A stretch of DNA of 64,000 nt from Roseburia sp. AF12-17LB (GTDB lineage Bacteria > Bacillota > Clostridia > Lachnospirales > Lachnospiraceae). The translations under genes were made by a program, and so were the position numbers. The stretch is taken from positions 331,587 through 395,586 of the forward strand of contig NZ_QUHR01000002.1 in the NCBI RefSeq assembly GCF_003479605.1, given 5' to 3'. The notes beneath the pieces were generated by a model that saw only the letters and a list, made by a program, of their open reading frames with translations, ran no database searches and was not told where the DNA came from. Shown here piece after piece: positions 1-64,000 of the stretch (the first letter of the stretch is position 1; every line of letters begins with the position of its first letter).

Positions 1-565
1 CTTCTTTGATATGGCTGATTACATTCAGTTCACGGTAATCTACCGAACCATCTTCATTTTTCTTCGGCTTTAAATCAACATCTGTATTAAAATAATATTC
101 AATTCTGGCATCCTGACCATCTACCGGTTTCTTTCCTTTTGCCAGCACAAAATCGGTACAGTATTCCCTATCCTGGAAAAATTTCAAAATTTCATCCTGA
201 TCAACCCCTGCTTTGACACCTTTTGCAGTTAAATCCCTTAAGATTTCCTGCACATTCATATTCGTGCCGCCTGCAGCCGGATAAAATCTGCATACCGCCT
301 CCATGGCATCTGCTGATACTGTTACGGACATCTCTTCATTTATCTGAATCGGATAAATATCTCCGACCATAATCTCTGTCATCTCATTGCTGTTAATTGC
401 TGCAACCAGTTCCTTTAAATTATAATCCGGGCAGCCATGCCTTTCCAGATACTCTGTCAGTTCACCAATTTCAATAACATTTCCTTCCAGAGCTGCCGGG
501 AAAAGCTTAATATAAGTCGCATGTTCCTTTATCACAAATTGAAAATAAGCATTTGCCTGTCCCAT
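1..565 (-). CDS. FapA/DUF342-family protein, N-terminal part (cut by window edge)
   Basis: An open frame starts at ATG 565, preceded by a strong AAAAGGAGGG site, and runs off the window after 188 residues. The visible part (starting MGQANAYFQFVIKE) contains short alternating beta-rich segments and a PAAGGTNMN-like stretch (about residue 90) that I associate with the DUF342/FapA family ('flagellar assembly protein A'), polymer-binding-like proteins often found next to flagellar or chemotaxis genes. It lies 13 bases downstream of the motility sigma factor gene and is probably co-transcribed with it. The C-terminal beta-helix and coiled-coil region that would confirm the family is outside the window. 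Its role in motility is inferred from position only. Confidence 0.7.
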   Translation of the reverse strand, partial: MGQANAYFQFVIKEHATYIKLFPAALEGNVIEIGELTEYLERHGCPDYNLKELVAAINSNEMTEIMVGDIYPIQINEEMSVTVSADAMEAVCRFYPAAGGTNMNVQEILRDLTAKGVKAGVDQDEILKFFQDREYCTDFVLAKGKKPVDGQDARIEYYFNTDVDLKPKKNEDGSVDYRELNVISHIKE

Positions 566-578
566 AGCTTCCCTCCTT

Positions 579-1349
579 TTAACTTTCATCAACCAATATA
601 TCCATATAACTTCCCATTTTCTTTTTCATCTTTGCCAGAGCCCTGGTATGAAGCTGGGATATTCTTGATTCAGATACTTCAAGAATACTGCTGATTTCCT
701 TCAAGGTAAGTTCTTCATAATAATAAAGTTCAATTACCCTGCGTTCCTTTTCCGTCAAGGTCTCAAGGCTTTGTGCCAAAACTTCTTTCAATTCGCTTTC
801 TGCCACCACATCTTCCGGTTGTGCAAAATGGGAATTTTTTGTCGCATCCATCGCAGGCTCTGTTCCCTGCTCCACAAACTCATTTAAAGAAACAACATTG
901 GTAACTTTTAACTGGGACTGCCAGTTCAGGTATTCATCCTCTGATACCCCGAGTTCGCTTGCAATCTCTTCATCCAATGCCGTCTTTCCTGTCTTCATTT
1001 CTATATTTTTTATTGCTTCGTCAATCTTTTTCTGTTTTTGGCGAACAGCCCTCGGTATCCAGTCCATTTTACGAATCTGGTCTAATATTGCCCCACGGAT
1101 TCGAAGGCTTGCATATGTCTCAAATTTAACATCCTTGCTTCGGTCAAATTTATCAATTGCATCAATCAGTCCAAAGATTCCATAGCTGACCAAATCTTCA
1201 TATTCTACATTATATCCAAGATACATACTCAATCTGCCCGCTACTAATTTAACTAACGGAGCATATTCTATGATAATCTGTTCCCGTATTTCAGATACTG
1301 GATTTTTCTGATAGCTTTCCCACAGTTTTTCTCTGTCCACTGTTTTCAT
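579..1349 (-). CDS. sigD: RNA polymerase sigma factor SigD/FliA (motility sigma factor)
   Basis: A 256-residue sigma factor of the FliA/WhiG class. Region 2 is clear: the DLVSYGIFGLIDAIDKFD core-binding and -10 segment at about residues 52-70, followed by FETYASLRIRGAILDQIR and the DWIPRAVRQK segment typical of FliA/SigD rather than sporulation sigma factors. Region 4 has the helix-turn-helix LTLKEISSILEVSESRISQLH at about 214-234. It directs RNA polymerase to late flagellar, flagellin and chemotaxis promoters. As in B. subtilis, the gene sits near the 3' end of the long fla/che operon, so its dosage depends on transcription reaching this far. No FlgM anti-sigma gene is in the window. Confidence 0.95.
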   Translation of the reverse strand: MKTVDREKLWESYQKNPVSEIREQIIIEYAPLVKLVAGRLSMYLGYNVEYEDLVSYGIFGLIDAIDKFDRSKDVKFETYASLRIRGAILDQIRKMDWIPRAVRQKQKKIDEAIKNIEMKTGKTALDEEIASELGVSEDEYLNWQSQLKVTNVVSLNEFVEQGTEPAMDATKNSHFAQPEDVVAESELKEVLAQSLETLTEKERRVIELYYYEELTLKEISSILEVSESRISQLHTRALAKMKKKMGSYMDILVDES

Positions 1350-1373
1350 GCCATAGCCTCCGGTTTCTTATAA

Positions 1374-1682
1374 TTACTCTTCTTTCGCTCTTTTCTCTTC
1401 CTCTTTTTCTGACTTTTCTGATGTATCTTCTTTTTTCTCATCAGCAGACTCTTCTGCATCACCATCTGCTTTTTCTTCTGTACTGCTTTCTTCATCCTTT
1501 GCAGCTTTAAAATTCTTTTCCAAAATATACGCCGCAATGCCCCCAAGCAGATAGAATATAATCAGTACAAGCAATAATGTCTTTGTAAAGGCAAGCAATT
1601 CCATTTTCTGAAAAATTGCCACAATACAGGTAATAAATCCTGCGGTCAACATTACGATTGCAGGAATCGGTTTTGTCTTCAT
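1374..1682 (-). CDS. Small two-helix membrane protein with acidic tail, between cheD and sigD
   Basis: The 102-residue product has two predicted transmembrane helices (about residues 7-24 and 32-53) followed by a roughly 45-residue tail made almost entirely of Glu, Asp, Lys and Ser. I recognise no domain. It lies tightly between cheD and sigD, in the same direction as the operon. A different frame of the same DNA (1346-1546) gives a Lys-rich peptide; that is a shadow of the repetitive acidic-tail codons. A membrane anchor with a charged cytoplasmic tail would suit a flagellar-assembly accessory role, loosely like B. subtilis SwrB (next to sigD there), but no sequence similarity to SwrB is visible to me. 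Confidence 0.7.
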   Translation of the reverse strand: MKTKPIPAIVMLTAGFITCIVAIFQKMELLAFTKTLLLVLIIFYLLGGIAAYILEKNFKAAKDEESSTEEKADGDAEESADEKKEDTSEKSEKEEEKRAKEE

Positions 1683-1697
1683 CTTTACATCCTCAAT

Positions 1698-2183
1698 CTA
1701 AATAATTTTCAATTCTTTTCCAACAGACTTAATATAGAATTCTCCGGTATCGCAATGTAATTCTACGGTACGTCCATAATTCAGCCCGGTATCCTCTGCC
1801 AGAAGCGGAATACCAAGCTCCTTCAGTTTCTGTCTGGAAGCTTCTGCATTTCTTGCTCCAATATTTCCCACTTCAGAGTTACCACTTACCTCGAACATTC
1901 TGGCTCCGCCTGCAATCTTTGCTACAAGCCTGCTCTTTGCCGCCCCTGCTTCTGTCATCCGGCGAACCAGCTCTACAATTCCTGTATCTGCGAATTTCGC
2001 TATATTCGAATTATTTTTCATCTTTGTACTGTCTGGCAGCATAATATGTGCAAGTCCGCCAATCTTTGTAACCGGGTCTAGCAATGCTATTCCTATACAG
2101 GAACCCAGTCCTAATGTGGTAATTGTATCCGGAGCCTTGCAAATATTTAAGTCTGCCATACCAACTTTTATTACTTCACCCAT
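1698..2183 (-). CDS. cheD: Chemoreceptor glutamine deamidase CheD
   Basis: A 161-residue CheD. The family signature is present: LGLGSCIGIALLDP around residues 25-38 with the catalytic Cys, then the catalytic His in GLAHIMLP at about 43-50, and the conserved GNIGARN stretch at about 106-112. CheD deamidates receptor glutamines and, in Bacillus-type systems, binds CheC and stimulates its CheY-P phosphatase activity. It lies 14 bases after cheC, which matches that partnership. The ATG start has an AGGAGAAGGG-type ribosome-binding site upstream. Confidence 0.95.
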   Translation of the reverse strand: MGEVIKVGMADLNICKAPDTITTLGLGSCIGIALLDPVTKIGGLAHIMLPDSTKMKNNSNIAKFADTGIVELVRRMTEAGAAKSRLVAKIAGGARMFEVSGNSEVGNIGARNAEASRQKLKELGIPLLAEDTGLNYGRTVELHCDTGEFYIKSVGKELKII

Positions 2184-2197
2184 TGATACCCTTCTCC

Positions 2198-2818
2198 TTA
2201 TAAGGTAATTCCCAGAGATTTCAGAATCTTCTCATAAGACTCAAGGTCAGGTAACAGAATAAAATATCCTTCTATCATCACTTCATCTCCGAATTCTGTC
2301 GTAATCATAAGTGCATTGTCTCCAATTTTACCAAACTGTATTGCCGGAACACTTAAAATAGCTCCCGCCATATCAATTGCAATATAAGGAACCGATGGTG
2401 CAATAGTAAGCTGCGTCATGGCAGAAAGCGCGTTCAGATAAGAACCGGCAATGATATTTCCTATTTCTTTTAATGCAGACATATCCATCTCATCAAAATC
2501 TTCCGCATAATCTGCCGGACGTCCCATTAGTTTATTTACCAGATAATGTGCAGAATCAAGTTTCATAAGAAACATCATGCTGCCGGTAATATCATCTGTT
2601 ACTTCCAGATAGATTCCTACGATTGACTCATCTTCCGGGCAAATTGCAGAACCCAGTTCCTGAAAGGTCAGTAATTCAACTCTTGGTACATCCATATTAA
2701 TCCGGATATTCAACATATTTGCCATTGCAGTTGTTGCATTTCCGGCACCAATATTTCCAATTTCTTTTAAGACATCCACATACATGTCATTTACCTGGTT
2801 CAAAGTATAATCCGCCAA
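2198..2818 (-). CDS. cheC: CheY-P phosphatase CheC
   Basis: A 206-residue CheC with both copies of the CheC/CheX/FliY phosphatase signature: LKEIGNIGAGNA at about residues 18-29 and LKEIGNIIAGSY at about 115-126, each carrying the E-x-x-N pair that acts on phospho-CheY. Translation appears to start at TTG (2816-2818), because AGGAGG lies six bases upstream and no ATG is suitably placed. The gene is followed by cheD and preceded, across a 70-base gap containing a perfect stem-loop, by cheW. Confidence 0.94.
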   Translation of the reverse strand: MADYTLNQVNDMYVDVLKEIGNIGAGNATTAMANMLNIRINMDVPRVELLTFQELGSAICPEDESIVGIYLEVTDDITGSMMFLMKLDSAHYLVNKLMGRPADYAEDFDEMDMSALKEIGNIIAGSYLNALSAMTQLTIAPSVPYIAIDMAGAILSVPAIQFGKIGDNALMITTEFGDEVMIEGYFILLPDLESYEKILKSLGITL

Positions 2819-2851
2819 TTTTATCCTCCTGCTGTCATTTCAAGATATAGA

Positions 2852-2879
2852 ATATAGTGAGGCATTTGCCTCACTATAT
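2852..2879 (-). other. Perfect 12-bp stem-loop between cheW and cheC
   Basis: The arms 2852-2863 and 2868-2879 are perfectly complementary (ATATAGTGAGGC and its complement) around a four-base loop. It begins 10 bases after the cheW stop, in the only sizeable gap of the che segment. No U-run follows it on the minus strand, so it is not a good intrinsic terminator. It is better read as an mRNA-stabilising or processing hairpin within the operon, but that is inference. Confidence 0.6.
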
Positions 2880-2888
2880 CTATAACAA

Positions 2889-3353
2889 TTACGCATTTTC
2901 TTTTTCTTCTATAATAGAATGAATATCCAGAAGGGAAATTAATTCATCTCCGTTTTTACCGATTCCATCGATAAAAGATACCTTGGCATTCTTCATATCG
3001 CCACTCACTTTATCAATTTCATTGGTTCCTAATGTAACAACTTCTTTTACTTCATCCACGATTATTCCCAGTGCACTCTGCTGTTCAATTTTTAAAATTA
3101 TAATACGGCTGGCATTGGTAAATACATCTTCTTCCAGTTCCATACGTATTCTGAGACTCATAACCGGTACGATTTCTCCACGAAGATTGATAATTCCTTT
3201 AAAGAAATTCTGTACTCTAGGTACTCTTGTAATCTTCTGCATACGGACAATATTGTCTACATAACTGATATCGATTCCGTACTGCTCATTTCCGATTTTT
3301 ACAACAATATACTGTTTTCTGATATTTTCTACTGTTTCAAGTTGCTCTGCCAC
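2889..3353 (-). CDS. cheW: Chemotaxis coupling protein CheW
   Basis: A CheW-domain protein of about 154 residues with the family landmarks: QYIVVKIGNEQYGIDI near the N-terminus, then VPRVQNFFKGIINLRGEIVPV at about 44-64. It couples chemoreceptors to CheA. The frame is open from a GTG at 3362, but that codon abuts the AGGGGG site, whereas the GTG at 3353 lies eight bases beyond it. I therefore use 3353, giving an N-terminus reading MAEQLETVENIRKQY. It follows cheA by 15 bases and is co-transcribed. Confidence 0.94.
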   Translation of the reverse strand: MAEQLETVENIRKQYIVVKIGNEQYGIDISYVDNIVRMQKITRVPRVQNFFKGIINLRGEIVPVMSLRIRMELEEDVFTNASRIIILKIEQQSALGIIVDEVKEVVTLGTNEIDKVSGDMKNAKVSFIDGIGKNGDELISLLDIHSIIEEKENA

Positions 3354-3368
3354 TCTGCACACCCCCTG

Positions 3369-5456
3369 TTAAATCAATGTATTTGCATCCAGGATTAATG
3401 CGACTTCGCCATCACCCAGAATTGTTGCACCGCTGATTGTCTTATTATTATTAATATACTTACCAAGTGATTTAATTACGATTTCCTGCTGTCCAAGAAG
3501 ATTGTCTACAACAAGTCCTGCATAACGGTCGCCTTTTCTTACGATAACAACAGTAAGGCTTTCTACTTCTTCATCCTTCGGTGGAATATCAAGTATCTGA
3601 TCCAGCCGGATGATTGGAATAACAGAACCACGTAAATTAATTACTTCCTTGGATTCTACATATTTAATATCTTCAACCGGAATATCCTCGATAGTCTGAA
3701 TTGCGCCTAACGCAATTGCATATTTTTCATCGCGGATTTCTACCATCAACGCCTGAATGATTGCCAGTGTAAGTGGCAGTCTTACTACGAATTTGGTTCC
3801 AACGCCAAGTTTGCTCTTTACCTCAACATCTCCGCCTAATGCTTCAATATTGGATTTAACAACGTCAAGACCTACACCACGTCCGGAAATATCGGTAATC
3901 TGTTTTGCCATAGAGAAACTCGGCATAAATAAGAAATCGATAATTTCTTTCTGGCTCAGCTTTTCTGCCTGTTCCGGTGTTACCAGTCCACGCTCTACTG
4001 CTTTTGCTTTAACCTTCTCTGTATCAATTCCGTTACCATCATCACTTACTTCAATGATTACATTATTTCCTTCCTGGAATGCATTCAGATTAATGGTTCC
4101 TGTTTCTGGCTTACCGCGTTCCTTACGAACTTCTGCACTCTCAAGACCATGGTCAGCAGAGTTACGAAGCAGATGCTGCAACGGGTCGCCAATCTGGTCA
4201 ACTACAGTACGATCAAGCTCTGTATCTTCACCGGTCATGCACAATTCCATCTTCTTATTCAATCTTCTGGAAAGGTCACGAATCATACGTGGGAATTTGT
4301 TTACAACGCTCTCAATTGGAACCATCCGCACTTTCATAACCGATTCATGAAGACTGGTTGTAATTCTTTCCAGATACTCAATCTGCTCATGGAATGACTG
4401 ATTCTGGAAATTGCCTCCTTCCTGGGAGCCAATGGATACCAGACTGTTTTTTGCAATAATCAGCTCACTCACCTGGTTCATCAGTGCATCCAGTTTTTCG
4501 ATATCCACACGCACGGTACGGTTTGTAACCGGTTTGCCTGCCGGTTTTGACTTAGTCTGTGCCGGTTTATTCTCTTTATGTACTGCCTGCTCTGCCGGCT
4601 TTGCTGCTGATGTATTTGCCGGAAGATTTTCCTGTACATTTCCCTCATGGAATAGGGTTGCCGTCTTCACTTCTTCACCAACGGCATCCGCAATTTCAGA
4701 TACATTTTTAACTGCTTTTAAAATATCATCTAATGCAGCATTGGATGATAAGAACAAACTGAAGTCCAGTTCAAAACGTTCATCCTCAATATCCTGGGAA
4801 CTTGGACTGTAAACAACAATCTGTCCAAACTCTTCTACTGCTTTAAATACAAGGAATGCTCTTGCCGCTTTCAAAAGGCAGTCTTTCTGTACTTCTACTG
4901 TAATTCCGTAAATTTTGTTTCCACTTTCTTCAGCTGCTTTTAACGCATCTTTATCTTTGGAAGAAAATTCTACGCTTAAGTATTTCTTTTTACCATCACC
5001 GTTTTCCGGTTCTTCTGCTTTCTTTTCTTCTTTTTTCTCTTCCTTTGCAGGTGCGGCTGCTCCGCCGTTCTCTGCATTCTCTAAGAATTTGTTCAAAGCT
5101 GTAATCAGTGCTTCGTTGTCTTCTGTACCTTCATCTGATGTACTCTTGATCGTATCGAGGTAACTTTCAATTGCATCCAGACACTGGAAAAGAATATCAA
5201 TCATTTCACTGGTGACTTTTACTTTGTCACTACGAACTTCCTGGAATACATTTTCCATATCATGAGTCAGATGCTGCATTCTCTTAAAGCCCATGGTTCC
5301 TGCCATTCCCTTTAAGGAGTGTGCTGCACGAAAAATTTCATTAATGGTATCTTTGTTTTCCGGCTCCTTTTCCAAAGTCATAATGCAATCATTCAGGCTC
5401 TGGATATGCTCACTTGTCTCATCAATAAAAATTTCTAGATACTGGCTTACATCCAT
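3369..5456 (-). CDS. cheA: Chemotaxis histidine kinase CheA
   Basis: A 695-residue CheA with all five domains in order. The HPt domain has phosphorylatable His46 in FRAAHSLKGMAGTMG. A CheY-binding P2 region follows a Lys/Glu-rich linker at about 135-150. The P3 dimerisation helix starts around TNRTVRVDIEKLDALMNQVSE (about 315-335). The ATPase domain contains the N-box LQHLLRNSADHGLE, the G1 box VSDDGNGID and the GRGVGLDVV box. The C-terminal P5 CheW-like domain includes the INLRGSVIPIIRLDQIL stretch. It phosphorylates CheY and CheB. It lies between cheB and cheW with almost no spacing. Confidence 0.97.
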   Translation of the reverse strand: MDVSQYLEIFIDETSEHIQSLNDCIMTLEKEPENKDTINEIFRAAHSLKGMAGTMGFKRMQHLTHDMENVFQEVRSDKVKVTSEMIDILFQCLDAIESYLDTIKSTSDEGTEDNEALITALNKFLENAENGGAAAPAKEEKKEEKKAEEPENGDGKKKYLSVEFSSKDKDALKAAEESGNKIYGITVEVQKDCLLKAARAFLVFKAVEEFGQIVVYSPSSQDIEDERFELDFSLFLSSNAALDDILKAVKNVSEIADAVGEEVKTATLFHEGNVQENLPANTSAAKPAEQAVHKENKPAQTKSKPAGKPVTNRTVRVDIEKLDALMNQVSELIIAKNSLVSIGSQEGGNFQNQSFHEQIEYLERITTSLHESVMKVRMVPIESVVNKFPRMIRDLSRRLNKKMELCMTGEDTELDRTVVDQIGDPLQHLLRNSADHGLESAEVRKERGKPETGTINLNAFQEGNNVIIEVSDDGNGIDTEKVKAKAVERGLVTPEQAEKLSQKEIIDFLFMPSFSMAKQITDISGRGVGLDVVKSNIEALGGDVEVKSKLGVGTKFVVRLPLTLAIIQALMVEIRDEKYAIALGAIQTIEDIPVEDIKYVESKEVINLRGSVIPIIRLDQILDIPPKDEEVESLTVVIVRKGDRYAGLVVDNLLGQQEIVIKSLGKYINNNKTISGATILGDGEVALILDANTLI

Positions 5457-5458
5457 CT

Positions 5459-6526
5459 TTAATTTACCCCCACATTCTTTAGAATTGTGTCCGCAACACT
5501 TTCTAATGGTACTATTTCATCAACAAGTCCTGTCTCTGCAATTGCCTTTGGCATTCCATATACCACAGATGTTTCTTCATCCTGAGCAATTACGTATACA
5601 TTTTTTTCTTTCTGGAGTTCTGAAATTCCCTTTGTTCCATCAGCACCCATTCCGGTAAGAACTACACAGGTAATTTCATCATAGCCGCTGTCCATCAAAG
5701 ACTCATACATCAGATTGGCACATGGTCTTAATCCACCAATTGCCGGTGCATCACTTAAAACAATACAGTGCGTTCCATCTGCTAACCGCTGTACCAGTAA
5801 ATGTTTTCCTCCCGGTGCCACATAAACATGTCCTTTTTCCAAGACATCACCTTCGTTTGCCTCTTTCACATCCAGCGGGCTGAGTTCATTCAGCCGGGCT
5901 GCCATGGATTTTGTAAAACCAGCCGGCATATGCTGAACCACAAGAACCGGTGCATCCATATTGGATTTCAGCAATGGAATTACACTCTGTAAGGATTTTG
6001 GACCGCCTGTGGAACATGCAATTGCAACAATCTTGCTCCGGGCTGCATCCTTCGTTCTAATCTTCCGGACAGCTGCCGGTTTTACCACATTCGTAATTAC
6101 TTTTTTCTGATACGTCTGTGTGCTTCCTGCTGCAGTTATTGTTGCAAGAACTTTTATCAGTTTTTCCCGGAAACGCTGTCCCTTTGTCTCTATCAGATTA
6201 TTTGGTTTCTCGATAAAGTCAATTGCACCACGTTCCATTGCCTTGAGTGTAACTTCAGCTCCATCTGTCGTTAATGTACTGACCATTACTACTGTTGCTT
6301 TTATATTTTCTTTTTGTAATCTTTCAAGTAGTTCCAGTCCGTTCATTCTTGGCATATTTACATCTAAAACAACTGCGTCATATGCTTTCTGACACAATTT
6401 CTCATATGCTTCCAAGCCATCTCTGCATGTATCCGTTGCCTGAAAACCACTATCTGAATTAATTATATCACAGATAACTCTTCTCATGAGTGCTGAGTCA
6501 TCAACAACCAGAATATTCTTTTTCAT
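5459..6526 (-). CDS. cheB: Protein-glutamate methylesterase CheB
   Basis: A 355-residue CheB with an N-terminal receiver domain (ILVVDDSALMRR, phospho-acceptor Asp55 in VVLDVNMPRMNG) and a C-terminal methylesterase domain whose catalytic triad is visible: Ser in IACSTGGPKSL, His in VVQHMPAGFT and Asp in LTGMGADGTKG. It removes methyl groups from chemoreceptors during adaptation. The partner methyltransferase cheR is not in this window and must lie elsewhere in the genome. The next gene, cheA, starts two bases after its stop. Confidence 0.96.
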   Translation of the reverse strand: MKKNILVVDDSALMRRVICDIINSDSGFQATDTCRDGLEAYEKLCQKAYDAVVLDVNMPRMNGLELLERLQKENIKATVVMVSTLTTDGAEVTLKAMERGAIDFIEKPNNLIETKGQRFREKLIKVLATITAAGSTQTYQKKVITNVVKPAAVRKIRTKDAARSKIVAIACSTGGPKSLQSVIPLLKSNMDAPVLVVQHMPAGFTKSMAARLNELSPLDVKEANEGDVLEKGHVYVAPGGKHLLVQRLADGTHCIVLSDAPAIGGLRPCANLMYESLMDSGYDEITCVVLTGMGADGTKGISELQKEKNVYVIAQDEETSVVYGMPKAIAETGLVDEIVPLESVADTILKNVGVN

Positions 6527-6541
6527 TCTATTAATTTAACC

Positions 6542-7282
6542 CTATCCTTTTCCTCTCTGTCTTGCTTTTCTTTCTTCTGCAAAAATATACCTGATAATTT
6601 CTTCCCTTATTTTATCATCACGAATAATAAATTTCAGTCGGTTTTCATACATATTATCACGATTTAACAGCTTCGTACTTCGCAGGATATATCCTGGAAG
6701 ATAATATTGTTTTTCACCGGTCTGCGTCTGTAGCATCACAATAATCAGAACAGCTTTTCCCTCTTCTAACTGCTCATTCGTTACAAAGCGTACACCACCT
6801 CCACTGATATCAACAATAGTGCCCTTTTTCTGCTTTTTATAAAAATTATCATCCCTGAGACTTGCGATGATGTCTTCCGTCTGTTCCATTTCCGATTCTT
6901 CGTCTGTCAGATGGAAATACCCCATATCAAGGACACATTCCATACGGTAATATTCCCGCCTCTGATATTTGCTCAGTGGTGTATTTAATACAATCCGGAG
7001 CAGGTAGCGGTTCTCCGTCTTATAACGTTCCCAGATCTGACCAATGCTTTTATACAATCCATTCGGTGTATAGAATACAAATTCATAGCGAAGTCCCAGT
7101 GGAAGTAATATCAGTTTTCCACTCTGAATCGGCATCATTATCTCCATTTCACCATTTTCAAACAGTTCAAAAATCTGACTCTTGTAAACTGGTGCAGCCT
7201 TTTCTGCAGATTCTGGCCTTTCCGTCTGGTTCACTATATGAATATCAATTTTCATTCCTTCCCGTAAAACATTTGAAATCAT
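6542..7282 (-). CDS. PilZ-domain flagellar brake protein (YcgR-like)
   Basis: The 246-residue product has an N-terminal YcgR_N-like beta domain (about residues 1-100) and a C-terminal PilZ domain. The c-di-GMP-binding motifs are intact: R109-x-x-x-R113 in RREYYR and D158-x-S-x-x-G163 in VDISGGGVRF. Proteins of this architecture (YcgR, MotI/DgrA) bind c-di-GMP and slow or disengage the flagellar motor. Its place inside the fla/che operon between flhG and cheB supports that job. A likely c-di-GMP phosphodiesterase gene is at 42965-44059. Confidence 0.9.
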   Translation of the reverse strand: MISNVLREGMKIDIHIVNQTERPESAEKAAPVYKSQIFELFENGEMEIMMPIQSGKLILLPLGLRYEFVFYTPNGLYKSIGQIWERYKTENRYLLRIVLNTPLSKYQRREYYRMECVLDMGYFHLTDEESEMEQTEDIIASLRDDNFYKKQKKGTIVDISGGGVRFVTNEQLEEGKAVLIIVMLQTQTGEKQYYLPGYILRSTKLLNRDNMYENRLKFIIRDDKIREEIIRYIFAEERKARQRGKG

Positions 7283-7290
7283 TCTATCAC

Positions 7291-8166
7291 CTATCTGTTA
7301 TTAAAAAATTCAGCAAACAACTGGGCAAAGCCCCGCTTCATCAACGGAATATCATGCGCACCTTCTATAAGATTATTTGCAAGTATCTCAAATGCTTTTG
7401 CCGACTTGGTCTCCGGTGCATATAAAGATACTGTCTGCTGCTGGCGTATTGCTTTTTCAAACATGGAATCCTGCGGTATCATGCCGAGATATTCAAGATT
7501 ACCATTTAAAAACTGTGACACAACGGTATTTAATTTATCATATACTGCCTGTCCATCTTCCACAGAATTTACACGGTTGGCAACCACATGAATCTGCGTT
7601 CCGCTTTTGGCAAAATTCGGATTCCGGTGCAGTGCCTTTAACAGAGAATAGGAATCGGTCAGTGAGCTTGGTTCCGGTGTTGATACCAGAAGGACCTCCG
7701 GACAAGCCATAACAAATTCCAATACGCTGTCTGCAATTCCTGCTCCGGTATCCACCAGTACAATATCAGCCATTTCATCTAACTGTGCCAGATTACGTAC
7801 TAAAAAAGTAATCTGATCCTTGGACAGATTATTCATTCCCACAATGCCGGAGCCGCCTGAGATAAAGCTTACTCCTGCCGGTCCCTCTGTTATAATCTGC
7901 CGCATATCCATTCCCCGGTATATAACATCACTCAAATTATGTTTTGGTATTGCTCCAAGCATAACTTCTACATTTGCCAGTCCCAAATCAGCATCAAAAA
8001 TAATAACTTTCTTATTCATTTTCTGAAGCTGGATTGCCAGATTAACTGTAACGCTGGATTTTCCCACGCCACCTTTTCCACTGGTAACCGTAATTACTCT
8101 TGCTTTCTGGGGAAGCTTCTGGTTCTTTAATTTAATTACATTGCGCAGCTTTTCTGCCTGATCCAT
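7291..8166 (-). CDS. flhG: MinD/ParA-like flagellar-number regulator FlhG (YlxH/FleN)
   Basis: A 291-residue MinD-type ATPase. The deviant Walker A motif SGKGGVGKSS is at about residues 29-38, followed by the FDADLGLANVEVMLG motif and the VDTGAGI Walker B region. The short N-terminal stretch DQAEKLRNVIKLKNQK resembles the FlhF-activating helix of FlhG proteins. It works with FlhF to set flagellar number and position. flhF lies four bases upstream, the usual pairing. Confidence 0.94.
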   Translation of the reverse strand: MDQAEKLRNVIKLKNQKLPQKARVITVTSGKGGVGKSSVTVNLAIQLQKMNKKVIIFDADLGLANVEVMLGAIPKHNLSDVIYRGMDMRQIITEGPAGVSFISGGSGIVGMNNLSKDQITFLVRNLAQLDEMADIVLVDTGAGIADSVLEFVMACPEVLLVSTPEPSSLTDSYSLLKALHRNPNFAKSGTQIHVVANRVNSVEDGQAVYDKLNTVVSQFLNGNLEYLGMIPQDSMFEKAIRQQQTVSLYAPETKSAKAFEILANNLIEGAHDIPLMKRGFAQLFAEFFNNR

Positions 8167-8170
8167 ATTA

Positions 8171-9406
8171 TTATCTGCCTCCCAATAACTGTTTTACAAT
8201 TTTCTGTGACTGGAAAATTTCAATATCATCTGGCACATTCTGCCCTGTTGTCACATAGGAAACATCCGCACCAGAATACATGCGAATATTTAACAGACTA
8301 CCATAACTACTGGTTTCATCTAATTTAGTAAAAATAATCTTATAATCCGATATCTCATGGTATTTATCTACAATTTCCATCAAATCGCGGTATTTTGTAG
8401 TTGCGCTTAATACCAGATAAACATCCTTCTCATATTTGTCATCCAGACTTTCTATGAGGTTTCTCATATCTTTTCTCTGATCTTCATTCTTATAAGAGAA
8501 TCCTGCGGTATCTACCAGAACGAGATCATAATCCTTTACACGCTCTATGGCTGCATTCATTTCTTCCGATGAATAAATAACTGTCAGCGGTGTATCTAAG
8601 ATATTCGCATAAGTACGTAACTGTTCTGCCGCAGCAATCCGATAAGTATCTGCTGTTAAAAGTGCTACTTTTTTGCCATAATCCACTTTAAATCTGGAAG
8701 CCACTTTTGCAATGGTTGTTGTCTTGCCAACACCGGTTGGTCCAATAAAAAATACGATTTTAGGCTGTCCCGGTACCAGTTCAATCTTTTGAGGCTGTCC
8801 GAATTTTAATACCATTTTCTGGTAAACATTGGATAAGATAATGTCCATGCTTGCACTGCCTCTTAAATTCTTCTCCACATCATCTAATATCTGGTTGACA
8901 TATCTTTCATTCACTTCATTATCCAGTAATGTTTCATAAATCATGCGGATACAACGGAAAGTCTCAGACTGCTGATGCTTCATATCCTTTGGAGCATCAG
9001 TTTCCTTTTCCGGCTTTTCCTCTTCTTTTGGTTCTTCTTCTTTTTCCGGTTTTAACTTCTTTTCTAATAAATTAGAAAGACTTTCTATCTTTTCTTCCAA
9101 ATCATGACTGCTTTCCGGATGAATGGCTGCTGGTTCCGGTGCCGGAATTTCAATTTTTTCATTTGCTGCAAAATTTATGCTGTCATGCATCTTTAATGGA
9201 GCATGTAACGCAGGAAGAGGATTAACTGTCTGTTCCTTTTCCTCTAATGCTGCCGTCACTTCATAAGTTGTGCTCTTTAATGCCCGGAATAAACCCTTCG
9301 GTTTGATTTCCTTTACATTCATAATCACAACGGCTTCTCCCATTTCCTTTTTCGCCTTATCAACTGCCTCTTCTCTTGTTCTGCCCTGAAATTTATTAAT
9401 CGTCAT
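8171..9406 (-). CDS. flhF: SRP-type GTPase FlhF
   Basis: A 411-residue FlhF with an N-terminal B domain beginning MTINKFQGRTREEAVDKAKKE, a Glu/Lys/Pro-rich linker at about 105-145, an N domain, and an SRP GTPase G domain: FIGPTGVGKTTTIAKVA (P-loop), LLTADTYRIAAAEQLRTYA, VLVDTAGFS, and FTKLDETSSYG. It places flagella at the membrane and acts with FlhG. One base separates it from flhA upstream, so translational coupling is likely. Confidence 0.95.
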   Translation of the reverse strand: MTINKFQGRTREEAVDKAKKEMGEAVVIMNVKEIKPKGLFRALKSTTYEVTAALEEKEQTVNPLPALHAPLKMHDSINFAANEKIEIPAPEPAAIHPESSHDLEEKIESLSNLLEKKLKPEKEEEPKEEEKPEKETDAPKDMKHQQSETFRCIRMIYETLLDNEVNERYVNQILDDVEKNLRGSASMDIILSNVYQKMVLKFGQPQKIELVPGQPKIVFFIGPTGVGKTTTIAKVASRFKVDYGKKVALLTADTYRIAAAEQLRTYANILDTPLTVIYSSEEMNAAIERVKDYDLVLVDTAGFSYKNEDQRKDMRNLIESLDDKYEKDVYLVLSATTKYRDLMEIVDKYHEISDYKIIFTKLDETSSYGSLLNIRMYSGADVSYVTTGQNVPDDIEIFQSQKIVKQLLGGR

Positions 9407-9407
9407 T

Positions 9408-11441
9408 TTATGCTGTCACCATCCCTACTGATTGTAATTCCACATTTGATTCCACTTCATTATAAGACACCACAATGAGGTCTTTGAAATAGTCCTCGGT
9501 GAGTTTCTTAAAATACATCCGCACAATTGGCGAAGTAATGACAATCGGATTCTTTCCAATATTCTCTAACTTCGCCACTTCCTGCTTCAAGGATTCCATA
9601 ATATTCTTGGTCTTCTCCGGATCTAAAGTCAGATAAGCCCCCTGCTCAGTCTGTTTTACAGAACCCATGATTTCCTGTTCCACCTTCGGATCTAATGTTA
9701 CCACGCTGGTTGTCTCATTTGCCGGAAAGTATTTACTTGAAATTGCACGTTTTAATCCCTGACGCACATATTCTGTCAATACATCGGTATCCCTGGTTGT
9801 TACCGCATGGTCTGCTAAATTTTCAAAAATCGTAAGCAGATCACGGATAGAGATGCCCTCCTGTAAAAGATTCTGTAAGACTTTCTGAATCTCACCAATA
9901 CTAAGAAGCTTTGGTGTAAGCTCATCCACAAGTGCAGGATTGTTTTCCTTGATATTACTAATAAGATTAGATACATCCTGTCTGGTAAGAAGTTCTGCAA
10001 TATGGGAACGGATTACCTCTGTCAGATGGGTGGCAATAATAGATGGCGGATCTACTACGGTATAGCCAAGACTCTCCGCACGCTCTCTCTGTCCCTCTGT
10101 AATCCAGATTGCCGGCAGATGGAAGGATGGCTCAAAGGTCGGAATACCGGTGATTTCCTCTTCCACATATCCCGGATTCATTGCCATATAGTGGTCAAAA
10201 AGGATTTCCCCTTCTGTTACCTGAATTCCCTTTATCTTAATAATATACTGGTTAGGATTTAACTGAATATTATCACGCAGACGAATAATCGGAACCACTG
10301 TTCCAAGTTCCAGTGCAATCTGTCTACGGATCATTACTACACGGTCCAAAAGGTCTCCACCCTGATTTACATCTGCCAGTGGAATAATACCATAACCAAA
10401 CTCCAGTTCAATAGGATCAACCTGAAGCAGTGAAACCACATTCTCCGGCCGCCGGATTTCTTCTGCCGCCGTTTCATCTGCATTGGTTTCCTCTTCGATT
10501 TCTTCCACCTTTACATCCTTTTGTATCTTCCGTCCGGCAGCTAAAAATGCAATGCCAAGCGCACAGAAAAGTACCGGATTCAGCGGAGTTGCAATTCCAA
10601 GAAAGGTTATCGTTGCACCTACAATATACAATACCTTGGGAATTCCAAAAAGCTGTTTTACCAGCATGGATCCAAAATCCGCTTCACTGGATGCTTTTGT
10701 TACCAGAATACCTGTTGCCAGCGAAATCAAAAGAGACGGAACCTGGCTGACCAGTCCATCACCAATGGTTAATATACCATATTTCTGAAGTGCCTCCATG
10801 GCAGACAGTCCGCCATTCATGACTCCCATAATTGTTCCACCAATCAGGTTGATGAATGTAATAATAAGGCCGGCCGTTGCATCTCCTTTTACATACTTGG
10901 TTGCACCATCCATAGAACCAAAGAAGTTAGATTCCTGCTGAATCTTAGTTCTCCGTTCTCTTGCTTCCTTCTCTGTGATGGCACCAGTATTTAAATCTGC
11001 GTCAATTGCCATCTGTTTTCCAGGCATTGCATCCAATGTAAAACGTGCAGTTACCTCAGATACACGCTCAGAACCTTTATTGATAACGATAAACTGTATC
11101 AGAATCAGGACAATAAATACAATTGCTCCGATTACAAGATTACCACCACCTACAAAGCCCCCAAAGGTCTCTACTACATTTCCTGGTTCACCGGTAGATA
11201 AAATCAATCGGGTGGAAGAAACATTTAATGAGATTCGGAATATGGTGGTAAACAATAACAGTGTCGGGAAAAATGACATATCCAGCACTTCTTTTGCAAA
11301 TAATGCATTAAAAAGAATAATCATTGCCAGTGAAATATTAATCGCCAGCATGACATCCAATAAAATAGAAGGAATCGGAATAATAAAGAATATGACTGCA
11401 GCAAGAAGATAGATTGCTACACCAAAATCCGCTTTTTTCAT
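9408..11441 (-). CDS. flhA: Flagellar export gate protein FlhA
   Basis: A 677-residue FlhA: a set of roughly eight N-terminal transmembrane helices (about residues 1-305), including the conserved cytoplasmic FHIPEP-type loop (ARFTLDAMPGKQMAIDADL), then a Glu-rich linker and a soluble cytoplasmic domain that docks chaperone-substrate complexes. Length and order are normal. It forms the nonameric export gate with FlhB, FliP, FliQ and FliR, whose genes lie immediately upstream. Confidence 0.97.
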   Translation of the reverse strand: MKKADFGVAIYLLAAVIFFIIPIPSILLDVMLAINISLAMIILFNALFAKEVLDMSFFPTLLLFTTIFRISLNVSSTRLILSTGEPGNVVETFGGFVGGGNLVIGAIVFIVLILIQFIVINKGSERVSEVTARFTLDAMPGKQMAIDADLNTGAITEKEARERRTKIQQESNFFGSMDGATKYVKGDATAGLIITFINLIGGTIMGVMNGGLSAMEALQKYGILTIGDGLVSQVPSLLISLATGILVTKASSEADFGSMLVKQLFGIPKVLYIVGATITFLGIATPLNPVLFCALGIAFLAAGRKIQKDVKVEEIEEETNADETAAEEIRRPENVVSLLQVDPIELEFGYGIIPLADVNQGGDLLDRVVMIRRQIALELGTVVPIIRLRDNIQLNPNQYIIKIKGIQVTEGEILFDHYMAMNPGYVEEEITGIPTFEPSFHLPAIWITEGQRERAESLGYTVVDPPSIIATHLTEVIRSHIAELLTRQDVSNLISNIKENNPALVDELTPKLLSIGEIQKVLQNLLQEGISIRDLLTIFENLADHAVTTRDTDVLTEYVRQGLKRAISSKYFPANETTSVVTLDPKVEQEIMGSVKQTEQGAYLTLDPEKTKNIMESLKQEVAKLENIGKNPIVITSPIVRMYFKKLTEDYFKDLIVVSYNEVESNVELQSVGMVTA

Positions 11442-11471
11442 TCCGGTTTCCTCCTTTCATTTAAATTCGTA

Positions 11472-12599
11472 TTAATTTCTGCCTTTTAGATTGTAAACCA
11501 TCGCAAGCACTTCTGCAACTGCCTGATACAATTCTGGTGGAATTTCTGCTCCGACATTTACATTTGCATAAAGCATACGCGCCAACGGTTTATTCTCTAC
11601 AATTTCCACCTGATTTTCTCTTGCCACTTCCTTAATCTTTGCAGCCAGAAAATCTTCACCCTTTGCAACCACAACCGGTGCTTTGGATACTTCCGCATCA
11701 TACCTTATCGCAACTGCATAATGGGTCGGGTTCGTAATGACTACGTCTGCCTTCGGCACATCCTGCATCATTCGGCGCTGCGATGCCTCACGCATTCTCT
11801 GACGCTGTCTTCCCTTAATCTGTGGGTCTCCTTCAGTATTTTTATACTCGTCCTTTACCTCCTGTTTGGTCATCTTCATTTCTTCTTTGAATTTATGTTT
11901 CTGATAAATCAAATCAGCGATTCCGACAATCAGGTAAACCAGGCTTGTTTTTAAACCCACATCCACAATAAGTCCGGCAATCAATGCAACTGCCTGCAAC
12001 AGTTCCATATCATAGATAACAAATAATTCTCCCTGCCTGTCCTTAATCTCGGAATACGCCACATACATGACCAGCGCCACTTTGACAATAGACTTTACAA
12101 GTTCAAACAGAGAATCTTTGGAAAACATCCGTTTAAAACCATTGATAGGATTAAACTTTGATAATTCCGGTTTTAATGGCTTCCCGCTTATTTTCCAGCC
12201 CACCTGAAGCACGCTGACTAAAAACGTTACCACCATTCCGATTAAAAGAAACGGTATCATGGCCTTTATCATTTCAATCACAGCCTGCGACATTAGCATA
12301 TGGCTGGATTTTACTGTCATGCCCGTCTTATTTTCTAATAAAATATCCGGGATTTTCCGATAGAAACCTGAAAACTCATTCATTAAGTTTTCTGAAACAT
12401 AGCTTCCAAAAATCTTCAATCCCAGGAATAAAACAATTAAATCTACTGCTCCGGAAAATTCCTTGCTTTTTGCAACTTTTCCTTCTTCTCTTGCATCTTT
12501 TAATTTTTTTGCAGTTGCCGGCTCTGTCTTTTCGCCGCCAGGTCCCTCTTTTGCGAACCACTGCAGATTATATTTCAGAAGTAAATCTCTTTCCTCCAT
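11472..12599 (-). CDS. flhB: Flagellar export switch protein FlhB
   Basis: A 375-residue FlhB. The N-terminus has the KTEPATAKKLKDAREEGKVAKSKE signature, followed by four transmembrane helices and the cytoplasmic domain with the autocleavage motif NPTH in VVITNPTHYAVAIRY at about residues 286-300. Self-cleavage there switches export from rod/hook to filament substrates. There is a short N-terminal extension (MEERDLLLKYNLQWFAKEG) before the conserved start, common in Firmicutes. Confidence 0.96.
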   Translation of the reverse strand: MEERDLLLKYNLQWFAKEGPGGEKTEPATAKKLKDAREEGKVAKSKEFSGAVDLIVLFLGLKIFGSYVSENLMNEFSGFYRKIPDILLENKTGMTVKSSHMLMSQAVIEMIKAMIPFLLIGMVVTFLVSVLQVGWKISGKPLKPELSKFNPINGFKRMFSKDSLFELVKSIVKVALVMYVAYSEIKDRQGELFVIYDMELLQAVALIAGLIVDVGLKTSLVYLIVGIADLIYQKHKFKEEMKMTKQEVKDEYKNTEGDPQIKGRQRQRMREASQRRMMQDVPKADVVITNPTHYAVAIRYDAEVSKAPVVVAKGEDFLAAKIKEVARENQVEIVENKPLARMLYANVNVGAEIPPELYQAVAEVLAMVYNLKGRN

Positions 12600-12624
12600 A
12601 TAAATCTCCTATTCATGTACCAGC

Positions 12625-13407
12625 TTATCCATGCATTCCTGATGCAATTCCGGTAACCATCCGTTTCATCTCAGTAAACACAAAATCGGATACATACGGA
12701 AGCAGCTGTATCGTCAAAAACAAAACCAGAAATCCAAGCAATATCTTAAGCTGGATACCAACAGAAAACATATTCATCTGTGGTGCAATCTTTGCCATGA
12801 TTCCAAGAATACAGTTCAATATCATTAACACTGCAAAAACAGGAAGTGCCACCCGGAAACCAAGCACCATGGAATTCGTCATATAAGAAACCATGGTCTG
12901 AAGCAGGGAATCCCACATAAAATTCTGACCATTTACCGGAATCAGAGTGAAAGAATCAACAATTGCCTGTAAGATATACTGATACATTCCACTGGACATG
13001 AGCAATAACATGACCAGATAATTATAAAAATTACCTGTTATCGGAGAATTTGTTTTACTTACCGGATCATACTCGGTCGCCATGGACAAGCCCATATTTA
13101 AATCCATAATATTACCCGCAAATAAAACAATGGAATTACAAATATTTGCTCCAAAACCAATCAGCAATCCTGTAATTCCCTCTTTCACGACAATTGTGGC
13201 ATATTCAATTACTCCTCCATATTCTATCGTGCTTTCAGGTAATACTCCAATCAACAGGATGGATACAAATACTGAGAAACCAATTTTGACTCTTCCCGGA
13301 GTATTCGACATGCTAAAAAATGGAGCCGAAAAAACAAAAGAAGTAATCCTCACCAGAACCAGCAAAAAATATTCAAATGTAAGCAGTGAGAAACTATAAT
13401 TAACCAT
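12625..13407 (-). CDS. fliR: Flagellar export protein FliR
   Basis: A 260-residue hydrophobic protein with about six transmembrane helices and the FliR pattern: an N-terminal LVLVRITSFVFSAPFF segment and central GLLIGFGANICNSIVLFAG. FliR joins FliP and FliQ in the export-gate core. The gene lies between fliQ and flhB in the standard order. Confidence 0.94.
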   Translation of the reverse strand: MVNYSFSLLTFEYFLLVLVRITSFVFSAPFFSMSNTPGRVKIGFSVFVSILLIGVLPESTIEYGGVIEYATIVVKEGITGLLIGFGANICNSIVLFAGNIMDLNMGLSMATEYDPVSKTNSPITGNFYNYLVMLLLMSSGMYQYILQAIVDSFTLIPVNGQNFMWDSLLQTMVSYMTNSMVLGFRVALPVFAVLMILNCILGIMAKIAPQMNMFSVGIQLKILLGFLVLFLTIQLLPYVSDFVFTEMKRMVTGIASGMHG

Positions 13408-13427
13408 GTTTTATCTCTACCTGTATA

Positions 13428-13700
13428 TCAACTGATATATAAACTAAAATCAGACCACAATCTCGTCATAAAATCAGTCATATTATTCAGCATCCACGCT
13501 CCAAAGAGAAGCATTCCTGCAAATACAGCCAGAATCTTCGGTACAAAGGTAAGCGTCTGTTCCTGAATAGATGTAACCGTCTGAAAAATACTAATAATCA
13601 AGCCTACGATAAGTGATATTAAAAGCAATGGAGCCGAAGTTAAAATAATATTATAAATAGCGTCCCTTGCAATATCTAAAACTTCTCCCTGTGTGATCAA
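13428..13700 (-). CDS. fliQ: Flagellar export protein FliQ
   Basis: A 90-residue two-helix membrane protein matching FliQ in length and pattern: helix one around residues 16-38 (APLLLISLIVGLIISIFQ), then VTSIQEQTLTFVPKI, then helix two. It is part of the FliPQR export-gate core. A GTGT-rich spacer with an AGAGGTG site precedes the ATG. Confidence 0.94.
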   Translation of the reverse strand: MITQGEVLDIARDAIYNIILTSAPLLLISLIVGLIISIFQTVTSIQEQTLTFVPKILAVFAGMLLFGAWMLNNMTDFMTRLWSDFSLYIS

Positions 13701-13717
13701 TTTCTACACCTCTTTCA

Positions 13718-14575
13718 TCAGTAAAATGTCTCTACCAGTTCCCTGATAACAAGATTCCATCCATCAGCAAGCACAAACAGCAGAATCTTAAACGGAAGAG
13801 AAATCGTAGTTGGCGGAAGCATCATCATACCCATCGACATAAGGACAGATGCTACTACCATGTCAATTACAATAAACGGAATATATATAACAAATCCAAT
13901 AATAAATGCCTGTCTCAGCTCACTTAAAATAAAGCTCGGAATCAGCACAGTATTGGATATATCATCCTGTGTCTCATAAGTCACGCCGGCAATGTCACAA
14001 AATGTATTGATATCCTTTGCCTGTGTCTGTTTAAACATAAATTCACGGATTGGCTCCATTCCTGCCTCAAAGGCCTGTTCCTGCGTGATTTCACCGGCAT
14101 CCAACGGTTTCAATGCATTTTCATTAATCTGTGAGAAAACCGGGTTCATAATAAACAGGGTAAGGAACAACGCCAGTCCAATCAACACCTGATTTGGCGG
14201 AACAGTCTGCGTTCCAATTGCTGCTCTTACAAAATGAAGCACAATAATAATTCTGGTAAAGGAAGTCAGCATAATAAGAATAGATGGTGCTAACGCAATT
14301 ACAGTCAGTACCAGAAAAATCCGAACTGTCCCGGATAAATTTCCCTCTCCATTATTAATATTAACAGAAAGTCCATTATTACCAGAGGATGCTGTTCCAT
14401 CTGGACCATTGCCATTTTCAGTTGACTGATTACTATTACTGCTGTCAGTTACCCCAGGTATATTTACAGATGCCGCATACGCTTTCTGTGGTACAAATGC
14501 CACCAGTGTAACAACAACTGCAATAACCGCAAATATAAAAGATACCAGACAGTATTTCTTCTTAAAATTACTCAT
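13718..14575 (-). CDS. fliP: Flagellar export protein FliP
   Basis: A 285-residue FliP with an N-terminal signal-peptide-like helix (about residues 10-33), a low-complexity Ser/Asn/Gly segment, then the conserved core: LILTSFTRIIIVLHFVR-like motif at about 100-118 and the C-terminal PFIVIDMVVASVLMSMGMMMLPP segment. It is part of the FliPQR export core. The start overlaps the end of fliO by eight bases, indicating translational coupling. Confidence 0.95.
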   Translation of the reverse strand: MSNFKKKYCLVSFIFAVIAVVVTLVAFVPQKAYAASVNIPGVTDSSNSNQSTENGNGPDGTASSGNNGLSVNINNGEGNLSGTVRIFLVLTVIALAPSILIMLTSFTRIIIVLHFVRAAIGTQTVPPNQVLIGLALFLTLFIMNPVFSQINENALKPLDAGEITQEQAFEAGMEPIREFMFKQTQAKDINTFCDIAGVTYETQDDISNTVLIPSFILSELRQAFIIGFVIYIPFIVIDMVVASVLMSMGMMMLPPTTISLPFKILLFVLADGWNLVIRELVETFY

Positions 14576-14966
14576 CCTTATGCCTGCTCTTCGGTAAATG
14601 TTCTTTGAACTGTTTCATAATGTTAGAGAAACTTTCTCCTGTATTCTGATATTTCACCGTATCTTCCAGCGAAACATCATTTAACTGTTCCCTTGTAAGC
14701 TGTGCTAACATCGTCACTTCATCTTTTCCGATTCCGATTACGAGATAGGTCTCTCCCACCTCTATAATCTGAATATACTTATTTGTAGTGAGTTTCATAG
14801 TCTCCACTACCCGCATATTCTTCTGAAAATTATGTTGCTTCTGATATCCGGCAATCCATTTTGTTACATAATATGTAATTGCAAGCACAAAAACAAATAT
14901 CAGCAATACACCTATCAATTGGAAAAAGCTTTGTACACCCGATGTTCTGCTACTCAGTAATATCAT
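14568..14966 (-). CDS. fliO: Flagellar biosynthesis protein FliO (FliZ in Bacillus)
   Basis: The 132-residue product has one transmembrane helix (about residues 15-36) and a cytoplasmic domain beginning KWIAGYQKQHNFQKNMRVVE and containing TNKYIQIIEVGETYLVIGIGKDEVTML, the beta-barrel-like pattern of FliO. FliO assists FliP assembly. Identification rests on this pattern plus its position between cheY and fliP, the same as in B. subtilis. Confidence 0.88.
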   Translation of the reverse strand: MILLSSRTSGVQSFFQLIGVLLIFVFVLAITYYVTKWIAGYQKQHNFQKNMRVVETMKLTTNKYIQIIEVGETYLVIGIGKDEVTMLAQLTREQLNDVSLEDTVKYQNTGESFSNIMKQFKEHLPKSRHKDE

Positions 14967-14967
14967 A

Positions 14968-15330
14968 TTAACCCACTACTTTTTTTACTGCTTCAAGAAC
15001 ACGTTCTGCCTGAAATGGTTTTACAATAAAATCCTTTGCACCAGACTGGATTGCTTCAATAACCATTGCCTGCTGGCCCATTGCAGAACACATAATTACA
15101 CATGCACTTGCATCTGCTTCTTTAATCTTTTTTAATGCCTGAATTCCGTCCATCTCCGGCATGGTAATATCCATCAGTACCAGGTCTGGATGTACTTCAT
15201 TATATTTTTCGATTGCCTTTACTCCATTTTCTGCTTCTCCGGCAACTGTATATCCATTTTTGGTAAGGATATCCTTAATCATCATTCTCATAAAAGCTGC
15301 ATCATCACAAATTAAAATACTCTTTGCCAT
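14968..15330 (-). CDS. cheY: Chemotaxis response regulator CheY
   Basis: A 120-residue single-domain receiver: acidic pocket CDDAAFMRM, phospho-acceptor Asp54 in LVLMDITMPEMDG, the Ser/Thr switch in MCSAMGQQ, and the invariant Lys in FIVKPF. CheY-P binds FliM and FliY to control rotation. The location between fliY and fliO is the Bacillus arrangement. It is the only free-standing CheY in the window. Confidence 0.95.
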   Translation of the reverse strand: MAKSILICDDAAFMRMMIKDILTKNGYTVAGEAENGVKAIEKYNEVHPDLVLMDITMPEMDGIQALKKIKEADASACVIMCSAMGQQAMVIEAIQSGAKDFIVKPFQAERVLEAVKKVVG

Positions 15331-15350
15331 ATTAGTTATCTCCTTGCTAA

Positions 15351-16493
15351 TTATTTAATAATCTCTGTAATTCTTACACCAAAGCTTTCTTCAATTACAA
15401 CTACTTCACCTTTTGCAACGTACTTTCCATTTACCAGTACATCAATTGGTTCTCCAGCAATCTTATTCAATTCAATGATTGTTCCCGGAGCAAAATCCAA
15501 TATATCATGAATGGATTTACTGGTTCTTCCCAGTTCCACGGTTACTTCCAATGGTACATCCATAATAAGATCAATATTTTCCTTTGGAAATACCCCATTC
15601 ATATCTCCAGTAAAATTTTGGAACTGAGCCGGCTGTACATTTACCTGCTGGTTTGCATACATTGCCGACATATCTACAGGTTGTCCCATCATTGGCTGTC
15701 CCATCATTGGCTGCTGATTTATCATTGGCTGAGGCTGTGGTGCTGGCTGGCTTGCCTGTGGTTGTGGTGCAGGAGCCGGTGCCGGCTGTGGTGTTGCTTC
15801 CTGTATTGGTTCATTTCCACCTGTCATGGTCTCCGTAATACTTTTACACATCTCTCTCGCAAAAGATACCGGATACAGCTGCATGATTTCACTGTCCACA
15901 AGATCACCAATTTCCATTTTAAAAGAGATTTTCACAAATGGCTGTGTCAGGAAATCATCAATTGCTCCCTCATCAATATTTCCTGTCAGATCAATCAAAT
16001 CTGCAACAGGCGGGCTGATATCAATCTTTTTATTCAGCATGGATGATAATGATGTAGCTGCAGAACCCATCATCTGATTCATTGCTTCACTGATTGCGCT
16101 TAAATGAAGCTCTCCCAGTTCCACGTCTGTATTGGTTCCGTCTCCTCCCATCATAAGATCTGTAATGACCTTAACATCATGCTCCTTTAATATCAGGATA
16201 TTGCTTCCATCCAATCCAACGGTGAATCCGATTCGTATAAATACACACGGACGCTCATACGCCTTTACCACGTCGTCCCAGTTTGCCATGGTAACAACCG
16301 GTGTGGATATTTCCACTTTACGGTTCACCAGCGAAAACAATGTCGTTGCTGCGGTACCCATACTGATATTAGCAATTTCACCGATTGTGTCTTTTTCTGA
16401 ATCACTCAGCTGTCCATCTGCCGTATCTGATGATGCACCCGGATTATTTAGCAGGGCATTGATTTCTTCTTGCGATAGTACTCCATCCATCAC
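15351..16493 (-). CDS. fliY: Flagellar switch protein and CheY-P phosphatase FliY
   Basis: A 380-residue FliY. The N-terminal CheY-binding peptide GVLSQEEINALL (residues 4-15) is followed by a CheC-like phosphatase domain whose two active-site segments retain E and N (GEIANISMG at about 38-46 and SEAMNQMMG at about 132-140). A long Pro/Gln/Ala/Met linker (about 228-280, with a direct MMGQP repeat) leads to a C-terminal FliN/SpoA domain (VPLEVTVELGRTSKSIHDIL). It is part of the C-ring and dephosphorylates CheY-P. Its ATG directly follows the fliM stop. Confidence 0.95.
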   Translation of the reverse strand: MMDGVLSQEEINALLNNPGASSDTADGQLSDSEKDTIGEIANISMGTAATTLFSLVNRKVEISTPVVTMANWDDVVKAYERPCVFIRIGFTVGLDGSNILILKEHDVKVITDLMMGGDGTNTDVELGELHLSAISEAMNQMMGSAATSLSSMLNKKIDISPPVADLIDLTGNIDEGAIDDFLTQPFVKISFKMEIGDLVDSEIMQLYPVSFAREMCKSITETMTGGNEPIQEATPQPAPAPAPQPQASQPAPQPQPMINQQPMMGQPMMGQPVDMSAMYANQQVNVQPAQFQNFTGDMNGVFPKENIDLIMDVPLEVTVELGRTSKSIHDILDFAPGTIIELNKIAGEPIDVLVNGKYVAKGEVVVIEESFGVRITEIIK

Positions 16494-17474
16494 TTACTGC
16501 TCCTCTCTAATTACTGACATTACTCTTACTGCATAGTCATCACCCGAAGCTCCCGGCAATGCAGTAAACTTACGAATGTTTCCAACGTAAACATCCAGCT
16601 CCTGGTCCACTTTCGTGTCCAATCTAACTATATCACCCACCTGTAAATTCATGAAGTCGTTTACCGATATGGTGCTGTTACCTAAAATTGCTTTTACAGG
16701 TATCGGTGCTTTTGAAATCAAAGTTTCAATTGCTTCCGTATAACGCTGTTCATCTTTTTCCTGCATGGTAGAATACCAGTATTTTGTATTCAACTTGTCC
16801 ATAACAGGTTCCAAAGTAAGATACGGAAGGCAGATATTCATCAGACCTTCAACATCTCCTATTTTTACATTAATTGTAACAATTGCAATCATTTCACTCG
16901 GAGAAATAATCTGGGCAAACTGCGAATTTGTTTCAATACGTTCCAGTCTTGGATGTAAATCCACAACATTTTCCCACGGTTCCCGGAGCAGGTCGACGCA
17001 GACTCCCATAATTCTTTCTATAATCAGCAACTCTATTTCTGAAAAGTCACGGACTTTCGCTAATGGTTCTCCGCTTCCACCAAGCATACGATCCACCATG
17101 GCATATGCAAGATTTGAAGCAATCTCCAGAATAACCGAACCTTTCAATGGAGAAAAATTAACAATACCAAGAACCACCGGATTAGAAAGTGCATTTGAAA
17201 ACTCAGAATAGGTAACTGCTTCAGAGTTCATCACCTCAACCTGAATATTTTTTCTTAGATAAACCGGAAGATTTGTGGATATCAGTCTGCCATAATGTTC
17301 AAACACAATCTCCAGTGTTCTTAAGTGTTCTTTTGAAAACTTGGAAGGTCTGGCGAAATCATAATTCTTAATCTGCTTCTCGCCATTGTCCTTCATTTCT
17401 TCTACATCCAGCTCGCCGCTGCTCAATGCCTGAAGCAGGTTATCTATCTCATTCTGAGATAAAACTTCGCTCAC
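16494..17474 (-). CDS. fliM: Flagellar motor switch protein FliM
   Basis: A 326-residue FliM: N-terminal CheY-P-binding peptide VLSQNEIDNLLQAL (residues 4-17), middle domain with YDFARPSKFSKEHLRTLEIVFE and the MLGGSGEP signature, and a C-terminal SpoA-like domain (about 250-320). It forms the C-ring with FliG and FliY. The gene is followed without a gap by fliY. Confidence 0.96.
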   Translation of the reverse strand: MSEVLSQNEIDNLLQALSSGELDVEEMKDNGEKQIKNYDFARPSKFSKEHLRTLEIVFEHYGRLISTNLPVYLRKNIQVEVMNSEAVTYSEFSNALSNPVVLGIVNFSPLKGSVILEIASNLAYAMVDRMLGGSGEPLAKVRDFSEIELLIIERIMGVCVDLLREPWENVVDLHPRLERIETNSQFAQIISPSEMIAIVTINVKIGDVEGLMNICLPYLTLEPVMDKLNTKYWYSTMQEKDEQRYTEAIETLISKAPIPVKAILGNSTISVNDFMNLQVGDIVRLDTKVDQELDVYVGNIRKFTALPGASGDDYAVRVMSVIREEQ

Positions 17475-17516
17475 GGACTCTCACCACCTTATATTTCATG
17501 CTTACTATTTTTAATC

Positions 17517-18029
17517 CTATACTACAGTTACTTCCGAGAAGTTGACTGCAATGATAAAATCTGAACCAAACTGCTTCTGTAGTTCTGCCAGTATAGCGTC
17601 TTTAACCGCCTGCCGATCCGCATTAAATTCATCCATTGTATAGGTATTAATTACGCTATTAATGGTATCTTTTAAAATTGTTTCACGATCAGCCATATCT
17701 TCGCCATAGGTTTTATATCCATCGTTCTTGCTGTCCATGGAAATGGATGCTGTAAGCTTTACATAATGAGTTTCGCCATCTGCACCTGTTTTTAAATTGA
17801 TTGTCATGGCATCTTCAATTTTATAGGTCACAATCTGGTCCATTGGAATGCTGGCAGACTCAGTTCCATCCCCACTCTCCAGCTCCAGATCAATTGCACT
17901 GCATACCTTGTTTACCAGCTCATTGGATTTCTTTGTTTGCGGCAGGATTGTTATTGTAAGTATTCCTGTCAAAATCAGGTTCACCAGAACCAGTGCCAAA
18001 ATAAGCACTGACATAAGGTTCTTCTTCAT
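17517..18029 (-). CDS. fliL: Flagellar basal-body protein FliL
   Basis: A 170-residue membrane protein with one N-terminal transmembrane helix (about residues 7-28) and a periplasmic-side domain ending in the FliL-type pattern of a long helix rich in Asp/Arg/Lys followed by LQKQFGSDFIIAVNFSEVTVV. It associates with the stator ring. Position between motB and fliM matches the family. Confidence 0.9.
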   Translation of the reverse strand: MKKNLMSVLILALVLVNLILTGILTITILPQTKKSNELVNKVCSAIDLELESGDGTESASIPMDQIVTYKIEDAMTINLKTGADGETHYVKLTASISMDSKNDGYKTYGEDMADRETILKDTINSVINTYTMDEFNADRQAVKDAILAELQKQFGSDFIIAVNFSEVTVV

Positions 18030-18040
18030 CTCATTTCCTC

Positions 18041-18874
18041 CTATTCTGTAGTGCCGCCGGAATTATATGAATTATATACCTTAATTTCAACACGACGGTT
18101 TCTTGCTCTGCCTTCCTCTGTAGTATTATCTGCTACAGGAACATATTCCCCTCTTCCTGAGGATTTAATCAGTGCCGGATCCAATGTGGTATTATCCCGG
18201 ATAAAATCCGCCACAGAAAGTGCCCGGTACATGGACAGTACATTATTGTTTTCATATTTTGACGAATGGATTGGCACATTGTCGGTATGTCCTTCAATTT
18301 CAATCACATTGCTGTCATAGTTTTCCAGGATAGTTCCTATTTTAGCAATCAGCGGCTGGGCATCTTCCCGGATATTTGCCTTTGCCGAATCAAATAATAT
18401 TGCTCCATTTAATGTAAGTTTTACATACTCGGCATTAAAATCTACTTCCACCTGATTCTGTAATCCCCCCGCCTCTATCTGCTGCTCGATTTGTTCTGCC
18501 ATTTGTTCTGATTCCGACAATGCCTGTTCTTTATACTGCTCTGCTACATCTGTCTCAGTCTCAGTCTCTTCTGTTTTGCCACCCTGGGAATCCCCATCCT
18601 CTCCTGAGGACGTTTCAAAAAAAACATCAATATTCGGCAACTGGCTGATTCCGTTGCCCACCATTTCTCCCTCGCCAATACTCATACTGCCTGCCGGCAT
18701 AATACTTAAGCTGCTCTGCAGCGAGGCTATCACCATCTGAAACTTCTCTGCATCAACGGTAGACATGGAAAAAAGCAACACGAAAAAGCACAGCAACAGA
18801 TTCATCAAATCACTAAAGGTGGTTATCCAGCCAGCCGCCGGCTTTGCTTCCGGTTCCCGCTTCTTTCTCGCCAT
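18041..18874 (-). CDS. motB: Flagellar stator protein MotB
   Basis: A 277-residue MotB: basic N-terminus (MARKKREPEAK), one transmembrane helix with the proton-binding Asp in TTFSDLMNLLLCFFVLLFSMS (about 17-39), a linker rich in Glu/Thr/Gln, and a C-terminal OmpA-like peptidoglycan-binding domain containing IEIEGHTDNVPI and the SxxRALSVADF segment. It overlaps the end of motA by one base, so the two are translationally coupled. Confidence 0.96.
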   Translation of the reverse strand: MARKKREPEAKPAAGWITTFSDLMNLLLCFFVLLFSMSTVDAEKFQMVIASLQSSLSIMPAGSMSIGEGEMVGNGISQLPNIDVFFETSSGEDGDSQGGKTEETETETDVAEQYKEQALSESEQMAEQIEQQIEAGGLQNQVEVDFNAEYVKLTLNGAILFDSAKANIREDAQPLIAKIGTILENYDSNVIEIEGHTDNVPIHSSKYENNNVLSMYRALSVADFIRDNTTLDPALIKSSGRGEYVPVADNTTEEGRARNRRVEIKVYNSYNSGGTTE

Positions 18875-19674
18875 TATTCTTCACCTCCGGCTTCATCTTG
18901 TGCATTATAAGCCTCTCTTGCCTGTGGTGACAGGAATGATTTCAGTTTTTCTTCTATTACACGAGGGTTTTCTCCTGCCTGAATAGACAAAAGTCCCTCA
19001 ACGGTAACCTCTTTCATTATAATTTCTCTGGCATTATTATCTGACATCTTTGATGCAATTGGATTACAGATCCAGTTAGATATCAGCGAACCATACAATG
19101 TTGTAATCAGGGCAACTGCCATATTAGGTCCGATGGAAGATGCATCCTGTAAATCCTTCAACATATTAATCAGACCAATCAGGGTACCAATCATACCCCA
19201 GGCCGGAGCTAATTCTCCCCACTTTTCCCAGAAGCCGATTACTTTCTTATGCCGGTCCTCAATGCAGCCCAAATCTGTTTCCAGAATTCCACGCACCAGT
19301 TCCGGGTCAGTTCCATCTACTACCAGCATAACTCCTTTTTTCAGAAAGTCATCATCAATATCATTCGCTGCTTCTTCCAATGCAAGAAGCCCCTCTTTTC
19401 TGGCAATATTTGAAAGATTAATGATATTTCCAATAATCTCACTCGGGTCATTCTTATGTAACTTAAAAGCATTTCCCGCTGACTTAAAGCCATTAATGAA
19501 ATCTGCCATACTGTTACATGCCAGAACACCGGCAATAGATCCTCCAATCGTAATAACAGCGGATGGGAAGTCCATATATGTATTCCATATTGCCGATACA
19601 CCTGCACTTTGAATAATTCCAAATAAAACCATTGCAAGTCCCATCAGGGTACCAATAAGTGATGCTATATCCAA
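18874..19674 (-). CDS. motA: Flagellar stator protein MotA
   Basis: A MotA of about 266 residues with four transmembrane helices, the cytoplasmic domain with conserved charges, and the PAWGMIGTLIGLINML segment of helix three. The frame is open from a GTG at 19683, but that codon lacks a ribosome-binding site. The TTG at 19674 lies five bases after AGGTGG and yields the usual MotA N-terminus (MDIASLIGTLMG), so I use it. The gene is preceded by 245 bases with a promoter and a structured leader, so motA-motB and everything downstream can be transcribed independently of the flgB promoter. Confidence 0.95.
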   Translation of the reverse strand: MDIASLIGTLMGLAMVLFGIIQSAGVSAIWNTYMDFPSAVITIGGSIAGVLACNSMADFINGFKSAGNAFKLHKNDPSEIIGNIINLSNIARKEGLLALEEAANDIDDDFLKKGVMLVVDGTDPELVRGILETDLGCIEDRHKKVIGFWEKWGELAPAWGMIGTLIGLINMLKDLQDASSIGPNMAVALITTLYGSLISNWICNPIASKMSDNNAREIIMKEVTVEGLLSIQAGENPRVIEEKLKSFLSPQAREAYNAQDEAGGEE

Positions 19675-19702
19675 TTTATCCACCTACATTTCTATAAAAT
19701 TA

Positions 19703-19741
19703 TGGGAACACCATTCTTCTGAAAATGGTCCTCGTTACCCA
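19703..19741 (-). other. Structured 5' leader of motA (two stacked helices)
   Basis: On the minus strand TGGG/CCCA and AAC/GTT pair around a single bulged T; a one-sided GAGG internal loop follows, and then the helix ACCATT/AATGGT closes an eight-base loop. The element starts about 90 bases after the predicted transcription start and ends about 30 bases before the motA start. It resembles no riboswitch I can name (it lacks the GEMM c-di-GMP-I landmarks). It could be a regulatory leader or simply a stable hairpin. Confidence 0.45.
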
Positions 19742-19840
19742 CCTTTTTGTATTTTCATTTTCATTTCTATATAATCTTACTAAACTTTCAGCAAAATGTC
19801 TACTTTTTTTACAATTATTTTAGAAACAATTCCATTTTCT

Positions 19841-19868
19841 ATTATACCATATATAGGGGAACTATCAA
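19841..19868 (-). promoter_or_regulatory. Sigma-A-type promoter for motA
   Basis: On the minus strand TTGATA (19863-19868) lies 16 bases from TATAAT (19841-19846), and a TGG just upstream of the -10 makes an extended -10. The predicted start is near 19834, giving a leader of about 160 bases before motA. The -35 half lies inside the right arm of an inverted repeat. Confidence 0.7.
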
Positions 19869-19885
19869 ATATAGTCCCCCTATAT
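19851..19885 (-). promoter_or_regulatory. Inverted repeat overlapping the motA promoter, downstream of flgE
   Basis: The arms 19851-19865 and 19871-19885 pair at 14 of 15 positions around a five-base loop. It lies 44 bases after the flgE stop and covers the -35 box and spacer of the motA promoter. No clear U-run follows on the minus strand, so it may be an operator, or a weak terminator or processing hairpin ending the flg segment. Confidence 0.6.
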
Positions 19886-19928
19886 GTACTGTTTTTATAT
19901 TATTTTTCGCTATATCTGACTATTTTTA

Positions 19929-21635
19929 TTATCGTTTCAGATTAATCAACTCCTCAAGAAGCGTATCGGATGTAGTAATTACTCTTGAGTTTGCCTGGAA
20001 ACCTCTCTGCGTGGTAATCATCTCGGTAAATTCAGAAGCCAGGTCTACGTTGGACATTTCCAGTTCTCCGGAATTCATGGTACTTCCGTTTGAAGTAATT
20101 TCGACACCAATTCCATCAAATTCACCGGAGTTTAAAGTAGTACGGTAGCAGTTATCTCCTACTTTTTCAAGTCCGGCTGCATTTGCAAAGCGGGCAGATG
20201 CAATCTGGCCCAAAAGAACAGTATTACCATTATCGTAAGAACCGTAAATTTTACCATGGGTATCTACAGATACACCGGTTAATGCTCCAAGCTTCTTACC
20301 TGTTCCGGTTGTTCCATCAATTGCTCCCGCATCCATTCCAACAGTAGATGTTCCACCGTTATTAGAATTCTTACACTGTGTAAAATCAATGGAAATATTT
20401 TCAAACTGGTCGCCTAACTGTTTCATGTTCAATGTGACTGAGCCGTTAGTGCTGTCACCCACGGAAACAAATTTACCTTTTCCAGTACCAGTATCAAACT
20501 TCAGTTCGTAATTTACTGCTGTTGCTTCAATAGTAGGTGGATTACCATCAGTAATGCTGTTGATGGTTGCACCAGGCTGTAACCCGGTATAAATATCAGA
20601 AAGTGATACGTCCGTTACTGCTTCGTATCCTTTTACTACACCACCGGCTGAAGTAATTGCACGATATACTTTGCTGTCATACTGTCCGGTAGCGGCATTC
20701 TGTGTTGTATTGATATAGTACATTTCACCACTGCTGTTACGGAACTGATGATATGTATTTCCGCCAAAGGAATTAGATGCTCCGGTATCTGTCCACTCTG
20801 TACTGATTGCATTGTAAGCAGTCTGTGCATTAGTAATTCCACCGCTGGCATTTGCTCCAAATACATCAGAAAGATTTCCACCGTTTGCCAAAAACTCCTC
20901 TAAGATATTCTTATTGGAAGAATCATAAATAGCACTTAACTCAACAGTATAAGTTCCGGCATCGGTATCTACACCTTTGACTGCAAATTTTGCTGTATAG
21001 GAATATCCCAATGCATCAAAGAAATTCAAATTCATGGCATATCCACTTTCACTGGTTATTTCTGTACTGTTTTTATCTACAATACCACCACAAACTGCAT
21101 TCGTTGTTGCTTCTGCCGGAGAAGTAAGATTGCTTTCCTGCATGATACGAAGTGCAGATACCTGGTCTTTTTTAATCTGTCCGGTGGTCGGGTCTACCTG
21201 CCATCCCATAACATTGTATCCGGTAGATGTCATGGCAAGATTTCCTGAGCCATCGATATAGAAAGAACCTGCTCTGGTAAAAAGATTTTCAGTACCGTTG
21301 CTTACAACAAAGAAACTTGTTGTATTACCCTTATCTGTAATTCTTAAGTCAAATGCTTTTCCGGTTGTCTGGGCTGCCCCACCGGAAGTAATGTCGATGG
21401 AAGTAGAACCTGTTGTTACACCAAGACCAATCTGCTTGGCATTAAGTCCACCGGTTCCGGTTGTTGCATTTGCTCCGGATGCACCAGAAATTGTCTGATA
21501 CATAATCTCGCTGAATGTTACACTGGACTCTTTAAATGCCACGGTATTTACATTGGCAATATTGTTACCGATAACATCCATCTTTGTCTGATGTGTCTTA
21601 AGTCCTGACACAGCAGAATACATTGCTCTCATCAT
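19929..21635 (-). CDS. flgE: Flagellar hook protein FlgE
   Basis: A hook protein of about 568 residues. The N-terminal rod/hook motif MMRAMYSAVSGLKTHQ and the GNNIANVNTVAFK signature are followed by a central domain rich in Thr, Gly, Asn and Ala, and a C-terminal helix ending in ASEFTEMITTQRGFQANSRVI. The frame is open for 24 more codons upstream, but AGGAGG lies ten bases before the ATG at 21635 and the family N-terminus starts there. It forms the hook linking rod to filament. An 81-base leader with alternative hairpins separates it from the upstream gene. Confidence 0.95.
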   Translation of the reverse strand: MMRAMYSAVSGLKTHQTKMDVIGNNIANVNTVAFKESSVTFSEIMYQTISGASGANATTGTGGLNAKQIGLGVTTGSTSIDITSGGAAQTTGKAFDLRITDKGNTTSFFVVSNGTENLFTRAGSFYIDGSGNLAMTSTGYNVMGWQVDPTTGQIKKDQVSALRIMQESNLTSPAEATTNAVCGGIVDKNSTEITSESGYAMNLNFFDALGYSYTAKFAVKGVDTDAGTYTVELSAIYDSSNKNILEEFLANGGNLSDVFGANASGGITNAQTAYNAISTEWTDTGASNSFGGNTYHQFRNSSGEMYYINTTQNAATGQYDSKVYRAITSAGGVVKGYEAVTDVSLSDIYTGLQPGATINSITDGNPPTIEATAVNYELKFDTGTGKGKFVSVGDSTNGSVTLNMKQLGDQFENISIDFTQCKNSNNGGTSTVGMDAGAIDGTTGTGKKLGALTGVSVDTHGKIYGSYDNGNTVLLGQIASARFANAAGLEKVGDNCYRTTLNSGEFDGIGVEITSNGSTMNSGELEMSNVDLASEFTEMITTQRGFQANSRVITTSDTLLEELINLKR

Positions 21636-21662
21636 AATGAAATGACCTCCTAAATTTGATAT

Positions 21663-21695
21663 CTGACGCAGAACCCATCTGTCAGTCAGGGTTCT
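21663..21695 (-). other. Alternative hairpins upstream of flgE
   Basis: AGAACCC (21670-21676) pairs with GGGTTCT (21689-21695) in a seven-base-pair stem. CTGAC (21663-21667) can instead pair with GTCAG (21681-21685). The two structures share bases and cannot form together. They sit just upstream of the flgE ribosome-binding site, so they may influence translation or processing of the hook message. Confidence 0.4.
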
Positions 21696-21716
21696 CACAG
21701 CCTCCATAAGGTCCGG

Positions 21717-22115
21717 CTATGCTATTACTGCACCATCAATATTTGTAAAAACATTATTTTCTGATTCATTCTGGTCCATTGCTGTTACAACTGTCCTGCT
21801 CGGTACATTTACAATGAATGCCAGCGAATCAACTACTACTAAGGATTCTTTGATTCCTTTCTTCTCAGCCATCTCCACACCCGCTTCCAAGCGTTCACTC
21901 TGCTGGTCTGAAAGACTGATATTCCGGGTAGACAACCGCATGCTTGCATGCTTCGAAAATTTCACTTCGGAAACATCTGCTGCTTTTTGCTTTTCTTTTA
22001 ATACCTCCGCAAAAGAAGCTCCCTGCTCCGGCTGCGTTTTATTACTCTTCGAAGGATTGAGATACTGGTCTGCTACCTGTTCAATGGAAGTGAATTGATT
22101 TGCTATCTTATTCAT
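21717..22115 (-). CDS. Flagellar operon protein (TIGR02530-like)
   Basis: A 132-residue soluble protein without transmembrane segments. The central stretch VKFSKHASMRLSTRNISLS and the following EKKGIKESLVVVDSLAFIVNV match my memory of the TIGR02530 'flagellar operon protein' family, found between flgD and flgE in many Firmicutes. Its molecular function is not established. Its position here, after flgD and before flgE, is the standard one. Confidence 0.85.
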   Translation of the reverse strand: MNKIANQFTSIEQVADQYLNPSKSNKTQPEQGASFAEVLKEKQKAADVSEVKFSKHASMRLSTRNISLSDQQSERLEAGVEMAEKKGIKESLVVVDSLAFIVNVPSRTVVTAMDQNESENNVFTNIDGAVIA

Positions 22116-22145
22116 GCTTTCATCTCCCTAATAACCTTCCGTGGT

Positions 22146-22868
22146 TTACTCTGTTTTCCCTGTTTCTTCTGTATCTTTTTTGTCTTCTGTACCACCGTTA
22201 CCTTCTGTCTTATCACCGTTTTCTCCTGCGGCAGCCTGTAACTGTTTCATTTTCTCTTCCAGTTTTACAAGTTTATCGATATCACTCTGTTTAATGAATG
22301 ACTTCTGATAACTGGTCATGCTGTCATATGCTTTCCGAAGGTTGGTCAGTGTACCTGCATTATCCAGTGTAAGTTCATCTGCTGAAGGTAATGATGCAAT
22401 TGCAAGTGAAAATGATTTTGCAAGGCTGATTGCATCCATGTAACTGTCGTCCATAACAGAATATAAATCGTCAATGGAGTAAAGGTTGTTATTTACCATA
22501 AGATAAGTCTTATTGTTCTCATGGATTACACTGTCTACTGTTCCGGTAACATCGGATGTCTCGCCTGTTGCAGAAGATGTAACACGAAGTACTACCTGTT
22601 TTCCCACCAGTGAATTTGCTTCCATCTCCTGTAAGGATGCCTGCATATTCTGGGTTTCCTCTAACTGTGAGAATGTTGCCAACTGTGAAATATACTCTGT
22701 ATTATCTGTTGGTTCCAATGGATCCTGATATTTCATCTGTGCTACTAACAGTTGTAAAAACGCATCTTTATCCAGACTACCTCCGGATTTTTTGGAAGTA
22801 GAGGATGAGGAATTTGATTCTGCACTGGTATCCACAACCTCTCCATTTTTTATAAGCTGTGTTATCAT
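22146..22868 (-). CDS. flgD: Flagellar hook-cap protein FlgD
   Basis: A 240-residue FlgD. The conserved N-terminal domain DKDAFLQLLVAQMKYQDPLE (about residues 34-53) with QLATFSQLEETQ is followed by a beta domain (about 80-120) and a hydrophilic Lys/Glu/Gly/Thr tail at the C-terminus. FlgD caps the growing hook and is needed for FlgE assembly. An insertion of about 60 residues, mostly helical, follows the core domain. Confidence 0.92.
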   Translation of the reverse strand: MITQLIKNGEVVDTSAESNSSSSTSKKSGGSLDKDAFLQLLVAQMKYQDPLEPTDNTEYISQLATFSQLEETQNMQASLQEMEANSLVGKQVVLRVTSSATGETSDVTGTVDSVIHENNKTYLMVNNNLYSIDDLYSVMDDSYMDAISLAKSFSLAIASLPSADELTLDNAGTLTNLRKAYDSMTSYQKSFIKQSDIDKLVKLEEKMKQLQAAAGENGDKTEGNGGTEDKKDTEETGKTE

Positions 22869-22881
22869 TTTGTGCTCCTTT

Positions 22882-24366
22882 CTACGCTGTTACATCCATG
22901 GTATTTCCATGGTCTTTCATAATCTGGGCTGCCAATGTTTCTTCTTCATTCATAAGCCCGGATAACTCGTCCAATTCTCCACGGAACAATCTTCTTCCGG
23001 CTGTTCTTCCAGATTCTTCTCTCTGACTGCCCTGCTGTTCTTCTCCAGATGCATTCTGCTCCAAGTTCCGTTCAAATTCATGACTTGCTATTGTAACTTC
23101 GACTGCATCTACTTTGATTCCCTGCTGGTTTAAACTGGTTCGAAGGTCTGCAATCTGTGCTTCCAAAGCGGTCTTTACTGTTTCACTGCTTACTGCCAGT
23201 TCTGCAGTTATATTTCCTTCTTTGGTTGCTGCAATGTGTAAATATACTTTTCCGAGATTTTCCGGATTCAGCTGCATCTCAATGGATGAATTTTCTGGGG
23301 AGAGATTCACTTTTGCGAATTCTGTAATCTGGTTCATAATATCCTGCACATCAATGGTTGTACGGGATGCCACCTTATTTACCTCTTCCGGTGCTACAGT
23401 CTGCTGTTCTGCTCTTACCTGAAATTCCATATTCTGCGCATGTTCATTTACACTGCTCTCTTTCGTTTTCTGTGACTGGGCTGCTGGCTCGCCCATTTCA
23501 CCGGACGCATTCTCTGATACATTGTTTTCAGTCTGTGCATCCTCTGACGCATTCACCTGAATTACCGGCGCTGCATCTTCTGTCTCTTCTTCCGGTTGTA
23601 CATTCTGTGTTTCTTCTGTAGTATGGGTCATCTGAACTGTAGCTGCCATTACTGTTGTATCCTGTGTTTCCTGCGAAGCAATTGTCACATCAGTCTGTGG
23701 AACCATTTCCTGCACGCCGCCATCTGCCATATCCACTGTTTCGTTAAAATCCGCTGTCAGTTCTGCCAACTGATTCTGTAATGCTACCCACTCATCCTTA
23801 GAAATTCCAAGTGTCTCACTTAAGCTCTGAACCAACTCATCTGTATTCTGCATAATATTTGTGAATTCTTCACTCATAAGCAGTGAACAGGCATCCTCAG
23901 TTCCTGTCAGTTGTGTCACAAGCTGTGAAAGGCTTGCCGGGTTCAGTAAATCCATCCACTGCAATCCCAGTATAGACATAGCATCTTCTACCTGCTCATC
24001 CGAAACGCCAAGTTCATCTTTCAGAATTTCTTTTACACCAGTTTCAAATGCATCCTTTGTGTCTTCCAGTTGATTCTGCAGCTCTTCCACTTTCTGTGTA
24101 GGAGAATTCTCCTTTACATTCAGTTTCTTTGCGCTGTCTGCTACAGCTGCCGGCTGTGTGGTTGTTGCTGCAGGTTCTTTTCCTACCGGATTTCCACTGG
24201 TAAGCTGCTGGTTTCCATAACCGGATGTTTTCTGTTCCATCACAGAAGCAAAGCTTGCCTGTGCAGTTGCACATAACCCTTTTTCCACAGTGCCCGTCAC
24301 TTTGGAAAGTCCTGTGTCTAAAGTTCCAGGGGTTGATACCATTCCCGAAATCTTTGCACTCGTCAT
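22882..24366 (-). CDS. fliK: Flagellar hook-length control protein FliK
   Basis: A 494-residue FliK-type protein: a long low-complexity N-terminal ruler region rich in Thr, Gln, Glu and Val, then a conserved C-terminal domain (about residues 355-440) with SSIEMQLNPENLGKVYLHI and the following TAELAVSSETVKTALEAQI, the substrate-specificity-switch signature. It controls hook length through FlhB. Position before flgD agrees. Confidence 0.92.
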   Translation of the reverse strand: MTSAKISGMVSTPGTLDTGLSKVTGTVEKGLCATAQASFASVMEQKTSGYGNQQLTSGNPVGKEPAATTTQPAAVADSAKKLNVKENSPTQKVEELQNQLEDTKDAFETGVKEILKDELGVSDEQVEDAMSILGLQWMDLLNPASLSQLVTQLTGTEDACSLLMSEEFTNIMQNTDELVQSLSETLGISKDEWVALQNQLAELTADFNETVDMADGGVQEMVPQTDVTIASQETQDTTVMAATVQMTHTTEETQNVQPEEETEDAAPVIQVNASEDAQTENNVSENASGEMGEPAAQSQKTKESSVNEHAQNMEFQVRAEQQTVAPEEVNKVASRTTIDVQDIMNQITEFAKVNLSPENSSIEMQLNPENLGKVYLHIAATKEGNITAELAVSSETVKTALEAQIADLRTSLNQQGIKVDAVEVTIASHEFERNLEQNASGEEQQGSQREESGRTAGRRLFRGELDELSGLMNEEETLAAQIMKDHGNTMDVTA

Positions 24367-24401
24367 GTATTCTTCCTCCTTTCTTCTTTATTCAATTTTA
24401 T

Positions 24402-25226
24402 TTATTCTGAAGGATTCATGATTTCTGTCACCTTTGCGGCTGTATCAGAATTCATTTTCCCTAGAATATCAGCTCTTGACTGCGCATCCATATTTTCCAA
24501 TATCTGTGCCACCAGATTCAGATTATCTGTCATGGTGTCAAATATGGCTGCTGCTTCCTTCGGTTTCATCTGGGAATAGCCCTTAACATAATCAGATATC
24601 TTACTGTCTGTCTGCTGCTGTTCCACTACCTGTTTATACAAAAGTTCCGCATTATCCGGATCAATGCTCTCATAATATTCCTTATATTGTTCTATATCGG
24701 GTGCCTGGTCCGAAAAAACAACCTCATTATAAAATTTTTCTTTTTCTTCTTCAAAAGCAGCCTCATTTGCTTCATATTCTTTCAGCTTCTGGGACTGTGC
24801 TTCCAAATCCGCGATATAAGCACTGTTTTCACTGCTCCCCTGCTGTGCCTGTGCCAGTTCCTGCTCCAGTTCTTTTATGTAAGCTACCGCTTCATCCATG
24901 TTCTTATATGGATAATCCTCTTCCGTAGAAAGATCGTCCTCAGAGTCCGGTAAAATCCGGTTGACATACGGAATATCTTTTAATAGTGGACGCATTACCG
25001 TAGAGCCAAATCCTCCAACATCCCATTTAATCAGCAGTGCCAGTATTGCCAGCCATACAATAATGATGACCAATGTTACCAGAGCAACTGCCAGTTTTGA
25101 AGAACTGCCTTCCTCTTCTTCTGTATTTTCCAAATCAGTTTCCATGTTCTTTGCAGCCTTTTTTTCTGCCTTCTTTCTTGCCTTCTCCGCTTTCTTTGCT
25201 GCTTTCTTATCCATTTCTTCTGCCAT
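24402..25226 (-). CDS. MotE/YlxF-like membrane coiled-coil protein
   Basis: A 274-residue protein with a Lys/Ala-rich cytoplasmic N-terminus (about 1-30), one transmembrane helix (about 46-67), a coiled coil (about 110-165), and a C-terminal segment with a MgtE_N-like repeat (SQMKPKEAAAIFDTMTD and following, about 215-270). This is the MotE/YlxF architecture; MotE chaperones MotC in rhizobia, while in Firmicutes the gene sits between fliJ and fliK with unknown role. Function here is inferred from architecture and position. Confidence 0.82.
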   Translation of the reverse strand: MAEEMDKKAAKKAEKARKKAEKKAAKNMETDLENTEEEEGSSSKLAVALVTLVIIIVWLAILALLIKWDVGGFGSTVMRPLLKDIPYVNRILPDSEDDLSTEEDYPYKNMDEAVAYIKELEQELAQAQQGSSENSAYIADLEAQSQKLKEYEANEAAFEEEKEKFYNEVVFSDQAPDIEQYKEYYESIDPDNAELLYKQVVEQQQTDSKISDYVKGYSQMKPKEAAAIFDTMTDNLNLVAQILENMDAQSRADILGKMNSDTAAKVTEIMNPSE

Positions 25227-25241
25227 CGTTACACCACCTGT

Positions 25242-25688
25242 CTATTTTTTCGGTCTGCCATAGCTATAGCTTACCAGTTCGTCTACTACCTTGTTATCTT
25301 CCTGCGCCAGTTGTTGTTTGAAATCTTCAAAATCCTTTTCCCGTAGTTTTTCCTGCGTCTTTCGCTCTTTCATAACTTCTTCCAGTTTCTGCCTGGCGGC
25401 TTCCACATTTTTCTCTGCTACCTGCACCTGCATCATCTGTCTTCGAATCAACACCTTCATGCTTTCAATTGCCTGTCTGCATTTTTTTATTTCCAGCAAA
25501 TCTATTTTGCCTTCAACCAACTCTTTTGCCCGGTTATCATATGCATTCTTCCGCTCAAAGAGTTTTAAAAGCTTTGCCTCTTCTTCCCGGAGTGCTGCAT
25601 TTGCCTGGCTGTATGCAATCTTTGCCTGACTTTCCAGTTTTAATTTAATATCTAAAATATTCTGCATTCGGTAAATAAATTTTGCCAT
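25242..25688 (-). CDS. fliJ: Flagellar export chaperone FliJ
   Basis: A 148-residue, almost entirely coiled-coil protein. The starting stretch KFIYRMQNILDIKLKLESQAK is the usual FliJ N-terminus. FliJ links the FliI ATPase ring to FlhA. It follows fliI by nine bases. Confidence 0.9.
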   Translation of the reverse strand: MAKFIYRMQNILDIKLKLESQAKIAYSQANAALREEEAKLLKLFERKNAYDNRAKELVEGKIDLLEIKKCRQAIESMKVLIRRQMMQVQVAEKNVEAARQKLEEVMKERKTQEKLREKDFEDFKQQLAQEDNKVVDELVSYSYGRPKK

Positions 25689-25697
25689 ATCTCATTC

Positions 25698-27005
25698 CTA
25701 CTTGAATACATCTTCCAACAATGTCAATTCTTCTTCAAATGTAAATTTTTCATCAGTCCTCTGACACAGAAACTCATTGACCGCTTTTATCTTAGAAACC
25801 GCATAATCAATTTCTTCATTGGAGCCGCTCTTATAAGCGCCAATATTAATCAAATCTTCTGCTTCCTGATAGGTTGCCAGTACATTTTTCAGCTTTCCTG
25901 CCACCGCCTTATGCTCCGCCGAAACAATGGAACTCATTACACGGGAAATACTCTGCAAAATATCGATTGCCGGATAATGATTCTTATGTCCTAATTTTCT
26001 GGATAACACAATATGTCCATCCAGAATACTTCTTGCTGTATCGGTAATCGGCTCATTAAAATCGTCACCGTCTACCAGCACCGTATAAAGTCCGGTAATA
26101 GAACCTCTTTCTGCTGTTCCTGCCCGCTCTAATAATTTCGGCATTTCCGAATACACGCTTGGCGGATATCCACGGGTAACCGGTGGTTCCCCGGTAGCAA
26201 GTCCGATTTCTCTTTGTGCCATGGAGAATCGGGTCAGTGAATCCATCATCAGCAGTACATCTTTTCCCTGATCCCTGAAATATTCCGCTACAGCTGTTGC
26301 AGTTTTGGCTGCTTTATTACGAATCAATGCCGGTTTATCTGAAGTTGCCACAATTACCACCGAACGGCGCATACCTTCTTCGCCAAGGTCCCGTTCAATA
26401 AATTCTCTCACCTCTCTGCCCCGCTCTCCAATCAGGGCAATTACATTGATATCCGCTTTGGTATTTCTTGCAAACATACCAAGCAGGGTACTCTTACCAA
26501 CTCCGGAACCCGCAAAAATTCCAATACGCTGTCCCTTTCCAATGGTAATTAATCCATCCACTGCTTTAACTCCCAGTGGTAATACCTCACTGATGATTTC
26601 ACGCTTCATCGGATCTGGTGGCGGGGCTTCAATCGGATATTCCTTATCGGTATGAATCTCATCCACATCTGTCGGTCGTCCAATTCCATCCAGAATATGG
26701 CCTAAAACCTCATCTCCCACCAAAACAGACAAAGGATGTCCCGTATTTGCTACGATACATCCAACACCCAGACCTTCAATACTGTCAAAAGGCATCAATA
26801 ACAGCCGGTTATCCTTAAAACCGACTACCTCTGCCATGACATATTCTTTTTGCTCTCTATCCCGATATATTTTACACAAGTCATTCAGTTTTGCTTCCGG
26901 TCCGATAGATTCAATGGTAAGACCTACTACCTTAGACACTCTTCCAAGGCAGGTATAATATGTCTTATCCGAAAGTAACTGATATTTTTCCAAATCACAT
27001 GTCAC
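25698..27005 (-). CDS. fliI: Flagellum-specific ATPase FliI
   Basis: A FliI of about 436 residues: Walker A GIFAGSGVGKSTLLG (about 163-177), the ERGREVREF motif, Walker B LLMMDSLTRFSMAQREI, and the GYPPSVYSEMPKLLERAG signature of type III export ATPases. The frame is open to 27041, overlapping fliH, but GAGG eight bases before the GTG at 27005 supports that start, giving an N-terminus reading MTCDLEKYQLL. It energises export with FliH and FliJ. Confidence 0.95.
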   Translation of the reverse strand: MTCDLEKYQLLSDKTYYTCLGRVSKVVGLTIESIGPEAKLNDLCKIYRDREQKEYVMAEVVGFKDNRLLLMPFDSIEGLGVGCIVANTGHPLSVLVGDEVLGHILDGIGRPTDVDEIHTDKEYPIEAPPPDPMKREIISEVLPLGVKAVDGLITIGKGQRIGIFAGSGVGKSTLLGMFARNTKADINVIALIGERGREVREFIERDLGEEGMRRSVVIVATSDKPALIRNKAAKTATAVAEYFRDQGKDVLLMMDSLTRFSMAQREIGLATGEPPVTRGYPPSVYSEMPKLLERAGTAERGSITGLYTVLVDGDDFNEPITDTARSILDGHIVLSRKLGHKNHYPAIDILQSISRVMSSIVSAEHKAVAGKLKNVLATYQEAEDLINIGAYKSGSNEEIDYAVSKIKAVNEFLCQRTDEKFTFEEELTLLEDVFK

Positions 27006-27015
27006 TCTTTTTTCC

Positions 27016-27807
27016 TCACATACACAATGACTGTATATCACGAATCAGATTATCCAGCTGTACATCCATTCCACACTCAAACACTCCTGTATCTGTCTCT
27101 ATGATACATTCTCCTTCAGTCATGGAATGAATGGTAACTAAATCCAAAGTTGCATTCTGTCCCACGCATTCTAACAGCTCCTGTTTATGTTCTTCCAGAT
27201 ATGCTGCCTGTTTCGGACCTGCTTTGATTGTAAATTCTTTCGGTCCGTCAATGGATTCCATTGCCCGTTTTACAAGATAAAGTACAATCTCATCCTTATC
27301 ATGGAACTGCACATGGAAAACATGGGAAACCACATCTGTAATTGTATGTACAAGCTTCGGTTCCAGTTCCCGCATCTGTTCCAGATAAGAATCCTGCAGC
27401 TGCTGTTCCCTTTTTCCAATGCTCTCTAACTTTGCATCATAAACCGCAGCACCTTCCTGCATTCCCTGTTCCAAACCTTCTGCCTGTCCCTGTTCCTGTG
27501 CCTGCTTACGAATTTCGTCTGCTTCCTCCCGGGCTGCTTTTCGGATTTCGTCTGCTTCGGCATTTGCCTGTGCTAAAATTTCTTCTGCTTTTTCCTTTGC
27601 CTCTGCTTCATAATCAATTGTTTCCACCTGCGGTGCAGCAATTCCTTCTACAAATCCACCTGACTCTGCCTGTGGCTGTTCCGGTTCTCTTGTCTTTGCA
27701 AGAGCCCGGGACTGTTCTTCTAAAATACGATACGCCAGCGTATTGGAATTAATCACGCGGCTCTCAGATTCATTCGTGATAAAACGCTGTTTATATAAAT
27801 TAGACAA
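27016..27807 (-). CDS. fliH: Flagellar export regulator FliH
   Basis: A FliH of about 263 residues: an N-terminal MSNLYKQRFITNE start, a Glu/Gln/Ala-rich coiled coil (about 70-140) and a C-terminal globular domain like the ATP-synthase delta/b region (VVSHVFHVQFHDKDEIVLYL). The frame is open to a GTG at 27828, but GGAGGTG lies upstream of the TTG at 27807 and too close to the intervening ATG at 27816. The MSNL-type N-terminus also fits Firmicute FliH, so I use 27807. The start overlaps the fliG 3' end. Confidence 0.9.
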   Translation of the reverse strand: MSNLYKQRFITNESESRVINSNTLAYRILEEQSRALAKTREPEQPQAESGGFVEGIAAPQVETIDYEAEAKEKAEEILAQANAEADEIRKAAREEADEIRKQAQEQGQAEGLEQGMQEGAAVYDAKLESIGKREQQLQDSYLEQMRELEPKLVHTITDVVSHVFHVQFHDKDEIVLYLVKRAMESIDGPKEFTIKAGPKQAAYLEEHKQELLECVGQNATLDLVTIHSMTEGECIIETDTGVFECGMDVQLDNLIRDIQSLCM

Positions 27808-28807
27808 TAATCTCATCACCTCCGCCACGGGAAATTACAATTTCTGCGGAGTCTTCCAGTTTACGAATAATACCAACAATCTTCTGCTGTGCTTCTTCTA
27901 CATCCTTCATTCTTACCGGACCCATGAATTCCATATCTTCACGAATCATGGCAGCAAGACGTTTGGACAGGTTCTTAAAGATAACATTCTGAACCTCTTC
28001 GTTGGCACCCTTCAGTGCAACAGCAAGGTCATTGTTGTCCACATCACGCAGCACACGCTGGATTGCACGGTCGTCCAGCAACAGGATGTCTTCGAACACA
28101 AACATCTTCTTGCGGATTTCGTCTGCAAGTTCCGGCTCTTCGATTTCTAAGGATTCCATAATATGTTTCTCTGTTCCACGGTCTACCGTATTCAAAATAC
28201 CAACGATAGCATCTACACCACCCACAATTGTGTAATCCTGATTGATCAGGGAAGAAAGTTTTCTCTCTAACACACGCTCTACCTCTTTGATTACATCTGG
28301 TGAAGTCCTGTCCATCTTGGCAATACGTTTTGCAACATCTGCCTGTTTCTCCGGTGTCAGGGCTCCTAAAATCATTGCAGACTGTGCCGGTGACAGATAT
28401 GACAAAATCATGGCTATGGTCTGTGGATGCTCGTCCTGAATAAAGTTCAACACCTGACTTGGATCTGTCTTTCGTACAAATTCGAACGGACGAACCTGAA
28501 GGGATGCTGTCAGTTTTGTAATAACCTCCTGTGCCTTGTCGCTGCCTAATGCCTTATCCAGGAGTTCTTTGGCATAGCCAATACCACCTTCTGCAATATA
28601 CTGCTGTGCAAGGCATACCTGATAGAATTCGTTTAATACGCTTTCTTTGGTCTGTGGTGACACACTTCTGGTATTTGCAATCTCCAGTGTCAGTTCTTCT
28701 ATTTCATCTTCTTTTAAATGTTTGAAAATACTGGCCGACTTCTCCGGTCCTAATGCTATCAGCAATATCGCCGCTTTCTGAATGCCATTATATTCTTCTG
28801 TTCCCAT
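27800..28807 (-). CDS. fliG: Flagellar motor switch protein FliG
   Basis: A 335-residue FliG of normal length. It has the N-terminal domain (AAILLIALGPEKSASIFKHL), the middle EHPQTIAMILSYLSP motif, and the C-terminal torque domain with conserved charged residues (LLLDDRAIQRVLRDVD and the following AMIREDMEFMGPVRMKDVEE). It links the MS-ring protein FliF to the C-ring and interacts with MotA. The ATG abuts the fliF stop, with GAGGAG provided by the fliF tail. Confidence 0.96.
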   Translation of the reverse strand: MGTEEYNGIQKAAILLIALGPEKSASIFKHLKEDEIEELTLEIANTRSVSPQTKESVLNEFYQVCLAQQYIAEGGIGYAKELLDKALGSDKAQEVITKLTASLQVRPFEFVRKTDPSQVLNFIQDEHPQTIAMILSYLSPAQSAMILGALTPEKQADVAKRIAKMDRTSPDVIKEVERVLERKLSSLINQDYTIVGGVDAIVGILNTVDRGTEKHIMESLEIEEPELADEIRKKMFVFEDILLLDDRAIQRVLRDVDNNDLAVALKGANEEVQNVIFKNLSKRLAAMIREDMEFMGPVRMKDVEEAQQKIVGIIRKLEDSAEIVISRGGGDEIIV

Positions 28808-30415
28808 TTATTCCCACTCCTCATTCAGCCAGTTACGAAGCAACGACGCAACAGCCTCCGGATTTTCATCTACGAATTTTTCAATCAGGACACGAATCTC
28901 TGACTTCTCATTGTAACCAATATCTTCCAAATCTTCCTGTTCTGCCTGCTTGGTTGTCTCAAGCAACGATTCTACAGAAAGCTCCGGTTCAATTTCAGTT
29001 TCTTTTTCTTTTCTGGTACTGCGGAATACCACATATCCTAACAGTGCAAAAATCAGAACCGCAAGAATAATCTGCAGGTAATCCTGAAAGCCCCTGCCGC
29101 TGCCCTTAGAATATTCAAACATCGGAATATCATAGCTGACAATCGAAATATTAGATGCCGGGATACCGGTTGCATTGGATACCATAGTATAAAGATCCTG
29201 ATCTACCGTTCCCTTTACCCGGTTGTTATTCTGTGTTACAAATTCATCAAAGGTCATATTGTCCAGAGTACCATCTGCTTTTAAGGTATCCTCATTATAA
29301 GTCACATAACGGGCTACCGTTACAGATATGGATGACTGGTCATATTCTATATCTCCTACAGAGCCAATGGTCTGGGTGTTCTTTTCATCCAGTGCACGGT
29401 CAATGGAATCATCTGTAATAGAGCTTTCTGATGTGCTTCCATCCGGAAGTACATAAGTTGTTCCATCTCCATTAGAGTCTGTTCCCGGTGTTCCCGACGT
29501 ACCACCGGTTGAGTCTGACTGATAACGGTCCTCATGGGTAATCAGTCCTTCATCCCTGTCTCCCTGCGCAGAATAATTTGTCTCATTAGTCGTAACCTGA
29601 TCAAAATTCAGCTTTAAATTTAATCCTACATCAATCGTATCATAAAGGTCTGTTCCCTTAATCACATCTGTAACAGCCTTCTTCACCTGTGTTTCTTTCT
29701 TTGTCTGATAACTGAGCTGTGTGCTGGCAGTTCCGATTGCTGTACTCTCTTCTCCACCCGCAAATAAAAGGTTGGAATTAGAGTCAATAATCGTAATATT
29801 ATCCGTGGAAGAATTGCCAATCTCAGTTGCTATATATCTTGCTAAAGATGCCGCCTGGTCTTCGGACATCTCTCCGTTCAGTTCCAGCTTAACGCTGGCA
29901 TAGGACTCCTGATTTCTTGTAACTAAGGTTCCATCATCTTCCGGAATATTTAAGTTAACATCTGCCGACTTAATCAAATCCATATTTTCCAGTTCTTTTG
30001 CAAATTTATCTTCCAAAAAAACCTGATACCGTTTACTCTTATCAGCTTCCGTTGTGCTGATACTGCCGCTTAATGCATCATCAATGGTAAATCCGTTGGT
30101 CGGAATACTGTTTGAACCAAGCAAAATATTTGCATCTGCCTGATTCTTTGCATTTACCGAAAAAGTCATTCCATCAGAAGAAACCTCATAATCTATGCTG
30201 TTTCCATCCAAAAGGTCTTTTACAGACGATGCCTGCGTTGCATCCTCACAGGTTATCAGCTGAACCATCGTAGGTTTCGTCATCACGACAGCCAGTATCA
30301 CCAATGCAAGAATTACTACAGCCGTAATACTGATAAGAAGCGTCTTCTGCTTTGTTGTAAACTTCAGCCACCACTCTTTTATTTTTTCTAATATTGCTTT
30401 CAATCTGTCTGGCAT
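28808..30415 (-). CDS. fliF: Flagellar MS-ring protein FliF
   Basis: A 535-residue FliF with two transmembrane helices (about residues 26-47 and 440-460) flanking a large periplasmic-side domain. The YscJ-type ring-building motif is around YQVFLEDKFAKELENMDLIK (about 125-144). The C-terminal cytoplasmic tail (VRVLIEKFVDENPEAVASLLRNWL-like, about 505-530) is the FliG-binding segment. It is the first structure assembled in the basal body. Confidence 0.96.
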   Translation of the reverse strand: MPDRLKAILEKIKEWWLKFTTKQKTLLISITAVVILALVILAVVMTKPTMVQLITCEDATQASSVKDLLDGNSIDYEVSSDGMTFSVNAKNQADANILLGSNSIPTNGFTIDDALSGSISTTEADKSKRYQVFLEDKFAKELENMDLIKSADVNLNIPEDDGTLVTRNQESYASVKLELNGEMSEDQAASLARYIATEIGNSSTDNITIIDSNSNLLFAGGEESTAIGTASTQLSYQTKKETQVKKAVTDVIKGTDLYDTIDVGLNLKLNFDQVTTNETNYSAQGDRDEGLITHEDRYQSDSTGGTSGTPGTDSNGDGTTYVLPDGSTSESSITDDSIDRALDEKNTQTIGSVGDIEYDQSSISVTVARYVTYNEDTLKADGTLDNMTFDEFVTQNNNRVKGTVDQDLYTMVSNATGIPASNISIVSYDIPMFEYSKGSGRGFQDYLQIILAVLIFALLGYVVFRSTRKEKETEIEPELSVESLLETTKQAEQEDLEDIGYNEKSEIRVLIEKFVDENPEAVASLLRNWLNEEWE

Positions 30416-30436
30416 AATCTACTCATCCTACCTATA

Positions 30437-30748
30437 CTAAATCTGCATGTTCATAATTTCTTTATAAGCATCTATTACTTTATCCCTTACTGCAACTGTA
30501 TACGATAATGCAATGTTTGCCTTTTCCTGCGCCACAAGCAATTCATGGGTATTGGTTGATTCTCCCAATGCAAATTTAATTTCCTCTTCCTCTGCATTGT
30601 TCTGATAATTATTTGTTTCCTTCACCATGTTCATTGCCGTTGCAAGAATATTATCAAAGCTTTCCGCACTGTTTGACTGCTGTGTTGCAGCTGCATTCTG
30701 TGTATTAAAAACATCTGACGAAACTCCTGTTAATACATTAACATTCAT
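30437..30748 (-). CDS. fliE: Flagellar hook-basal body protein FliE
   Basis: A 103-residue FliE with the C-terminal conserved segment ALGESTNTHELLVAQEKANI and KVIDAYKEIMNMQI. It connects the MS-ring to the rod. The order flgB-flgC-fliE-fliF is standard. Confidence 0.93.
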   Translation of the reverse strand: MNVNVLTGVSSDVFNTQNAAATQQSNSAESFDNILATAMNMVKETNNYQNNAEEEEIKFALGESTNTHELLVAQEKANIALSYTVAVRDKVIDAYKEIMNMQI

Positions 30749-30775
30749 CGTTTATCTCACCTTTCCAAATATCTT

Positions 30776-31219
30776 TTATAATTTACCAATCTGTAATCCT
30801 GCCTGTGCAATCTGTTTGCTTGCATCAAAAGCTGTTACGTTCGCCTCATATGCTCTGCTGGCATCAATAAGATTCGTCATTTCTGTTACTATATTCACAT
30901 TCGGATATGACACATAACCATTTTCATCCGCATCTGGATTGGATGGGTCATATTCCATAGTAAAATCAGTAGAATAATCTTCTGTCACTGAAGAAACCTT
31001 TACTCCGTTTCCCACATAGCCTTCCCGGGAATCAGAAAGCACTTTGCTGAACGGAGTTACACCTTTTTCCGAAAAAGTTACAATTTTTCTGCGGTATGGT
31101 GTTCCATTCTCTGTACTGGTTGTATTTACATTTGCTACGTTCTCAGAAATGGTATCCATACGAAAACGCTGCGCCGTCATACCGGACGCACTGATATCAA
31201 ACGACTGAAATAATGCCAT
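30776..31219 (-). CDS. flgC: Flagellar rod protein FlgC
   Basis: A 147-residue proximal-rod protein: N-terminal FQSFDISASGMTAQRFRMD, the ENVANVNTT motif, and the C-terminal VTEMTNLIDASRAYEANVTA helix. It follows flgB by 22 bases. Confidence 0.95.
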   Translation of the reverse strand: MALFQSFDISASGMTAQRFRMDTISENVANVNTTSTENGTPYRRKIVTFSEKGVTPFSKVLSDSREGYVGNGVKVSSVTEDYSTDFTMEYDPSNPDADENGYVSYPNVNIVTEMTNLIDASRAYEANVTAFDASKQIAQAGLQIGKL

Positions 31220-31241
31220 TCTTTATTCCTCCCACACAATT

Positions 31242-31631
31242 TTATTTAATAACGGTTTTATACCGTGATATTTCCTGACTGATACTGTTGGTCAATCCCA
31301 GATAACGGATTGTTTCTGAGGCAAGCTCTACATTCTCCTGCTCCGGGTCAACATTGTTGCCGTCCAGACGGTAAGAATAAGAGGCATTGTCGATATATGT
31401 CTTTGCATTCAGATGGTCCATATGGATATTTGCCACCTTGTCATCCAGTGAAACATATTTGCTTTTGCCCAGTTCGGATTCCAATGTACTTTCAAAATCC
31501 AAATCCCGGCGTTTATATCCAGGTGTATCAGCATTTGCAATATTATTTGATATTAACTGTTCTCTTTCCCAGCTCGCACTTGCGGCCTTATTCAGCACAT
31601 TCATATAGTCAAACGCATTTGAACTTATCAT
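31242..31631 (-). CDS. flgB: Flagellar rod protein FlgB
   Basis: A 129-residue rod protein with the ISNNIANADTPGYKRRDLDF signature (about residues 26-45). It is the first gene of the roughly 31-kb fla/che operon, with GGAGG seven bases before its ATG and a sigma-A-type promoter just upstream. Confidence 0.95.
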   Translation of the reverse strand: MISSNAFDYMNVLNKAASASWEREQLISNNIANADTPGYKRRDLDFESTLESELGKSKYVSLDDKVANIHMDHLNAKTYIDNASYSYRLDGNNVDPEQENVELASETIRYLGLTNSISQEISRYKTVIK

Positions 31632-31675
31632 ACTGCACCTCCATAGTTATCCATATTGTTATCGCATCATATTTT

Positions 31676-31703
31676 ATTATAAATAATCTTGTAAAAAACA
31701 CAA
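31676..31703 (-). promoter_or_regulatory. Probable sigma-A promoter of the fla/che operon
   Basis: On the minus strand TTGTGT (31698-31703) lies 16 bases from a perfect TATAAT (31676-31681), about 45 bases before the flgB start. The -35 is weak and overlaps a small inverted repeat (CTTGT/ACAAG). This is the only promoter-like sequence I see between the codY terminator and flgB. Confidence 0.6.
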
Positions 31704-31762
31704 GTATTTTTTTCTTATTTTTACATTATCTAGTGTTTTTTTCCAATTGGCCACACAATATA

Positions 31763-31800
31763 AAAGGGATTTACAGCTTTTTCCCACTATAAATCCCTTT
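31763..31800 (-). terminator. Intrinsic terminator after codY
   Basis: AAAGGGATTTA and its perfect complement form an 11-base-pair stem with a 16-base loop. It starts 57 bases after the codY stop and is followed on the minus strand by TTATATT, a moderate U-rich tail. It separates codY from the fla/che operon, though some read-through is possible. Confidence 0.75.
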
Positions 31801-31857
31801 ATCCGATGCACCATCCGTGTGCTCTTCTTTATATCCTGTTTGTTTATATTTCTATGG

Positions 31858-32631
31858 TTAATCTGCCTTTCGTATTCTGGCAAGTTCATCAAACACCACA
31901 TCATTTACAACTTTGATATAAGTTCCCTTCATTCCGGAAGAACGGGATTCGATGACTCCTGCACTTTCGAACTTACGCAATGCATTTACAATAACGGAAC
32001 GTGTAATTCCTACACGATCTGCAATCTTGCTGGCTACAAGAATACCTTCTGTTCCGTTTAACTCATCAAAAATATGAGTAATTGCCTCTAACTCTGAAAA
32101 AGAAAGTGTGCTGATTGCTGAACGCACAATCTGTACTTTTCTGGTCTCTTCCGCATTTTCCTCATTCACAGAACGCATCATTTCCAGTCCGACAACTGTT
32201 GTTCCATATTCACTGAGAATAATATCATCAATGTCATACTGGTTATCATAACGATATACAAACAATGTTCCTAACCGCTCACCAGCAATATCAATCGGTG
32301 TAATAATTGCAGAATATTTCTTAATATCTGATTCAAATCCTAATGTTTCCAGATTGACGTTTTCCTTTGTGGAAAGAATTCCAAGCAGTCTTTCATTCAG
32401 CATAGAATCAATAAACCCGCCTACTTCATCAACAATCAGTTCATGAATCTCATCAATTCCACGGCACTGGCTGCTTCCGAGTACCTTTCCTTTTTTACTG
32501 ATAACAAGGATATTGGAATCCAATATCTCTGTCAAAACCTCACAGATATCATTGAACACAACCTTTGACGAATTATTATTGTGCAAAAGCTTATTTATTT
32601 TTCTTGTTTTATCCAACAGCTGAACGCTCAT
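31858..32631 (-). CDS. codY: Global GTP- and BCAA-responsive repressor CodY
   Basis: A CodY of about 257 residues beginning MSVQLLDKTRKINKLL, with an N-terminal GAF domain that senses branched-chain amino acids and a C-terminal winged helix-turn-helix (SKIADRVGITRSVIVNALRK, about 200-220). Five more in-frame codons exist upstream, but GGAGG eight bases before the ATG at 32631 and the family N-terminus fix the start. CodY couples nutrient state to motility, sporulation and metabolism. Its position between topA and flgB matches the B. subtilis order without the intervening xerC and hslVU genes. Confidence 0.95.
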   Translation of the reverse strand: MSVQLLDKTRKINKLLHNNNSSKVVFNDICEVLTEILDSNILVISKKGKVLGSSQCRGIDEIHELIVDEVGGFIDSMLNERLLGILSTKENVNLETLGFESDIKKYSAIITPIDIAGERLGTLFVYRYDNQYDIDDIILSEYGTTVVGLEMMRSVNEENAEETRKVQIVRSAISTLSFSELEAITHIFDELNGTEGILVASKIADRVGITRSVIVNALRKFESAGVIESRSSGMKGTYIKVVNDVVFDELARIRKAD

Positions 32632-32676
32632 ACTTATATCCTCCACGCTATATTCAGAATAACTAGACTGTTTAAT

Positions 32677-32705
32677 ATTTTATCATGTTTATTCTGATAA
32701 TTCAA
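32677..32705 (-). promoter_or_regulatory. codY promoter with possible CodY box
   Basis: TTGAAT (32700-32705) is 17 bases from TAAAAT (32677-32682), which also has a TGA extended -10. A 15-base segment at 32688-32702 matches the CodY consensus (AATTTTCWGAAAATT) at 11 positions and lies in the spacer, suggesting possible autoregulation. Confidence 0.6.
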
Positions 32706-32722
32706 GAATTTGAATTGTACTT

Positions 32723-34813
32723 TTAATTCTTTTCATCCTTTTTTGGTTTTTCCTCTGAAAAGCCACACTGCTCATTGGCACAGGCAAGCTTATTGCCCTT
32801 TTCTACCATATAACTTCCGCACTTCGGACATTTCTCAGATGACGGCTTTGCCCATGACATGAAATCACATTCCGGATTATTCTCACATCCGTAATATCTT
32901 CTGCCTTTCTTGGTTTTACGTAGTACAATATCTTTGCCGCATTTCGGGCAGGCAACACCAATCTTCTCAAAATACGGTTTGGTATTACGGCACTCCGGGA
33001 ATCCAGGACACGCCAAGAATTTACCATGCGGACCGTATTTGATTACCATATTTCTGCCGCACTCTTCACAAATTACATCGGTCACTTCATCCGCTATCTG
33101 CACTTTTTCCAGATCTTTTTCTGCCTGCTTTACTGCCGCATCCAAATCCGGATAGAAATTGCTTACTACAGTCTTCCAGTTTACGGTTCCTTCTTCCACG
33201 CTATCCAGCAGCGACTCCATATTAGCGGTAAAATGTTCGTCCACGATACTGGAAAATGCTTCTGTCATAATGGAATTTACTGCTTCACCAAGCTCGGTAA
33301 CATAAAGGTTTTTATTTTCCTTAATCACATATCTTCTGGCAAGAATGGTGGTTATGGTCGGAGAATAGGTACTTGGTCTTCCAATTCCACGTTCCTCCAA
33401 TGCCTTTACCAAAGATGCCTCGGTATAATGAGCAGGCGGCTGTGTAAAATGCTGTTTTTCATCCCATGCATCAAAACTTAATTCTGTATCCTTATCAATG
33501 GACTTAAGCATTACATTCTGTGTGCCCTTTTCTTCATCTTCATTGGTGTATACAGACATAAATCCTTCAAATACAAGCTTGGATGCTGCTACGGTAAAAC
33601 AGTATTTTCCAGCACCGATTTTTACGGATGTTGTCTCATATTTTGCATCACTCATACGGCTTGCGGTAAAACGGTTCCATATTAACTGGTACAGGCGGAA
33701 CTGGTCTCTGGATAAAGATTCCTTTACCATTACCGGTGTTCTTGTAATATCAGACGGACGGATTGCTTCATGGGCATCCTGAATCTTGTTACTGCTCTTC
33801 TTTTCCTGTACATGGGAAGAAACATAATTCTCGCCATACTGCGCTGCGATAAAGCTGCGTGCCATAGCATCTGCTTCTTCTGAAATACGGACAGAATCTG
33901 TTCTCAGGTAAGTAATCAGACCAACCGTTCCGATTCCCTTTACATCCACACCTTCGTATAACTGCTGTGCTAAACGCATGGTTTTCTGTGTGGAGAAATT
34001 CAATACCTTGGATGCTTCCTGCTGTAAGGTACTGGTGATAAACGGCTGTGGAGCCTTTTTATTACGTTCCCCTTTTTTCACATCTGTTACGGTAAATTTT
34101 TCTTTTTCAAGCTCTGCCATAATAGCATCTGCCTGTTCTCTTGAGGTGATATTCATTTTTTCTTTTGCTGTTCCGTAAAACTTTGCAGTTAACGGTTTCT
34201 TCTCACCTTTTACTTTCAGGCTTGCATCTAAGGTCCAGTATTCTTCCGGTATAAATGCATTTATTTCACTTTCACGGTCGCAGATCAAACGCAATGCCAC
34301 AGACTGTACACGTCCTGCACTTAAGCCTCTTTTTACCTTTGCCCATAATAACGGGCTAATCCGGTAACCCACCATACGGTCTAACATACGGCGCGCCTGC
34401 TGGGCATTCACTAAATCCATATCGATGTCTCTCGGTTTTTTTAAAGAAGTTTTTACTGCATTCTTGGTAATCTCATTGAAACTGATCCGGTAAACCTTTT
34501 TATCAGAATTTGCCAGATTCAGTGCCTGATATAAATGCCAGGAAATTGCTTCTCCCTCACGGTCAGGGTCTGTTGCAAGATAAATGACATCTGCTTTTTT
34601 CACTTCTTTTCTTAATTTTGCAAGTACATCACCTTTTCCCCGGATGGTAATATACTTTGGTTCAAATCCGTGTTCTGCATCAAATCCTAAGGTACTCTTC
34701 GGTAAATCACGCACATGTCCATTGGATGCATCCACTTCATAATTCTTCCCCAGAAACTTTTTAATTGTTTTAACTTTTGCCGGTGACTCAACAATAACAA
34801 GATATTTAGCCAT
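32723..34813 (-). CDS. topA: DNA topoisomerase I
   Basis: A 696-residue type IA topoisomerase: N-terminal TOPRIM domain (YLVIVESPAKVKTI, and the acidic triad in LATDPDREGEAISWH), the active-site Tyr in GLITYLRTDSVRIS (about residue 300), the GLSAGRVQSVALRLI motif, and three C-terminal four-Cys zinc motifs (starting CEECGRNM, CPKCGKDI and CPKCGSYM). It relaxes negative supercoils. It follows dprA by 34 bases, the dprA-topA pairing common in Firmicutes. Confidence 0.97.
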   Translation of the reverse strand: MAKYLVIVESPAKVKTIKKFLGKNYEVDASNGHVRDLPKSTLGFDAEHGFEPKYITIRGKGDVLAKLRKEVKKADVIYLATDPDREGEAISWHLYQALNLANSDKKVYRISFNEITKNAVKTSLKKPRDIDMDLVNAQQARRMLDRMVGYRISPLLWAKVKRGLSAGRVQSVALRLICDRESEINAFIPEEYWTLDASLKVKGEKKPLTAKFYGTAKEKMNITSREQADAIMAELEKEKFTVTDVKKGERNKKAPQPFITSTLQQEASKVLNFSTQKTMRLAQQLYEGVDVKGIGTVGLITYLRTDSVRISEEADAMARSFIAAQYGENYVSSHVQEKKSSNKIQDAHEAIRPSDITRTPVMVKESLSRDQFRLYQLIWNRFTASRMSDAKYETTSVKIGAGKYCFTVAASKLVFEGFMSVYTNEDEEKGTQNVMLKSIDKDTELSFDAWDEKQHFTQPPAHYTEASLVKALEERGIGRPSTYSPTITTILARRYVIKENKNLYVTELGEAVNSIMTEAFSSIVDEHFTANMESLLDSVEEGTVNWKTVVSNFYPDLDAAVKQAEKDLEKVQIADEVTDVICEECGRNMVIKYGPHGKFLACPGFPECRNTKPYFEKIGVACPKCGKDIVLRKTKKGRRYYGCENNPECDFMSWAKPSSEKCPKCGSYMVEKGNKLACANEQCGFSEEKPKKDEKN

Positions 34814-34847
34814 AACCCTGCTCCTTTATTTTGTTCTCTCTATGCGG

Positions 34848-35942
34848 TTATTCATGTATTTTTATATAATAATTCTTATATACTTCTTTGATAAAACCTG
34901 CATTTTCCAGCGTCAGCAGTATCTCACACATCCGGTCTACCGGAAGCTTTGTTTCTTCCAAAATCTGCTGGGCACTTTTCGGTTGCAAATCGAGAACACT
35001 ATACACCACCCCTTCATCTTTTTCAAGTACCTTTTTTGAAAAAGCATTGGAAACTACTATATTGGCAAGATCAATTTCAAGATCCTTAAACCATTCCTCC
35101 GGAGACACTATGATGCCAGCCCCCTGCCGTATCAGGCGGTTACAGCCTCCACTTAACACATCTCCAACACGCCCCGGAAGTGCATAAATATCTTTTCCCT
35201 GCTCTAAGGCAAAGTCTGCCGTAATCAATGAACCGCTCCGCTCCTTTGCTTCTATTACAACTACCACATCTGAAAGCCCGCTGATTAACCGGTTCCGTTG
35301 CGGGAACAACTTTCCCAAAGGTTTTGTCTGCGGCATATATTCAGATAGAATTCCGCCTTTTTGTGTCATAGTCTGATAAAGACTCTGATTCTGTCTGGGA
35401 TAACAGTAATCTGCCCCGCATCCCATAACAGCATAAGTTTCTCCCTCTGCCGCCATGGCACCACTGTGGGCTGCTCCATCAATTCCTGCAGCCAGTCCAC
35501 TGATTATAATGCAGCCTGCTTTTACTGCCAGTTCCGCCAGATGTTTTGCATAGTAACGACCGTATTCACTGCATCTTCTTGCTCCCACAATAGCAATACT
35601 TTTCTTATCTTCCGGTGGCAGACTGCCCTTATAAAAAATTCCATAAGGTGGCTTATTGATATATAAAAGACGTTTCGGATAGTTTTCATCCTCTCTTGTT
35701 ACAAGATACAGTCCGCTTCTTTTTAAATTCTCCCATGCTTCTTCTAAGTTCCATGCTTTTTTATAGGTAAGAACAGACTTCACATCTGCTTCGGTAATGC
35801 CCGGAATCTGCATGAATTCCTTTTCTGACATGTCATATAAGACTCCTGCACTTCCGGCAAAACGAAACAGTTTTTCCACTTTTCCGGTTCCAATGTTTTC
35901 TGCCATCTGTGCCATACACGCCAGCCAGTATTTATATTTCAT
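34848..35942 (-). CDS. dprA: DNA-processing protein DprA
   Basis: A 364-residue DprA: an N-terminal SAM-like region, the Rossmann-like core with GARRCSEYGRYYAKHLA, IISGLAAGIDGAAHSGA, and FPQRNRLISGLSDVVVVIEA, and a C-terminal winged-helix-like domain (about 290-360). It loads RecA on incoming single-stranded DNA in transformation. It is in line with comM upstream (five-base gap), giving a small DNA-uptake gene pair. Confidence 0.95.
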   Translation of the reverse strand: MKYKYWLACMAQMAENIGTGKVEKLFRFAGSAGVLYDMSEKEFMQIPGITEADVKSVLTYKKAWNLEEAWENLKRSGLYLVTREDENYPKRLLYINKPPYGIFYKGSLPPEDKKSIAIVGARRCSEYGRYYAKHLAELAVKAGCIIISGLAAGIDGAAHSGAMAAEGETYAVMGCGADYCYPRQNQSLYQTMTQKGGILSEYMPQTKPLGKLFPQRNRLISGLSDVVVVIEAKERSGSLITADFALEQGKDIYALPGRVGDVLSGGCNRLIRQGAGIIVSPEEWFKDLEIDLANIVVSNAFSKKVLEKDEGVVYSVLDLQPKSAQQILEETKLPVDRMCEILLTLENAGFIKEVYKNYYIKIHE

Positions 35943-35947
35943 TCCAT

Positions 35948-37486
35948 TTATCCCTCCCAGAATTTCTTATCTACATTCCGATAACAGACCGCCTCACTTA
36001 AATGTCTGGTTAGGATTTCATCTGAACCGTCCATATCTGCAATGGTTCTCGCCACCCGCAAAATCCTATGATAAGATCTGGCTGTCAATTCCAGCTTCTG
36101 ATAAATGCTTTCCATATACTGTTTTTGTTTTGTCGATAATCTGCAATATTTTGTCAGTAATGCCGCCGGAATTCTACTGTTATAGCGAATGTTAGTTCCG
36201 GCAAACCTTTGCTGCTGCCGCTCCATAGCTGCAACCACCCTTTTTCTGATTTCTGCCGAAGTCTCCTGATGCGGATTTTCTTTAATCAAATCCTGATATT
36301 CCACACGCTTTGTCTCTACACAGATATCAATTCTGTCCAATAAAGGCTGACTGATTTTCTTTAAATACTGTTCCACCATTCCTTTCGTGCAATGACAGCG
36401 GTTCAAATCCGGATAATATCCACACCGGCAGGGATTCATGGCAGCCACCAGCATAAAATCCGACGGAAATTCATAATTTCCGGCAAGCCTTGCAAGCTTT
36501 ACACAGTGTTCTTCCATAGGCTGTCTTAAAATTTCCAAGGTTTCCCGCCGGAACTCCGCCAGCTCATCTAAAAAGAGTACACCATGGTGGGCGAGACTGA
36601 TTTCTCCCGGTCCCGGAACCATTCCACCACCTGCCAGTCCCTGTGGTGTTATGGTATGATGTGGATTACGGAAAGGACGTTCTGCCATCCATGCTTCACT
36701 TTCCGTCAGAAGTCCCCTTACACTGTATATTTTTGTTACCTCCAGGGCCTCATCTTCCGTCATCTCCGGTAAAATACCCGGAATTCTCCTTGCAATCATT
36801 GTCTTTCCTGCGCCTGGTGGTCCAATCATCAGGAGATTATGTCTGCCGCTTACCGCAATCTCACAGGCTCTTTTCACAAACTGTTGTCCATTAATTTCTG
36901 AAAAATCCGGTACTTCTTTTCTCTTAACCTTTTTCTCATGCCCGATTTCTTCTTTCTCAGGCTCCCAGAATTTTATTTCATCATTAAAGCCTTTTATCAC
37001 TTCTTCCAGTGTGTTTACACCAAACAGACGGATTCCTTTTACCAATGCAGCTTCTTTGGCATTTTCCACCGGCACCATACAGGCGTCCATCCGCTCCTGT
37101 GCAGCCTTTGTCACGATGGGCAATACTCCATGAATCGGTTTTATTCTTCCATCCAGTCCTACTTCTCCTACAATCAGAAGCTGTTCCAGCCTGTCTTTCG
37201 GAATAATCCCCATTGCAGCAAGCACTGCCACTGCTACCGGCAAATCAAAGGACGAACCGCATTTTCTTACATATGCCGGCGAGAGATTAATCGTAATCCG
37301 TTTTGGTGGGAGACGGTATCCACAATTTTTAAGGGCTGTCCGCACCCGCTCTCTTGCCTCCCGCACTTCTGCCGATAAAAATCCTACCATTTCAAACACT
37401 GGCATACCATCCGTCACATCTGCTTCCACGCGGATAGGAATGCTCTCAATGCCACGCACGATTGCCGTTGATACAATACTGTACAT
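35948..37486 (-). CDS. comM: YifB/ComM-family AAA+ ATPase (Mg chelatase-like)
   Basis: A 512-residue protein with the three ComM parts: an N-terminal Lon-protease-like fold (residues 1-170), a Mg-chelatase AAA+ domain with Walker A MIGPPGAGKTMIARR (about 220-234) and Walker B GVLFLDELAEF, and the C-terminal Mg_chelatase_C domain (RAYHRILRVARTIADMDGS-like). In Vibrio, ComM is a branch-migration helicase in transformation. Its link to dprA supports the same context. Confidence 0.92.
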   Translation of the reverse strand: MYSIVSTAIVRGIESIPIRVEADVTDGMPVFEMVGFLSAEVREARERVRTALKNCGYRLPPKRITINLSPAYVRKCGSSFDLPVAVAVLAAMGIIPKDRLEQLLIVGEVGLDGRIKPIHGVLPIVTKAAQERMDACMVPVENAKEAALVKGIRLFGVNTLEEVIKGFNDEIKFWEPEKEEIGHEKKVKRKEVPDFSEINGQQFVKRACEIAVSGRHNLLMIGPPGAGKTMIARRIPGILPEMTEDEALEVTKIYSVRGLLTESEAWMAERPFRNPHHTITPQGLAGGGMVPGPGEISLAHHGVLFLDELAEFRRETLEILRQPMEEHCVKLARLAGNYEFPSDFMLVAAMNPCRCGYYPDLNRCHCTKGMVEQYLKKISQPLLDRIDICVETKRVEYQDLIKENPHQETSAEIRKRVVAAMERQQQRFAGTNIRYNSRIPAALLTKYCRLSTKQKQYMESIYQKLELTARSYHRILRVARTIADMDGSDEILTRHLSEAVCYRNVDKKFWEG

Positions 37487-37636
37487 TAAATTTCACCTTT
37501 CTGTTTTGCAATTATTCTGTTTTTTGTAATTATTTCATTTTCTCTGTTCATTTTGTTTGTCCGGGATTTTTCTGCAGAAGAACTCTGCAATTTACATGAG
37601 TAGCCCCAAGATGGGTTATTCATCATTTATTTCGAT

Positions 37637-37671
37637 AAAAAAGATGGACTCATCATATCATGAAATCCATC
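37637..37671 (-). terminator. Intrinsic terminator after sigK
   Basis: GATGGA (37643-37648) pairs with TCCATC (37666-37671), extended by further A-T pairs, and is followed on the minus strand by TTTTTT. It lies 35 bases beyond the sigK stop and separates sigK from comM. Confidence 0.75.
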
Positions 37672-37705
37672 CTTTTCAAATACCAATTTAACACATTATA
37701 AAAAT

Positions 37706-38341
37706 TTAATAATTGTAACCTTTTTCAAAATAAGCCTTCAGCTTCTCCAATGCCCTTTTTTCAATTCGTGAAACATAGGATCTCGAGATATTTAAATTTT
37801 TTGCAATCTCCTTTTGTGTCACCGGACAGTCCGTTTTCAAACCATAGCGCAGGTTTATGATAATCTGTTCCCGCCTGTTTAGTACCTGGGGCAGTATTTC
37901 ATATAATGTCTTCACATTTCTGTCATACTCCATCTGCTCCACCACATCCGGTTCGTTATGCTCTACAATATCCAGTAAATGTATCTGGTTTCCCTCTTTA
38001 TCTGTTCCGATTGGCTCATAAAGAGACACTTCCCTGGCAATTTTACGCTTACTGCGCAGATACATCAGAAGTTCATTTTCAATGCATCTCGCTGCATAAG
38101 TTGCCAGCTTATTTCCTTTTTCTACCCGGAAGGTATCGATTGCTTTAATCAATCCAATGGTTCCAATCGATATCAGATCTTCCATATCCTCTTCCACATT
38201 CTGATATTTTTTTACCACATGCGCTACCAGACGCATATTATGTTCTATCAGAATATGTTTTGCTTCAAGGCTGCCTTCCCCAAGCTGTTTTAAATATTGC
38301 TTCTCTTCCTGTATAGTCAATGGAGATAAAAATGTTTTCAA
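37706..38341 (-). CDS. sigK: Sporulation sigma factor SigK (no pro-sequence, uninterrupted)
   Basis: The 211-residue product carries LIEHNMRLVAHVVKKYQ, the region 2 core DLISIGTIGLIKAIDTFR, ATYAARCIENELLMYLR, and a region 4 helix-turn-helix (VTQKEIAKNLNISRSYVSRI), which identify SigK rather than SigE. The start is TTG (38339-38341), five bases after AAGGGTG. There is no hydrophobic N-terminal pro-sequence: the protein begins about 20 residues later than B. subtilis pro-SigK, and no start codon lies further upstream in frame. There is also no skin-type insertion. A CATAGAAT at 38371-38378 resembles a sigma-E -10 but lacks a matching -35. Confidence 0.93.
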   Translation of the reverse strand: MKTFLSPLTIQEEKQYLKQLGEGSLEAKHILIEHNMRLVAHVVKKYQNVEEDMEDLISIGTIGLIKAIDTFRVEKGNKLATYAARCIENELLMYLRSKRKIAREVSLYEPIGTDKEGNQIHLLDIVEHNEPDVVEQMEYDRNVKTLYEILPQVLNRREQIIINLRYGLKTDCPVTQKEIAKNLNISRSYVSRIEKRALEKLKAYFEKGYNY

Positions 38342-38447
38342 TACAGCACCCTTAAAAAGCGATTTATTATATTCTATGCGTCTGCCAGATTCTTCGTGCC
38401 TTTCCTCTTTTTTTATCTCTATCCTTTTCTTCTGTGTCTTTTTCCTT

Positions 38448-38453
38448 TATAAT
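38448..38453 (+). promoter_or_regulatory. TATAAT just upstream of the RluA-family start (leaderless candidate)
   Basis: A perfect -10 hexamer ends seven bases before the ATG at 38461, so transcription would start at or next to the start codon. No ribosome-binding site is present upstream of either possible ATG, which fits a leaderless message. No good -35 is visible. Confidence 0.4.
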
Positions 38454-38460
38454 TATCCTT

Positions 38461-39429
38461 ATGAAGCGAATATTAGACTATACCATAACAAATGAATACA
38501 AAAACTATACGATAAGAGAATTTCTTACGGAAAAAGGATACCCGAAAGGGCTCCGGGCACATCTTTTCCGCACCGAAAATGTTCTTTTCCGAAACGGTGA
38601 TACCGGGCACAGCAGTGACCGGCTGAAGGTTTCTGATAAATTAAAGATTATTTTAGAAGAATCTATGCCGGAAAACTATCCTGCACCGGAAAACATTCCC
38701 CTTTCCATCCTCTATGAAGACGAAGATATTCTTGTTATCAATAAACCGGCACACATGCCTGTCCACCCATCCATGACACATTACGAACATACCCTCGCCA
38801 ATGCTGTCTTTTATTATCTGGGCAGCAAAAACGAAGCCGGTCCTTTCCGCTGCATCAACCGGCTGGATAAGGATACTACCGGTATCACAATCCTTGCAAA
38901 GAACAGTCTCAGCGGCGGTATCTTAGGCAGACAGATGAACGAACGGAAAATCCACCGCACCTATCTTGCCATTGTCCGTGGTATTACCCCGGAATCCGGT
39001 ACCATTACTGCGCCAATCGGCAGAAAGGAAGGTTCTGTATTAGAGCGTCAGGTAGATTTTGGGCAAGGTGAATACGCCTGCACCCATTACCGCAGACTAG
39101 CTGTGAAAGAAATTTTTTCAAAAAATACTTTTTCAGGGGAGCCTCTTTCACCGGATGCACTCTCCCTTATTGCTTTGCGGCTTGACACCGGCAGAACCCA
39201 CCAGATCCGTGTCCATATGAGCTACCTCGGCTACCCTTTAATCGGAGATTTTCTTTATTATCCGGATTTTTCCATGTTAAAAAGGCAGGCTCTTCATGCC
39301 TGCCAGTTAAAATTCGAACATCCAATCACAAAGGAACAGCTCTGCTTTACGGCTCCACTTCCTGCCGATATGCAAATGCTGTTCCCTGAATTTCATGTTC
39401 CAAATCTGGACAATCTATTTTCGGATTAA
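38461..39429 (+). CDS. RluA-family pseudouridine synthase
   Basis: A protein of about 322 residues starting MKRILDYTITNEYKNYTIRE, with an S4-like N-terminal domain and an RluA catalytic domain: INKPAHMPVHPS, the catalytic Asp in CINRLDKDTTGITILAKN, and LRLDTGRTHQIRVHMSYLG. It isomerises uridines in rRNA or tRNA; the exact target cannot be read from sequence. The ATG at 38461 is chosen over the one at 38434 because the family domain begins there. Its stop codon overlaps the stop of convergent trpS. Confidence 0.9.
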   Translation: MKRILDYTITNEYKNYTIREFLTEKGYPKGLRAHLFRTENVLFRNGDTGHSSDRLKVSDKLKIILEESMPENYPAPENIPLSILYEDEDILVINKPAHMPVHPSMTHYEHTLANAVFYYLGSKNEAGPFRCINRLDKDTTGITILAKNSLSGGILGRQMNERKIHRTYLAIVRGITPESGTITAPIGRKEGSVLERQVDFGQGEYACTHYRRLAVKEIFSKNTFSGEPLSPDALSLIALRLDTGRTHQIRVHMSYLGYPLIGDFLYYPDFSMLKRQALHACQLKFEHPITKEQLCFTAPLPADMQMLFPEFHVPNLDNLFSD

Positions 39430-40430
39430 CGGATTCTTTCGGTAAGTCCGACTTTCTTCTGCACCTTACGCAAGGTCTTATTAGAATAATAAGCTGCTTT
39501 TTCGTCATTCATTTTAATCATGCTGTCAAGATAGGTCTTGTCTGCCATCAGTTCCCCATAACGTTTTTGCAATGGCTCTAACTCTGCAGCAACTGCTTCT
39601 CCTACTGCCAGTTTGAAATCACCGTAGCCTTTTCCGTCAAATTCTTTTTCGGTTTCTTCTCTTGTCTTACCGGTTACACAACCATAAATATCAATCAGAT
39701 TACTAATGCCCGGTTTATCTTCACGATATACAATTTCACTGCCGGAGTCGGTTACTGCACGTTTAAATTTGCGGATAATGGTATCTTTATCATCTAAAAG
39801 GCGGATAGTTGCATTTGGATTCTCATCGGACTTTGACATTTTTTTCTCCGGCTCCTGCAGACTCATAATCTTTGCACCTGCTTTTCCGATATATGCCTCC
39901 GGAATTGTAAATACATCTCCGTAAATAGCATTAAAACGCTGTGCAATGTTTCTGGTAATCTCAAGATGCTGCTTCTGGTCTACTCCAACCGGAACCACAT
40001 CTGCCTGATACAATAAAATATCAGCCGCCATTAATACCGGATAGGTATAAAGACCTGCATTGATATTATCTGCATGCTTTGCAGCCTTGTCCTTAAACTG
40101 TGTCATACGGTTTAACTCTCCCATATAAGTAAAGCAGCCTAATATCCAGCTTAATTCTGCATGTCCGGATACATGGGACTGATAATAAATACAGTTTTTC
40201 TCCGGGTCTAATCCTGCCGCTACATATAATGCATAAAGAGAACGGGCATTTTTACGGAACTCTGCCGGCACCTGTCTTAAGGTAAGGGAATGTAAATCCA
40301 TAACACCATAGATACATTCATATTCATTTGTAAGATTTACCCAGTTTTTCAATGCTCCCAAATAATTTCCAAGGGTAAGGGTTCCTGTTGCCTGCATTCC
40401 ACTATATAAAATCTTCTTTCCGTCTAACAT
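39426..40430 (-). CDS. trpS: Tryptophanyl-tRNA synthetase
   Basis: A 334-residue class I synthetase: the HIGH-like motif is TLTLGNYLGA (about residues 17-26), the KMSKS motif is PEKKMSKSDEN, and the tryptophan-specific middle QADVVPVGVDQKQHLEITR is present. It charges tRNA-Trp. Here it is the last gene of an operon with a GH13-like gene and a DUF5662 gene, with only one base between it and the latter, so there is no room for a separate promoter. No T-box leader is visible. Confidence 0.96.
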   Translation of the reverse strand: MLDGKKILYSGMQATGTLTLGNYLGALKNWVNLTNEYECIYGVMDLHSLTLRQVPAEFRKNARSLYALYVAAGLDPEKNCIYYQSHVSGHAELSWILGCFTYMGELNRMTQFKDKAAKHADNINAGLYTYPVLMAADILLYQADVVPVGVDQKQHLEITRNIAQRFNAIYGDVFTIPEAYIGKAGAKIMSLQEPEKKMSKSDENPNATIRLLDDKDTIIRKFKRAVTDSGSEIVYREDKPGISNLIDIYGCVTGKTREETEKEFDGKGYGDFKLAVGEAVAAELEPLQKRYGELMADKTYLDSMIKMNDEKAAYYSNKTLRKVQKKVGLTERIR

Positions 40431-40979
40431 TTATTTATCCTTCTTTCTTTTATTTTTCAATACTTCATATCGAATATATGCATAAGTCTCTTCTTCGCCG
40501 CATTCTGCCAGCATATGAAGAAGGCACTCTAAAAGTTCTCTTGATTCCTCATGAATAATATGATACTGCTTTCCATGTTCGTAATAAGCCAGAGGACTTT
40601 CGTCGGTATATTTTTCTCTCTGGTAATTCCTGCTTGCTGCCACCCGGTCAATAAACATCTCAACAACATATTTTGTTGGCATCTTCATTCCAGTAATTCC
40701 GGTGCATTTATCCGGTCCGTAATCAATCCAGTATTCCATATGATGCTTGTTTCTGCCCTTATGGTGCAGCCAGGCTGCGGAATACCCCTTATCCTCACGT
40801 TCGGCATTGTTGGGACTCATATTTCCCTGAAAATACTTACAGCCCACTAAAAATTCCGTTGGTGAATATTTCGACAAATCATGCAATAAGCCCTGGCGGT
40901 AAAGTCCAACTTTAAAACAGCCTTTCATGACTAACATCTTGTGATGATTAATTGTGCAAAAATGTTTCCATGCTTTCAT
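40431..40979 (-). CDS. DUF5662-family protein (HD-like His motifs)
   Basis: A 182-residue soluble protein that I recognise as DUF5662-like. It has conserved His/Asp clusters, FCTINHHKMLVMKGC, LLHDLSKYSPTEF and WLHHKGRNKHHMEYW, which resemble a metal-binding HD-type arrangement. Any phosphohydrolase activity is therefore a guess. It overlaps neither neighbour but lies one base from trpS and six from the GH13-like gene, so all three are probably one transcript. Confidence 0.8.
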   Translation of the reverse strand: MKAWKHFCTINHHKMLVMKGCFKVGLYRQGLLHDLSKYSPTEFLVGCKYFQGNMSPNNAEREDKGYSAAWLHHKGRNKHHMEYWIDYGPDKCTGITGMKMPTKYVVEMFIDRVAASRNYQREKYTDESPLAYYEHGKQYHIIHEESRELLECLLHMLAECGEEETYAYIRYEVLKNKRKKDK

Positions 40980-40985
40980 CTTACT

Positions 40986-42833
40986 TTATTTCCCTATTAA
41001 TATCTGAATGGACATCCCGGCAATTTCTACCTGGACTGCATCCATTATCATTTCTTTCTCCAGAAAACCATTTTCATTTCCTGTATCCATTACTTTATAC
41101 CATTTTTTGCTTTTTGGCAATTTCGGAAGTGCAAGGAACTGTTTTCCGGTGTGAAAATTATATGCCACATAAATCATTTCCTCACAATCCGCATAGGGTC
41201 CGCAATAAAGCATCCCAACCGACTGGCGGTTCGGGCTAAATCCCACAGTCCATGCACTATCGCAATGAAAAGAAAGATCCGGATATCCCAGTCCCTTATA
41301 ATCATTCATCCGCATCGGCTCTTCCATCCGAAGAACCGGGTGTGCCTTACGAAAGGCTGCCATTTTCTTTACAAACTGTTGTAAGGAAGCATATTTCTTA
41401 TCATTTTTCCAGTTTACCCAGCCAACTGCATTATCCTGGCAATAAGCATTATTATTTCCCCTCTGGGAATTACCAATCTCATCACCGGCAGCAAGCAGTG
41501 GAATACCCTGTGCTAAAAATACTGCCGTAACCGCATTTCGAAGCTGTTTTTTACGCAGGCTTTCTATATATTTTTTGCGGGTTGGTCCTTCAATGCCATA
41601 GTTGTCACTGTAATTCCAGTCATTTCCATCCGCATTGTTTTCCCCATTTGCTTCATTATGTTTCTCACTGTACATAAATACATCTGCCAGTGTAAAACCA
41701 TCATTAGATGCTGCATAATTCACAAATCCGGCATATTTCTTCTGCTTACGCATCTGGTTTACAAAATCGGTAAGACAGATTTCCTTATGATTTAACATTT
41801 TCCGCAACGGATAATAAAATTCATCCCGGTAAACAAATAAATGCGGATATGCATAATCCTGTTCCAGCAAATCCTCCGGAATCGTATCTGCAAACAGCTT
41901 ACTGCGGCACAAAATCAAATCCTGTGCCATAGCACGAACCGGAAGATTTGCTCCCATCAGACGGAATCCATCCACATGATATTCCATCACCCAGAAGCGC
42001 AGGGCTTCTAACATCAGATTCTGATTGATGGTATCAGGAAAATAAATTTCCATAATACATTCCATGTCATTTTTATGCAATGCCTTAATTAATGATTTCA
42101 AGGCATGCTCCGGCTGTCTGCTTCTGGTAAATGCAGCCTTCGGCGCAAAATAATTGCCTTCGGTATAGCCCCAGCAATTTATCTTCTCAACTTCCGGCAG
42201 CTTCTTTGTATCTGTCTTCTGTTCTTCCTTCCAGGTCACATAATCCGGCAGTTCACAGGTTTCCGGTATCATCAGCTCTTCAAATTCATAAAAAGGCATA
42301 AATTCAACGGTTGTAACGCCCATATCACGAAGATATCCTATCCGGTTCTCTACTGCTTCAAAAGTTCCTTTTCTTGCTCCGCCATTACTACCCTCCATGG
42401 TAAAATTTCTCACATGAAGTTTGTACATGACCATATCCTTTTTGGCAATTTCCGGTGCCACATCCTCTTCCCAGTCAAAAACATCTGTGGAGAAACCGCT
42501 TTTCACCTGATAATCCATACCAAAGCGTTCCTTTTCTCCCCACTTTTCCCTGCCTACAATTCTTCTGGCATATGGATCTGTCATAACCTTACCGTCTATT
42601 TCAAAATTATAATCAAAAGAAGCCGGTTCAATGCCCATTACCATAATTGAGCGCAGTGCACCCACATAGTAAGTATCCGGAACCGGTATTTTTCCAATTT
42701 TCCCTGTTTTCTTTTCATACAGTACAATACTACATTTCTGCTCTTTTCTCCCCTCAAAGGTAAATACAACCCCATCACTATGCACAACTGCTCCCATGGT
42801 TCTGTAATCGCCTTCCCGAACATTGTATTTCAT
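40986..42833 (-). CDS. GH13 isoamylase/GlgX-like protein lacking catalytic residues
   Basis: A protein of about 615 residues with an N-terminal CBM48-like beta domain, a GH13 (beta/alpha)8 domain and a C-terminal beta domain. Homology to isoamylase/GlgX is clear from EKHNEANGENNADGNDWNY and the GIEGPTRKKY region. The four conserved GH13 regions are degraded: region I reads IMEIYFPDT instead of DVVYNHT; region II reads VDGFRLMGA, with Met at the nucleophile Asp; region III shows no acid/base Glu in LFADTIPED; region IV reads SNDGFTLAD, with Asn replacing His. It is probably a non-catalytic alpha-glucan-binding protein. The ATG at 42833 is preferred over a GTG at 42848, because AGGA lies seven bases before it. 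Confidence 0.85.
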   Translation of the reverse strand: MKYNVREGDYRTMGAVVHSDGVVFTFEGRKEQKCSIVLYEKKTGKIGKIPVPDTYYVGALRSIMVMGIEPASFDYNFEIDGKVMTDPYARRIVGREKWGEKERFGMDYQVKSGFSTDVFDWEEDVAPEIAKKDMVMYKLHVRNFTMEGSNGGARKGTFEAVENRIGYLRDMGVTTVEFMPFYEFEELMIPETCELPDYVTWKEEQKTDTKKLPEVEKINCWGYTEGNYFAPKAAFTRSRQPEHALKSLIKALHKNDMECIMEIYFPDTINQNLMLEALRFWVMEYHVDGFRLMGANLPVRAMAQDLILCRSKLFADTIPEDLLEQDYAYPHLFVYRDEFYYPLRKMLNHKEICLTDFVNQMRKQKKYAGFVNYAASNDGFTLADVFMYSEKHNEANGENNADGNDWNYSDNYGIEGPTRKKYIESLRKKQLRNAVTAVFLAQGIPLLAAGDEIGNSQRGNNNAYCQDNAVGWVNWKNDKKYASLQQFVKKMAAFRKAHPVLRMEEPMRMNDYKGLGYPDLSFHCDSAWTVGFSPNRQSVGMLYCGPYADCEEMIYVAYNFHTGKQFLALPKLPKSKKWYKVMDTGNENGFLEKEMIMDAVQVEIAGMSIQILIGK

Positions 42834-42875
42834 TTCATCATCCTGCACTTTCCTATATTCAAGTCTCTTGAAAAG

Positions 42876-42884
42876 ATTATAACA
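42876..42884 (-). promoter_or_regulatory. Extended -10 promoter for the GH13-like operon
   Basis: On the minus strand TGTTATAAT forms an extended -10 (TATAAT at 42876-42881) without a good -35. The predicted start lies roughly 36 bases upstream of the GH13-like ATG. It is back-to-back with the promoter of the HD-GYP gene. Confidence 0.55.
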
Positions 42885-42891
42885 CGATTCA

Positions 42892-42920
42892 TTGACAATT
42901 GATATGTAAATTTTTATAAT
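42892..42920 (+). promoter_or_regulatory. Consensus sigma-A promoter for the HD-GYP operon
   Basis: TTGACA (42892-42897) and TATAAT (42915-42920) are separated by 17 bases: all 12 consensus positions match. The predicted start is near 42927, giving a leader of about 38 bases before the ATG at 42965. Confidence 0.85.
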
Positions 42921-42964
42921 TATAGTGTAGTGTATTGTTAATTAGTGATATAAGAGGTATATTC

Positions 42965-44059
42965 ATGCATACAGTTGCAACAAAGGATTTACAACCTGGC
43001 ATGGTGACTGCCACTCCTGTCATGAGCAGGCATGGGCAGATGATTGTAGAAGCACACAAAATGCTGACAACTCAGATGATTGCACACCTTGAGTTTTATG
43101 GAATTGAGAGTGCCAGAATAATAGACGGTGCTCTGCCTGTTGATGCCATTCAGTCAATGGCTGAAGAAAAGGAAGCGGTTGACCGGTATTCTGAACGGGT
43201 AAGAAACAGTAAAGAATTCAAAGTTTTTAAAGCAAATTACGAAAAAAAAGTACCTTTTTTAGAAAAATCCATCAATGATTTTGTCACAAAAAACATTCCT
43301 TTTGATCAGGAGGCTCTTTTATCCTGCGCTTTAGATCTTTTTGCCAGACATTCCACTACAATTTCCATGTTCGATATGCTGCACAATATGCGCAAAATTA
43401 CCGATTCCACTTATGCCCACAGTCTGAATGTTTCTTTAATCAGCCGAATGATTGGTATGTGGCAGAATTATAATGCAGATGATTTAGAAACTCTGACTCT
43501 GGGTGGTCTCTTACACGATATAGGAAAAAGTAAAATTCCACCGGAAATCATTAACAAGCCAGGGCGCCTGACCCCGGAAGAATATGAACTGGTGAAAAAA
43601 CATTCCGAATATGGTTATGAACTGCTGAAAAATCAGAATGTATCTGTCCGCATCAAAAAAATTGCTCTCACCCATCATGAACGCTGTGATGGAAGCGGCT
43701 ATCCAATCGGACTTATCGGAGATGATATTGATGATTTTGCCAATATCGTTGCTATTGCAGATGTCTACGATGCCATGACTGCTGACCGCTGTTATCGCCG
43801 CGGCGTCTGCCCGTTTGAGGTCATTGCCACTTTTGAGCGGGAGGGTCTGGGTAAATACAAACCCCAGTTTATTACCAGCTTCCTGGAGCATATTGCCAAT
43901 ACATATATTAACAATGATGTCATGTTAAGTAATGGCATGACCGGTAAAATTGTGCTGATTAACAAGCATCGCCTGACTCGTCCGGTGGTTCGGTTAGAAG
44001 ACAGTATATTTATCAATCTGGAAAAACGTCCGGAACTCTACGTTCAGACAATTATATAA
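42965..44059 (+). CDS. HD-GYP domain protein, probable c-di-GMP phosphodiesterase
   Basis: A protein of about 364 residues. An N-terminal segment ([19 protein letters not shown]) of the kind found before HD-GYP domains is followed by the catalytic domain with the metal-binding signatures intact: [20 protein letters not shown] and [14 protein letters not shown]. Such proteins hydrolyse c-di-GMP, which would release the PilZ motor brake encoded at 6542-7282. The start at 42965 is preferred to 42935 because AGAGG precedes it at seven bases. It is followed by a DUF1292 gene, probably in the same transcript. Confidence 0.9.
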
Positions 44060-44074
44060 AGAAAGAGGTATTTT

Positions 44075-44383
44075 ATGGAAAACAAACAGTTAAAAGATGA
44101 AGACGATATCATGGTGACATTGAATTTAGACAATGGGCAGGATGTGGAATGCAAAATTCTTACTATCTTTGAAGCAGGAAAACAGGATTATATTGCGCTG
44201 ATGCCCTTAGATGAAAAGGGAAATGAAAATGCAGATGGTGAAGTATATATCTATCGTTACTCCGAGGATGAGGATGGAAATCCTTCTTTAGATAATATTG
44301 ACAGTGACGAAGAATACGAAGTTGTCTCCGACCGTTTTGATGAATTATTAGATGAAGCAGAATTTGACGCAATGGACAACTAA
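44075..44383 (+). CDS. DUF1292-family small acidic protein
   Basis: A 102-residue, strongly acidic protein with the DUF1292 pattern: MVTLNLDNGQDVECKILTIF, the following YIALMPLD, then EVYIYRYSEDEDGNPSLDNI and the EYEVVSDRFDELLDE end. This family is widespread in Firmicutes (for example YrzB) with no established function. AGAGG seven bases before the ATG gives a clear start. Confidence 0.88.
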   Translation: MENKQLKDEDDIMVTLNLDNGQDVECKILTIFEAGKQDYIALMPLDEKGNENADGEVYIYRYSEDEDGNPSLDNIDSDEEYEVVSDRFDELLDEAEFDAMDN

Positions 44384-44390
44384 TCATCCA

Positions 44391-46226
44391 TTACGTTTCC
44401 TGCAATTCTTTTAAGAACCGGGATGGTTCTGCACTGTGATTATTCAACAGCTCTACCGAGAAGAGGTAGAGCTGTTTTTTTGCTCTGGTCATCCCAACAT
44501 AGAACATTCTGCGTTCCTCTTCCAGATCCGCATCTAAAACAGCTTTCTTATAGGGCATGATTTTCTCATTTACATCAATCAAAAATACCACATCATACTC
44601 TAATCCCTTCGAGCTATGTAAGGTTGATAAGACAACGCCCTCTCCCTTCGTCCGCTGCTTCTCCATGGCACGCTGTAATTCTTTTAAATATTTCTCTTTC
44701 TGTTTCTGCCAGTCATCAAAGCTATCGAACTCTTTGGTCATATCGGTAAGCTGTTCTAGAATATCCAAAAGTTCTTCCTCATTCATACCTCTCTGATCTG
44801 CATATTCTTTGATATAGTCATCGTAGCCGATTCCCTTGCGGATATAATTCACCGCTGCAAAAGGCTTCATTCCGGCTAACATTTTGCAGTCATGATAAAG
44901 CCGGTCGATTCTTCGTGCAATCCAGGACTGCTCCATTTTATCATAATAATCTGCCCAGACATCAAATGCTACGGTATCCTCTTCCAGGCTGTCCCGCCCA
45001 ATATAACGGTTCGGCCGGTTCATAATCTGTAAGAAGTCTGCCCTTCTTCTGCTTCCATGGGCAATCCGAAGATAACTTTCCATATCTTTTGCAATCCAAT
45101 GCTCATAAATATTAGGAATATTATCCCTTGTACGGAAAGGAATATTATATTCCATCAACTGCTGCATCAGAAGTCTTGGCTGTGTATTAGTGCGAAACAG
45201 CACCGCTGCGTCCGACCAGTCACCACCAGCTGCGGTATATTCCTTAAGTGCATGAATCAATCCTAAATTTTCTTCCCGCTGCGTCCGGTAAGTCTTACAT
45301 ACCACCGCTTCCTTTGCCGGATGAAATGCCTTAATATCCTTTGCAAACCGCCCTGTATTGTGGGCAATCAGTCTTCCTGCCGCTGCCACAATATTTCCAT
45401 CGGAACGATAATTATAATTTAATACAATCCGCTTTGCATCAGCATAATCCTTCTCAAAGTTCAGCATAATCTCCGGTCTTGCCTGGCGGAACCTGTAAAT
45501 AGACTGGTCATCATCCCCTACCACAAAGAGATTATTTTCCGGTGCTGCAAGCATCCTTATAATCTCATATTGCAATCCATTGATATCCTGAAACTCATCA
45601 ATCAAAATATACCGGAACTTCTTCTGCCAGAGTGCTAAGATATCCTTCCGCTGGCTGAAAAGTTCATAGGTATAAACTAACATATCATCAAAATCAATCA
45701 GCCGGTTCTTCTGTAGCATCTTCTGATAATTCATAAATACATCCCGGAATGTATGCTCTGGAAAATTAGAAGAATAATAATGTTCAATGGGAATGTTCGA
45801 ATTCTTTACACCGCCGATTTCAGATAACAGAGTCTGGATGCATTCATTTTCATCTTCATAGTCAATCGGAAAATGACGTAAAAGATTCCGGATAAATACC
45901 ACCTTCTGCTCATCTCTTATAATATTTTCTGCCCGATAATGATAAGCATACTTTAATACCGTAAAAAACACCGCATGAAAAGTACCAAAAGTAGCCGTTG
46001 TGGATGTCTGATTCGTTAGCGAAAGAAAACGCTCCTTCATCTCCATAGCGGCTGCTTTTGTAAATGTCACCACCAGAATCTCTGATGGTGACACCCCATA
46101 TTTTTCTATTAAATTTTTCGTTCGATGGGTAATTACGGCAGTTTTGCCTGAACCGGGCCCCGCCAGTGTAAGGCAGGGACCCTGATAAAAATCAACAGCT
46201 TCCTGTTGTGCTTCATTAAATTGCAT
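44391..46226 (-). CDS. UvrD/Rep-family ATP-dependent helicase
   Basis: A 611-residue SF1A helicase with the expected motifs: Walker A TLAGPGSGKTAVITHR (about 19-34), Ia VVTFTKAAAMEMKER, motif II ILIDEFQDINGLQ, motif III FVVGDDDQSIYRFRQA, motif IV NYRSDGNIVAAA, motif V VVLSTLHSSKGLEYDVVFL, and motif VI RRMFYVGMTRAKKQLYLF. It is shorter than PcrA (about 740 residues) and lacks a clear 2B extension and C-terminal RNA-polymerase-binding tail, so I leave the symbol blank. It lies in an operon after gltX and carries the terminator of the convergent DUF1292 transcript within its last codons. Confidence 0.9.
   Translation of the reverse strand: MQFNEAQQEAVDFYQGPCLTLAGPGSGKTAVITHRTKNLIEKYGVSPSEILVVTFTKAAAMEMKERFLSLTNQTSTTATFGTFHAVFFTVLKYAYHYRAENIIRDEQKVVFIRNLLRHFPIDYEDENECIQTLLSEIGGVKNSNIPIEHYYSSNFPEHTFRDVFMNYQKMLQKNRLIDFDDMLVYTYELFSQRKDILALWQKKFRYILIDEFQDINGLQYEIIRMLAAPENNLFVVGDDDQSIYRFRQARPEIMLNFEKDYADAKRIVLNYNYRSDGNIVAAAGRLIAHNTGRFAKDIKAFHPAKEAVVCKTYRTQREENLGLIHALKEYTAAGGDWSDAAVLFRTNTQPRLLMQQLMEYNIPFRTRDNIPNIYEHWIAKDMESYLRIAHGSRRRADFLQIMNRPNRYIGRDSLEEDTVAFDVWADYYDKMEQSWIARRIDRLYHDCKMLAGMKPFAAVNYIRKGIGYDDYIKEYADQRGMNEEELLDILEQLTDMTKEFDSFDDWQKQKEKYLKELQRAMEKQRTKGEGVVLSTLHSSKGLEYDVVFLIDVNEKIMPYKKAVLDADLEEERRMFYVGMTRAKKQLYLFSVELLNNHSAEPSRFLKELQET
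44446..44481 (+). terminator. Rho-independent terminator inside the convergent helicase gene
   Basis: AACAGCTCTACC and its perfect complement form a 12-base-pair stem around a seven-base loop, followed by a run of T to 44481. It lies 63 bases beyond the DUF1292 stop and within the last 100 bases of the helicase coding sequence on the opposite strand. On the minus strand no U-run follows, so it acts in one direction only. Confidence 0.8.
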
Positions 46227-46243
46227 GAAATGCCTCGTAACTT

Positions 46244-47707
46244 TTATTTCTCAAGTGCTTTCGTAAGAAGTGTAATTCCGGTACGGATACGTTTTAAGGA
46301 CTCCTCCTTACCAATAATTTCCATAATCTCAGTTGCACCTGCCGGTGTCATCTGTTTACCGGAAACCGCTGTACGAACCGGCCATAATACATAACCATTC
46401 TTGCAGCCCTTCTCTGCCACAAAATCACAAAGTGTCTGATACAGTGCATCATTACTGTAATCCTGTTGAGCCTCTAATACCGGAAGAATCTCTGTCAAGA
46501 CTTCCAAAGAGCTCTCTTCTGTGGTCTTCATCTTCTTATGGGTATACATTGCGGTATCATACTCCGGAAGTTCCTCAAAGAAGTCAATCAGATTCTCAAT
46601 ATCCGGGAAGATTTCAATTCTGGTCTTCACCATCTCTGCAATCTTGCGGATATCATAATCCCTGGTAATTACTTTCCGGATATATGGCTCTGCCATTTCA
46701 AAGTACGAATCAAAATCCATTGCCTTGATGTATTCGCCATTCATCCATTTCAGCTTTGTATAGTCAAATACAGCCGGTGATTTGCTCATATGATGATAAT
46801 CAAAGGCTTTTACCAGCTCTTCCAGGGAAAAGATTTCCCGGTTATCTGCCGGACTCCACCCCAGTAATGCCACAAAGTTTACAACTGCTTCTGTTAAAAA
46901 TCCCTGTTCAATCAAATCTTCGTAGGAAGAATGCCCGCAACGTTTACTTAACTTCTGATGCTCTTCGTTGGTGATTAGCGGACAGTGTACATACACCGGC
47001 ACATCCCAGCCAAAAGCTTCATACAGACGGTTATACTTTGGAGAAGAAGAAAGATATTCATTTCCTCTTACTACATGTGTAATTCCCATCAAATGGTCAT
47101 CTACTACGTTGGCAAAGTTATAAGTCGGATATCCGTCTGATTTAATCAGAATCATATCGTCCAGCTCCGCATTATCAACGGTAATATCTCCATAGATTTC
47201 ATCATGGAAGGTTGTTGTTCCTGTCTGAGGATTATTCTGACGGATAACGTATGGAATACCTGAAGCAAGCTTTTCTTCTATTTCTTCCTTGCTTAAATGC
47301 AGGCAATGCTTATCGTAAACAATAATCTCTTTACCTGCAACAGTCTGACGCAGACTCTCTAAACGCTCCTTATCACAGAAACAATAGTATGCTTCTCCTT
47401 TTTCAATCAGTTTCTTCGCATACTCCAGATAAATTCCCTGTGCCTGACGTTCACTCTGCACATATGGGCCAACACCGCCATCCTTGTCCGGACCTTCATC
47501 ATGCAACAATCCAGTCTTCTCAAGGGTACGGTAGATAATATCTACCGCTCCCTCAACATAACGTTCCTGGTCTGTATCTTCAATTCTTAAAATAAAATCT
47601 CCGCCCTCATGCTTTGCAATTAAATATGCATAAAGTGCTGTACGCAGATTTCCTACATGCATTCTTCCTGTAGGACTTGGTGCAAATCTGGTTCTAACCT
47701 TGCTCAT
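46244..47707 (-). CDS. gltX: Glutamyl-tRNA synthetase
   Basis: A 487-residue class I synthetase: the HIGH-type motif [19 protein letters not shown] (residues 8-26), [28 protein letters not shown], and the KMSKS-type [17 protein letters not shown]. Length is normal and no second copy is visible in the window. It follows the hydrogenase gene by 23 bases. Confidence 0.96.
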
Positions 47708-47730
47708 TCTATTAACCCGCTTTCTTACTA

Positions 47731-49239
47731 TTAATTTAATTCGATTTCCCGTAATTCCTTTGGAGGAAGCTGCTTGGTAGAAGCTTTCTTAATCTTCTCG
47801 ATTTCCTGTTTTGCCTTCGGAATCGGAAGAATAGTTCCTGCTCCGGCGATACATCCGCCAGGACATCCCATTCCCTCAATCATATATCCATTCATCTTAC
47901 CGGCCTTGGCAAGCATCAGCATCTTCTTACATTCAGCAAGACCTTCTGCATGTTCAATCTTAACATCCACATCCGGATAATACTCATGTATACATTTTTC
48001 AATGGCATCTGCAACACCACCGGCACATGCATATCCACGACCTGCAGCAGTTGCATCATGCATGGAGCTTTCACCATCTGTCTGGTTCGGATCAATTCCT
48101 TTTGCTGCAAACATAGCGTCTAACTCTTCAAATGTAATTACAAAATCAACATCACTTCGGACAGTTCTTCTACTTGCTTCCAGTTTCTTAGCAGCACACG
48201 GTCCGATAAATACTACTTTTGCATCCGGATGCTCTTTCTTAATGCTTCTCGCTGTAGCAACCATAGGTGTAAGCTCAGAAGATACGCTCTCGATCAAATC
48301 CGGAAACTGTGTCTTTGCAAGCATAGACCATGCAGGACAGCAGGATGTAAGTAAGAATGGAAGCTCACCTGTTGCAACATGATTTGCATAATGATGTGCC
48401 TCTGCTACTGCACCGATATCAGCTCCAAGTGCAACTTCAACAACCTCTGAGAAACCAAGTTCTAATAAAGCTGCTTTTACATGCTTTGGAGTAGCTCCAG
48501 GTCCGAACTGACCTACAAATGCAGGTGCAATTTCAGCAATAACTTCTCCGCCTTCTTTCATACAACGGATCAACTGGAAAATCTGTGATTTATCTGCAAT
48601 TGCTCCGAATGGGCAGCTTACCATACACTGACCACAGGATACACATTTATCTGCATCAATCTTTGCTCTTCCGTATTCATCTGTTCCAATTGCTCCAATT
48701 CCACAAGCCATGGAACAAGGTCTTTCTTTCTTGGAAATCGCATCATATGGGCAGGCTGCTTTACATCTACCACATTTGATACATTTTTCCTGGTCGATTA
48801 CGGATTTGCCATCTACCTGGGAGATTGCTCCCTTTGGACATACCTCCATACATGGATGTGCAATACATCCCTGACACATATTGGATACTTCATATTTCTT
48901 TTCTTCGCACAGATTACATGCAGATGGAATTACCTGCATAAGAGGTGGCTCATAATATTTTTCTGCCACATTGCTCTCTTCGAGGCCACTGGTAACATGT
49001 ACCGGTTTATCCTGTGGCCGTAAAGACATACCCATAGCAAGTCTTACTCTTTCTGCTGCAATCGCACGTTCTCTATAAATACTTTCACGGTATGTAGGAA
49101 CATCTCCAGGGCAAACTGTATATGGAACTGCCTCAACGGCATCGTTCAGGTTTGCACTGTCTGCTTCATAAGCAATTTTTGCTACCTCCGTAAAAATGCT
49201 TTTTCTCAAATCTGATACTGGTGTACGTAGTCCTCTCAT
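47731..49239 (-). CDS. Monomeric [FeFe]-hydrogenase, group B type
   Basis: A 502-residue protein with an N-terminal iron-sulfur region (Cys-rich motifs [11 protein letters not shown] and [15 protein letters not shown], then ferredoxin-like [12 protein letters not shown] and [12 protein letters not shown]), and a C-terminal H-cluster domain. The H-cluster signatures are L1 TSCCPAW (298-304), L2 GPCAAKKLE (346-354) and L3 [13 protein letters not shown] (about 460-473). The TSCCP form is what I associate with the poorly characterised group B hydrogenases. Its physiological electron partner is not visible. Its own extended -10 promoter lies upstream. Confidence 0.9.
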
Positions 49240-49263
49240 CGTTTCCTCCTAGAAAAAAATTGT

Positions 49264-49272
49264 ATTATATCA
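49264..49272 (-). promoter_or_regulatory. Extended -10 promoter for the hydrogenase gene
   Basis: On the minus strand TGATATAAT is an extended -10 (TATAAT at 49264-49269), about 25 bases from the ATG, with AGGAGG between. No clear -35 is present. A dyad TGCTA-N9-TAGCA lies about 60 bases further upstream and might be an operator. Confidence 0.5.
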
Positions 49273-49386
49273 TTGTTCATAACCACGCACAGTATTATCA
49301 ATATATAACACTATGCTAACAATAATCTAGCACACCACTTTCAATAATACAAGTAGCCTGCTCTTATGTTCTAAAATAAATACTTT

Positions 49387-49560
49387 TTACAACTTTTTCC
49401 TCTGGGAACATTCTTTGCAGACCGCATCCGTATCTGTCCTTCCACTACATCCGCTGCAGCCAATGCAGCCTCCCTCTTTTTTCTTTTTCATCATAGCATA
49501 TACTGCAAAGGCGCACCAGCAAAGAATCAGTAATAGCAAAATAATATCATTAACGCCCAT
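49387..49560 (-). CDS. FeoB-associated Cys-rich membrane protein
   Basis: A 57-residue open frame with a strong AGGAGG 10 bases before its ATG at 49560. One transmembrane helix (about residues 5-24) is followed by Lys4 and a Cys-rich tail (GCIGCSGCSG and a second CxxC in VCKECS). This is the small FeoB-associated protein often encoded after feoB in Firmicutes, possibly binding iron on the cytoplasmic side. It lies 12 bases downstream of feoB and was identified by reading the minus strand directly. Confidence 0.85.
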   Translation of the reverse strand: MGVNDIILLLLILCWCAFAVYAMMKKKKEGGCIGCSGCSGRTDTDAVCKECSQRKKL

Positions 49561-49572
49561 ACTATCTGCCTC

Positions 49573-51579
49573 CTAAAAAATCAGGCTGCCAATCTGAAAG
49601 ACAACAAATGCTGCAATCCATGCAACCACGCACTGCATTACCACAACACCAAGTGCCTGAAGCTTTGAACCCATCTCCCGTCTGATTGCTGCAATCGCTG
49701 CTACACATGGTGTATAAAGTAACGTAAATACCAGGAAGCTGACTGCTGATACCGGCGTAAACAGAGTTCCAAGGCTGTTGCCCAAAGCAGTCACACTGGT
49801 TCCAAGAAGTACACTCATGGTACTGATTACTGCTTCTTTGGCAGTAAATCCGGTAATCAAAGAAGTGGATACTCTCCAGTCCCCAAATCCAAGCGGAGCA
49901 AAAACCGGTGCAATCACACGGCCGATTAATGCCAGCAGGCTGTCTGCGCTGTCAGATACTACATTCAGTCTGGTATCAAAAGACTGTAAGAACCAGATAA
50001 TAATCGTTGCAAGGAAAATAACGGTAAATGCCCTCTCTAAGAAATCCTTTGCCTTGTCCCACATCAGGAGTACCACGCTCTTAAAAGATGGCAGCCGGTA
50101 ATTCGGAAGCTCCATGACAAAAGGCATCGGTTTTCCACGGAATGCGGAATGCTTGAATAAAAGTGCCACCAGAATTCCCATTACCATTCCACCAACATAA
50201 AGTGCAATCATAACAAGTGCCTGATACTTTTTAAAAAATGCTGCTGTAAACACCGCATAAATCGGTATTTTCGCCGAACAGCTGATAAATGGGGTCAGCA
50301 TAATGGTCATTTTCCGGTCTCTTTCGGATGCTAAAGTTCTGCTTGACATTACTGCCGGAACCGTGCAACCAAATCCAATCAGCATTGGAACAAAGCTTCG
50401 TCCGGAAAGTCCAATCTTACGCAGCAGTTTATCCATAACAAAGGCAACTCTTGCCATATAACCGGAATCTTCCAGAATAGACAGGAAGAAAAATAAAACC
50501 ACAATAATCGGCAGGAAGCTTAACACACTTCCTACTCCGGCAAATACACCATCAATAATCAGGCTGTGAACCACCGGGTTAATTCCATAAGCAGTCAGCC
50601 CCTTGTCTGCAAGATTCGTTATGTATGCAATAAAAACAGCCAGATAATCGCTCAAAAATGCTCCGATCACACCGAAGGTCAGCCAGAATACAAGCAGCAT
50701 AATCAGAAGAAACAACGGAATAGCAAGATATTTATTCGTTAATACATTGTCTATCTTCACACTACGAATATGTTCTTTGCTCTCATGGCACTTTGTTACT
50801 GATTTACTGCACACCTTTTCAATAAAGGTATATCTCATATCCGCCAGAGCGGCATTTCTGTCCATATGATGGTCTGTTTCCATTTCTTCAATACTGTGTT
50901 CCATCATATCCAGTTCGTTCTGGCTCAGCTTCAGTCTGTCAATAATGTCTGTATCCTGTTCTACAATCTTCGTTGCTGCAAAACGTGGTGACATTCCGAT
51001 ATTCTGTGCATGGTCTTCTACCTGATGGGATACCGCATGAATGCAGCGGTGCACAGGACCTTTCTCGCAAAAATCCGTTACCTTTGGATATATCTTCTGT
51101 CCTGCCACCTTCATGGCGCTGTGTACCAGATCTTCCACTCCCTCTCCCTTTACCGCACTAATTGGAATAACCGGAATTCCCAGTTCTAAAGACATCTGTT
51201 TTACATCAATACTTCCGCCGTTGTTACGCACCTCATCCATCATATTCAGAGCTAATACCATCGGAATATGCATTTCTAATAACTGCAGGGTCAGATAGAG
51301 ATTTCGCTCAATATTTGTTGCATCTACAATATTGATAATTCCATCCGGCTTTTCATTTAAAATAAAGTCTCTTGTTACAATCTCCTCGCTGGTATACGGA
51401 CGCAGTGAATAGATTCCCGGCAGGTCAACTACCGATGCATCCTTATGCTCTCTGATTTCTCCCATTTTCTGGTCAACCGTTACACCCGGAAAATTTCCAA
51501 CATGCTGGTTGGAACCGGTGAGCTGATTAAATAATGTGGTCTTACCACAGTTCTGGTTTCCTACTAATGCAAATATCAT
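49573..51579 (-). CDS. feoB: Ferrous iron transporter FeoB
   Basis: A 668-residue FeoB. The N-terminal G-protein domain has G1 GNQNCGKTTLFNQL, G2 FPGVTVDQK, G3 VDLPGIYSL and G4 NMMDE, followed by a helical regulatory domain and a membrane domain with about ten helices (Gate motifs around GYMARVAFVMDKLLRK and FGCTVPAVMSSRTL). It imports Fe2+ using GTP binding. It follows feoA by one base. Confidence 0.96.
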   Translation of the reverse strand: MIFALVGNQNCGKTTLFNQLTGSNQHVGNFPGVTVDQKMGEIREHKDASVVDLPGIYSLRPYTSEEIVTRDFILNEKPDGIINIVDATNIERNLYLTLQLLEMHIPMVLALNMMDEVRNNGGSIDVKQMSLELGIPVIPISAVKGEGVEDLVHSAMKVAGQKIYPKVTDFCEKGPVHRCIHAVSHQVEDHAQNIGMSPRFAATKIVEQDTDIIDRLKLSQNELDMMEHSIEEMETDHHMDRNAALADMRYTFIEKVCSKSVTKCHESKEHIRSVKIDNVLTNKYLAIPLFLLIMLLVFWLTFGVIGAFLSDYLAVFIAYITNLADKGLTAYGINPVVHSLIIDGVFAGVGSVLSFLPIIVVLFFFLSILEDSGYMARVAFVMDKLLRKIGLSGRSFVPMLIGFGCTVPAVMSSRTLASERDRKMTIMLTPFISCSAKIPIYAVFTAAFFKKYQALVMIALYVGGMVMGILVALLFKHSAFRGKPMPFVMELPNYRLPSFKSVVLLMWDKAKDFLERAFTVIFLATIIIWFLQSFDTRLNVVSDSADSLLALIGRVIAPVFAPLGFGDWRVSTSLITGFTAKEAVISTMSVLLGTSVTALGNSLGTLFTPVSAVSFLVFTLLYTPCVAAIAAIRREMGSKLQALGVVVMQCVVAWIAAFVVFQIGSLIF

Positions 51580-51580
51580 T

Positions 51581-51811
51581 CTAGTTCTCCTCCGGTTCTA
51601 CTTCAATTTTTCCGGCATCTTCTTTTCGTATGGTCAGTTCATATCCACGAATCCGGAGTTCAATCGGGTCTCCCATAGGTGCTACTTTACGCACCTGCAC
51701 CTTTGTCTTTGGAATCAGCCCCATATCTAAAAATCTACACCGCAGTGCTCCTTCTCCCCCTACTTTGGTTATTACCGCTTCTCTTCCAATTTCAAGTTCA
51801 TCCAGTGTCAT
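51581..51811 (-). CDS. feoA: Ferrous iron transport protein FeoA
   Basis: A 76-residue SH3-like FeoA: EIGREAVITKVGGEGALRCR, LDMGLIPKTKVQVRKVAPMG and the RIRGYELTIRKEDAGKI end. It regulates FeoB. Only one FeoA domain is present. The gene is the first of the feoA-feoB-small protein operon, with a promoter in the 140-base divergent region. Confidence 0.93.
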   Translation of the reverse strand: MTLDELEIGREAVITKVGGEGALRCRFLDMGLIPKTKVQVRKVAPMGDPIELRIRGYELTIRKEDAGKIEVEPEEN

Positions 51812-51856
51812 CTATTTTCCTCTTCTCTTGTTATTGATATTTTTTCTCAATTAAGT

Positions 51857-51885
51857 ATTTTACCGCAGGATTCTTTTTTTCACAA
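51857..51885 (-). promoter_or_regulatory. Sigma-A-type promoter of the feo operon
   Basis: On the minus strand TTGTGA (51880-51885) lies 17 bases from TAAAAT (51857-51862), about 45 bases upstream of feoA. I see no convincing Fur or DtxR operator around it. Confidence 0.65.
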
Positions 51886-51895
51886 TATAAAATCT

Positions 51896-51924
51896 CACAT
51901 TCCTTTTCATCTGCACATATATTA
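51896..51924 (+). promoter_or_regulatory. Sigma-K-type promoter of cotJABC
   Basis: CACA (51896-51899) is separated by 16 bases from CATATATTA (51916-51924), an exact match to the B. subtilis sigma-K pattern mACm-N16-CATAnnnTA. The -10 also partly resembles sigma-E, but no sigma-E -35 is found. The predicted start lies about 20 bases before the CotJA ATG. Confidence 0.6.
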
Positions 51925-51952
51925 ATATGAATATTTTTATTGAGGTCAGCAT

Positions 51953-52168
51953 ATGAACAACTGTAATTGTCAGCCACAAAGCAGCCGTCCGGCTGTTCCG
52001 ACACCTTATACGAAACAGTTTGCCTGTAATCAGGAACTTGCCATGGCTTATGTTCCATGGCAGCAGTTCGGCAATCTGTACGAACCTGACCAGGCTCTGC
52101 GTAATGGCACAGTCTTTCAGGATTTAAATAAACCTTTCCATGGTTCCATGAAAGGAGGCAGATTCTGA
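51953..52168 (+). CDS. cotJA: Spore coat-associated protein CotJA
   Basis: A 71-residue protein with the CotJA core LAMAYVPWQQFGNLYEPDQA followed by GTVFQDLNKPF. CotJA/B/C are inner-coat components in Bacillus. GAGGT precedes the ATG. The stop overlaps the ATG of cotJB by one base. Confidence 0.93.
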   Translation: MNNCNCQPQSSRPAVPTPYTKQFACNQELAMAYVPWQQFGNLYEPDQALRNGTVFQDLNKPFHGSMKGGRF

Positions 52169-52434
52169 TGAACAATATGCCAATGAACCAGTCCCAGCTT
52201 TTAGACTGGATTAATCAGGTCAGCTTTGTAGCTTATGATACTGCCCTTTACCTTGACACCCATCCTTATGATGAAGAAGCACTTTCCTTCTATAACCACT
52301 ACCGTACCCTGCGGTTAAAAGCAGTGAAAATGTATGAAGAAAAATATGGTCCCCTGACTTTAGACGGTGCCGACACAGACGGTCACTGGAGCTGGGGAAG
52401 CATGAGAAATCCATGGGAAGGGGGAAATTGTTAA
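52168..52434 (+). CDS. cotJB: Spore coat protein CotJB
   Basis: An 88-residue protein with the CotJB signature LLDWINQVSFVAYDTALYLD, the DEEALSFYNHYRTLRLKAVK stretch, YEEKYGPLTL and the terminal HWSWGSMRNPWEGGNC. It overlaps cotJA by one base and abuts cotJC. Confidence 0.94.
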   Translation: MNNMPMNQSQLLDWINQVSFVAYDTALYLDTHPYDEEALSFYNHYRTLRLKAVKMYEEKYGPLTLDGADTDGHWSWGSMRNPWEGGNC

Positions 52435-53046
52435 ATGTGGCAGTATGAAAAAAGACTGGAATATCCGGTCAACATCAAACAGACCGATCCGAAAACCGCA
52501 CAGTATATCTTAAGCCAGTACGGAGGTCCTGACGGAGAAATCAACGCATCCTTACGTTATCTCTCCCAGCGCTATTCCATTCCTTACCGTGAAGTAGCCG
52601 GACTGCTTACCGATATTGCGACAGAAGAAATTGCCCATTTTGAGATGATTGCAACCATCGTACACCAGCTTACCAGAGACCTGACTCCGGAGGAAATCAA
52701 AGCCTCTAACTTCGGTCCTTACTATATTGACCACACCCTTGCCGTATGGCCACAGGCTGCCGGTGGTGTTCCACAGAATGCCTGTGAATTCCAGTCCAAA
52801 GGCGATCCGATTACTGACCTTATGGAAGATATGGCTGCAGAGCAGAAAGCCCGCACCACTTACGATAACATTCTTCGTGTCGTAAAAGACCCGGACGTTG
52901 TAGATCCGATTCGTTTCCTGCGTGCCAGGGAGGTCGTACACTTCCAGCGTTTTGGCGAAGCACTCCGGATGGTACAGGAACACCTTGACTCCAAGAACTT
53001 CTATGCATGTAACCCGGCTTTCGATAAGAGCTGTGGCTGCAAATAA
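52435..53046 (+). CDS. cotJC: Spore coat manganese catalase CotJC
   Basis: A 203-residue Mn-catalase-family protein. The four-helix metal ligands are visible in TDIATEEIAHFEMIATIVH and AREVVHFQRFGEALRMV, with an E in EDMAAEQKARTTYDNI. It ends with a short Cys-containing tail (SCGCK), possibly for cross-linking in the coat. The ATG directly follows the cotJB stop. It probably removes peroxide in or on the spore coat. Confidence 0.94.
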   Translation: MWQYEKRLEYPVNIKQTDPKTAQYILSQYGGPDGEINASLRYLSQRYSIPYREVAGLLTDIATEEIAHFEMIATIVHQLTRDLTPEEIKASNFGPYYIDHTLAVWPQAAGGVPQNACEFQSKGDPITDLMEDMAAEQKARTTYDNILRVVKDPDVVDPIRFLRAREVVHFQRFGEALRMVQEHLDSKNFYACNPAFDKSCGCK

Positions 53047-53060
53047 AACTGTGATAGAAA

Positions 53061-53146
53061 AGAATGTGTCTTGGCACATTCTCGCGCCTGCGGCGGTTGC
53101 TTGCGACATCTACCTTATACGCCGCAGTGTGCATCCTCGCGGAGCG
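53061..53146. repeat. GC-rich compound stem-loop element downstream of cotJC
   Basis: This stretch is much richer in G+C than its surroundings and contains AGAATGTG/CACATTCT (53061-53068 with 53075-53082, six-base loop) and CTGCGGCG/CGCCGCAG (53088-53095 with 53120-53127). It is followed directly by a long palindrome. It codes for nothing I recognise. The composition change and multiple hairpins suggest an inserted repeat or MITE-like element, but a copy number cannot be judged from one window. Confidence 0.5.
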
Positions 53147-53188
53147 TTTTTTACTTTACAGGAAAGCAATTTCCTGTAAAGTAAAAAA
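53147..53188. terminator. Perfect 19-bp palindrome with GCAA loop
   Basis: The arms 53147-53165 and 53170-53188 are perfectly complementary, start with T6 and end with A6, and enclose a GNRA-type GCAA loop. It could act as a bidirectional intrinsic terminator for cotJC or for the opposite operon. Its right arm nearly recurs at 63913-63932 next to a transposase remnant. Confidence 0.65.
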
Positions 53189-53229
53189 TAGCGTATCACC
53201 GATATTTTCTATCGATGATACGCTATTTT
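53185..53229. terminator. Bidirectional terminator between cotJC and the four-gene operon
   Basis: AAAATAGCGTATCA pairs perfectly with its complement (53185-53198 with 53216-53229), extended by an inner CGATA/TATCG stem with one mismatch between. T-runs follow on both strands (six on the minus strand). It serves cotJC on plus and the 396-residue membrane protein on minus. It shares four bases with the preceding palindrome, so the two hairpins exclude each other. Confidence 0.8.
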
Positions 53230-54419
53230 CATTCTCCGGTTCCGCAGAGCCGGTCCACAGAATTAATAATCTCACGGACTTCCGGGATTTCCTCATGATA
53301 CTCTTTCATGAGTTTTTCAATTTCTTCCTTCTGTTCTAATACTACATCCATGTTATATTCAATGGATGCCCGGATTTTCTGCCGCCGGCTCAATAATTCA
53401 TGCTTGATTTCCACCATTTCACGCTTATCTACCAGTGCATTGGGTTGACTAATCCAGACCTTTGCATCATAAAGTTCATATTTTTGCAGCATGCGTACCA
53501 ACTTTCCATTAAAATATTCCAAGTCATCACTGTTCCGCTCAAATTTCTCTCTTTCCCGTTTGGCTTCTAAGTACTGCTCCCAGAGATAGGTCAGTTCATA
53601 GGAATTATGCACATGGTATTTCTCACAGGCATAATCCACCGCATTCGTAGAATTTACGTACTTTATTTTAGTACGGTTCAAAAGAGTAATGGCATGATTC
53701 ATGTTCACTTCTGCCCGCTTGATTTCTCTTGTATTATTCTGATTCCGGAACAGCATAAAGAATCCACTGGCTGCCGCAGCTACCATCAGAATCGTAAATA
53801 GAATCCGTACATCCATTTCCAATGCCACATGAAGAACCAATATAACTGCAAGGAATGCCAGTACCATGCCAAATACTACATAGGATGCCTTCCGCAGAAT
53901 CTTCTGTTCTTCCATTAACTCTTCCCGGTAATAGGCCCATTCATTCTTCTCCCCTTCCAGGTAATTCATATCACGCTTTACGGCCGCCTGATACATCTCA
54001 TTTGCCTGCAGGGTCCGGATGGATTCCGTCAGAGTCTCCTCTTCCTGTTCCATCTGTGCATACTGCGTATCTGTCAGCTTCTTGGTTGCTTTCAGATAAT
54101 CGGAACGGGACTGATCCAGTGTAAGAATACTGTTTGCAGTATCTCTTAAAGCAGCTGCCTCATCTTCCGGCAGTTCTTCAATAATCTGGATATCCTTTAA
54201 ATAAGAAGTCACCACACGATATTCAGACTTTTCATTTTCCAGGGTCTTTGTGGTGTCAATCATCTGTTCACAGTGACCCAGAACATAATGTTGTACTTTA
54301 TGTTCATCCTTCCGGTCTTCTTCCGATAACGTATCCTCTGTGATACATTCTAAGACCTCTTCGATTGTTTTCTTTGGTTTCCTTTTTCTTCTAAAAAATT
54401 TTATCAATGTTATGCCCAC
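53229..54419 (-). CDS. Coiled-coil membrane protein of unknown function (operon gene 4)
   Basis: A 396-residue protein: basic N-terminus (KFFRRKRKPKK), a long helical/coiled-coil region (about 20-175), two adjacent transmembrane helices (about 179-198 and 204-224) with a very short hairpin, and a second coiled-coil region (about 230-390). Both ends should be cytoplasmic. I recognise no known domain. It overlaps the end of the preceding TPR gene by ten bases, so the products are probably made together. It may anchor a cytoplasmic assembly to the membrane. Confidence 0.75.
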   Translation of the reverse strand: MGITLIKFFRRKRKPKKTIEEVLECITEDTLSEEDRKDEHKVQHYVLGHCEQMIDTTKTLENEKSEYRVVTSYLKDIQIIEELPEDEAAALRDTANSILTLDQSRSDYLKATKKLTDTQYAQMEQEEETLTESIRTLQANEMYQAAVKRDMNYLEGEKNEWAYYREELMEEQKILRKASYVVFGMVLAFLAVILVLHVALEMDVRILFTILMVAAAASGFFMLFRNQNNTREIKRAEVNMNHAITLLNRTKIKYVNSTNAVDYACEKYHVHNSYELTYLWEQYLEAKREREKFERNSDDLEYFNGKLVRMLQKYELYDAKVWISQPNALVDKREMVEIKHELLSRRQKIRASIEYNMDVVLEQKEEIEKLMKEYHEEIPEVREIINSVDRLCGTGE

Positions 54420-55174
54420 CGTCCATTGCTTTCGTAAATATATTTTTTCTTATCCAGCACATCTCGAAATGCTTCCAGTACTTCTTCCTCATCATTCCAT
54501 TGCTTATGAATATCCTCTAATGTCTTTTGCAGTTCTTCTGATACTTCATAAACCTGTTCCTTTTCATCCGGTGCTACCATCCGCCATGCTTCTTCCATCT
54601 CCCGCATGCATGCCGGATTGTTATTATAGTCATAAGCTTTCTTAAAGCATCGTGCCGCATCCCGGTACAGGAATAACCCGGTATTTGCAACACCAATATT
54701 ATTCCATATATTTCCTATGACAGAAGCATCAAGCTTCCCCGCCTCTTCCTTCTGCAGCAGACGCATATATTTCCTGATAGCCATGACATACCGATGATTC
54801 ATAAGGCTTCTGTCTGCCCGGATTTTCATACATTCAATTTCTGATTTATTTTCTACTTCTGCCAGTGCATATTCGATTTCATCTTTTTCTTTCTTTGTGC
54901 AAAAGCCGCAGGCATCCATCAGAAGCCGGACTTTCTTTGCCAGCGTTATTTTCTTTCGGACAGCCTCTTTTAACTGCCCGGCTAACTCCAGGTCTTTTAA
55001 CTCCTCTGCAATCCAGCTGATTAAATCATCCGACACAAAAGAATCGTCAAGATATTCCGTGTGGTTTAAAATATACCAGTTCAATTCCTCCAGGGAATAG
55101 ATATTTATCATATTCTGTTCTAAATAATATGGCACATCGGTTTCTTTCCGATTGCATAAAATCAATTCTCCCAT
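54410..55174 (-). CDS. TPR-like protein of unknown function (operon gene 3)
   Basis: A 254-residue helical protein. The C-terminal half contains TPR-like pairs: RYVMAIRKYMRLLQ, VIGNIWNNIGVANTGLF and LYRDAARCFKKAYDYNNNP (about 133-190). The N-terminal part (about residues 40-110) is also helical. No membrane segment or enzymatic motif is visible. TPR proteins often scaffold complexes; partnership with the ATPase gene 12 bases upstream is inferred. Confidence 0.78.
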   Translation of the reverse strand: MGELILCNRKETDVPYYLEQNMINIYSLEELNWYILNHTEYLDDSFVSDDLISWIAEELKDLELAGQLKEAVRKKITLAKKVRLLMDACGFCTKKEKDEIEYALAEVENKSEIECMKIRADRSLMNHRYVMAIRKYMRLLQKEEAGKLDASVIGNIWNNIGVANTGLFLYRDAARCFKKAYDYNNNPACMREMEEAWRMVAPDEKEQVYEVSEELQKTLEDIHKQWNDEEEVLEAFRDVLDKKKYIYESNGRWA

Positions 55175-55185
55175 GAAGTCTCCTC

Positions 55186-56415
55186 CTATAGTTCCATTTT
55201 ATATTCCCACACTTTTTCAGAGCTTTTATAAATCTCTCCAAATCCAAGGTCCCGTATCGTAACTTTTACCGCTGAATCAGACAGTGCTTCTGTCATAACA
55301 GAAAGTCTGGTCATGCGCTCCGGACGTTTTGGAATATCCGTAAGCTCTAAGGATTCTATCTTTGCTTCCCTGCTGTCCGGAAGCTGCAGCCAGAAATCAA
55401 CGGTATTCGTACCTGCCAGTAAAATCTCGCACCGATTCTTTGCTTCATACCAGTTTTCTCCTGCACTTACCAGTGTATGGAAAATAAGTTCTTCCCGGTC
55501 TTTTACTTTAAGGCTGATATTTACCTTCATCTCATTCTCGCCAATATAGACAAACTGCCATGGCTGCATTCCGGTATGGATGCAGGATGCATAACAGGCT
55601 CCCTTAGCATAAAGATTTTTGCCCAAGAAAACATGCCTTCCGTTGCAGAGAAATTTTAAGGATTCTCTCATCCATTCTCCATCAAAACCATCCCCTGTCA
55701 GATATACCGAAGAATAGATTTTACGGGAAACGGCATCTGTTACTACATCTAAAAACGCAGTGTCTTTATTGCCAATCAAAGGACCATAATCTTTCAGATA
55801 AATATGAACCAGCTGTGGTGTGGAATTCAGATTACGCTCCATGTAATAAAAACACATACTGTTCTTGGAATAATCAAAGAGAACTGCATCATGCAGCCAC
55901 AGTTCTTCCTTCTGGCTTAAAGCATAATAATAAAAGCTTTCTGCATAATCGATGACATGACACTGCTCTTTTGTCCACTTCATCCGTCCGGCTATTTTTT
56001 CAATCAGTTCCATCTTCTCCCGGTTTAAAGTATCCATGGTAATGGTAATTCTTGCCAGCTTCATGGATGTGCCGAATTTCTGCGGTACCGTAAGAATTTT
56101 ACGGACAAAGAGACTTAACAGTTCTACCGTATCATAAGTTTCCCCTTCCACGGTAACCTGTTCGCCTGCCAGTGCCCGGCTGAAGAGCCGGTCACAGCCG
56201 CTTCCTTCGCCATTTTTCATGACAGTCTCTGCTTCTTTTCCGTAATACCACTGTCCGATTCCTCTCCGCTTACAAAGGCTTAATGGAATCTGGTACAGTT
56301 CACTGCCTGCCACGGTACTGATGGTATCCGGCTCTGACATATCGGATGTACAATATGATACTAATGCGTATTTTTTTCCAAAATCAAGTCCTATTGAAAG
56401 GCTTTTTTCCTTCAT
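55186..56415 (-). CDS. Actin/Hsp70-fold ATPase-like protein (DUF5716-like, operon gene 2)
   Basis: A 409-residue protein with the layout of the actin/Hsp70 superfamily: phosphate-1 motif IGLDFGKKYALVSY (Asp11), phosphate-2-like LFDYSKNSMCFYY (Asp181), and an adenosine motif VYLTGDGFDGEWM (about 237-249). Between them lie the TITMDTLNREK and DYAESFYYYALS segments expected for subdomains. I associate it with DUF5716. Function is unknown. The C-terminal ~120 residues look beta-rich and may be an accessory domain. It lies 30 bases after the large solenoid gene. Confidence 0.8.
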   Translation of the reverse strand: MKEKSLSIGLDFGKKYALVSYCTSDMSEPDTISTVAGSELYQIPLSLCKRRGIGQWYYGKEAETVMKNGEGSGCDRLFSRALAGEQVTVEGETYDTVELLSLFVRKILTVPQKFGTSMKLARITITMDTLNREKMELIEKIAGRMKWTKEQCHVIDYAESFYYYALSQKEELWLHDAVLFDYSKNSMCFYYMERNLNSTPQLVHIYLKDYGPLIGNKDTAFLDVVTDAVSRKIYSSVYLTGDGFDGEWMRESLKFLCNGRHVFLGKNLYAKGACYASCIHTGMQPWQFVYIGENEMKVNISLKVKDREELIFHTLVSAGENWYEAKNRCEILLAGTNTVDFWLQLPDSREAKIESLELTDIPKRPERMTRLSVMTEALSDSAVKVTIRDLGFGEIYKSSEKVWEYKMEL

Positions 56416-56445
56416 ACCATCACCCTGTTATTGTTTTCCCTGTTA

Positions 56446-59400
56446 TTACATCAGTTGAAAACGTTCTTCATTCCTTTTCTTCATGCTGTCATATTTCCGT
56501 AAAAGCCGCTCTAACTTCTCATAATCCTTTAAGGTATATTCTAATTCCATTTCATTCAACATATCGTAGGTGCTTCCGTTTTCCCTGCCGCAGACATCCT
56601 TACAGGAAAGCCGTCCACTCTCAGTCACAACGGACTCCCGTGGTGCTTCCTCTGAAATATAATACGGAATTTCTTCTCCAAAGAATACGATAAATTCTTT
56701 TACGAAAATGCCCTCATACATCTCATTCATATCTTCATCCACATAGGATTCACCCTTCTGGTAGTGAATCACCACACGCTTGCTCGGATTTGTCCGGTAT
56801 TCCACAAACTGCCGGTCGTAAAAATGAAATCGATAGCGAATCTCCTCCGGCATCTGCTGATAAAATGCAAAATAAAGATTCTGTGCCAGCTGCTCCTGTA
56901 GAAGCTGCTCTGTCATCTCCATTACACCTTTTTCTTCTATGGACAAATCCCTCTTCGCCACTGCATAAAGCAGTGCCAGCTTCATCACCTGGCTTAATTC
57001 TTCCTGTTCCTCATAATTTTTCTTTAAGCCTCTAATGACATTTTCCGGTACAATGCCCTGATGCACAAAATAGAAATGTGCGAAATAATTTACATATGCT
57101 TTCTGCAGAAGATGCGGTGCTCCGTGTGACACAAAGCTTTCATAAATGCTCTGCACCTGTTCTACAAATTCTGCTGTATATAACATCTGCATCAATAACC
57201 GTTCTTCCAAGTCTCTGGTATCTATATCAAAGGTCTGCGCTGCTGACCAGACCGCCGCCATTACACGGGTCGGACCGCAGTAGAACTGTGCTAAATACTG
57301 CAGCATCTCTTTACTGTATTTCTTCGCCTGAAAAGTCACTGCACACAGTGCCAGCAGGAAGTCATCACTTTCATAATCCACTTCTTCTATTTCATAAGTC
57401 AGAAGTGCTGTCAGTTTCTCCAGCCGGATGCCTTCCCAGCCAAATTCCCGGATATCCGGATATGCAATCTCATATAGCCGGTATTCCAACATCAGATTCA
57501 AAAGATAGGCTCTGTCATCCCGCTTCATAGAAGAAAGCGGTGCATGACGCAGACACTCTTCCACCAGTTCCTGATTATCTTCCTGCTCATAGAAATGTAC
57601 TGCCTTTGCATAAAGCTCCGCCCGGTAACTTTCCCGCAATGCTTCCTCTTTTAAAAAGATGCGTAAATACTCACTGTCCTCCGGCATAAACGCACGGTGG
57701 GTATCCCTGGATGTAAAATGATACAAAAGATACGAAATCTCATATGGTGCATATTCCATGCAGGTACGGTAAAAGGCACCAGGTCTCATCAGCTTTTCCA
57801 GCTGGTATGAAATCTCACTGCCATACCGGTATCCCTTCGTATCCTCAAATACAATGACATAGTCCTTGCTGTATAACTCAAAATAAGCACTGCCATTTAC
57901 AATCGGCACACACTGCACTTTTCGCAGCTGGTCATGCAAAACATACATCCGCACAATATTCGGTGCAAAGCAGTTCATTTTATGGGTAAAGAGAATCTTC
58001 GCCAGTGGTCCTGCCATCTCTTTTTGTATCATGCCTTTATTTAATAAATCAGAATAGATAATCGCCAGATTATCATCGATATGACCTTCTTCTATCTGGG
58101 CAATTGCGAATTCTTCCATCCGCTTCCGGTAACTGGAATATACCTCCGGCTCTTTCTCCTTTAACGCTACTACATTTGCAAGCAGAGCCGCCTTCTGTTT
58201 GTATGGAATGCTGCTGTTATACTGAAAATACATCTGTATCATCCGTGGAATTTTCTTAATGGCAAGTAAATCCATGGACATTAAATATGCTTCATTTAAT
58301 CCTGCCAGCCGCAAATCTTCTTCCACGCCACGTTCAAACCAGATATGATAATGCAATCCAAAACGCTGTCCTCTTATCAGGTAAGCACAGATTGCTGACA
58401 ACATCTGATTATTCTGAAATTTATCATATGCCACGCACATAGTCTTATAAAGCAGCGGATGAAATACCCGTTTTTCCGATACCAGCGTCGTAATCTGCAT
58501 GGCAAGGTCACTAGTCAACACACCTTTTTTTGCCGCCCAGTAAAGAATGCGGATTTCAAAATCAGTAAGTCTCGTTAAAAGATACGGATTCTGCCAGTAT
58601 AAATAGAATCCTTCGATATAGAGAAACGGACTGTTACAGCCGTCTAACATCTGGCTCTCAATTGCCCGGATTTTCCTGGTATCATTTTCGCAATATTCTT
58701 TCTTTAAGAAAAGCAGCATCCAGAACACCCGGATATCATCTGTTTTCTGATAAATTTCTTCAATCTCTGCAGTCAGCCGGTTCACATAGGATTCTTCCCG
58801 CTCCCACAACGTACGGAGATAGAGGAAATATGCATAAAGCGGTGTATCTTTTGCTTCCTCTTTCCGCCGGAACTCATCAAATAACCACTCTGCCTCCTGC
58901 CTCTGTCCGCTTACCAGTAATGCCTGTATTTTCATCAGAAGATACCAGTCATTTTCCGGCCGCATTGCAATCAGATGATTCAGTGCATCTAACATTCCTG
59001 ATGCAAAAAGTCCTGCACCAATCTTTTTCATACGATAATTGAGATAGATTCCGGTGATATGTGCAAGTGTTCTCTGCTCTTCCAGATAATCGATATGCTC
59101 CTGTTCTCTGCGCTCCGGCGTCCTGATTATGGTAATCTCATAAGTAAGATGCTGATAAATATTTTCTAAAGTAATTCTTCCATAATTTTTTCCGGTATGA
59201 AGTTCTGCCGGGTCAATATAATAAATAAGGTCGCAGATACTTCCGGTAAAATCATCTGAAGTATAAACATTCTTTTCCAGTTTTAAGAAGCTGCTGTCTG
59301 TCTGTGCTTCAAAGCTTATATACCCCCAGCCATTCTTCTGCACAAAAAGCGTTTCCTTCTGCTCCTCTTTGATATCCTGATAGGTAATTTCCTGTTCTTT

Positions 59401-60039
59401 TAACGCAAGCTCAATGCGTGGCTTGGCATTGATCGTAACCAAGAACTCCTCCATACCGGAAATCAATGCTCCCGGTCCGCCAAAGCCGGCATACCATAAT
59501 AGTTCTTTTCCTTTTTCTTCTTTTAATACATGTTGAAAGCCCTGGGAAGCAAACAGGCGGTAAGCTTCCATATAATCCGTCTGTGCCAGTTTGATAAAAT
59601 CACTGAGATTTCGGATTCTTCCGGTAGACGCATTCCCATAAGGCCGGATTATAGACACAACAAAAGAAAGGCTATATTCCAACTGATTACAAATAATACA
59701 GAATTCACCCTTTTGTATATCACCAACCCGGAAACCCTCACTATGGAACTGAAATCCGATTCGGACTTCTTCCCCTTCAAATTCCGGTGTCAGACATTCC
59801 ATATATGGATTAGAGGAATAAATCAGCCCCTTTACCGGAACATGGTTGGATACTTCAATCACAAATTCTCCCGTATAATCCTGTCCCTCTAATACCTCAA
59901 TTTCAATCTTCTCTTCCGAAAGAGATAAAACCGGCTGTTCCTGTTCAAATTTTCCTGCTGCAAGTCTCTGAATCCGTCTACGCAAAATGTCACCTGCTTT
60001 TCCTTCTCCGATATGAGATTTTGTTGCTTTTTCTCTCAT
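56446..60039 (-). CDS. Giant alpha-helical-repeat protein with N-terminal beta domains (DUF5717-like, operon gene 1)
   Basis: The 1197-residue product begins with two beta-rich, Ig/ASH-like domains (about residues 40-135 and 205-305, with YTGEFVIEVSNHVPVKG and FTGSICDLIYYIDPAELH segments). A roughly 800-residue alpha-helical TPR-like solenoid follows, then a C-terminal beta segment with MYEGIFVKEFIVFFGEEIPYY. No membrane segment is visible. I associate it with DUF5717. The frame is open from an ATG at 60039 that has no ribosome-binding site and lies only about eight bases from the predicted transcript start. A TTG at 59985, five bases after AGGTG, would give MRRRIQRLAAGKFE and is a serious alternative; I list the ATG as the outer limit. 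Confidence 0.82.
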   Translation of the reverse strand: MREKATKSHIGEGKAGDILRRRIQRLAAGKFEQEQPVLSLSEEKIEIEVLEGQDYTGEFVIEVSNHVPVKGLIYSSNPYMECLTPEFEGEEVRIGFQFHSEGFRVGDIQKGEFCIICNQLEYSLSFVVSIIRPYGNASTGRIRNLSDFIKLAQTDYMEAYRLFASQGFQHVLKEEKGKELLWYAGFGGPGALISGMEEFLVTINAKPRIELALKEQEITYQDIKEEQKETLFVQKNGWGYISFEAQTDSSFLKLEKNVYTSDDFTGSICDLIYYIDPAELHTGKNYGRITLENIYQHLTYEITIIRTPERREQEHIDYLEEQRTLAHITGIYLNYRMKKIGAGLFASGMLDALNHLIAMRPENDWYLLMKIQALLVSGQRQEAEWLFDEFRRKEEAKDTPLYAYFLYLRTLWEREESYVNRLTAEIEEIYQKTDDIRVFWMLLFLKKEYCENDTRKIRAIESQMLDGCNSPFLYIEGFYLYWQNPYLLTRLTDFEIRILYWAAKKGVLTSDLAMQITTLVSEKRVFHPLLYKTMCVAYDKFQNNQMLSAICAYLIRGQRFGLHYHIWFERGVEEDLRLAGLNEAYLMSMDLLAIKKIPRMIQMYFQYNSSIPYKQKAALLANVVALKEKEPEVYSSYRKRMEEFAIAQIEEGHIDDNLAIIYSDLLNKGMIQKEMAGPLAKILFTHKMNCFAPNIVRMYVLHDQLRKVQCVPIVNGSAYFELYSKDYVIVFEDTKGYRYGSEISYQLEKLMRPGAFYRTCMEYAPYEISYLLYHFTSRDTHRAFMPEDSEYLRIFLKEEALRESYRAELYAKAVHFYEQEDNQELVEECLRHAPLSSMKRDDRAYLLNLMLEYRLYEIAYPDIREFGWEGIRLEKLTALLTYEIEEVDYESDDFLLALCAVTFQAKKYSKEMLQYLAQFYCGPTRVMAAVWSAAQTFDIDTRDLEERLLMQMLYTAEFVEQVQSIYESFVSHGAPHLLQKAYVNYFAHFYFVHQGIVPENVIRGLKKNYEEQEELSQVMKLALLYAVAKRDLSIEEKGVMEMTEQLLQEQLAQNLYFAFYQQMPEEIRYRFHFYDRQFVEYRTNPSKRVVIHYQKGESYVDEDMNEMYEGIFVKEFIVFFGEEIPYYISEEAPRESVVTESGRLSCKDVCGRENGSTYDMLNEMELEYTLKDYEKLERLLRKYDSMKKRNEERFQLM

Positions 60040-60053
60040 TACAGTTATAATAG

Positions 60054-60082
60054 ATTATAAACTATTTAAAACACACATGCAA
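60054..60082 (-). promoter_or_regulatory. Sigma-A-type promoter of the DUF5717-like operon
   Basis: On the minus strand TTGCAT (60077-60082) is 17 bases from TATAAT (60054-60059). The predicted start is near 60047. The divergent PLP-enzyme gene begins at 60120, so the intergenic region serves both directions. Confidence 0.7.
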
Positions 60083-60119
60083 CTTTCTTTCCGTTGTATT
60101 TTAACAGGAGGTCTTTTTC

Positions 60120-61211
60120 ATGATAACACCAAAAGAACATTTTCACGGAAGTGATTTAGAAAAAATAGAAGCCGTTTACGGTATCAAAAAAGAGGATATT
60201 ACAAGCTTTTCCGCCAATGTCAATCCCTTAGGCGTATCTCCGCTGCTGCGAAGTACTTTGGCTTCCCATATTGATGCCATTACATCCTACCCGGACCGGG
60301 AATATACTTCTTTAAGAGAATGTATTGCTGCCTATACCGGCACCGATGCCAGCCAGGTCATTGTAGGAAATGGCTCCACGGAATTAATCTCTCTTTTTAT
60401 TCAGATTGAGCATCCGAAAAAAGCCATGATTCTCGGTCCGACTTATTCGGAATATGAGCGCGAAATTTCCTTAGGCGGTGGTACTACACTCTACTATCCA
60501 CTCCGTGAAAAGGACGATTTCGTCCTTGATGTGGATGATTTTACCGCTCACTTAAATGAAAGCATCGACCTTTTAGTACTCTGCAATCCCAATAACCCTA
60601 CCTCATCCTGCATCAACCGGACGGATATGCGCCGGATTTTAGATATCTGCAAGCAATATGATATCTTTGTCATGGTGGATGAGACTTATGTGGAATTTGC
60701 CGATAACATGGATGAAATTACCGCAGTTCCACTGACCCACTACTATAACAATATTATTATCCTGCGTGGAACATCCAAATTCTTTGCTGCTCCTGGGCTC
60801 CGCCTTGGCTACGCTATCAGCGGCAATCAGGATTTAATCAAATCCATCAATACCAGAAAAAATCCATGGACCATTAACTCTCTTGCCGTAATTGCCGGAG
60901 AATTGATGTTTACCGATGAGGAATACATCCAGCAGACAAAATCTCTTATTTCTTCAGAGCGTGCCCGGATTTATGAAATCTTTAAAAATCACCCGGATTT
61001 CAAACCATACAAGCCATCCGGCAACTTCATGCTTCTTAAAATCTTAAGAGAGGACATTACTTCTGCGGATTTATTTGATAAAGCAATCCGGAAGAATATG
61101 ATGATTCGCGACTGCTCTACTTTTCCTTTCTTAGATAACAAATACATCCGCTTCTGCTTTATGATGCCGGAGATGAATGATAAGCTGATTGACTGTCTTC
61201 TTTCGAAGTAA
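60120..61211 (+). CDS. PLP-dependent aminotransferase, CobD/HisC-like
   Basis: A 363-residue fold-type I PLP enzyme. The N-terminus HFHGSDLEKIEAVYGI with FSANVNPLGVSP is typical of threonine-phosphate decarboxylase (CobD) and related histidinol-phosphate aminotransferases. The PLP-binding features are IVGNGSTELISLF, LCNPNNPTSS, VMVDETYVEF and the Schiff-base Lys in TSKFFAAPGLRLGY. No cobalamin or histidine biosynthesis genes are nearby, so the substrate is undetermined. AGGAGG nine bases before the ATG makes the start clear. A bidirectional terminator follows. Confidence 0.88.
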   Translation: MITPKEHFHGSDLEKIEAVYGIKKEDITSFSANVNPLGVSPLLRSTLASHIDAITSYPDREYTSLRECIAAYTGTDASQVIVGNGSTELISLFIQIEHPKKAMILGPTYSEYEREISLGGGTTLYYPLREKDDFVLDVDDFTAHLNESIDLLVLCNPNNPTSSCINRTDMRRILDICKQYDIFVMVDETYVEFADNMDEITAVPLTHYYNNIIILRGTSKFFAAPGLRLGYAISGNQDLIKSINTRKNPWTINSLAVIAGELMFTDEEYIQQTKSLISSERARIYEIFKNHPDFKPYKPSGNFMLLKILREDITSADLFDKAIRKNMMIRDCSTFPFLDNKYIRFCFMMPEMNDKLIDCLLSK

Positions 61212-61286
61212 TTTCTTATTTTTCTCCGCTAATCTGTGCCAGCCGGAACTGCCACTAACAGTTTCTATGGAATTCATGACGACGTA

Positions 61287-61327
61287 AAAAGGCGAAACCA
61301 GTCTATTTTTGATTGGTTCCGCCTTTT
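61287..61327. terminator. Bidirectional terminator between the PLP enzyme and ABC permease genes
   Basis: AAAAGGCG pairs with CGCCTTTT, followed after one mismatch by AACCA/TGGTT and further pairs around a seven-base loop. T-rich runs flank it on both strands, so it can end both convergent transcripts. Confidence 0.75.
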
Positions 61328-61351
61328 CTTATATACAAATAGTTTTCTCAT

Positions 61352-62176
61352 TTACTCCAGATTTAATTTCTTATGGGTAATCAATGCTGTTATGATATAG
61401 CATACAATTGATACACCCACAGACAATATCATGCTTCTGGAAAATATATTTCCATACATATTTGCAATGGCCAGGGTAAAGAAGCTGTCATCTCCCATTG
61501 CAGCCTGTTTCTCAACAAATCCATTTGCTGAATTAATGGATATCACAAAATATATAATCTGAAGAATCGCATAAAGCACACCATACATCACAATCGACAT
61601 TGCAACTTTGTGGCGGAACAACTGACCGATTGCCATGCTGGCATATACCATAAGCATAGCGGAAAACGCAGAAATCACACTATATAATATTGCCCAGCCA
61701 AAGAGTGCCGGAATCGAAATTCCTATCATATCTCCCAGCTGCTGCAGCAATTCTCCCAGTTTAATTCTTTCCCCTTCATTACCCAGATTCAATCCTGCTG
61801 TCACTATTAATGAAAATGCCGAAACATAAACAAGTATTGTCGTAATTGCATCCCAGAATACCGCCACCAAAAGCTTTCCGTTAATCAAGGAAAAAGTGGT
61901 TACCGGAAGAGTATGTGACAAATAACCTTCTGCACCATACATGCTGTGGTAAAATCGAACCAGCAGAAAAATAAATGCCGTAACGCTCAATGCAATCAGC
62001 CCAATGATATACAAAAGAAGCATTGCCAGCCCAACTAAGGCTCCCATATCTGTTTCGAAAACCTGCATATTCATCATCAGCATGCCAATTAACGTAACGC
62101 CGACCAAAACCATTGCCAGTGGAAATAATACTTTCCAGGTTGCTTTCATTTCATGTTTCATTACTTTTCCTAACAT
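61352..62176 (-). CDS. ABC transporter permease
   Basis: A 274-residue membrane protein with about six transmembrane helices and no soluble domain, matching an ABC-2-type permease. It overlaps the ATPase gene by seven bases. The substrate is unknown; YtrA-linked transporters of this type are often induced by cell-wall stress or peptide antibiotics. Confidence 0.85.
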   Translation of the reverse strand: MLGKVMKHEMKATWKVLFPLAMVLVGVTLIGMLMMNMQVFETDMGALVGLAMLLLYIIGLIALSVTAFIFLLVRFYHSMYGAEGYLSHTLPVTTFSLINGKLLVAVFWDAITTILVYVSAFSLIVTAGLNLGNEGERIKLGELLQQLGDMIGISIPALFGWAILYSVISAFSAMLMVYASMAIGQLFRHKVAMSIVMYGVLYAILQIIYFVISINSANGFVEKQAAMGDDSFFTLAIANMYGNIFSRSMILSVGVSIVCYIITALITHKKLNLE

Positions 62177-62868
62177 CTAAACACCTCCCGGAACAAAGCA
62201 TCCACCGATTTGCCCTGATTAATTCTAATATCATCTACTGATGAAGTCAGGCTGATTGTTCCATTCTGAATAAAGACTACCTCATCTAATACATTCTCAA
62301 CATCTGCAATCAGATGGGTTGAAATCAGAATCGTTGCATTCTCATCATAGTTGGTAAGAATCGTCCGCAATATATAATCTCTTGCCGCCGGGTCTACTCC
62401 CGCAATCGGCTCATCCAGAACATATAAGTCCGCACGACGGCTCATTACTAAAATAAGCTGCACCTTTTCTTTGGTTCCCTTGGACATGGATTTTAATTTA
62501 TCATTGGGATTAATAGATAATTTTGCCAGCATATCATAAGCTCTTACCACATCAAAATCCTGATAAAAATCTTCAAAATAATCTAAAATATCACGTACCC
62601 GCATCCCCATGTTAAGATACGTATGATCTGGCAGATAAGAAACCACCTTCTTTGTCTCTACACCAATCTTCATTCCTTCCACCAAAATCTCGCCCTCATC
62701 CGGAGTAAGGATTCCGTTAATCAGCTTAATCAGTGTTGTCTTTCCACTTCCGTTCGGTCCTAAGAGGCCAACAATATGTCCGCTCTCTAAAGTCAGGTTC
62801 AGATGGTCAAGCGCAGTTTTCTTTCCATATCGCTTGCATACATCTTTTACTTCCAATAATGTACTCAT
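62170..62868 (-). CDS. ABC transporter ATP-binding protein
   Basis: A 232-residue ABC ATPase: Walker A GPNGSGKTTLIK, signature-like SMSKGTKEKVQLI (replacing LSGGQ with MSKGT, as in BcrA-type ATPases), Walker B LYVLDEPIAGVDP and the switch His in STH. It pairs with the permease that follows. It overlaps the regulator gene by four bases. Confidence 0.93.
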   Translation of the reverse strand: MSTLLEVKDVCKRYGKKTALDHLNLTLESGHIVGLLGPNGSGKTTLIKLINGILTPDEGEILVEGMKIGVETKKVVSYLPDHTYLNMGMRVRDILDYFEDFYQDFDVVRAYDMLAKLSINPNDKLKSMSKGTKEKVQLILVMSRRADLYVLDEPIAGVDPAARDYILRTILTNYDENATILISTHLIADVENVLDEVVFIQNGTISLTSSVDDIRINQGKSVDALFREVFRC

Positions 62869-63236
62869 GCCTGCTCTCCCTCCAAAATCTCCTGAATCAA
62901 AGATAAGGTTTCTGATTTCTTATAGCCAAGCTTGCTCATATTTTCCAAAAATTCCTTAATCTGTTCCTGTGCCAGATTATTCTTCAACTCCTCAATCATT
63001 TTTGCATCCTCCGTTATAAATCTCCCGCTTGTACGCTGGGAATACACAAGTCCTGTCCGCTCTAACTCTGTCAGTGCTTTCTGCATCGTATTCGGATTTA
63101 CTGCAGCTACCGCCGCCAGATCCCTGACAGAAGGTAACTTATCTCCCGGACTGTATTTACCGGATATTATTTCCATCTGAATCCGCTCCACAATCTGAAT
63201 AAAAATAGGACGATCCGAATCCAATTCCCATGCCAT
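62865..63236 (-). CDS. GntR-family regulator, YtrA subfamily
   Basis: A 123-residue GntR protein: winged helix with YSPGDKLPSVRDLAAVAAVNPNTMQKALTEL-type layout (about 28-60) and a short C-terminal helical dimerisation region of the YtrA type instead of a large effector domain. It is the first gene of the operon and probably represses it through the dyad over the transcription start. Confidence 0.92.
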   Translation of the reverse strand: MAWELDSDRPIFIQIVERIQMEIISGKYSPGDKLPSVRDLAAVAAVNPNTMQKALTELERTGLVYSQRTSGRFITEDAKMIEELKNNLAQEQIKEFLENMSKLGYKKSETLSLIQEILEGEQA

Positions 63237-63260
63237 GCAATCACCCCTTTCCGTATTTTT

Positions 63261-63278
63261 GTACTATATAAATAATAC
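63261..63278. promoter_or_regulatory. Probable operator dyad of the GntR regulator
   Basis: An 18-base imperfect palindrome (GTA..TAT..ATA..TAC type, 14 of 18 positions symmetric) lies across the predicted transcription start, immediately beyond the -10 box. The position suits autorepression by the YtrA-like regulator. Confidence 0.5.
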
Positions 63279-63305
63279 AATATATTCTTACGACGGATTT
63301 GTCAA
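63277..63305 (-). promoter_or_regulatory. Promoter of the gntR-ABC operon
   Basis: On the minus strand a perfect TTGACA (63300-63305) is 17 bases from TATTGT (63277-63282, four of six). The predicted start falls inside the adjacent dyad, and AGGGG precedes the ATG at 63236. Confidence 0.6.
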
Positions 63306-63352
63306 GAGGATTTTCATTACCAATCCTTAATTTATTCCTCATGTCAGAAATA

Positions 63353-63393
63353 GTGGTCACCAGGTGGACACCAGTAACCAATAAGGTGGTCAC
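63353..63393 (+). repeat. GTGGWCAC repeats, probable mobile-element terminus
   Basis: GTGGTCAC occurs at 63353-63360 and 63386-63393, with GTGGACAC at 63364-63371 between them. Short repeats of this kind are typical of insertion-sequence ends. The segment lies between the gntR promoter and a transposase remnant. Which element it belonged to cannot be decided here. Confidence 0.4.
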
Positions 63394-63432
63394 TTAGCAA
63401 CCAGCTTCGTTCTTTTCATATATCCTGTAAGC

Positions 63433-63924
63433 TTGTTTCTTGTGTTCATCGCCATTGTGAAATGGAATCCTCATATCCACGCTCTCATCTCCGAGGGTGG
63501 GGCTGGTAACATCACTCCCTGGCGTCCTGTCAAACACTTTGATTACAATTTCCTTCGTAATGCCTTCCGTAAAGTTCTCCTTGAACAGCTTACTTCCCGC
63601 ATTGGTCCATCTTTTCGTAAAGTTAAAAATGAAATGTACACCAGACACGAAGACAACAAAACTGTTACTGAAACTATTCCTGCTTTGGACTTCATCCAGA
63701 AACTGATTGTCCACATCCCTGAAAAACATTTCAAAATGCTTCGCTACTATGGGGTATATGCAAAACATCACAAACAGGAAAAGAAACTTCTGGTTTTAGA
63801 AGTTTACCACAAAAAACGTCATAAACAACGTCATGGCGAATCCAACATTCTCTCTTTTGTCATGTCATTTTTTATTTCCAGTTTATTATACACTATTTCT
63901 GACGATTTGAGAAATTTCCTATAA
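63433..63924 (+). pseudogene. Y2/IS91-like transposase remnant with internal deletions
   Basis: The open frame contains KWNPHIHALISEGG, the His-hydrophobic-His motif of Y2-type (IS91/IS1294-like) transposases, followed by FLRNAFRKVLLEQL and later ETIPALDFIQKLIVHIPEKHFKMLRYYGVYAKHHKQEK. The N-terminal zinc-binding part is missing, and the preceding TTG start reads non-homologous sequence. From memory of intact relatives, a stretch is missing between MYT and RHEDNK and another between HKQEKK and LVLEVYHKK, so the piece looks doubly deleted in frame and cannot be active. The part after HKKRHKQ is unrecognised. Confidence 0.7.
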
Positions 63925-63947
63925 AGTAAAAAAGGGACGTAGGAAAA

Positions 63948-64000
63948 TGTACCGACCCCTAAAAGTTAGACCAAAAAATCTAACGATTGGAGGTCGGTAT
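63948..64000 (+). mobile_element. Left end of an IS3-family-like element (continues beyond window)
   Basis: From TGTACCGACC the sequence has a TG-start terminal repeat of the IS3/IS150 kind. Within it GTTAGA pairs with TCTAAC around ccaaaaaa, and ACCGACC pairs with GGTCGGT near the window edge. GGAGG appears at the very end, with the last two bases AT possibly starting the first transposase frame. The identification is from pattern memory. Confidence 0.5.

Follow-up and report, generated by a model that had tools for sequence, protein, structure and literature searches.

A conserved Lachnospiraceae gene set around an Hsp70 relative lacking key ATP-site features, apparently reduced from a multi-Hsp70 locus

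Introduction

Besides DnaK-type chaperones, the Hsp70 family includes members such as Ssz1, of the ribosome-associated complex, and Hsp110, which are believed to function outside the usual ATPase cycle and which retain a complete nucleotide-binding domain. Hsp70 proteins also occur in GAP1-N2 GTPase-centric systems, the second theme of which combines HSP70, GrpE and FNIII-TPR proteins (Kaur et al. 2020, PMC7159879). The locus analysed here lies in a 64,000-nucleotide stretch of the genome of Roseburia sp. AF12-17LB (the window) and comprises four genes, referred to as A, B, C and D. B resembles DnaK in being homologous over the nucleotide-binding shell and SBD-beta, and a related operon in sister lineages holds several Hsp70s together with a GrpE domain. 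However, Lys70, the phosphate-2 residues, the lid and the IIB segment of DnaK are all missing from B, and the window operon contains neither GrpE nor a J-protein. The canonical Hsp70 system is not known to include A, C or D. B is likewise comparable with Ssz1 and Hsp110, given its Hsp70 derivation and high structural match, but it is shorter, bacterial and linked to A, C and D.

In Pfam, B and A are members of DUF5716 (PF18980) and DUF5717 (PF18983/PF18984), respectively; the model descriptions give no function and mention neither an origin from Hsp70 nor the long operon nor C and D as partners. A literature search found no published description or function of the A-B-C(-D) set and no publication on the function of the DUF5716/DUF5717 cluster, in keeping with the first-pass annotation, in which the set was taken to be a candidate undescribed system, with DUF-level names for two of the proteins.

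Organisation of the locus

All four genes lie on the minus strand and encode products of 1197, 409, 254 and 396 aa (ORF coordinates checked; Table 1). In the order A-B-C-D, they are separated by gaps of 30 and 11 bases and, between C and D, overlap by 10 bases; the tight packing first described was thus correct in its coordinates, first gap and overlap, whereas the second gap had been given as 12 bases. A promoter had been placed upstream of A, where the sequence does read TTGCAT-17-TATAAT; however, the -35 box matches the consensus at only 3/6 positions, and the promoter scan therefore omitted this candidate, which is also present in L001, whose B is 98% identical to window B. The terminator proposed at the other end is borne out by a 20-pair stem and a T-rich stretch directly after D and before the convergent cotJC. 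As for the 5' coding limit, previously set at 60039, the gene A ORF does open at an ATG there, no more than 14 bases downstream of the proposed -10 box, but AGGTG sits five bases upstream of TTG 59985 (codon 19), and because most family N-termini align at this TTG, it is probably the start of gene A.

Gene A scores 914.1 and 299.3 against curated Pfam DUF5717 cut-offs of 25. Its AF2 model (pLDDT 86.7), together with Foldseek and VIA searches, supports the predicted order of beta domains and then a helical solenoid: two N-terminal Ig-type sandwiches are followed by a TPR/HAT-like solenoid. When normalised to A, the Foldseek TM-scores reach only 0.06-0.13 because the matches span single parts of the protein, and the VIA rows mostly cover residues 34-307, with the solenoid and C-terminal part barely sampled. 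The TPR-like character expected of C is weak in the window protein and strong in the TPR matches of its sister-lineage homolog, and four other genomes (L069-L072) encode a C relative as an in-frame fusion with B. In D, hydropathy places helices at residues 181-199 and 206-224, which, with the family alignment, agrees with the two-helix membrane hairpin between coiled coils suggested earlier.

Table 1. Features of the A-B-C-D locus in window coordinates, with residue numbers where a domain is meant
Feature	Coordinates	Strand	Basis or remark
Candidate promoter TTGCAT-17-TATAAT	60054..60082	-	sequence; weak -35
Gene A, DUF5717_N + DUF5717	56446..59985	-	PF18984 E 9.7e-275, PF18983 E 3.8e-89
PapD/ASH/MSP-like Ig domain of A, residues 34-134 (from ATG 60039)	59638..59940	-	
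Second Ig-type beta sandwich of A, residues 207-309	59113..59421	-	
Gene B, DUF5716, pseudo-Hsp70	55186..56415	-	PF18980 E 7.5e-108
SBD-beta-like domain of B, residues 298-409	55189..55524	-	AF2 strands; superposes on DnaK to residue 503
Gene C, TPR-like adaptor (putative)	54410..55174	-	weak TPR matches in window protein
Gene D, coiled coil, then two transmembrane helices and a conserved coiled-coil domain	53229..54419	-	family alignment
Transmembrane hairpin of D	53748..53879	-	hydropathy
Terminator-like 20-pair stem, then T-rich	53185..53229	scan lists minus strand	D / convergent cotJC junction

Distribution and neighbourhood

Of 120 genomes sampled from the GTDB family that includes Roseburia faecis, 116 carry A, B and C together, and B is found in 117, always as a single copy. 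G037 and G099 are without A and B and have no convincing C, which means either that the core is not strictly indispensable or that those assemblies are incomplete. Among 51 B relatives from reference genomes, A adjoins upstream on the same strand in all 51, while C is present in 50 and D in 46, a conservation of the neighbourhood far beyond chance. The fetched DNA of the five reference loci without D stops at most 168 bases after C (or after B where C is missing).

D is a lineage-variable, optional fourth component. It is detected at E 1e-3 in 56/120 family genomes and strongly in 53/120, the strong counts omitting weak D matches in G021, G036 and G078 and a weak C match in G037. The conserved core is therefore A-B-C, and the earlier picture of a four-gene, membrane-anchored set does not hold in general: D is missing from about half of the family genomes, so that a membrane location cannot be general. 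In 20 of the 64 genomes that had no D match, the DNA downstream of C was fetched and gave no hit to the D profile at E 0.1; no replacement of D emerged there, the shared groups being of transporter and valS-like type. The transporter-type genes reach up to 7/20 genomes; a permease-like membrane protein lies two genes after C in 6/20, and valS-like genes follow C in 3/20.

Flanking genes are lineage-specific, and neighbours gave no role for the operon. ABC-type ATP-binding genes form the largest flanking cluster (29/71 loci, in mixed positions), a purF-like cluster, assigned by eye, flanks 24/71 loci, the divergent aminotransferase of the window recurs in 20/71, and HtpG, the identity of which was checked in one member, flanks 10/71. 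A sporulation-specific role was rejected, as 39 of the 40 family genomes in which SpoIVA does not pass the cut-off still carry B. A defence system was likewise rejected, none of the four operon proteins matching PADLOC defence models at E 0.1.

Gene B is an Hsp70 relative lacking key ATP-site features of DnaK

The actin/Hsp70 fold assigned to B from its sequence was borne out and could be narrowed to Hsp70. B exceeds the curated DUF5716_C cut-off (360.4 vs 34.7), its AF2 model is of high confidence values (pLDDT 94.2, pTM 0.91), and DnaK is the only match of the B-family profile among PDB sequences. Hsp70-type proteins are named in 48 of the 50 Foldseek rows and 49 of the 50 VIA rows listed for B, the remaining listed rows being chains of ciliary complexes, with identity not given. 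The model shows the shell of a nucleotide-binding domain from which the IIB segment is missing, joined to the beta part of an SBD, with no lid; the SBD-beta assignment is also supported by HSP70 and DUF5716_C Pfam matches that overlap transitively in L101 paralogs. By sequence and predicted structure, B is thus an Hsp70 relative in ancestry and fold, across both the NBD and SBD-beta.

The three nucleotide-site motifs had been described as kept, a claim that the residue counts contradict. In window B, GxDxG of the first motif is retained without the TTN found next to it in DnaK; nothing is left of the second motif, DxGGGT, whereas in the third the first Gly remains. Counts were made over 83 B relatives, excluding window B and the four B-C fusions, and including the near-identical L001 (98%) and the divergent L077, L083 and L087; one row, L116, for which the wrong ORF had been chosen, was excluded from counting and enters the tree in corrected form. 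Lys occupies the Lys70 position in 0/83 and the phosphate-2 GGG is present in 0/83, with which the window row agrees, and the IIB segment is missing in 83/83, this region spanning 59-78 residues as compared with 134-182 in 47 comparison rows. The phosphate-1 Asp is kept in 75/83 and the first adenosine-motif Gly in 83/83. Glu159 of B is nearly invariant and lies close to the Glu171 column, and Glu171 is not counted as lost because an alignment gap offsets that column. B ends 168-180 residues after the adenosine motif, compared with 305-323 in DnaK, and its last AF2 element is a strand. Hsp70a, B1 and B2 of the long operon are likewise short (147-201 residues), and loss of the lid is therefore not a Lachnospiraceae step.

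When B is compared with DnaK-type chaperones, neither an intact set of phosphate motifs with the catalytic Lys, nor a complete four-lobed NBD, nor a helical lid is found. An active ATPase was rejected on the catalytic-position counts and on IIB length relative to paralogs; from sequence and model, we infer that B no longer hydrolyses ATP. ATP binding persists in some Hsp70 relatives whose sites are altered, and the phosphate-1 Asp and adenosine-motif Gly retained in B count against a complete loss; B probably does not bind ATP. The first-pass annotation had read the set as an ATP-switched, membrane-anchored cytoskeletal or envelope assembly, a reading to which the actin/Hsp70 superfamily fold of B and the membrane hairpin of D would lend themselves. 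It is nevertheless highly improbable: the ATP motifs and IIB segment are gone, the listed structural matches are nearly all of Hsp70 type, which does not favour a cytoskeletal role of the MreB/FtsA/ParM type, and no D-like gene follows C in any of the 20 fetched genomes that lack D.

A longer operon in sister lineages

In sister lineages (Defluviitaleaceae-type relatives), a longer locus is present with the core genes in the same order: A, Hsp70a, a GrpE fusion, B, Hsp70c, Hsp70-VWA and a TPR protein, with D in 2/18 loci. Its Hsp70-family proteins number four, three with intact phosphate motifs and Lys70 and one already degenerate. The Lachnospiraceae locus contains neither a GrpE gene nor any of the three intact Hsp70 genes, and its B, as compared with the degenerate Hsp70 of the long operon, has also lost the IIB segment and further ATP motifs. 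Absence from Lachnospiraceae was examined genome-wide for Hsp70-VWA and at this locus for the other Hsp70s and GrpE. Some Lachnospiraceae genomes carry one further Hsp70 beside DnaK, and one VWA-protein match, outside the expected group, is labelled Turicibacter.

Because the sister lineages hold a longer form in the same order, and because one genome, G428, links the long and short forms, Lachnospiraceae appear to have deleted the intact Hsp70s and the exchange factor from this locus, keeping the degenerate Hsp70 and the scaffolds. That the direction was one of reduction is inferred mainly from a single intermediate locus with split ORFs (L086) and from a midpoint-rooted B tree with long branches, from which the divergent L077, L083 and L087 were left out. 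The reverse order, in which the short form is ancestral and sister lineages inserted Hsp70a, GrpE, Hsp70c and Hsp70-VWA, could appeal to those long branches and to the single intermediate genome. It is extremely unlikely, since long-operon B1 retains the IIB segment and part of the motifs and the closest relative to the clade without IIB belongs to a long operon, so that the IIB segment would have had to be regained.

The long operon also invites comparison with the GAP1-N2 theme, as it unites Hsp70s, GrpE, VWA and the Ig-type and TPR-like A in one locus, and the set could be a domesticated or simplified relative of these GTPase-centred conflict systems. However, no GTPase or GAP1 domain is among the families listed for the L101 operon proteins, the GAP1-N2 profile was found in 1/22 genomes searched, on another contig, and B, present once in nearly every family genome, lacks the patchy distribution of a conflict system. 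Such an origin is very unlikely.

Proposed function

Of the functions suggested earlier, that of a chaperone comes nearest, given the apparent descent of the operon from a multi-Hsp70/GrpE locus. In our preferred reading, to which we assign a probability of roughly 0.58, A-B-C is the conserved core of a housekeeping assembly reduced from that locus, an ATP-independent, Hsp70-derived scaffold that is tethered by D where D is present. Lachnospiraceae would have inherited a reduced form of a specialised multi-Hsp70 chaperone locus, in which B may serve as a fixed clamp or bracket on the A solenoid via its Hsp70-type beta domain, C as an adaptor that connects B with partners, and D, in genomes that have it, as a tether to the inner membrane face. 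The complex would hold or assemble proteins without an ATP cycle of its own, for a need that is general rather than sporulation-specific.

A more specific version is tentative, its chances being somewhat short of even: a core process may run on a "retired" Hsp70 machine, in which ATP-cycling Hsp70s and GrpE were deleted and a lidless Hsp70, by removal of its IIB segment, became a structural clamp that holds a PapD-Ig/solenoid scaffold independently of ATP. Conversion of an Hsp70 machine to a fixed scaffold is not otherwise known to us. Alternatively, A-B-C might be an accessory of the housekeeping DnaK, with B as a non-cycling partner, much as yeast Ssz1 or Hsp110 is, and A and C bringing clients or localising DnaK. 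Ssz1 and Hsp110 have the full NBD that B, without its IIB segment, does not, and no J domain was found among the scanned long-operon and interspersed proteins; we consider this unlikely.

Significance

Lachnospiraceae are among the dominant human colon bacteria, and nearly all of the family genomes sampled (116/120) carry this gene set, for which the literature search found no described function. If true, the scaffold reading would show how a chaperone system driven by ATP can be pared down to one that works independently of it, and because the full and reduced operons are both alive in related species, the reduction step is open to direct test. A-B-C is, moreover, a near family-specific core target for studies of what distinguishes Lachnospiraceae.

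Gene layout and neighbourhood

The four genes A (DUF5717 scaffold), B (DUF5716 pseudo-Hsp70), C (TPR-like) and D (membrane coiled coil) lie on the minus strand as the first-pass annotation had placed them, with spacings of 30 and 11 bases (not 12) followed by a 10-base overlap. The sequence of the promoter proposed there is also present, but its -35 box is weak, and the window sequence forms a strong stem between D and the convergent cotJC. A probably starts at TTG 59985, preceded by AGGTG, since most family N-termini fall there in the alignment and not at ATG 60039.

Features of the window and of loci discussed in the text
Feature	Position	Strand	Basis
Operon	53229-60039	-	
A		-	DUF5717_N + DUF5717, Pfam E 9.7e-275, 3.8e-89
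B		-	DUF5716_C, Pfam E 7.5e-108
C		-	weak TPR scores only (Pfam)
D		-	no family above cut-off (Pfam scan of window protein)
cotJA-like ORF	51953-52168	+	by eye
cotJA-like ORF, cotJB, cotJC together	51953-53046	+	cotJB, PF12652; Mn-catalase-type cotJC, PF05067
Aminotransferase, divergent	60120-61211	+	PF00155
Long ORF run resembling flagellar and chemotaxis genes	about 1700-30900	-	by eye
ORF resembling transposase fragment	63433-63924	+	by eye
HtpG (Hsp90), example locus	L022:2489-4564		one cluster member checked
L078, locus with B only	G028:C1:82000-101000		
L086, long operon of G428	G428:C25:32000-50000		

The three cotJ genes, of the spore-coat type, all run convergent to the operon and share the window with apparent flagellar genes. 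A relative of the aminotransferase sits beside the operon at 20 of the 71 loci compared, and at 19 of these it is the first upstream gene, on the opposite strand; the aminotransferase is a lineage-specific neighbour. HtpG is encoded upstream of A at 10 of the 71 loci. The operon is followed by valS (confirmed by Pfam in L105) or by an ORF of about 880-911 aa that resembles it (L070, L073, L074, L079, L121 and L127), in lineages with and without D; valS is perhaps an old neighbour of the operon.

B is an Hsp70 whose nucleotide site has probably been lost

The Hsp70 ancestry of B is indicated by both sequence and structure. Searched against PDB sequences, a profile built from 53 B sequences matched DnaK chains only (11 at E 0.1, best 9.4e-5), and the AF2 model (pLDDT 94.2) retrieved Hsp70-type proteins in 48 of the 50 Foldseek rows and 49 of the 50 VIA rows shown, the remainder being chains from ciliary central-pair complexes whose chain identity is not given. 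The structural match spans the nucleotide-binding domain and the beta part of the substrate-binding domain, and is best against the 'stimulating state' of DnaK, a docked form resembling the ATP-bound one. B terminates where the beta part ends; since three Hsp70s of the long operon found in sister lineages (Hsp70a, B1 and B2) are equally short there, the missing lid predates the Lachnospiraceae form.

The first-pass annotation had described three retained nucleotide-site motifs in B, a description that motif counts over 83 B sequences overturn. Lysine at the DnaK Lys70 position and the GGG of phosphate-2 are found in none of the 83, and threonine at Thr199 in only 7; all three features are present in 8/8 DnaK controls. 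The phosphate-1 aspartate is retained in 75/83 and the first adenosine glycine in 83/83. The spacing between the phosphate-2 and adenosine motifs, the stretch that makes up lobe IIB in Hsp70, is 59-78 residues in B versus 134-182 in the 47 sequences of DnaK, further Hsp70s and operon paralogs used for comparison. Within B, conservation is lowest in the phosphate-2 region (0.40; mean 0.50) and highest on the adenosine side (0.61). Judged by its sequence, B belongs to the Hsp70s without being an ATPase, and Hsp70 ancestry combined with loss of the ATP site is very probable.

The long operon and the direction of change

PF18980 matches in the order's other families are weak, and most fall on two adjacent ORFs. 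Among 20 loci fetched from the order, two are of the short A-B-C(-D) type and 18 carry a larger operon: A (as one ORF or two), Hsp70a, a GrpE-domain protein, B1 (the counterpart of B), B2, an Hsp70-VWA protein and a TPR protein. The set is complete and in order in 12 of the 18, some with interposed genes, and partial with unchanged order in the others; D is added in L086 and L105. In the locus L101, Pfam assigns HSP70 to Hsp70a (E 5e-76), B2 (E 7e-63) and Hsp70-VWA (E 4.5e-96, plus VWA), GrpE at E 3e-13, strong TPRs to the TPR protein, and both DUF5716_C (E 1.5e-26) and HSP70 (E 1.4e-17) to the single protein B1. Lys70 and the phosphate motifs occur in every row examined of Hsp70a, B2 and Hsp70-VWA; B1 is half degenerate, with Lys70 in 0/9. 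The source names attached to the GrpE and VWA proteins (the latter from the best 120 of 527 matches) include Defluviitalea raffinosedens, D. phaphyphila, Defluviitaleaceae, 'Epulopiscium sp.' MAGs, unplaced Clostridiales/Clostridia and one MAG labelled Turicibacter. In L113 and L116, other Hsp70 genes adjoin an ORF whose start looks J-domain-like by eye, a pair separate from the operon.

Among 196 genomes of the order, Hsp70-VWA is found at E 1e-150 in 69 and a strong B match in 24 (single in 23, three in G428), and G428 alone has both; weaker PF18980 matches occur in 65, of which 64 have Hsp70-VWA. Across 10 Lachnospiraceae genomes, Hsp70-VWA, the one long-operon gene on which genome-wide absence is based, found at best DnaK-like or other Hsp70s at ≤37% identity, and nothing in G101.

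In a midpoint-rooted maximum-likelihood tree of 75 Hsp70-family rows, 27 Lachnospiraceae-type B sequences group together (100/99) with the B1 of G428 as sister (100/97), and the B1 rows from long operons appear as a grade. G428 carries the full long operon with D, including a short GrpE-type protein (279 aa), and its B1 retains a 139-residue IIB segment; Hsp70-VWA and TPR are each split into two ORFs, through either decay or assembly error. The long operon minus Hsp70a-GrpE and B2-VWA is collinear with A-B-C-D. The simplest history is that three intact Hsp70 genes and an exchange factor were lost from the locus, and IIB from the remaining Hsp70; its weak points are long branches, a single intermediate and midpoint rooting.

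Possible role and distribution

Searches with the DUF names and accessions found no on-topic paper (the one that names DUF5716 concerns another subject, judged by its title), in a coverage that omits most subscription journals, so that absence is not proof; with the same coverage, Kaur et al. 2020 (PMC7159879) was the sole relevant match for Hsp70/GrpE/VWA/TPR operons, and the Lachnospiraceae signature-protein literature, judged by titles, held nothing bearing on the operon. That paper reports systems built around a GTPase, among them an HSP70-GrpE-FNIII-TPR theme (PMC7159879); their GTPase and GAP1 parts are not seen here: neither is among the families shown for the L101 operon proteins, and GAP1-N2 occurs in 1 of the 22 genomes searched, on another contig.

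Beyond what the analysis shows (ancestry, losses, linkage and distribution), we infer that B would act on the A scaffold as a clamp of Hsp70 type, fixed and independent of nucleotide, with C as a putative adaptor and D as an optional tether. Taken whole, this reading has a probability of roughly 0.58, and the scaffold role stands at about even odds. The main rival is a co-chaperone role, in which the operon proteins would work beside DnaK.

In 51 loci with B from a reference-genome scan, A adjoins B in all 51, C is present in 50 and D in 46, with order and strand unchanged; in the five loci without D, the fetched DNA stops ≤168 bases past C (or past B if there is no C). The GTDB family of Roseburia faecis was sampled with 120 genomes: B occurs in 117, one copy each; A in 117, in ten as two matches to different, at most slightly overlapping, profile parts; and C in 117 at E 1e-3 (116 of these at E 1.5e-37 or better). 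All three are present in the same 116 genomes, and D reaches E 1e-3 in 56, with strong scores in 53. Profile searches found neither A nor B, and no convincing C, in G037 and G099; in G106, whose A begins at base 40 of its contig, neither B nor C was found. In G028 (1.2 Mb), only a divergent B was found, without A, C or D, which is possibly an orphan or the product of an incomplete assembly.

SpoIVA is above cut-off in 80 of the 120 family genomes, and B is present in 78/80 genomes with it and 39/40 without, which argues against a role in sporulation only. Compared with the family counts, B is found in 4/299 genomes of the phylum sample and A in 11/291 of the class sample (10 above cut-off). 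Thus, carriage of the operon is nearly universal within one family, unlike that of a patchy accessory island.
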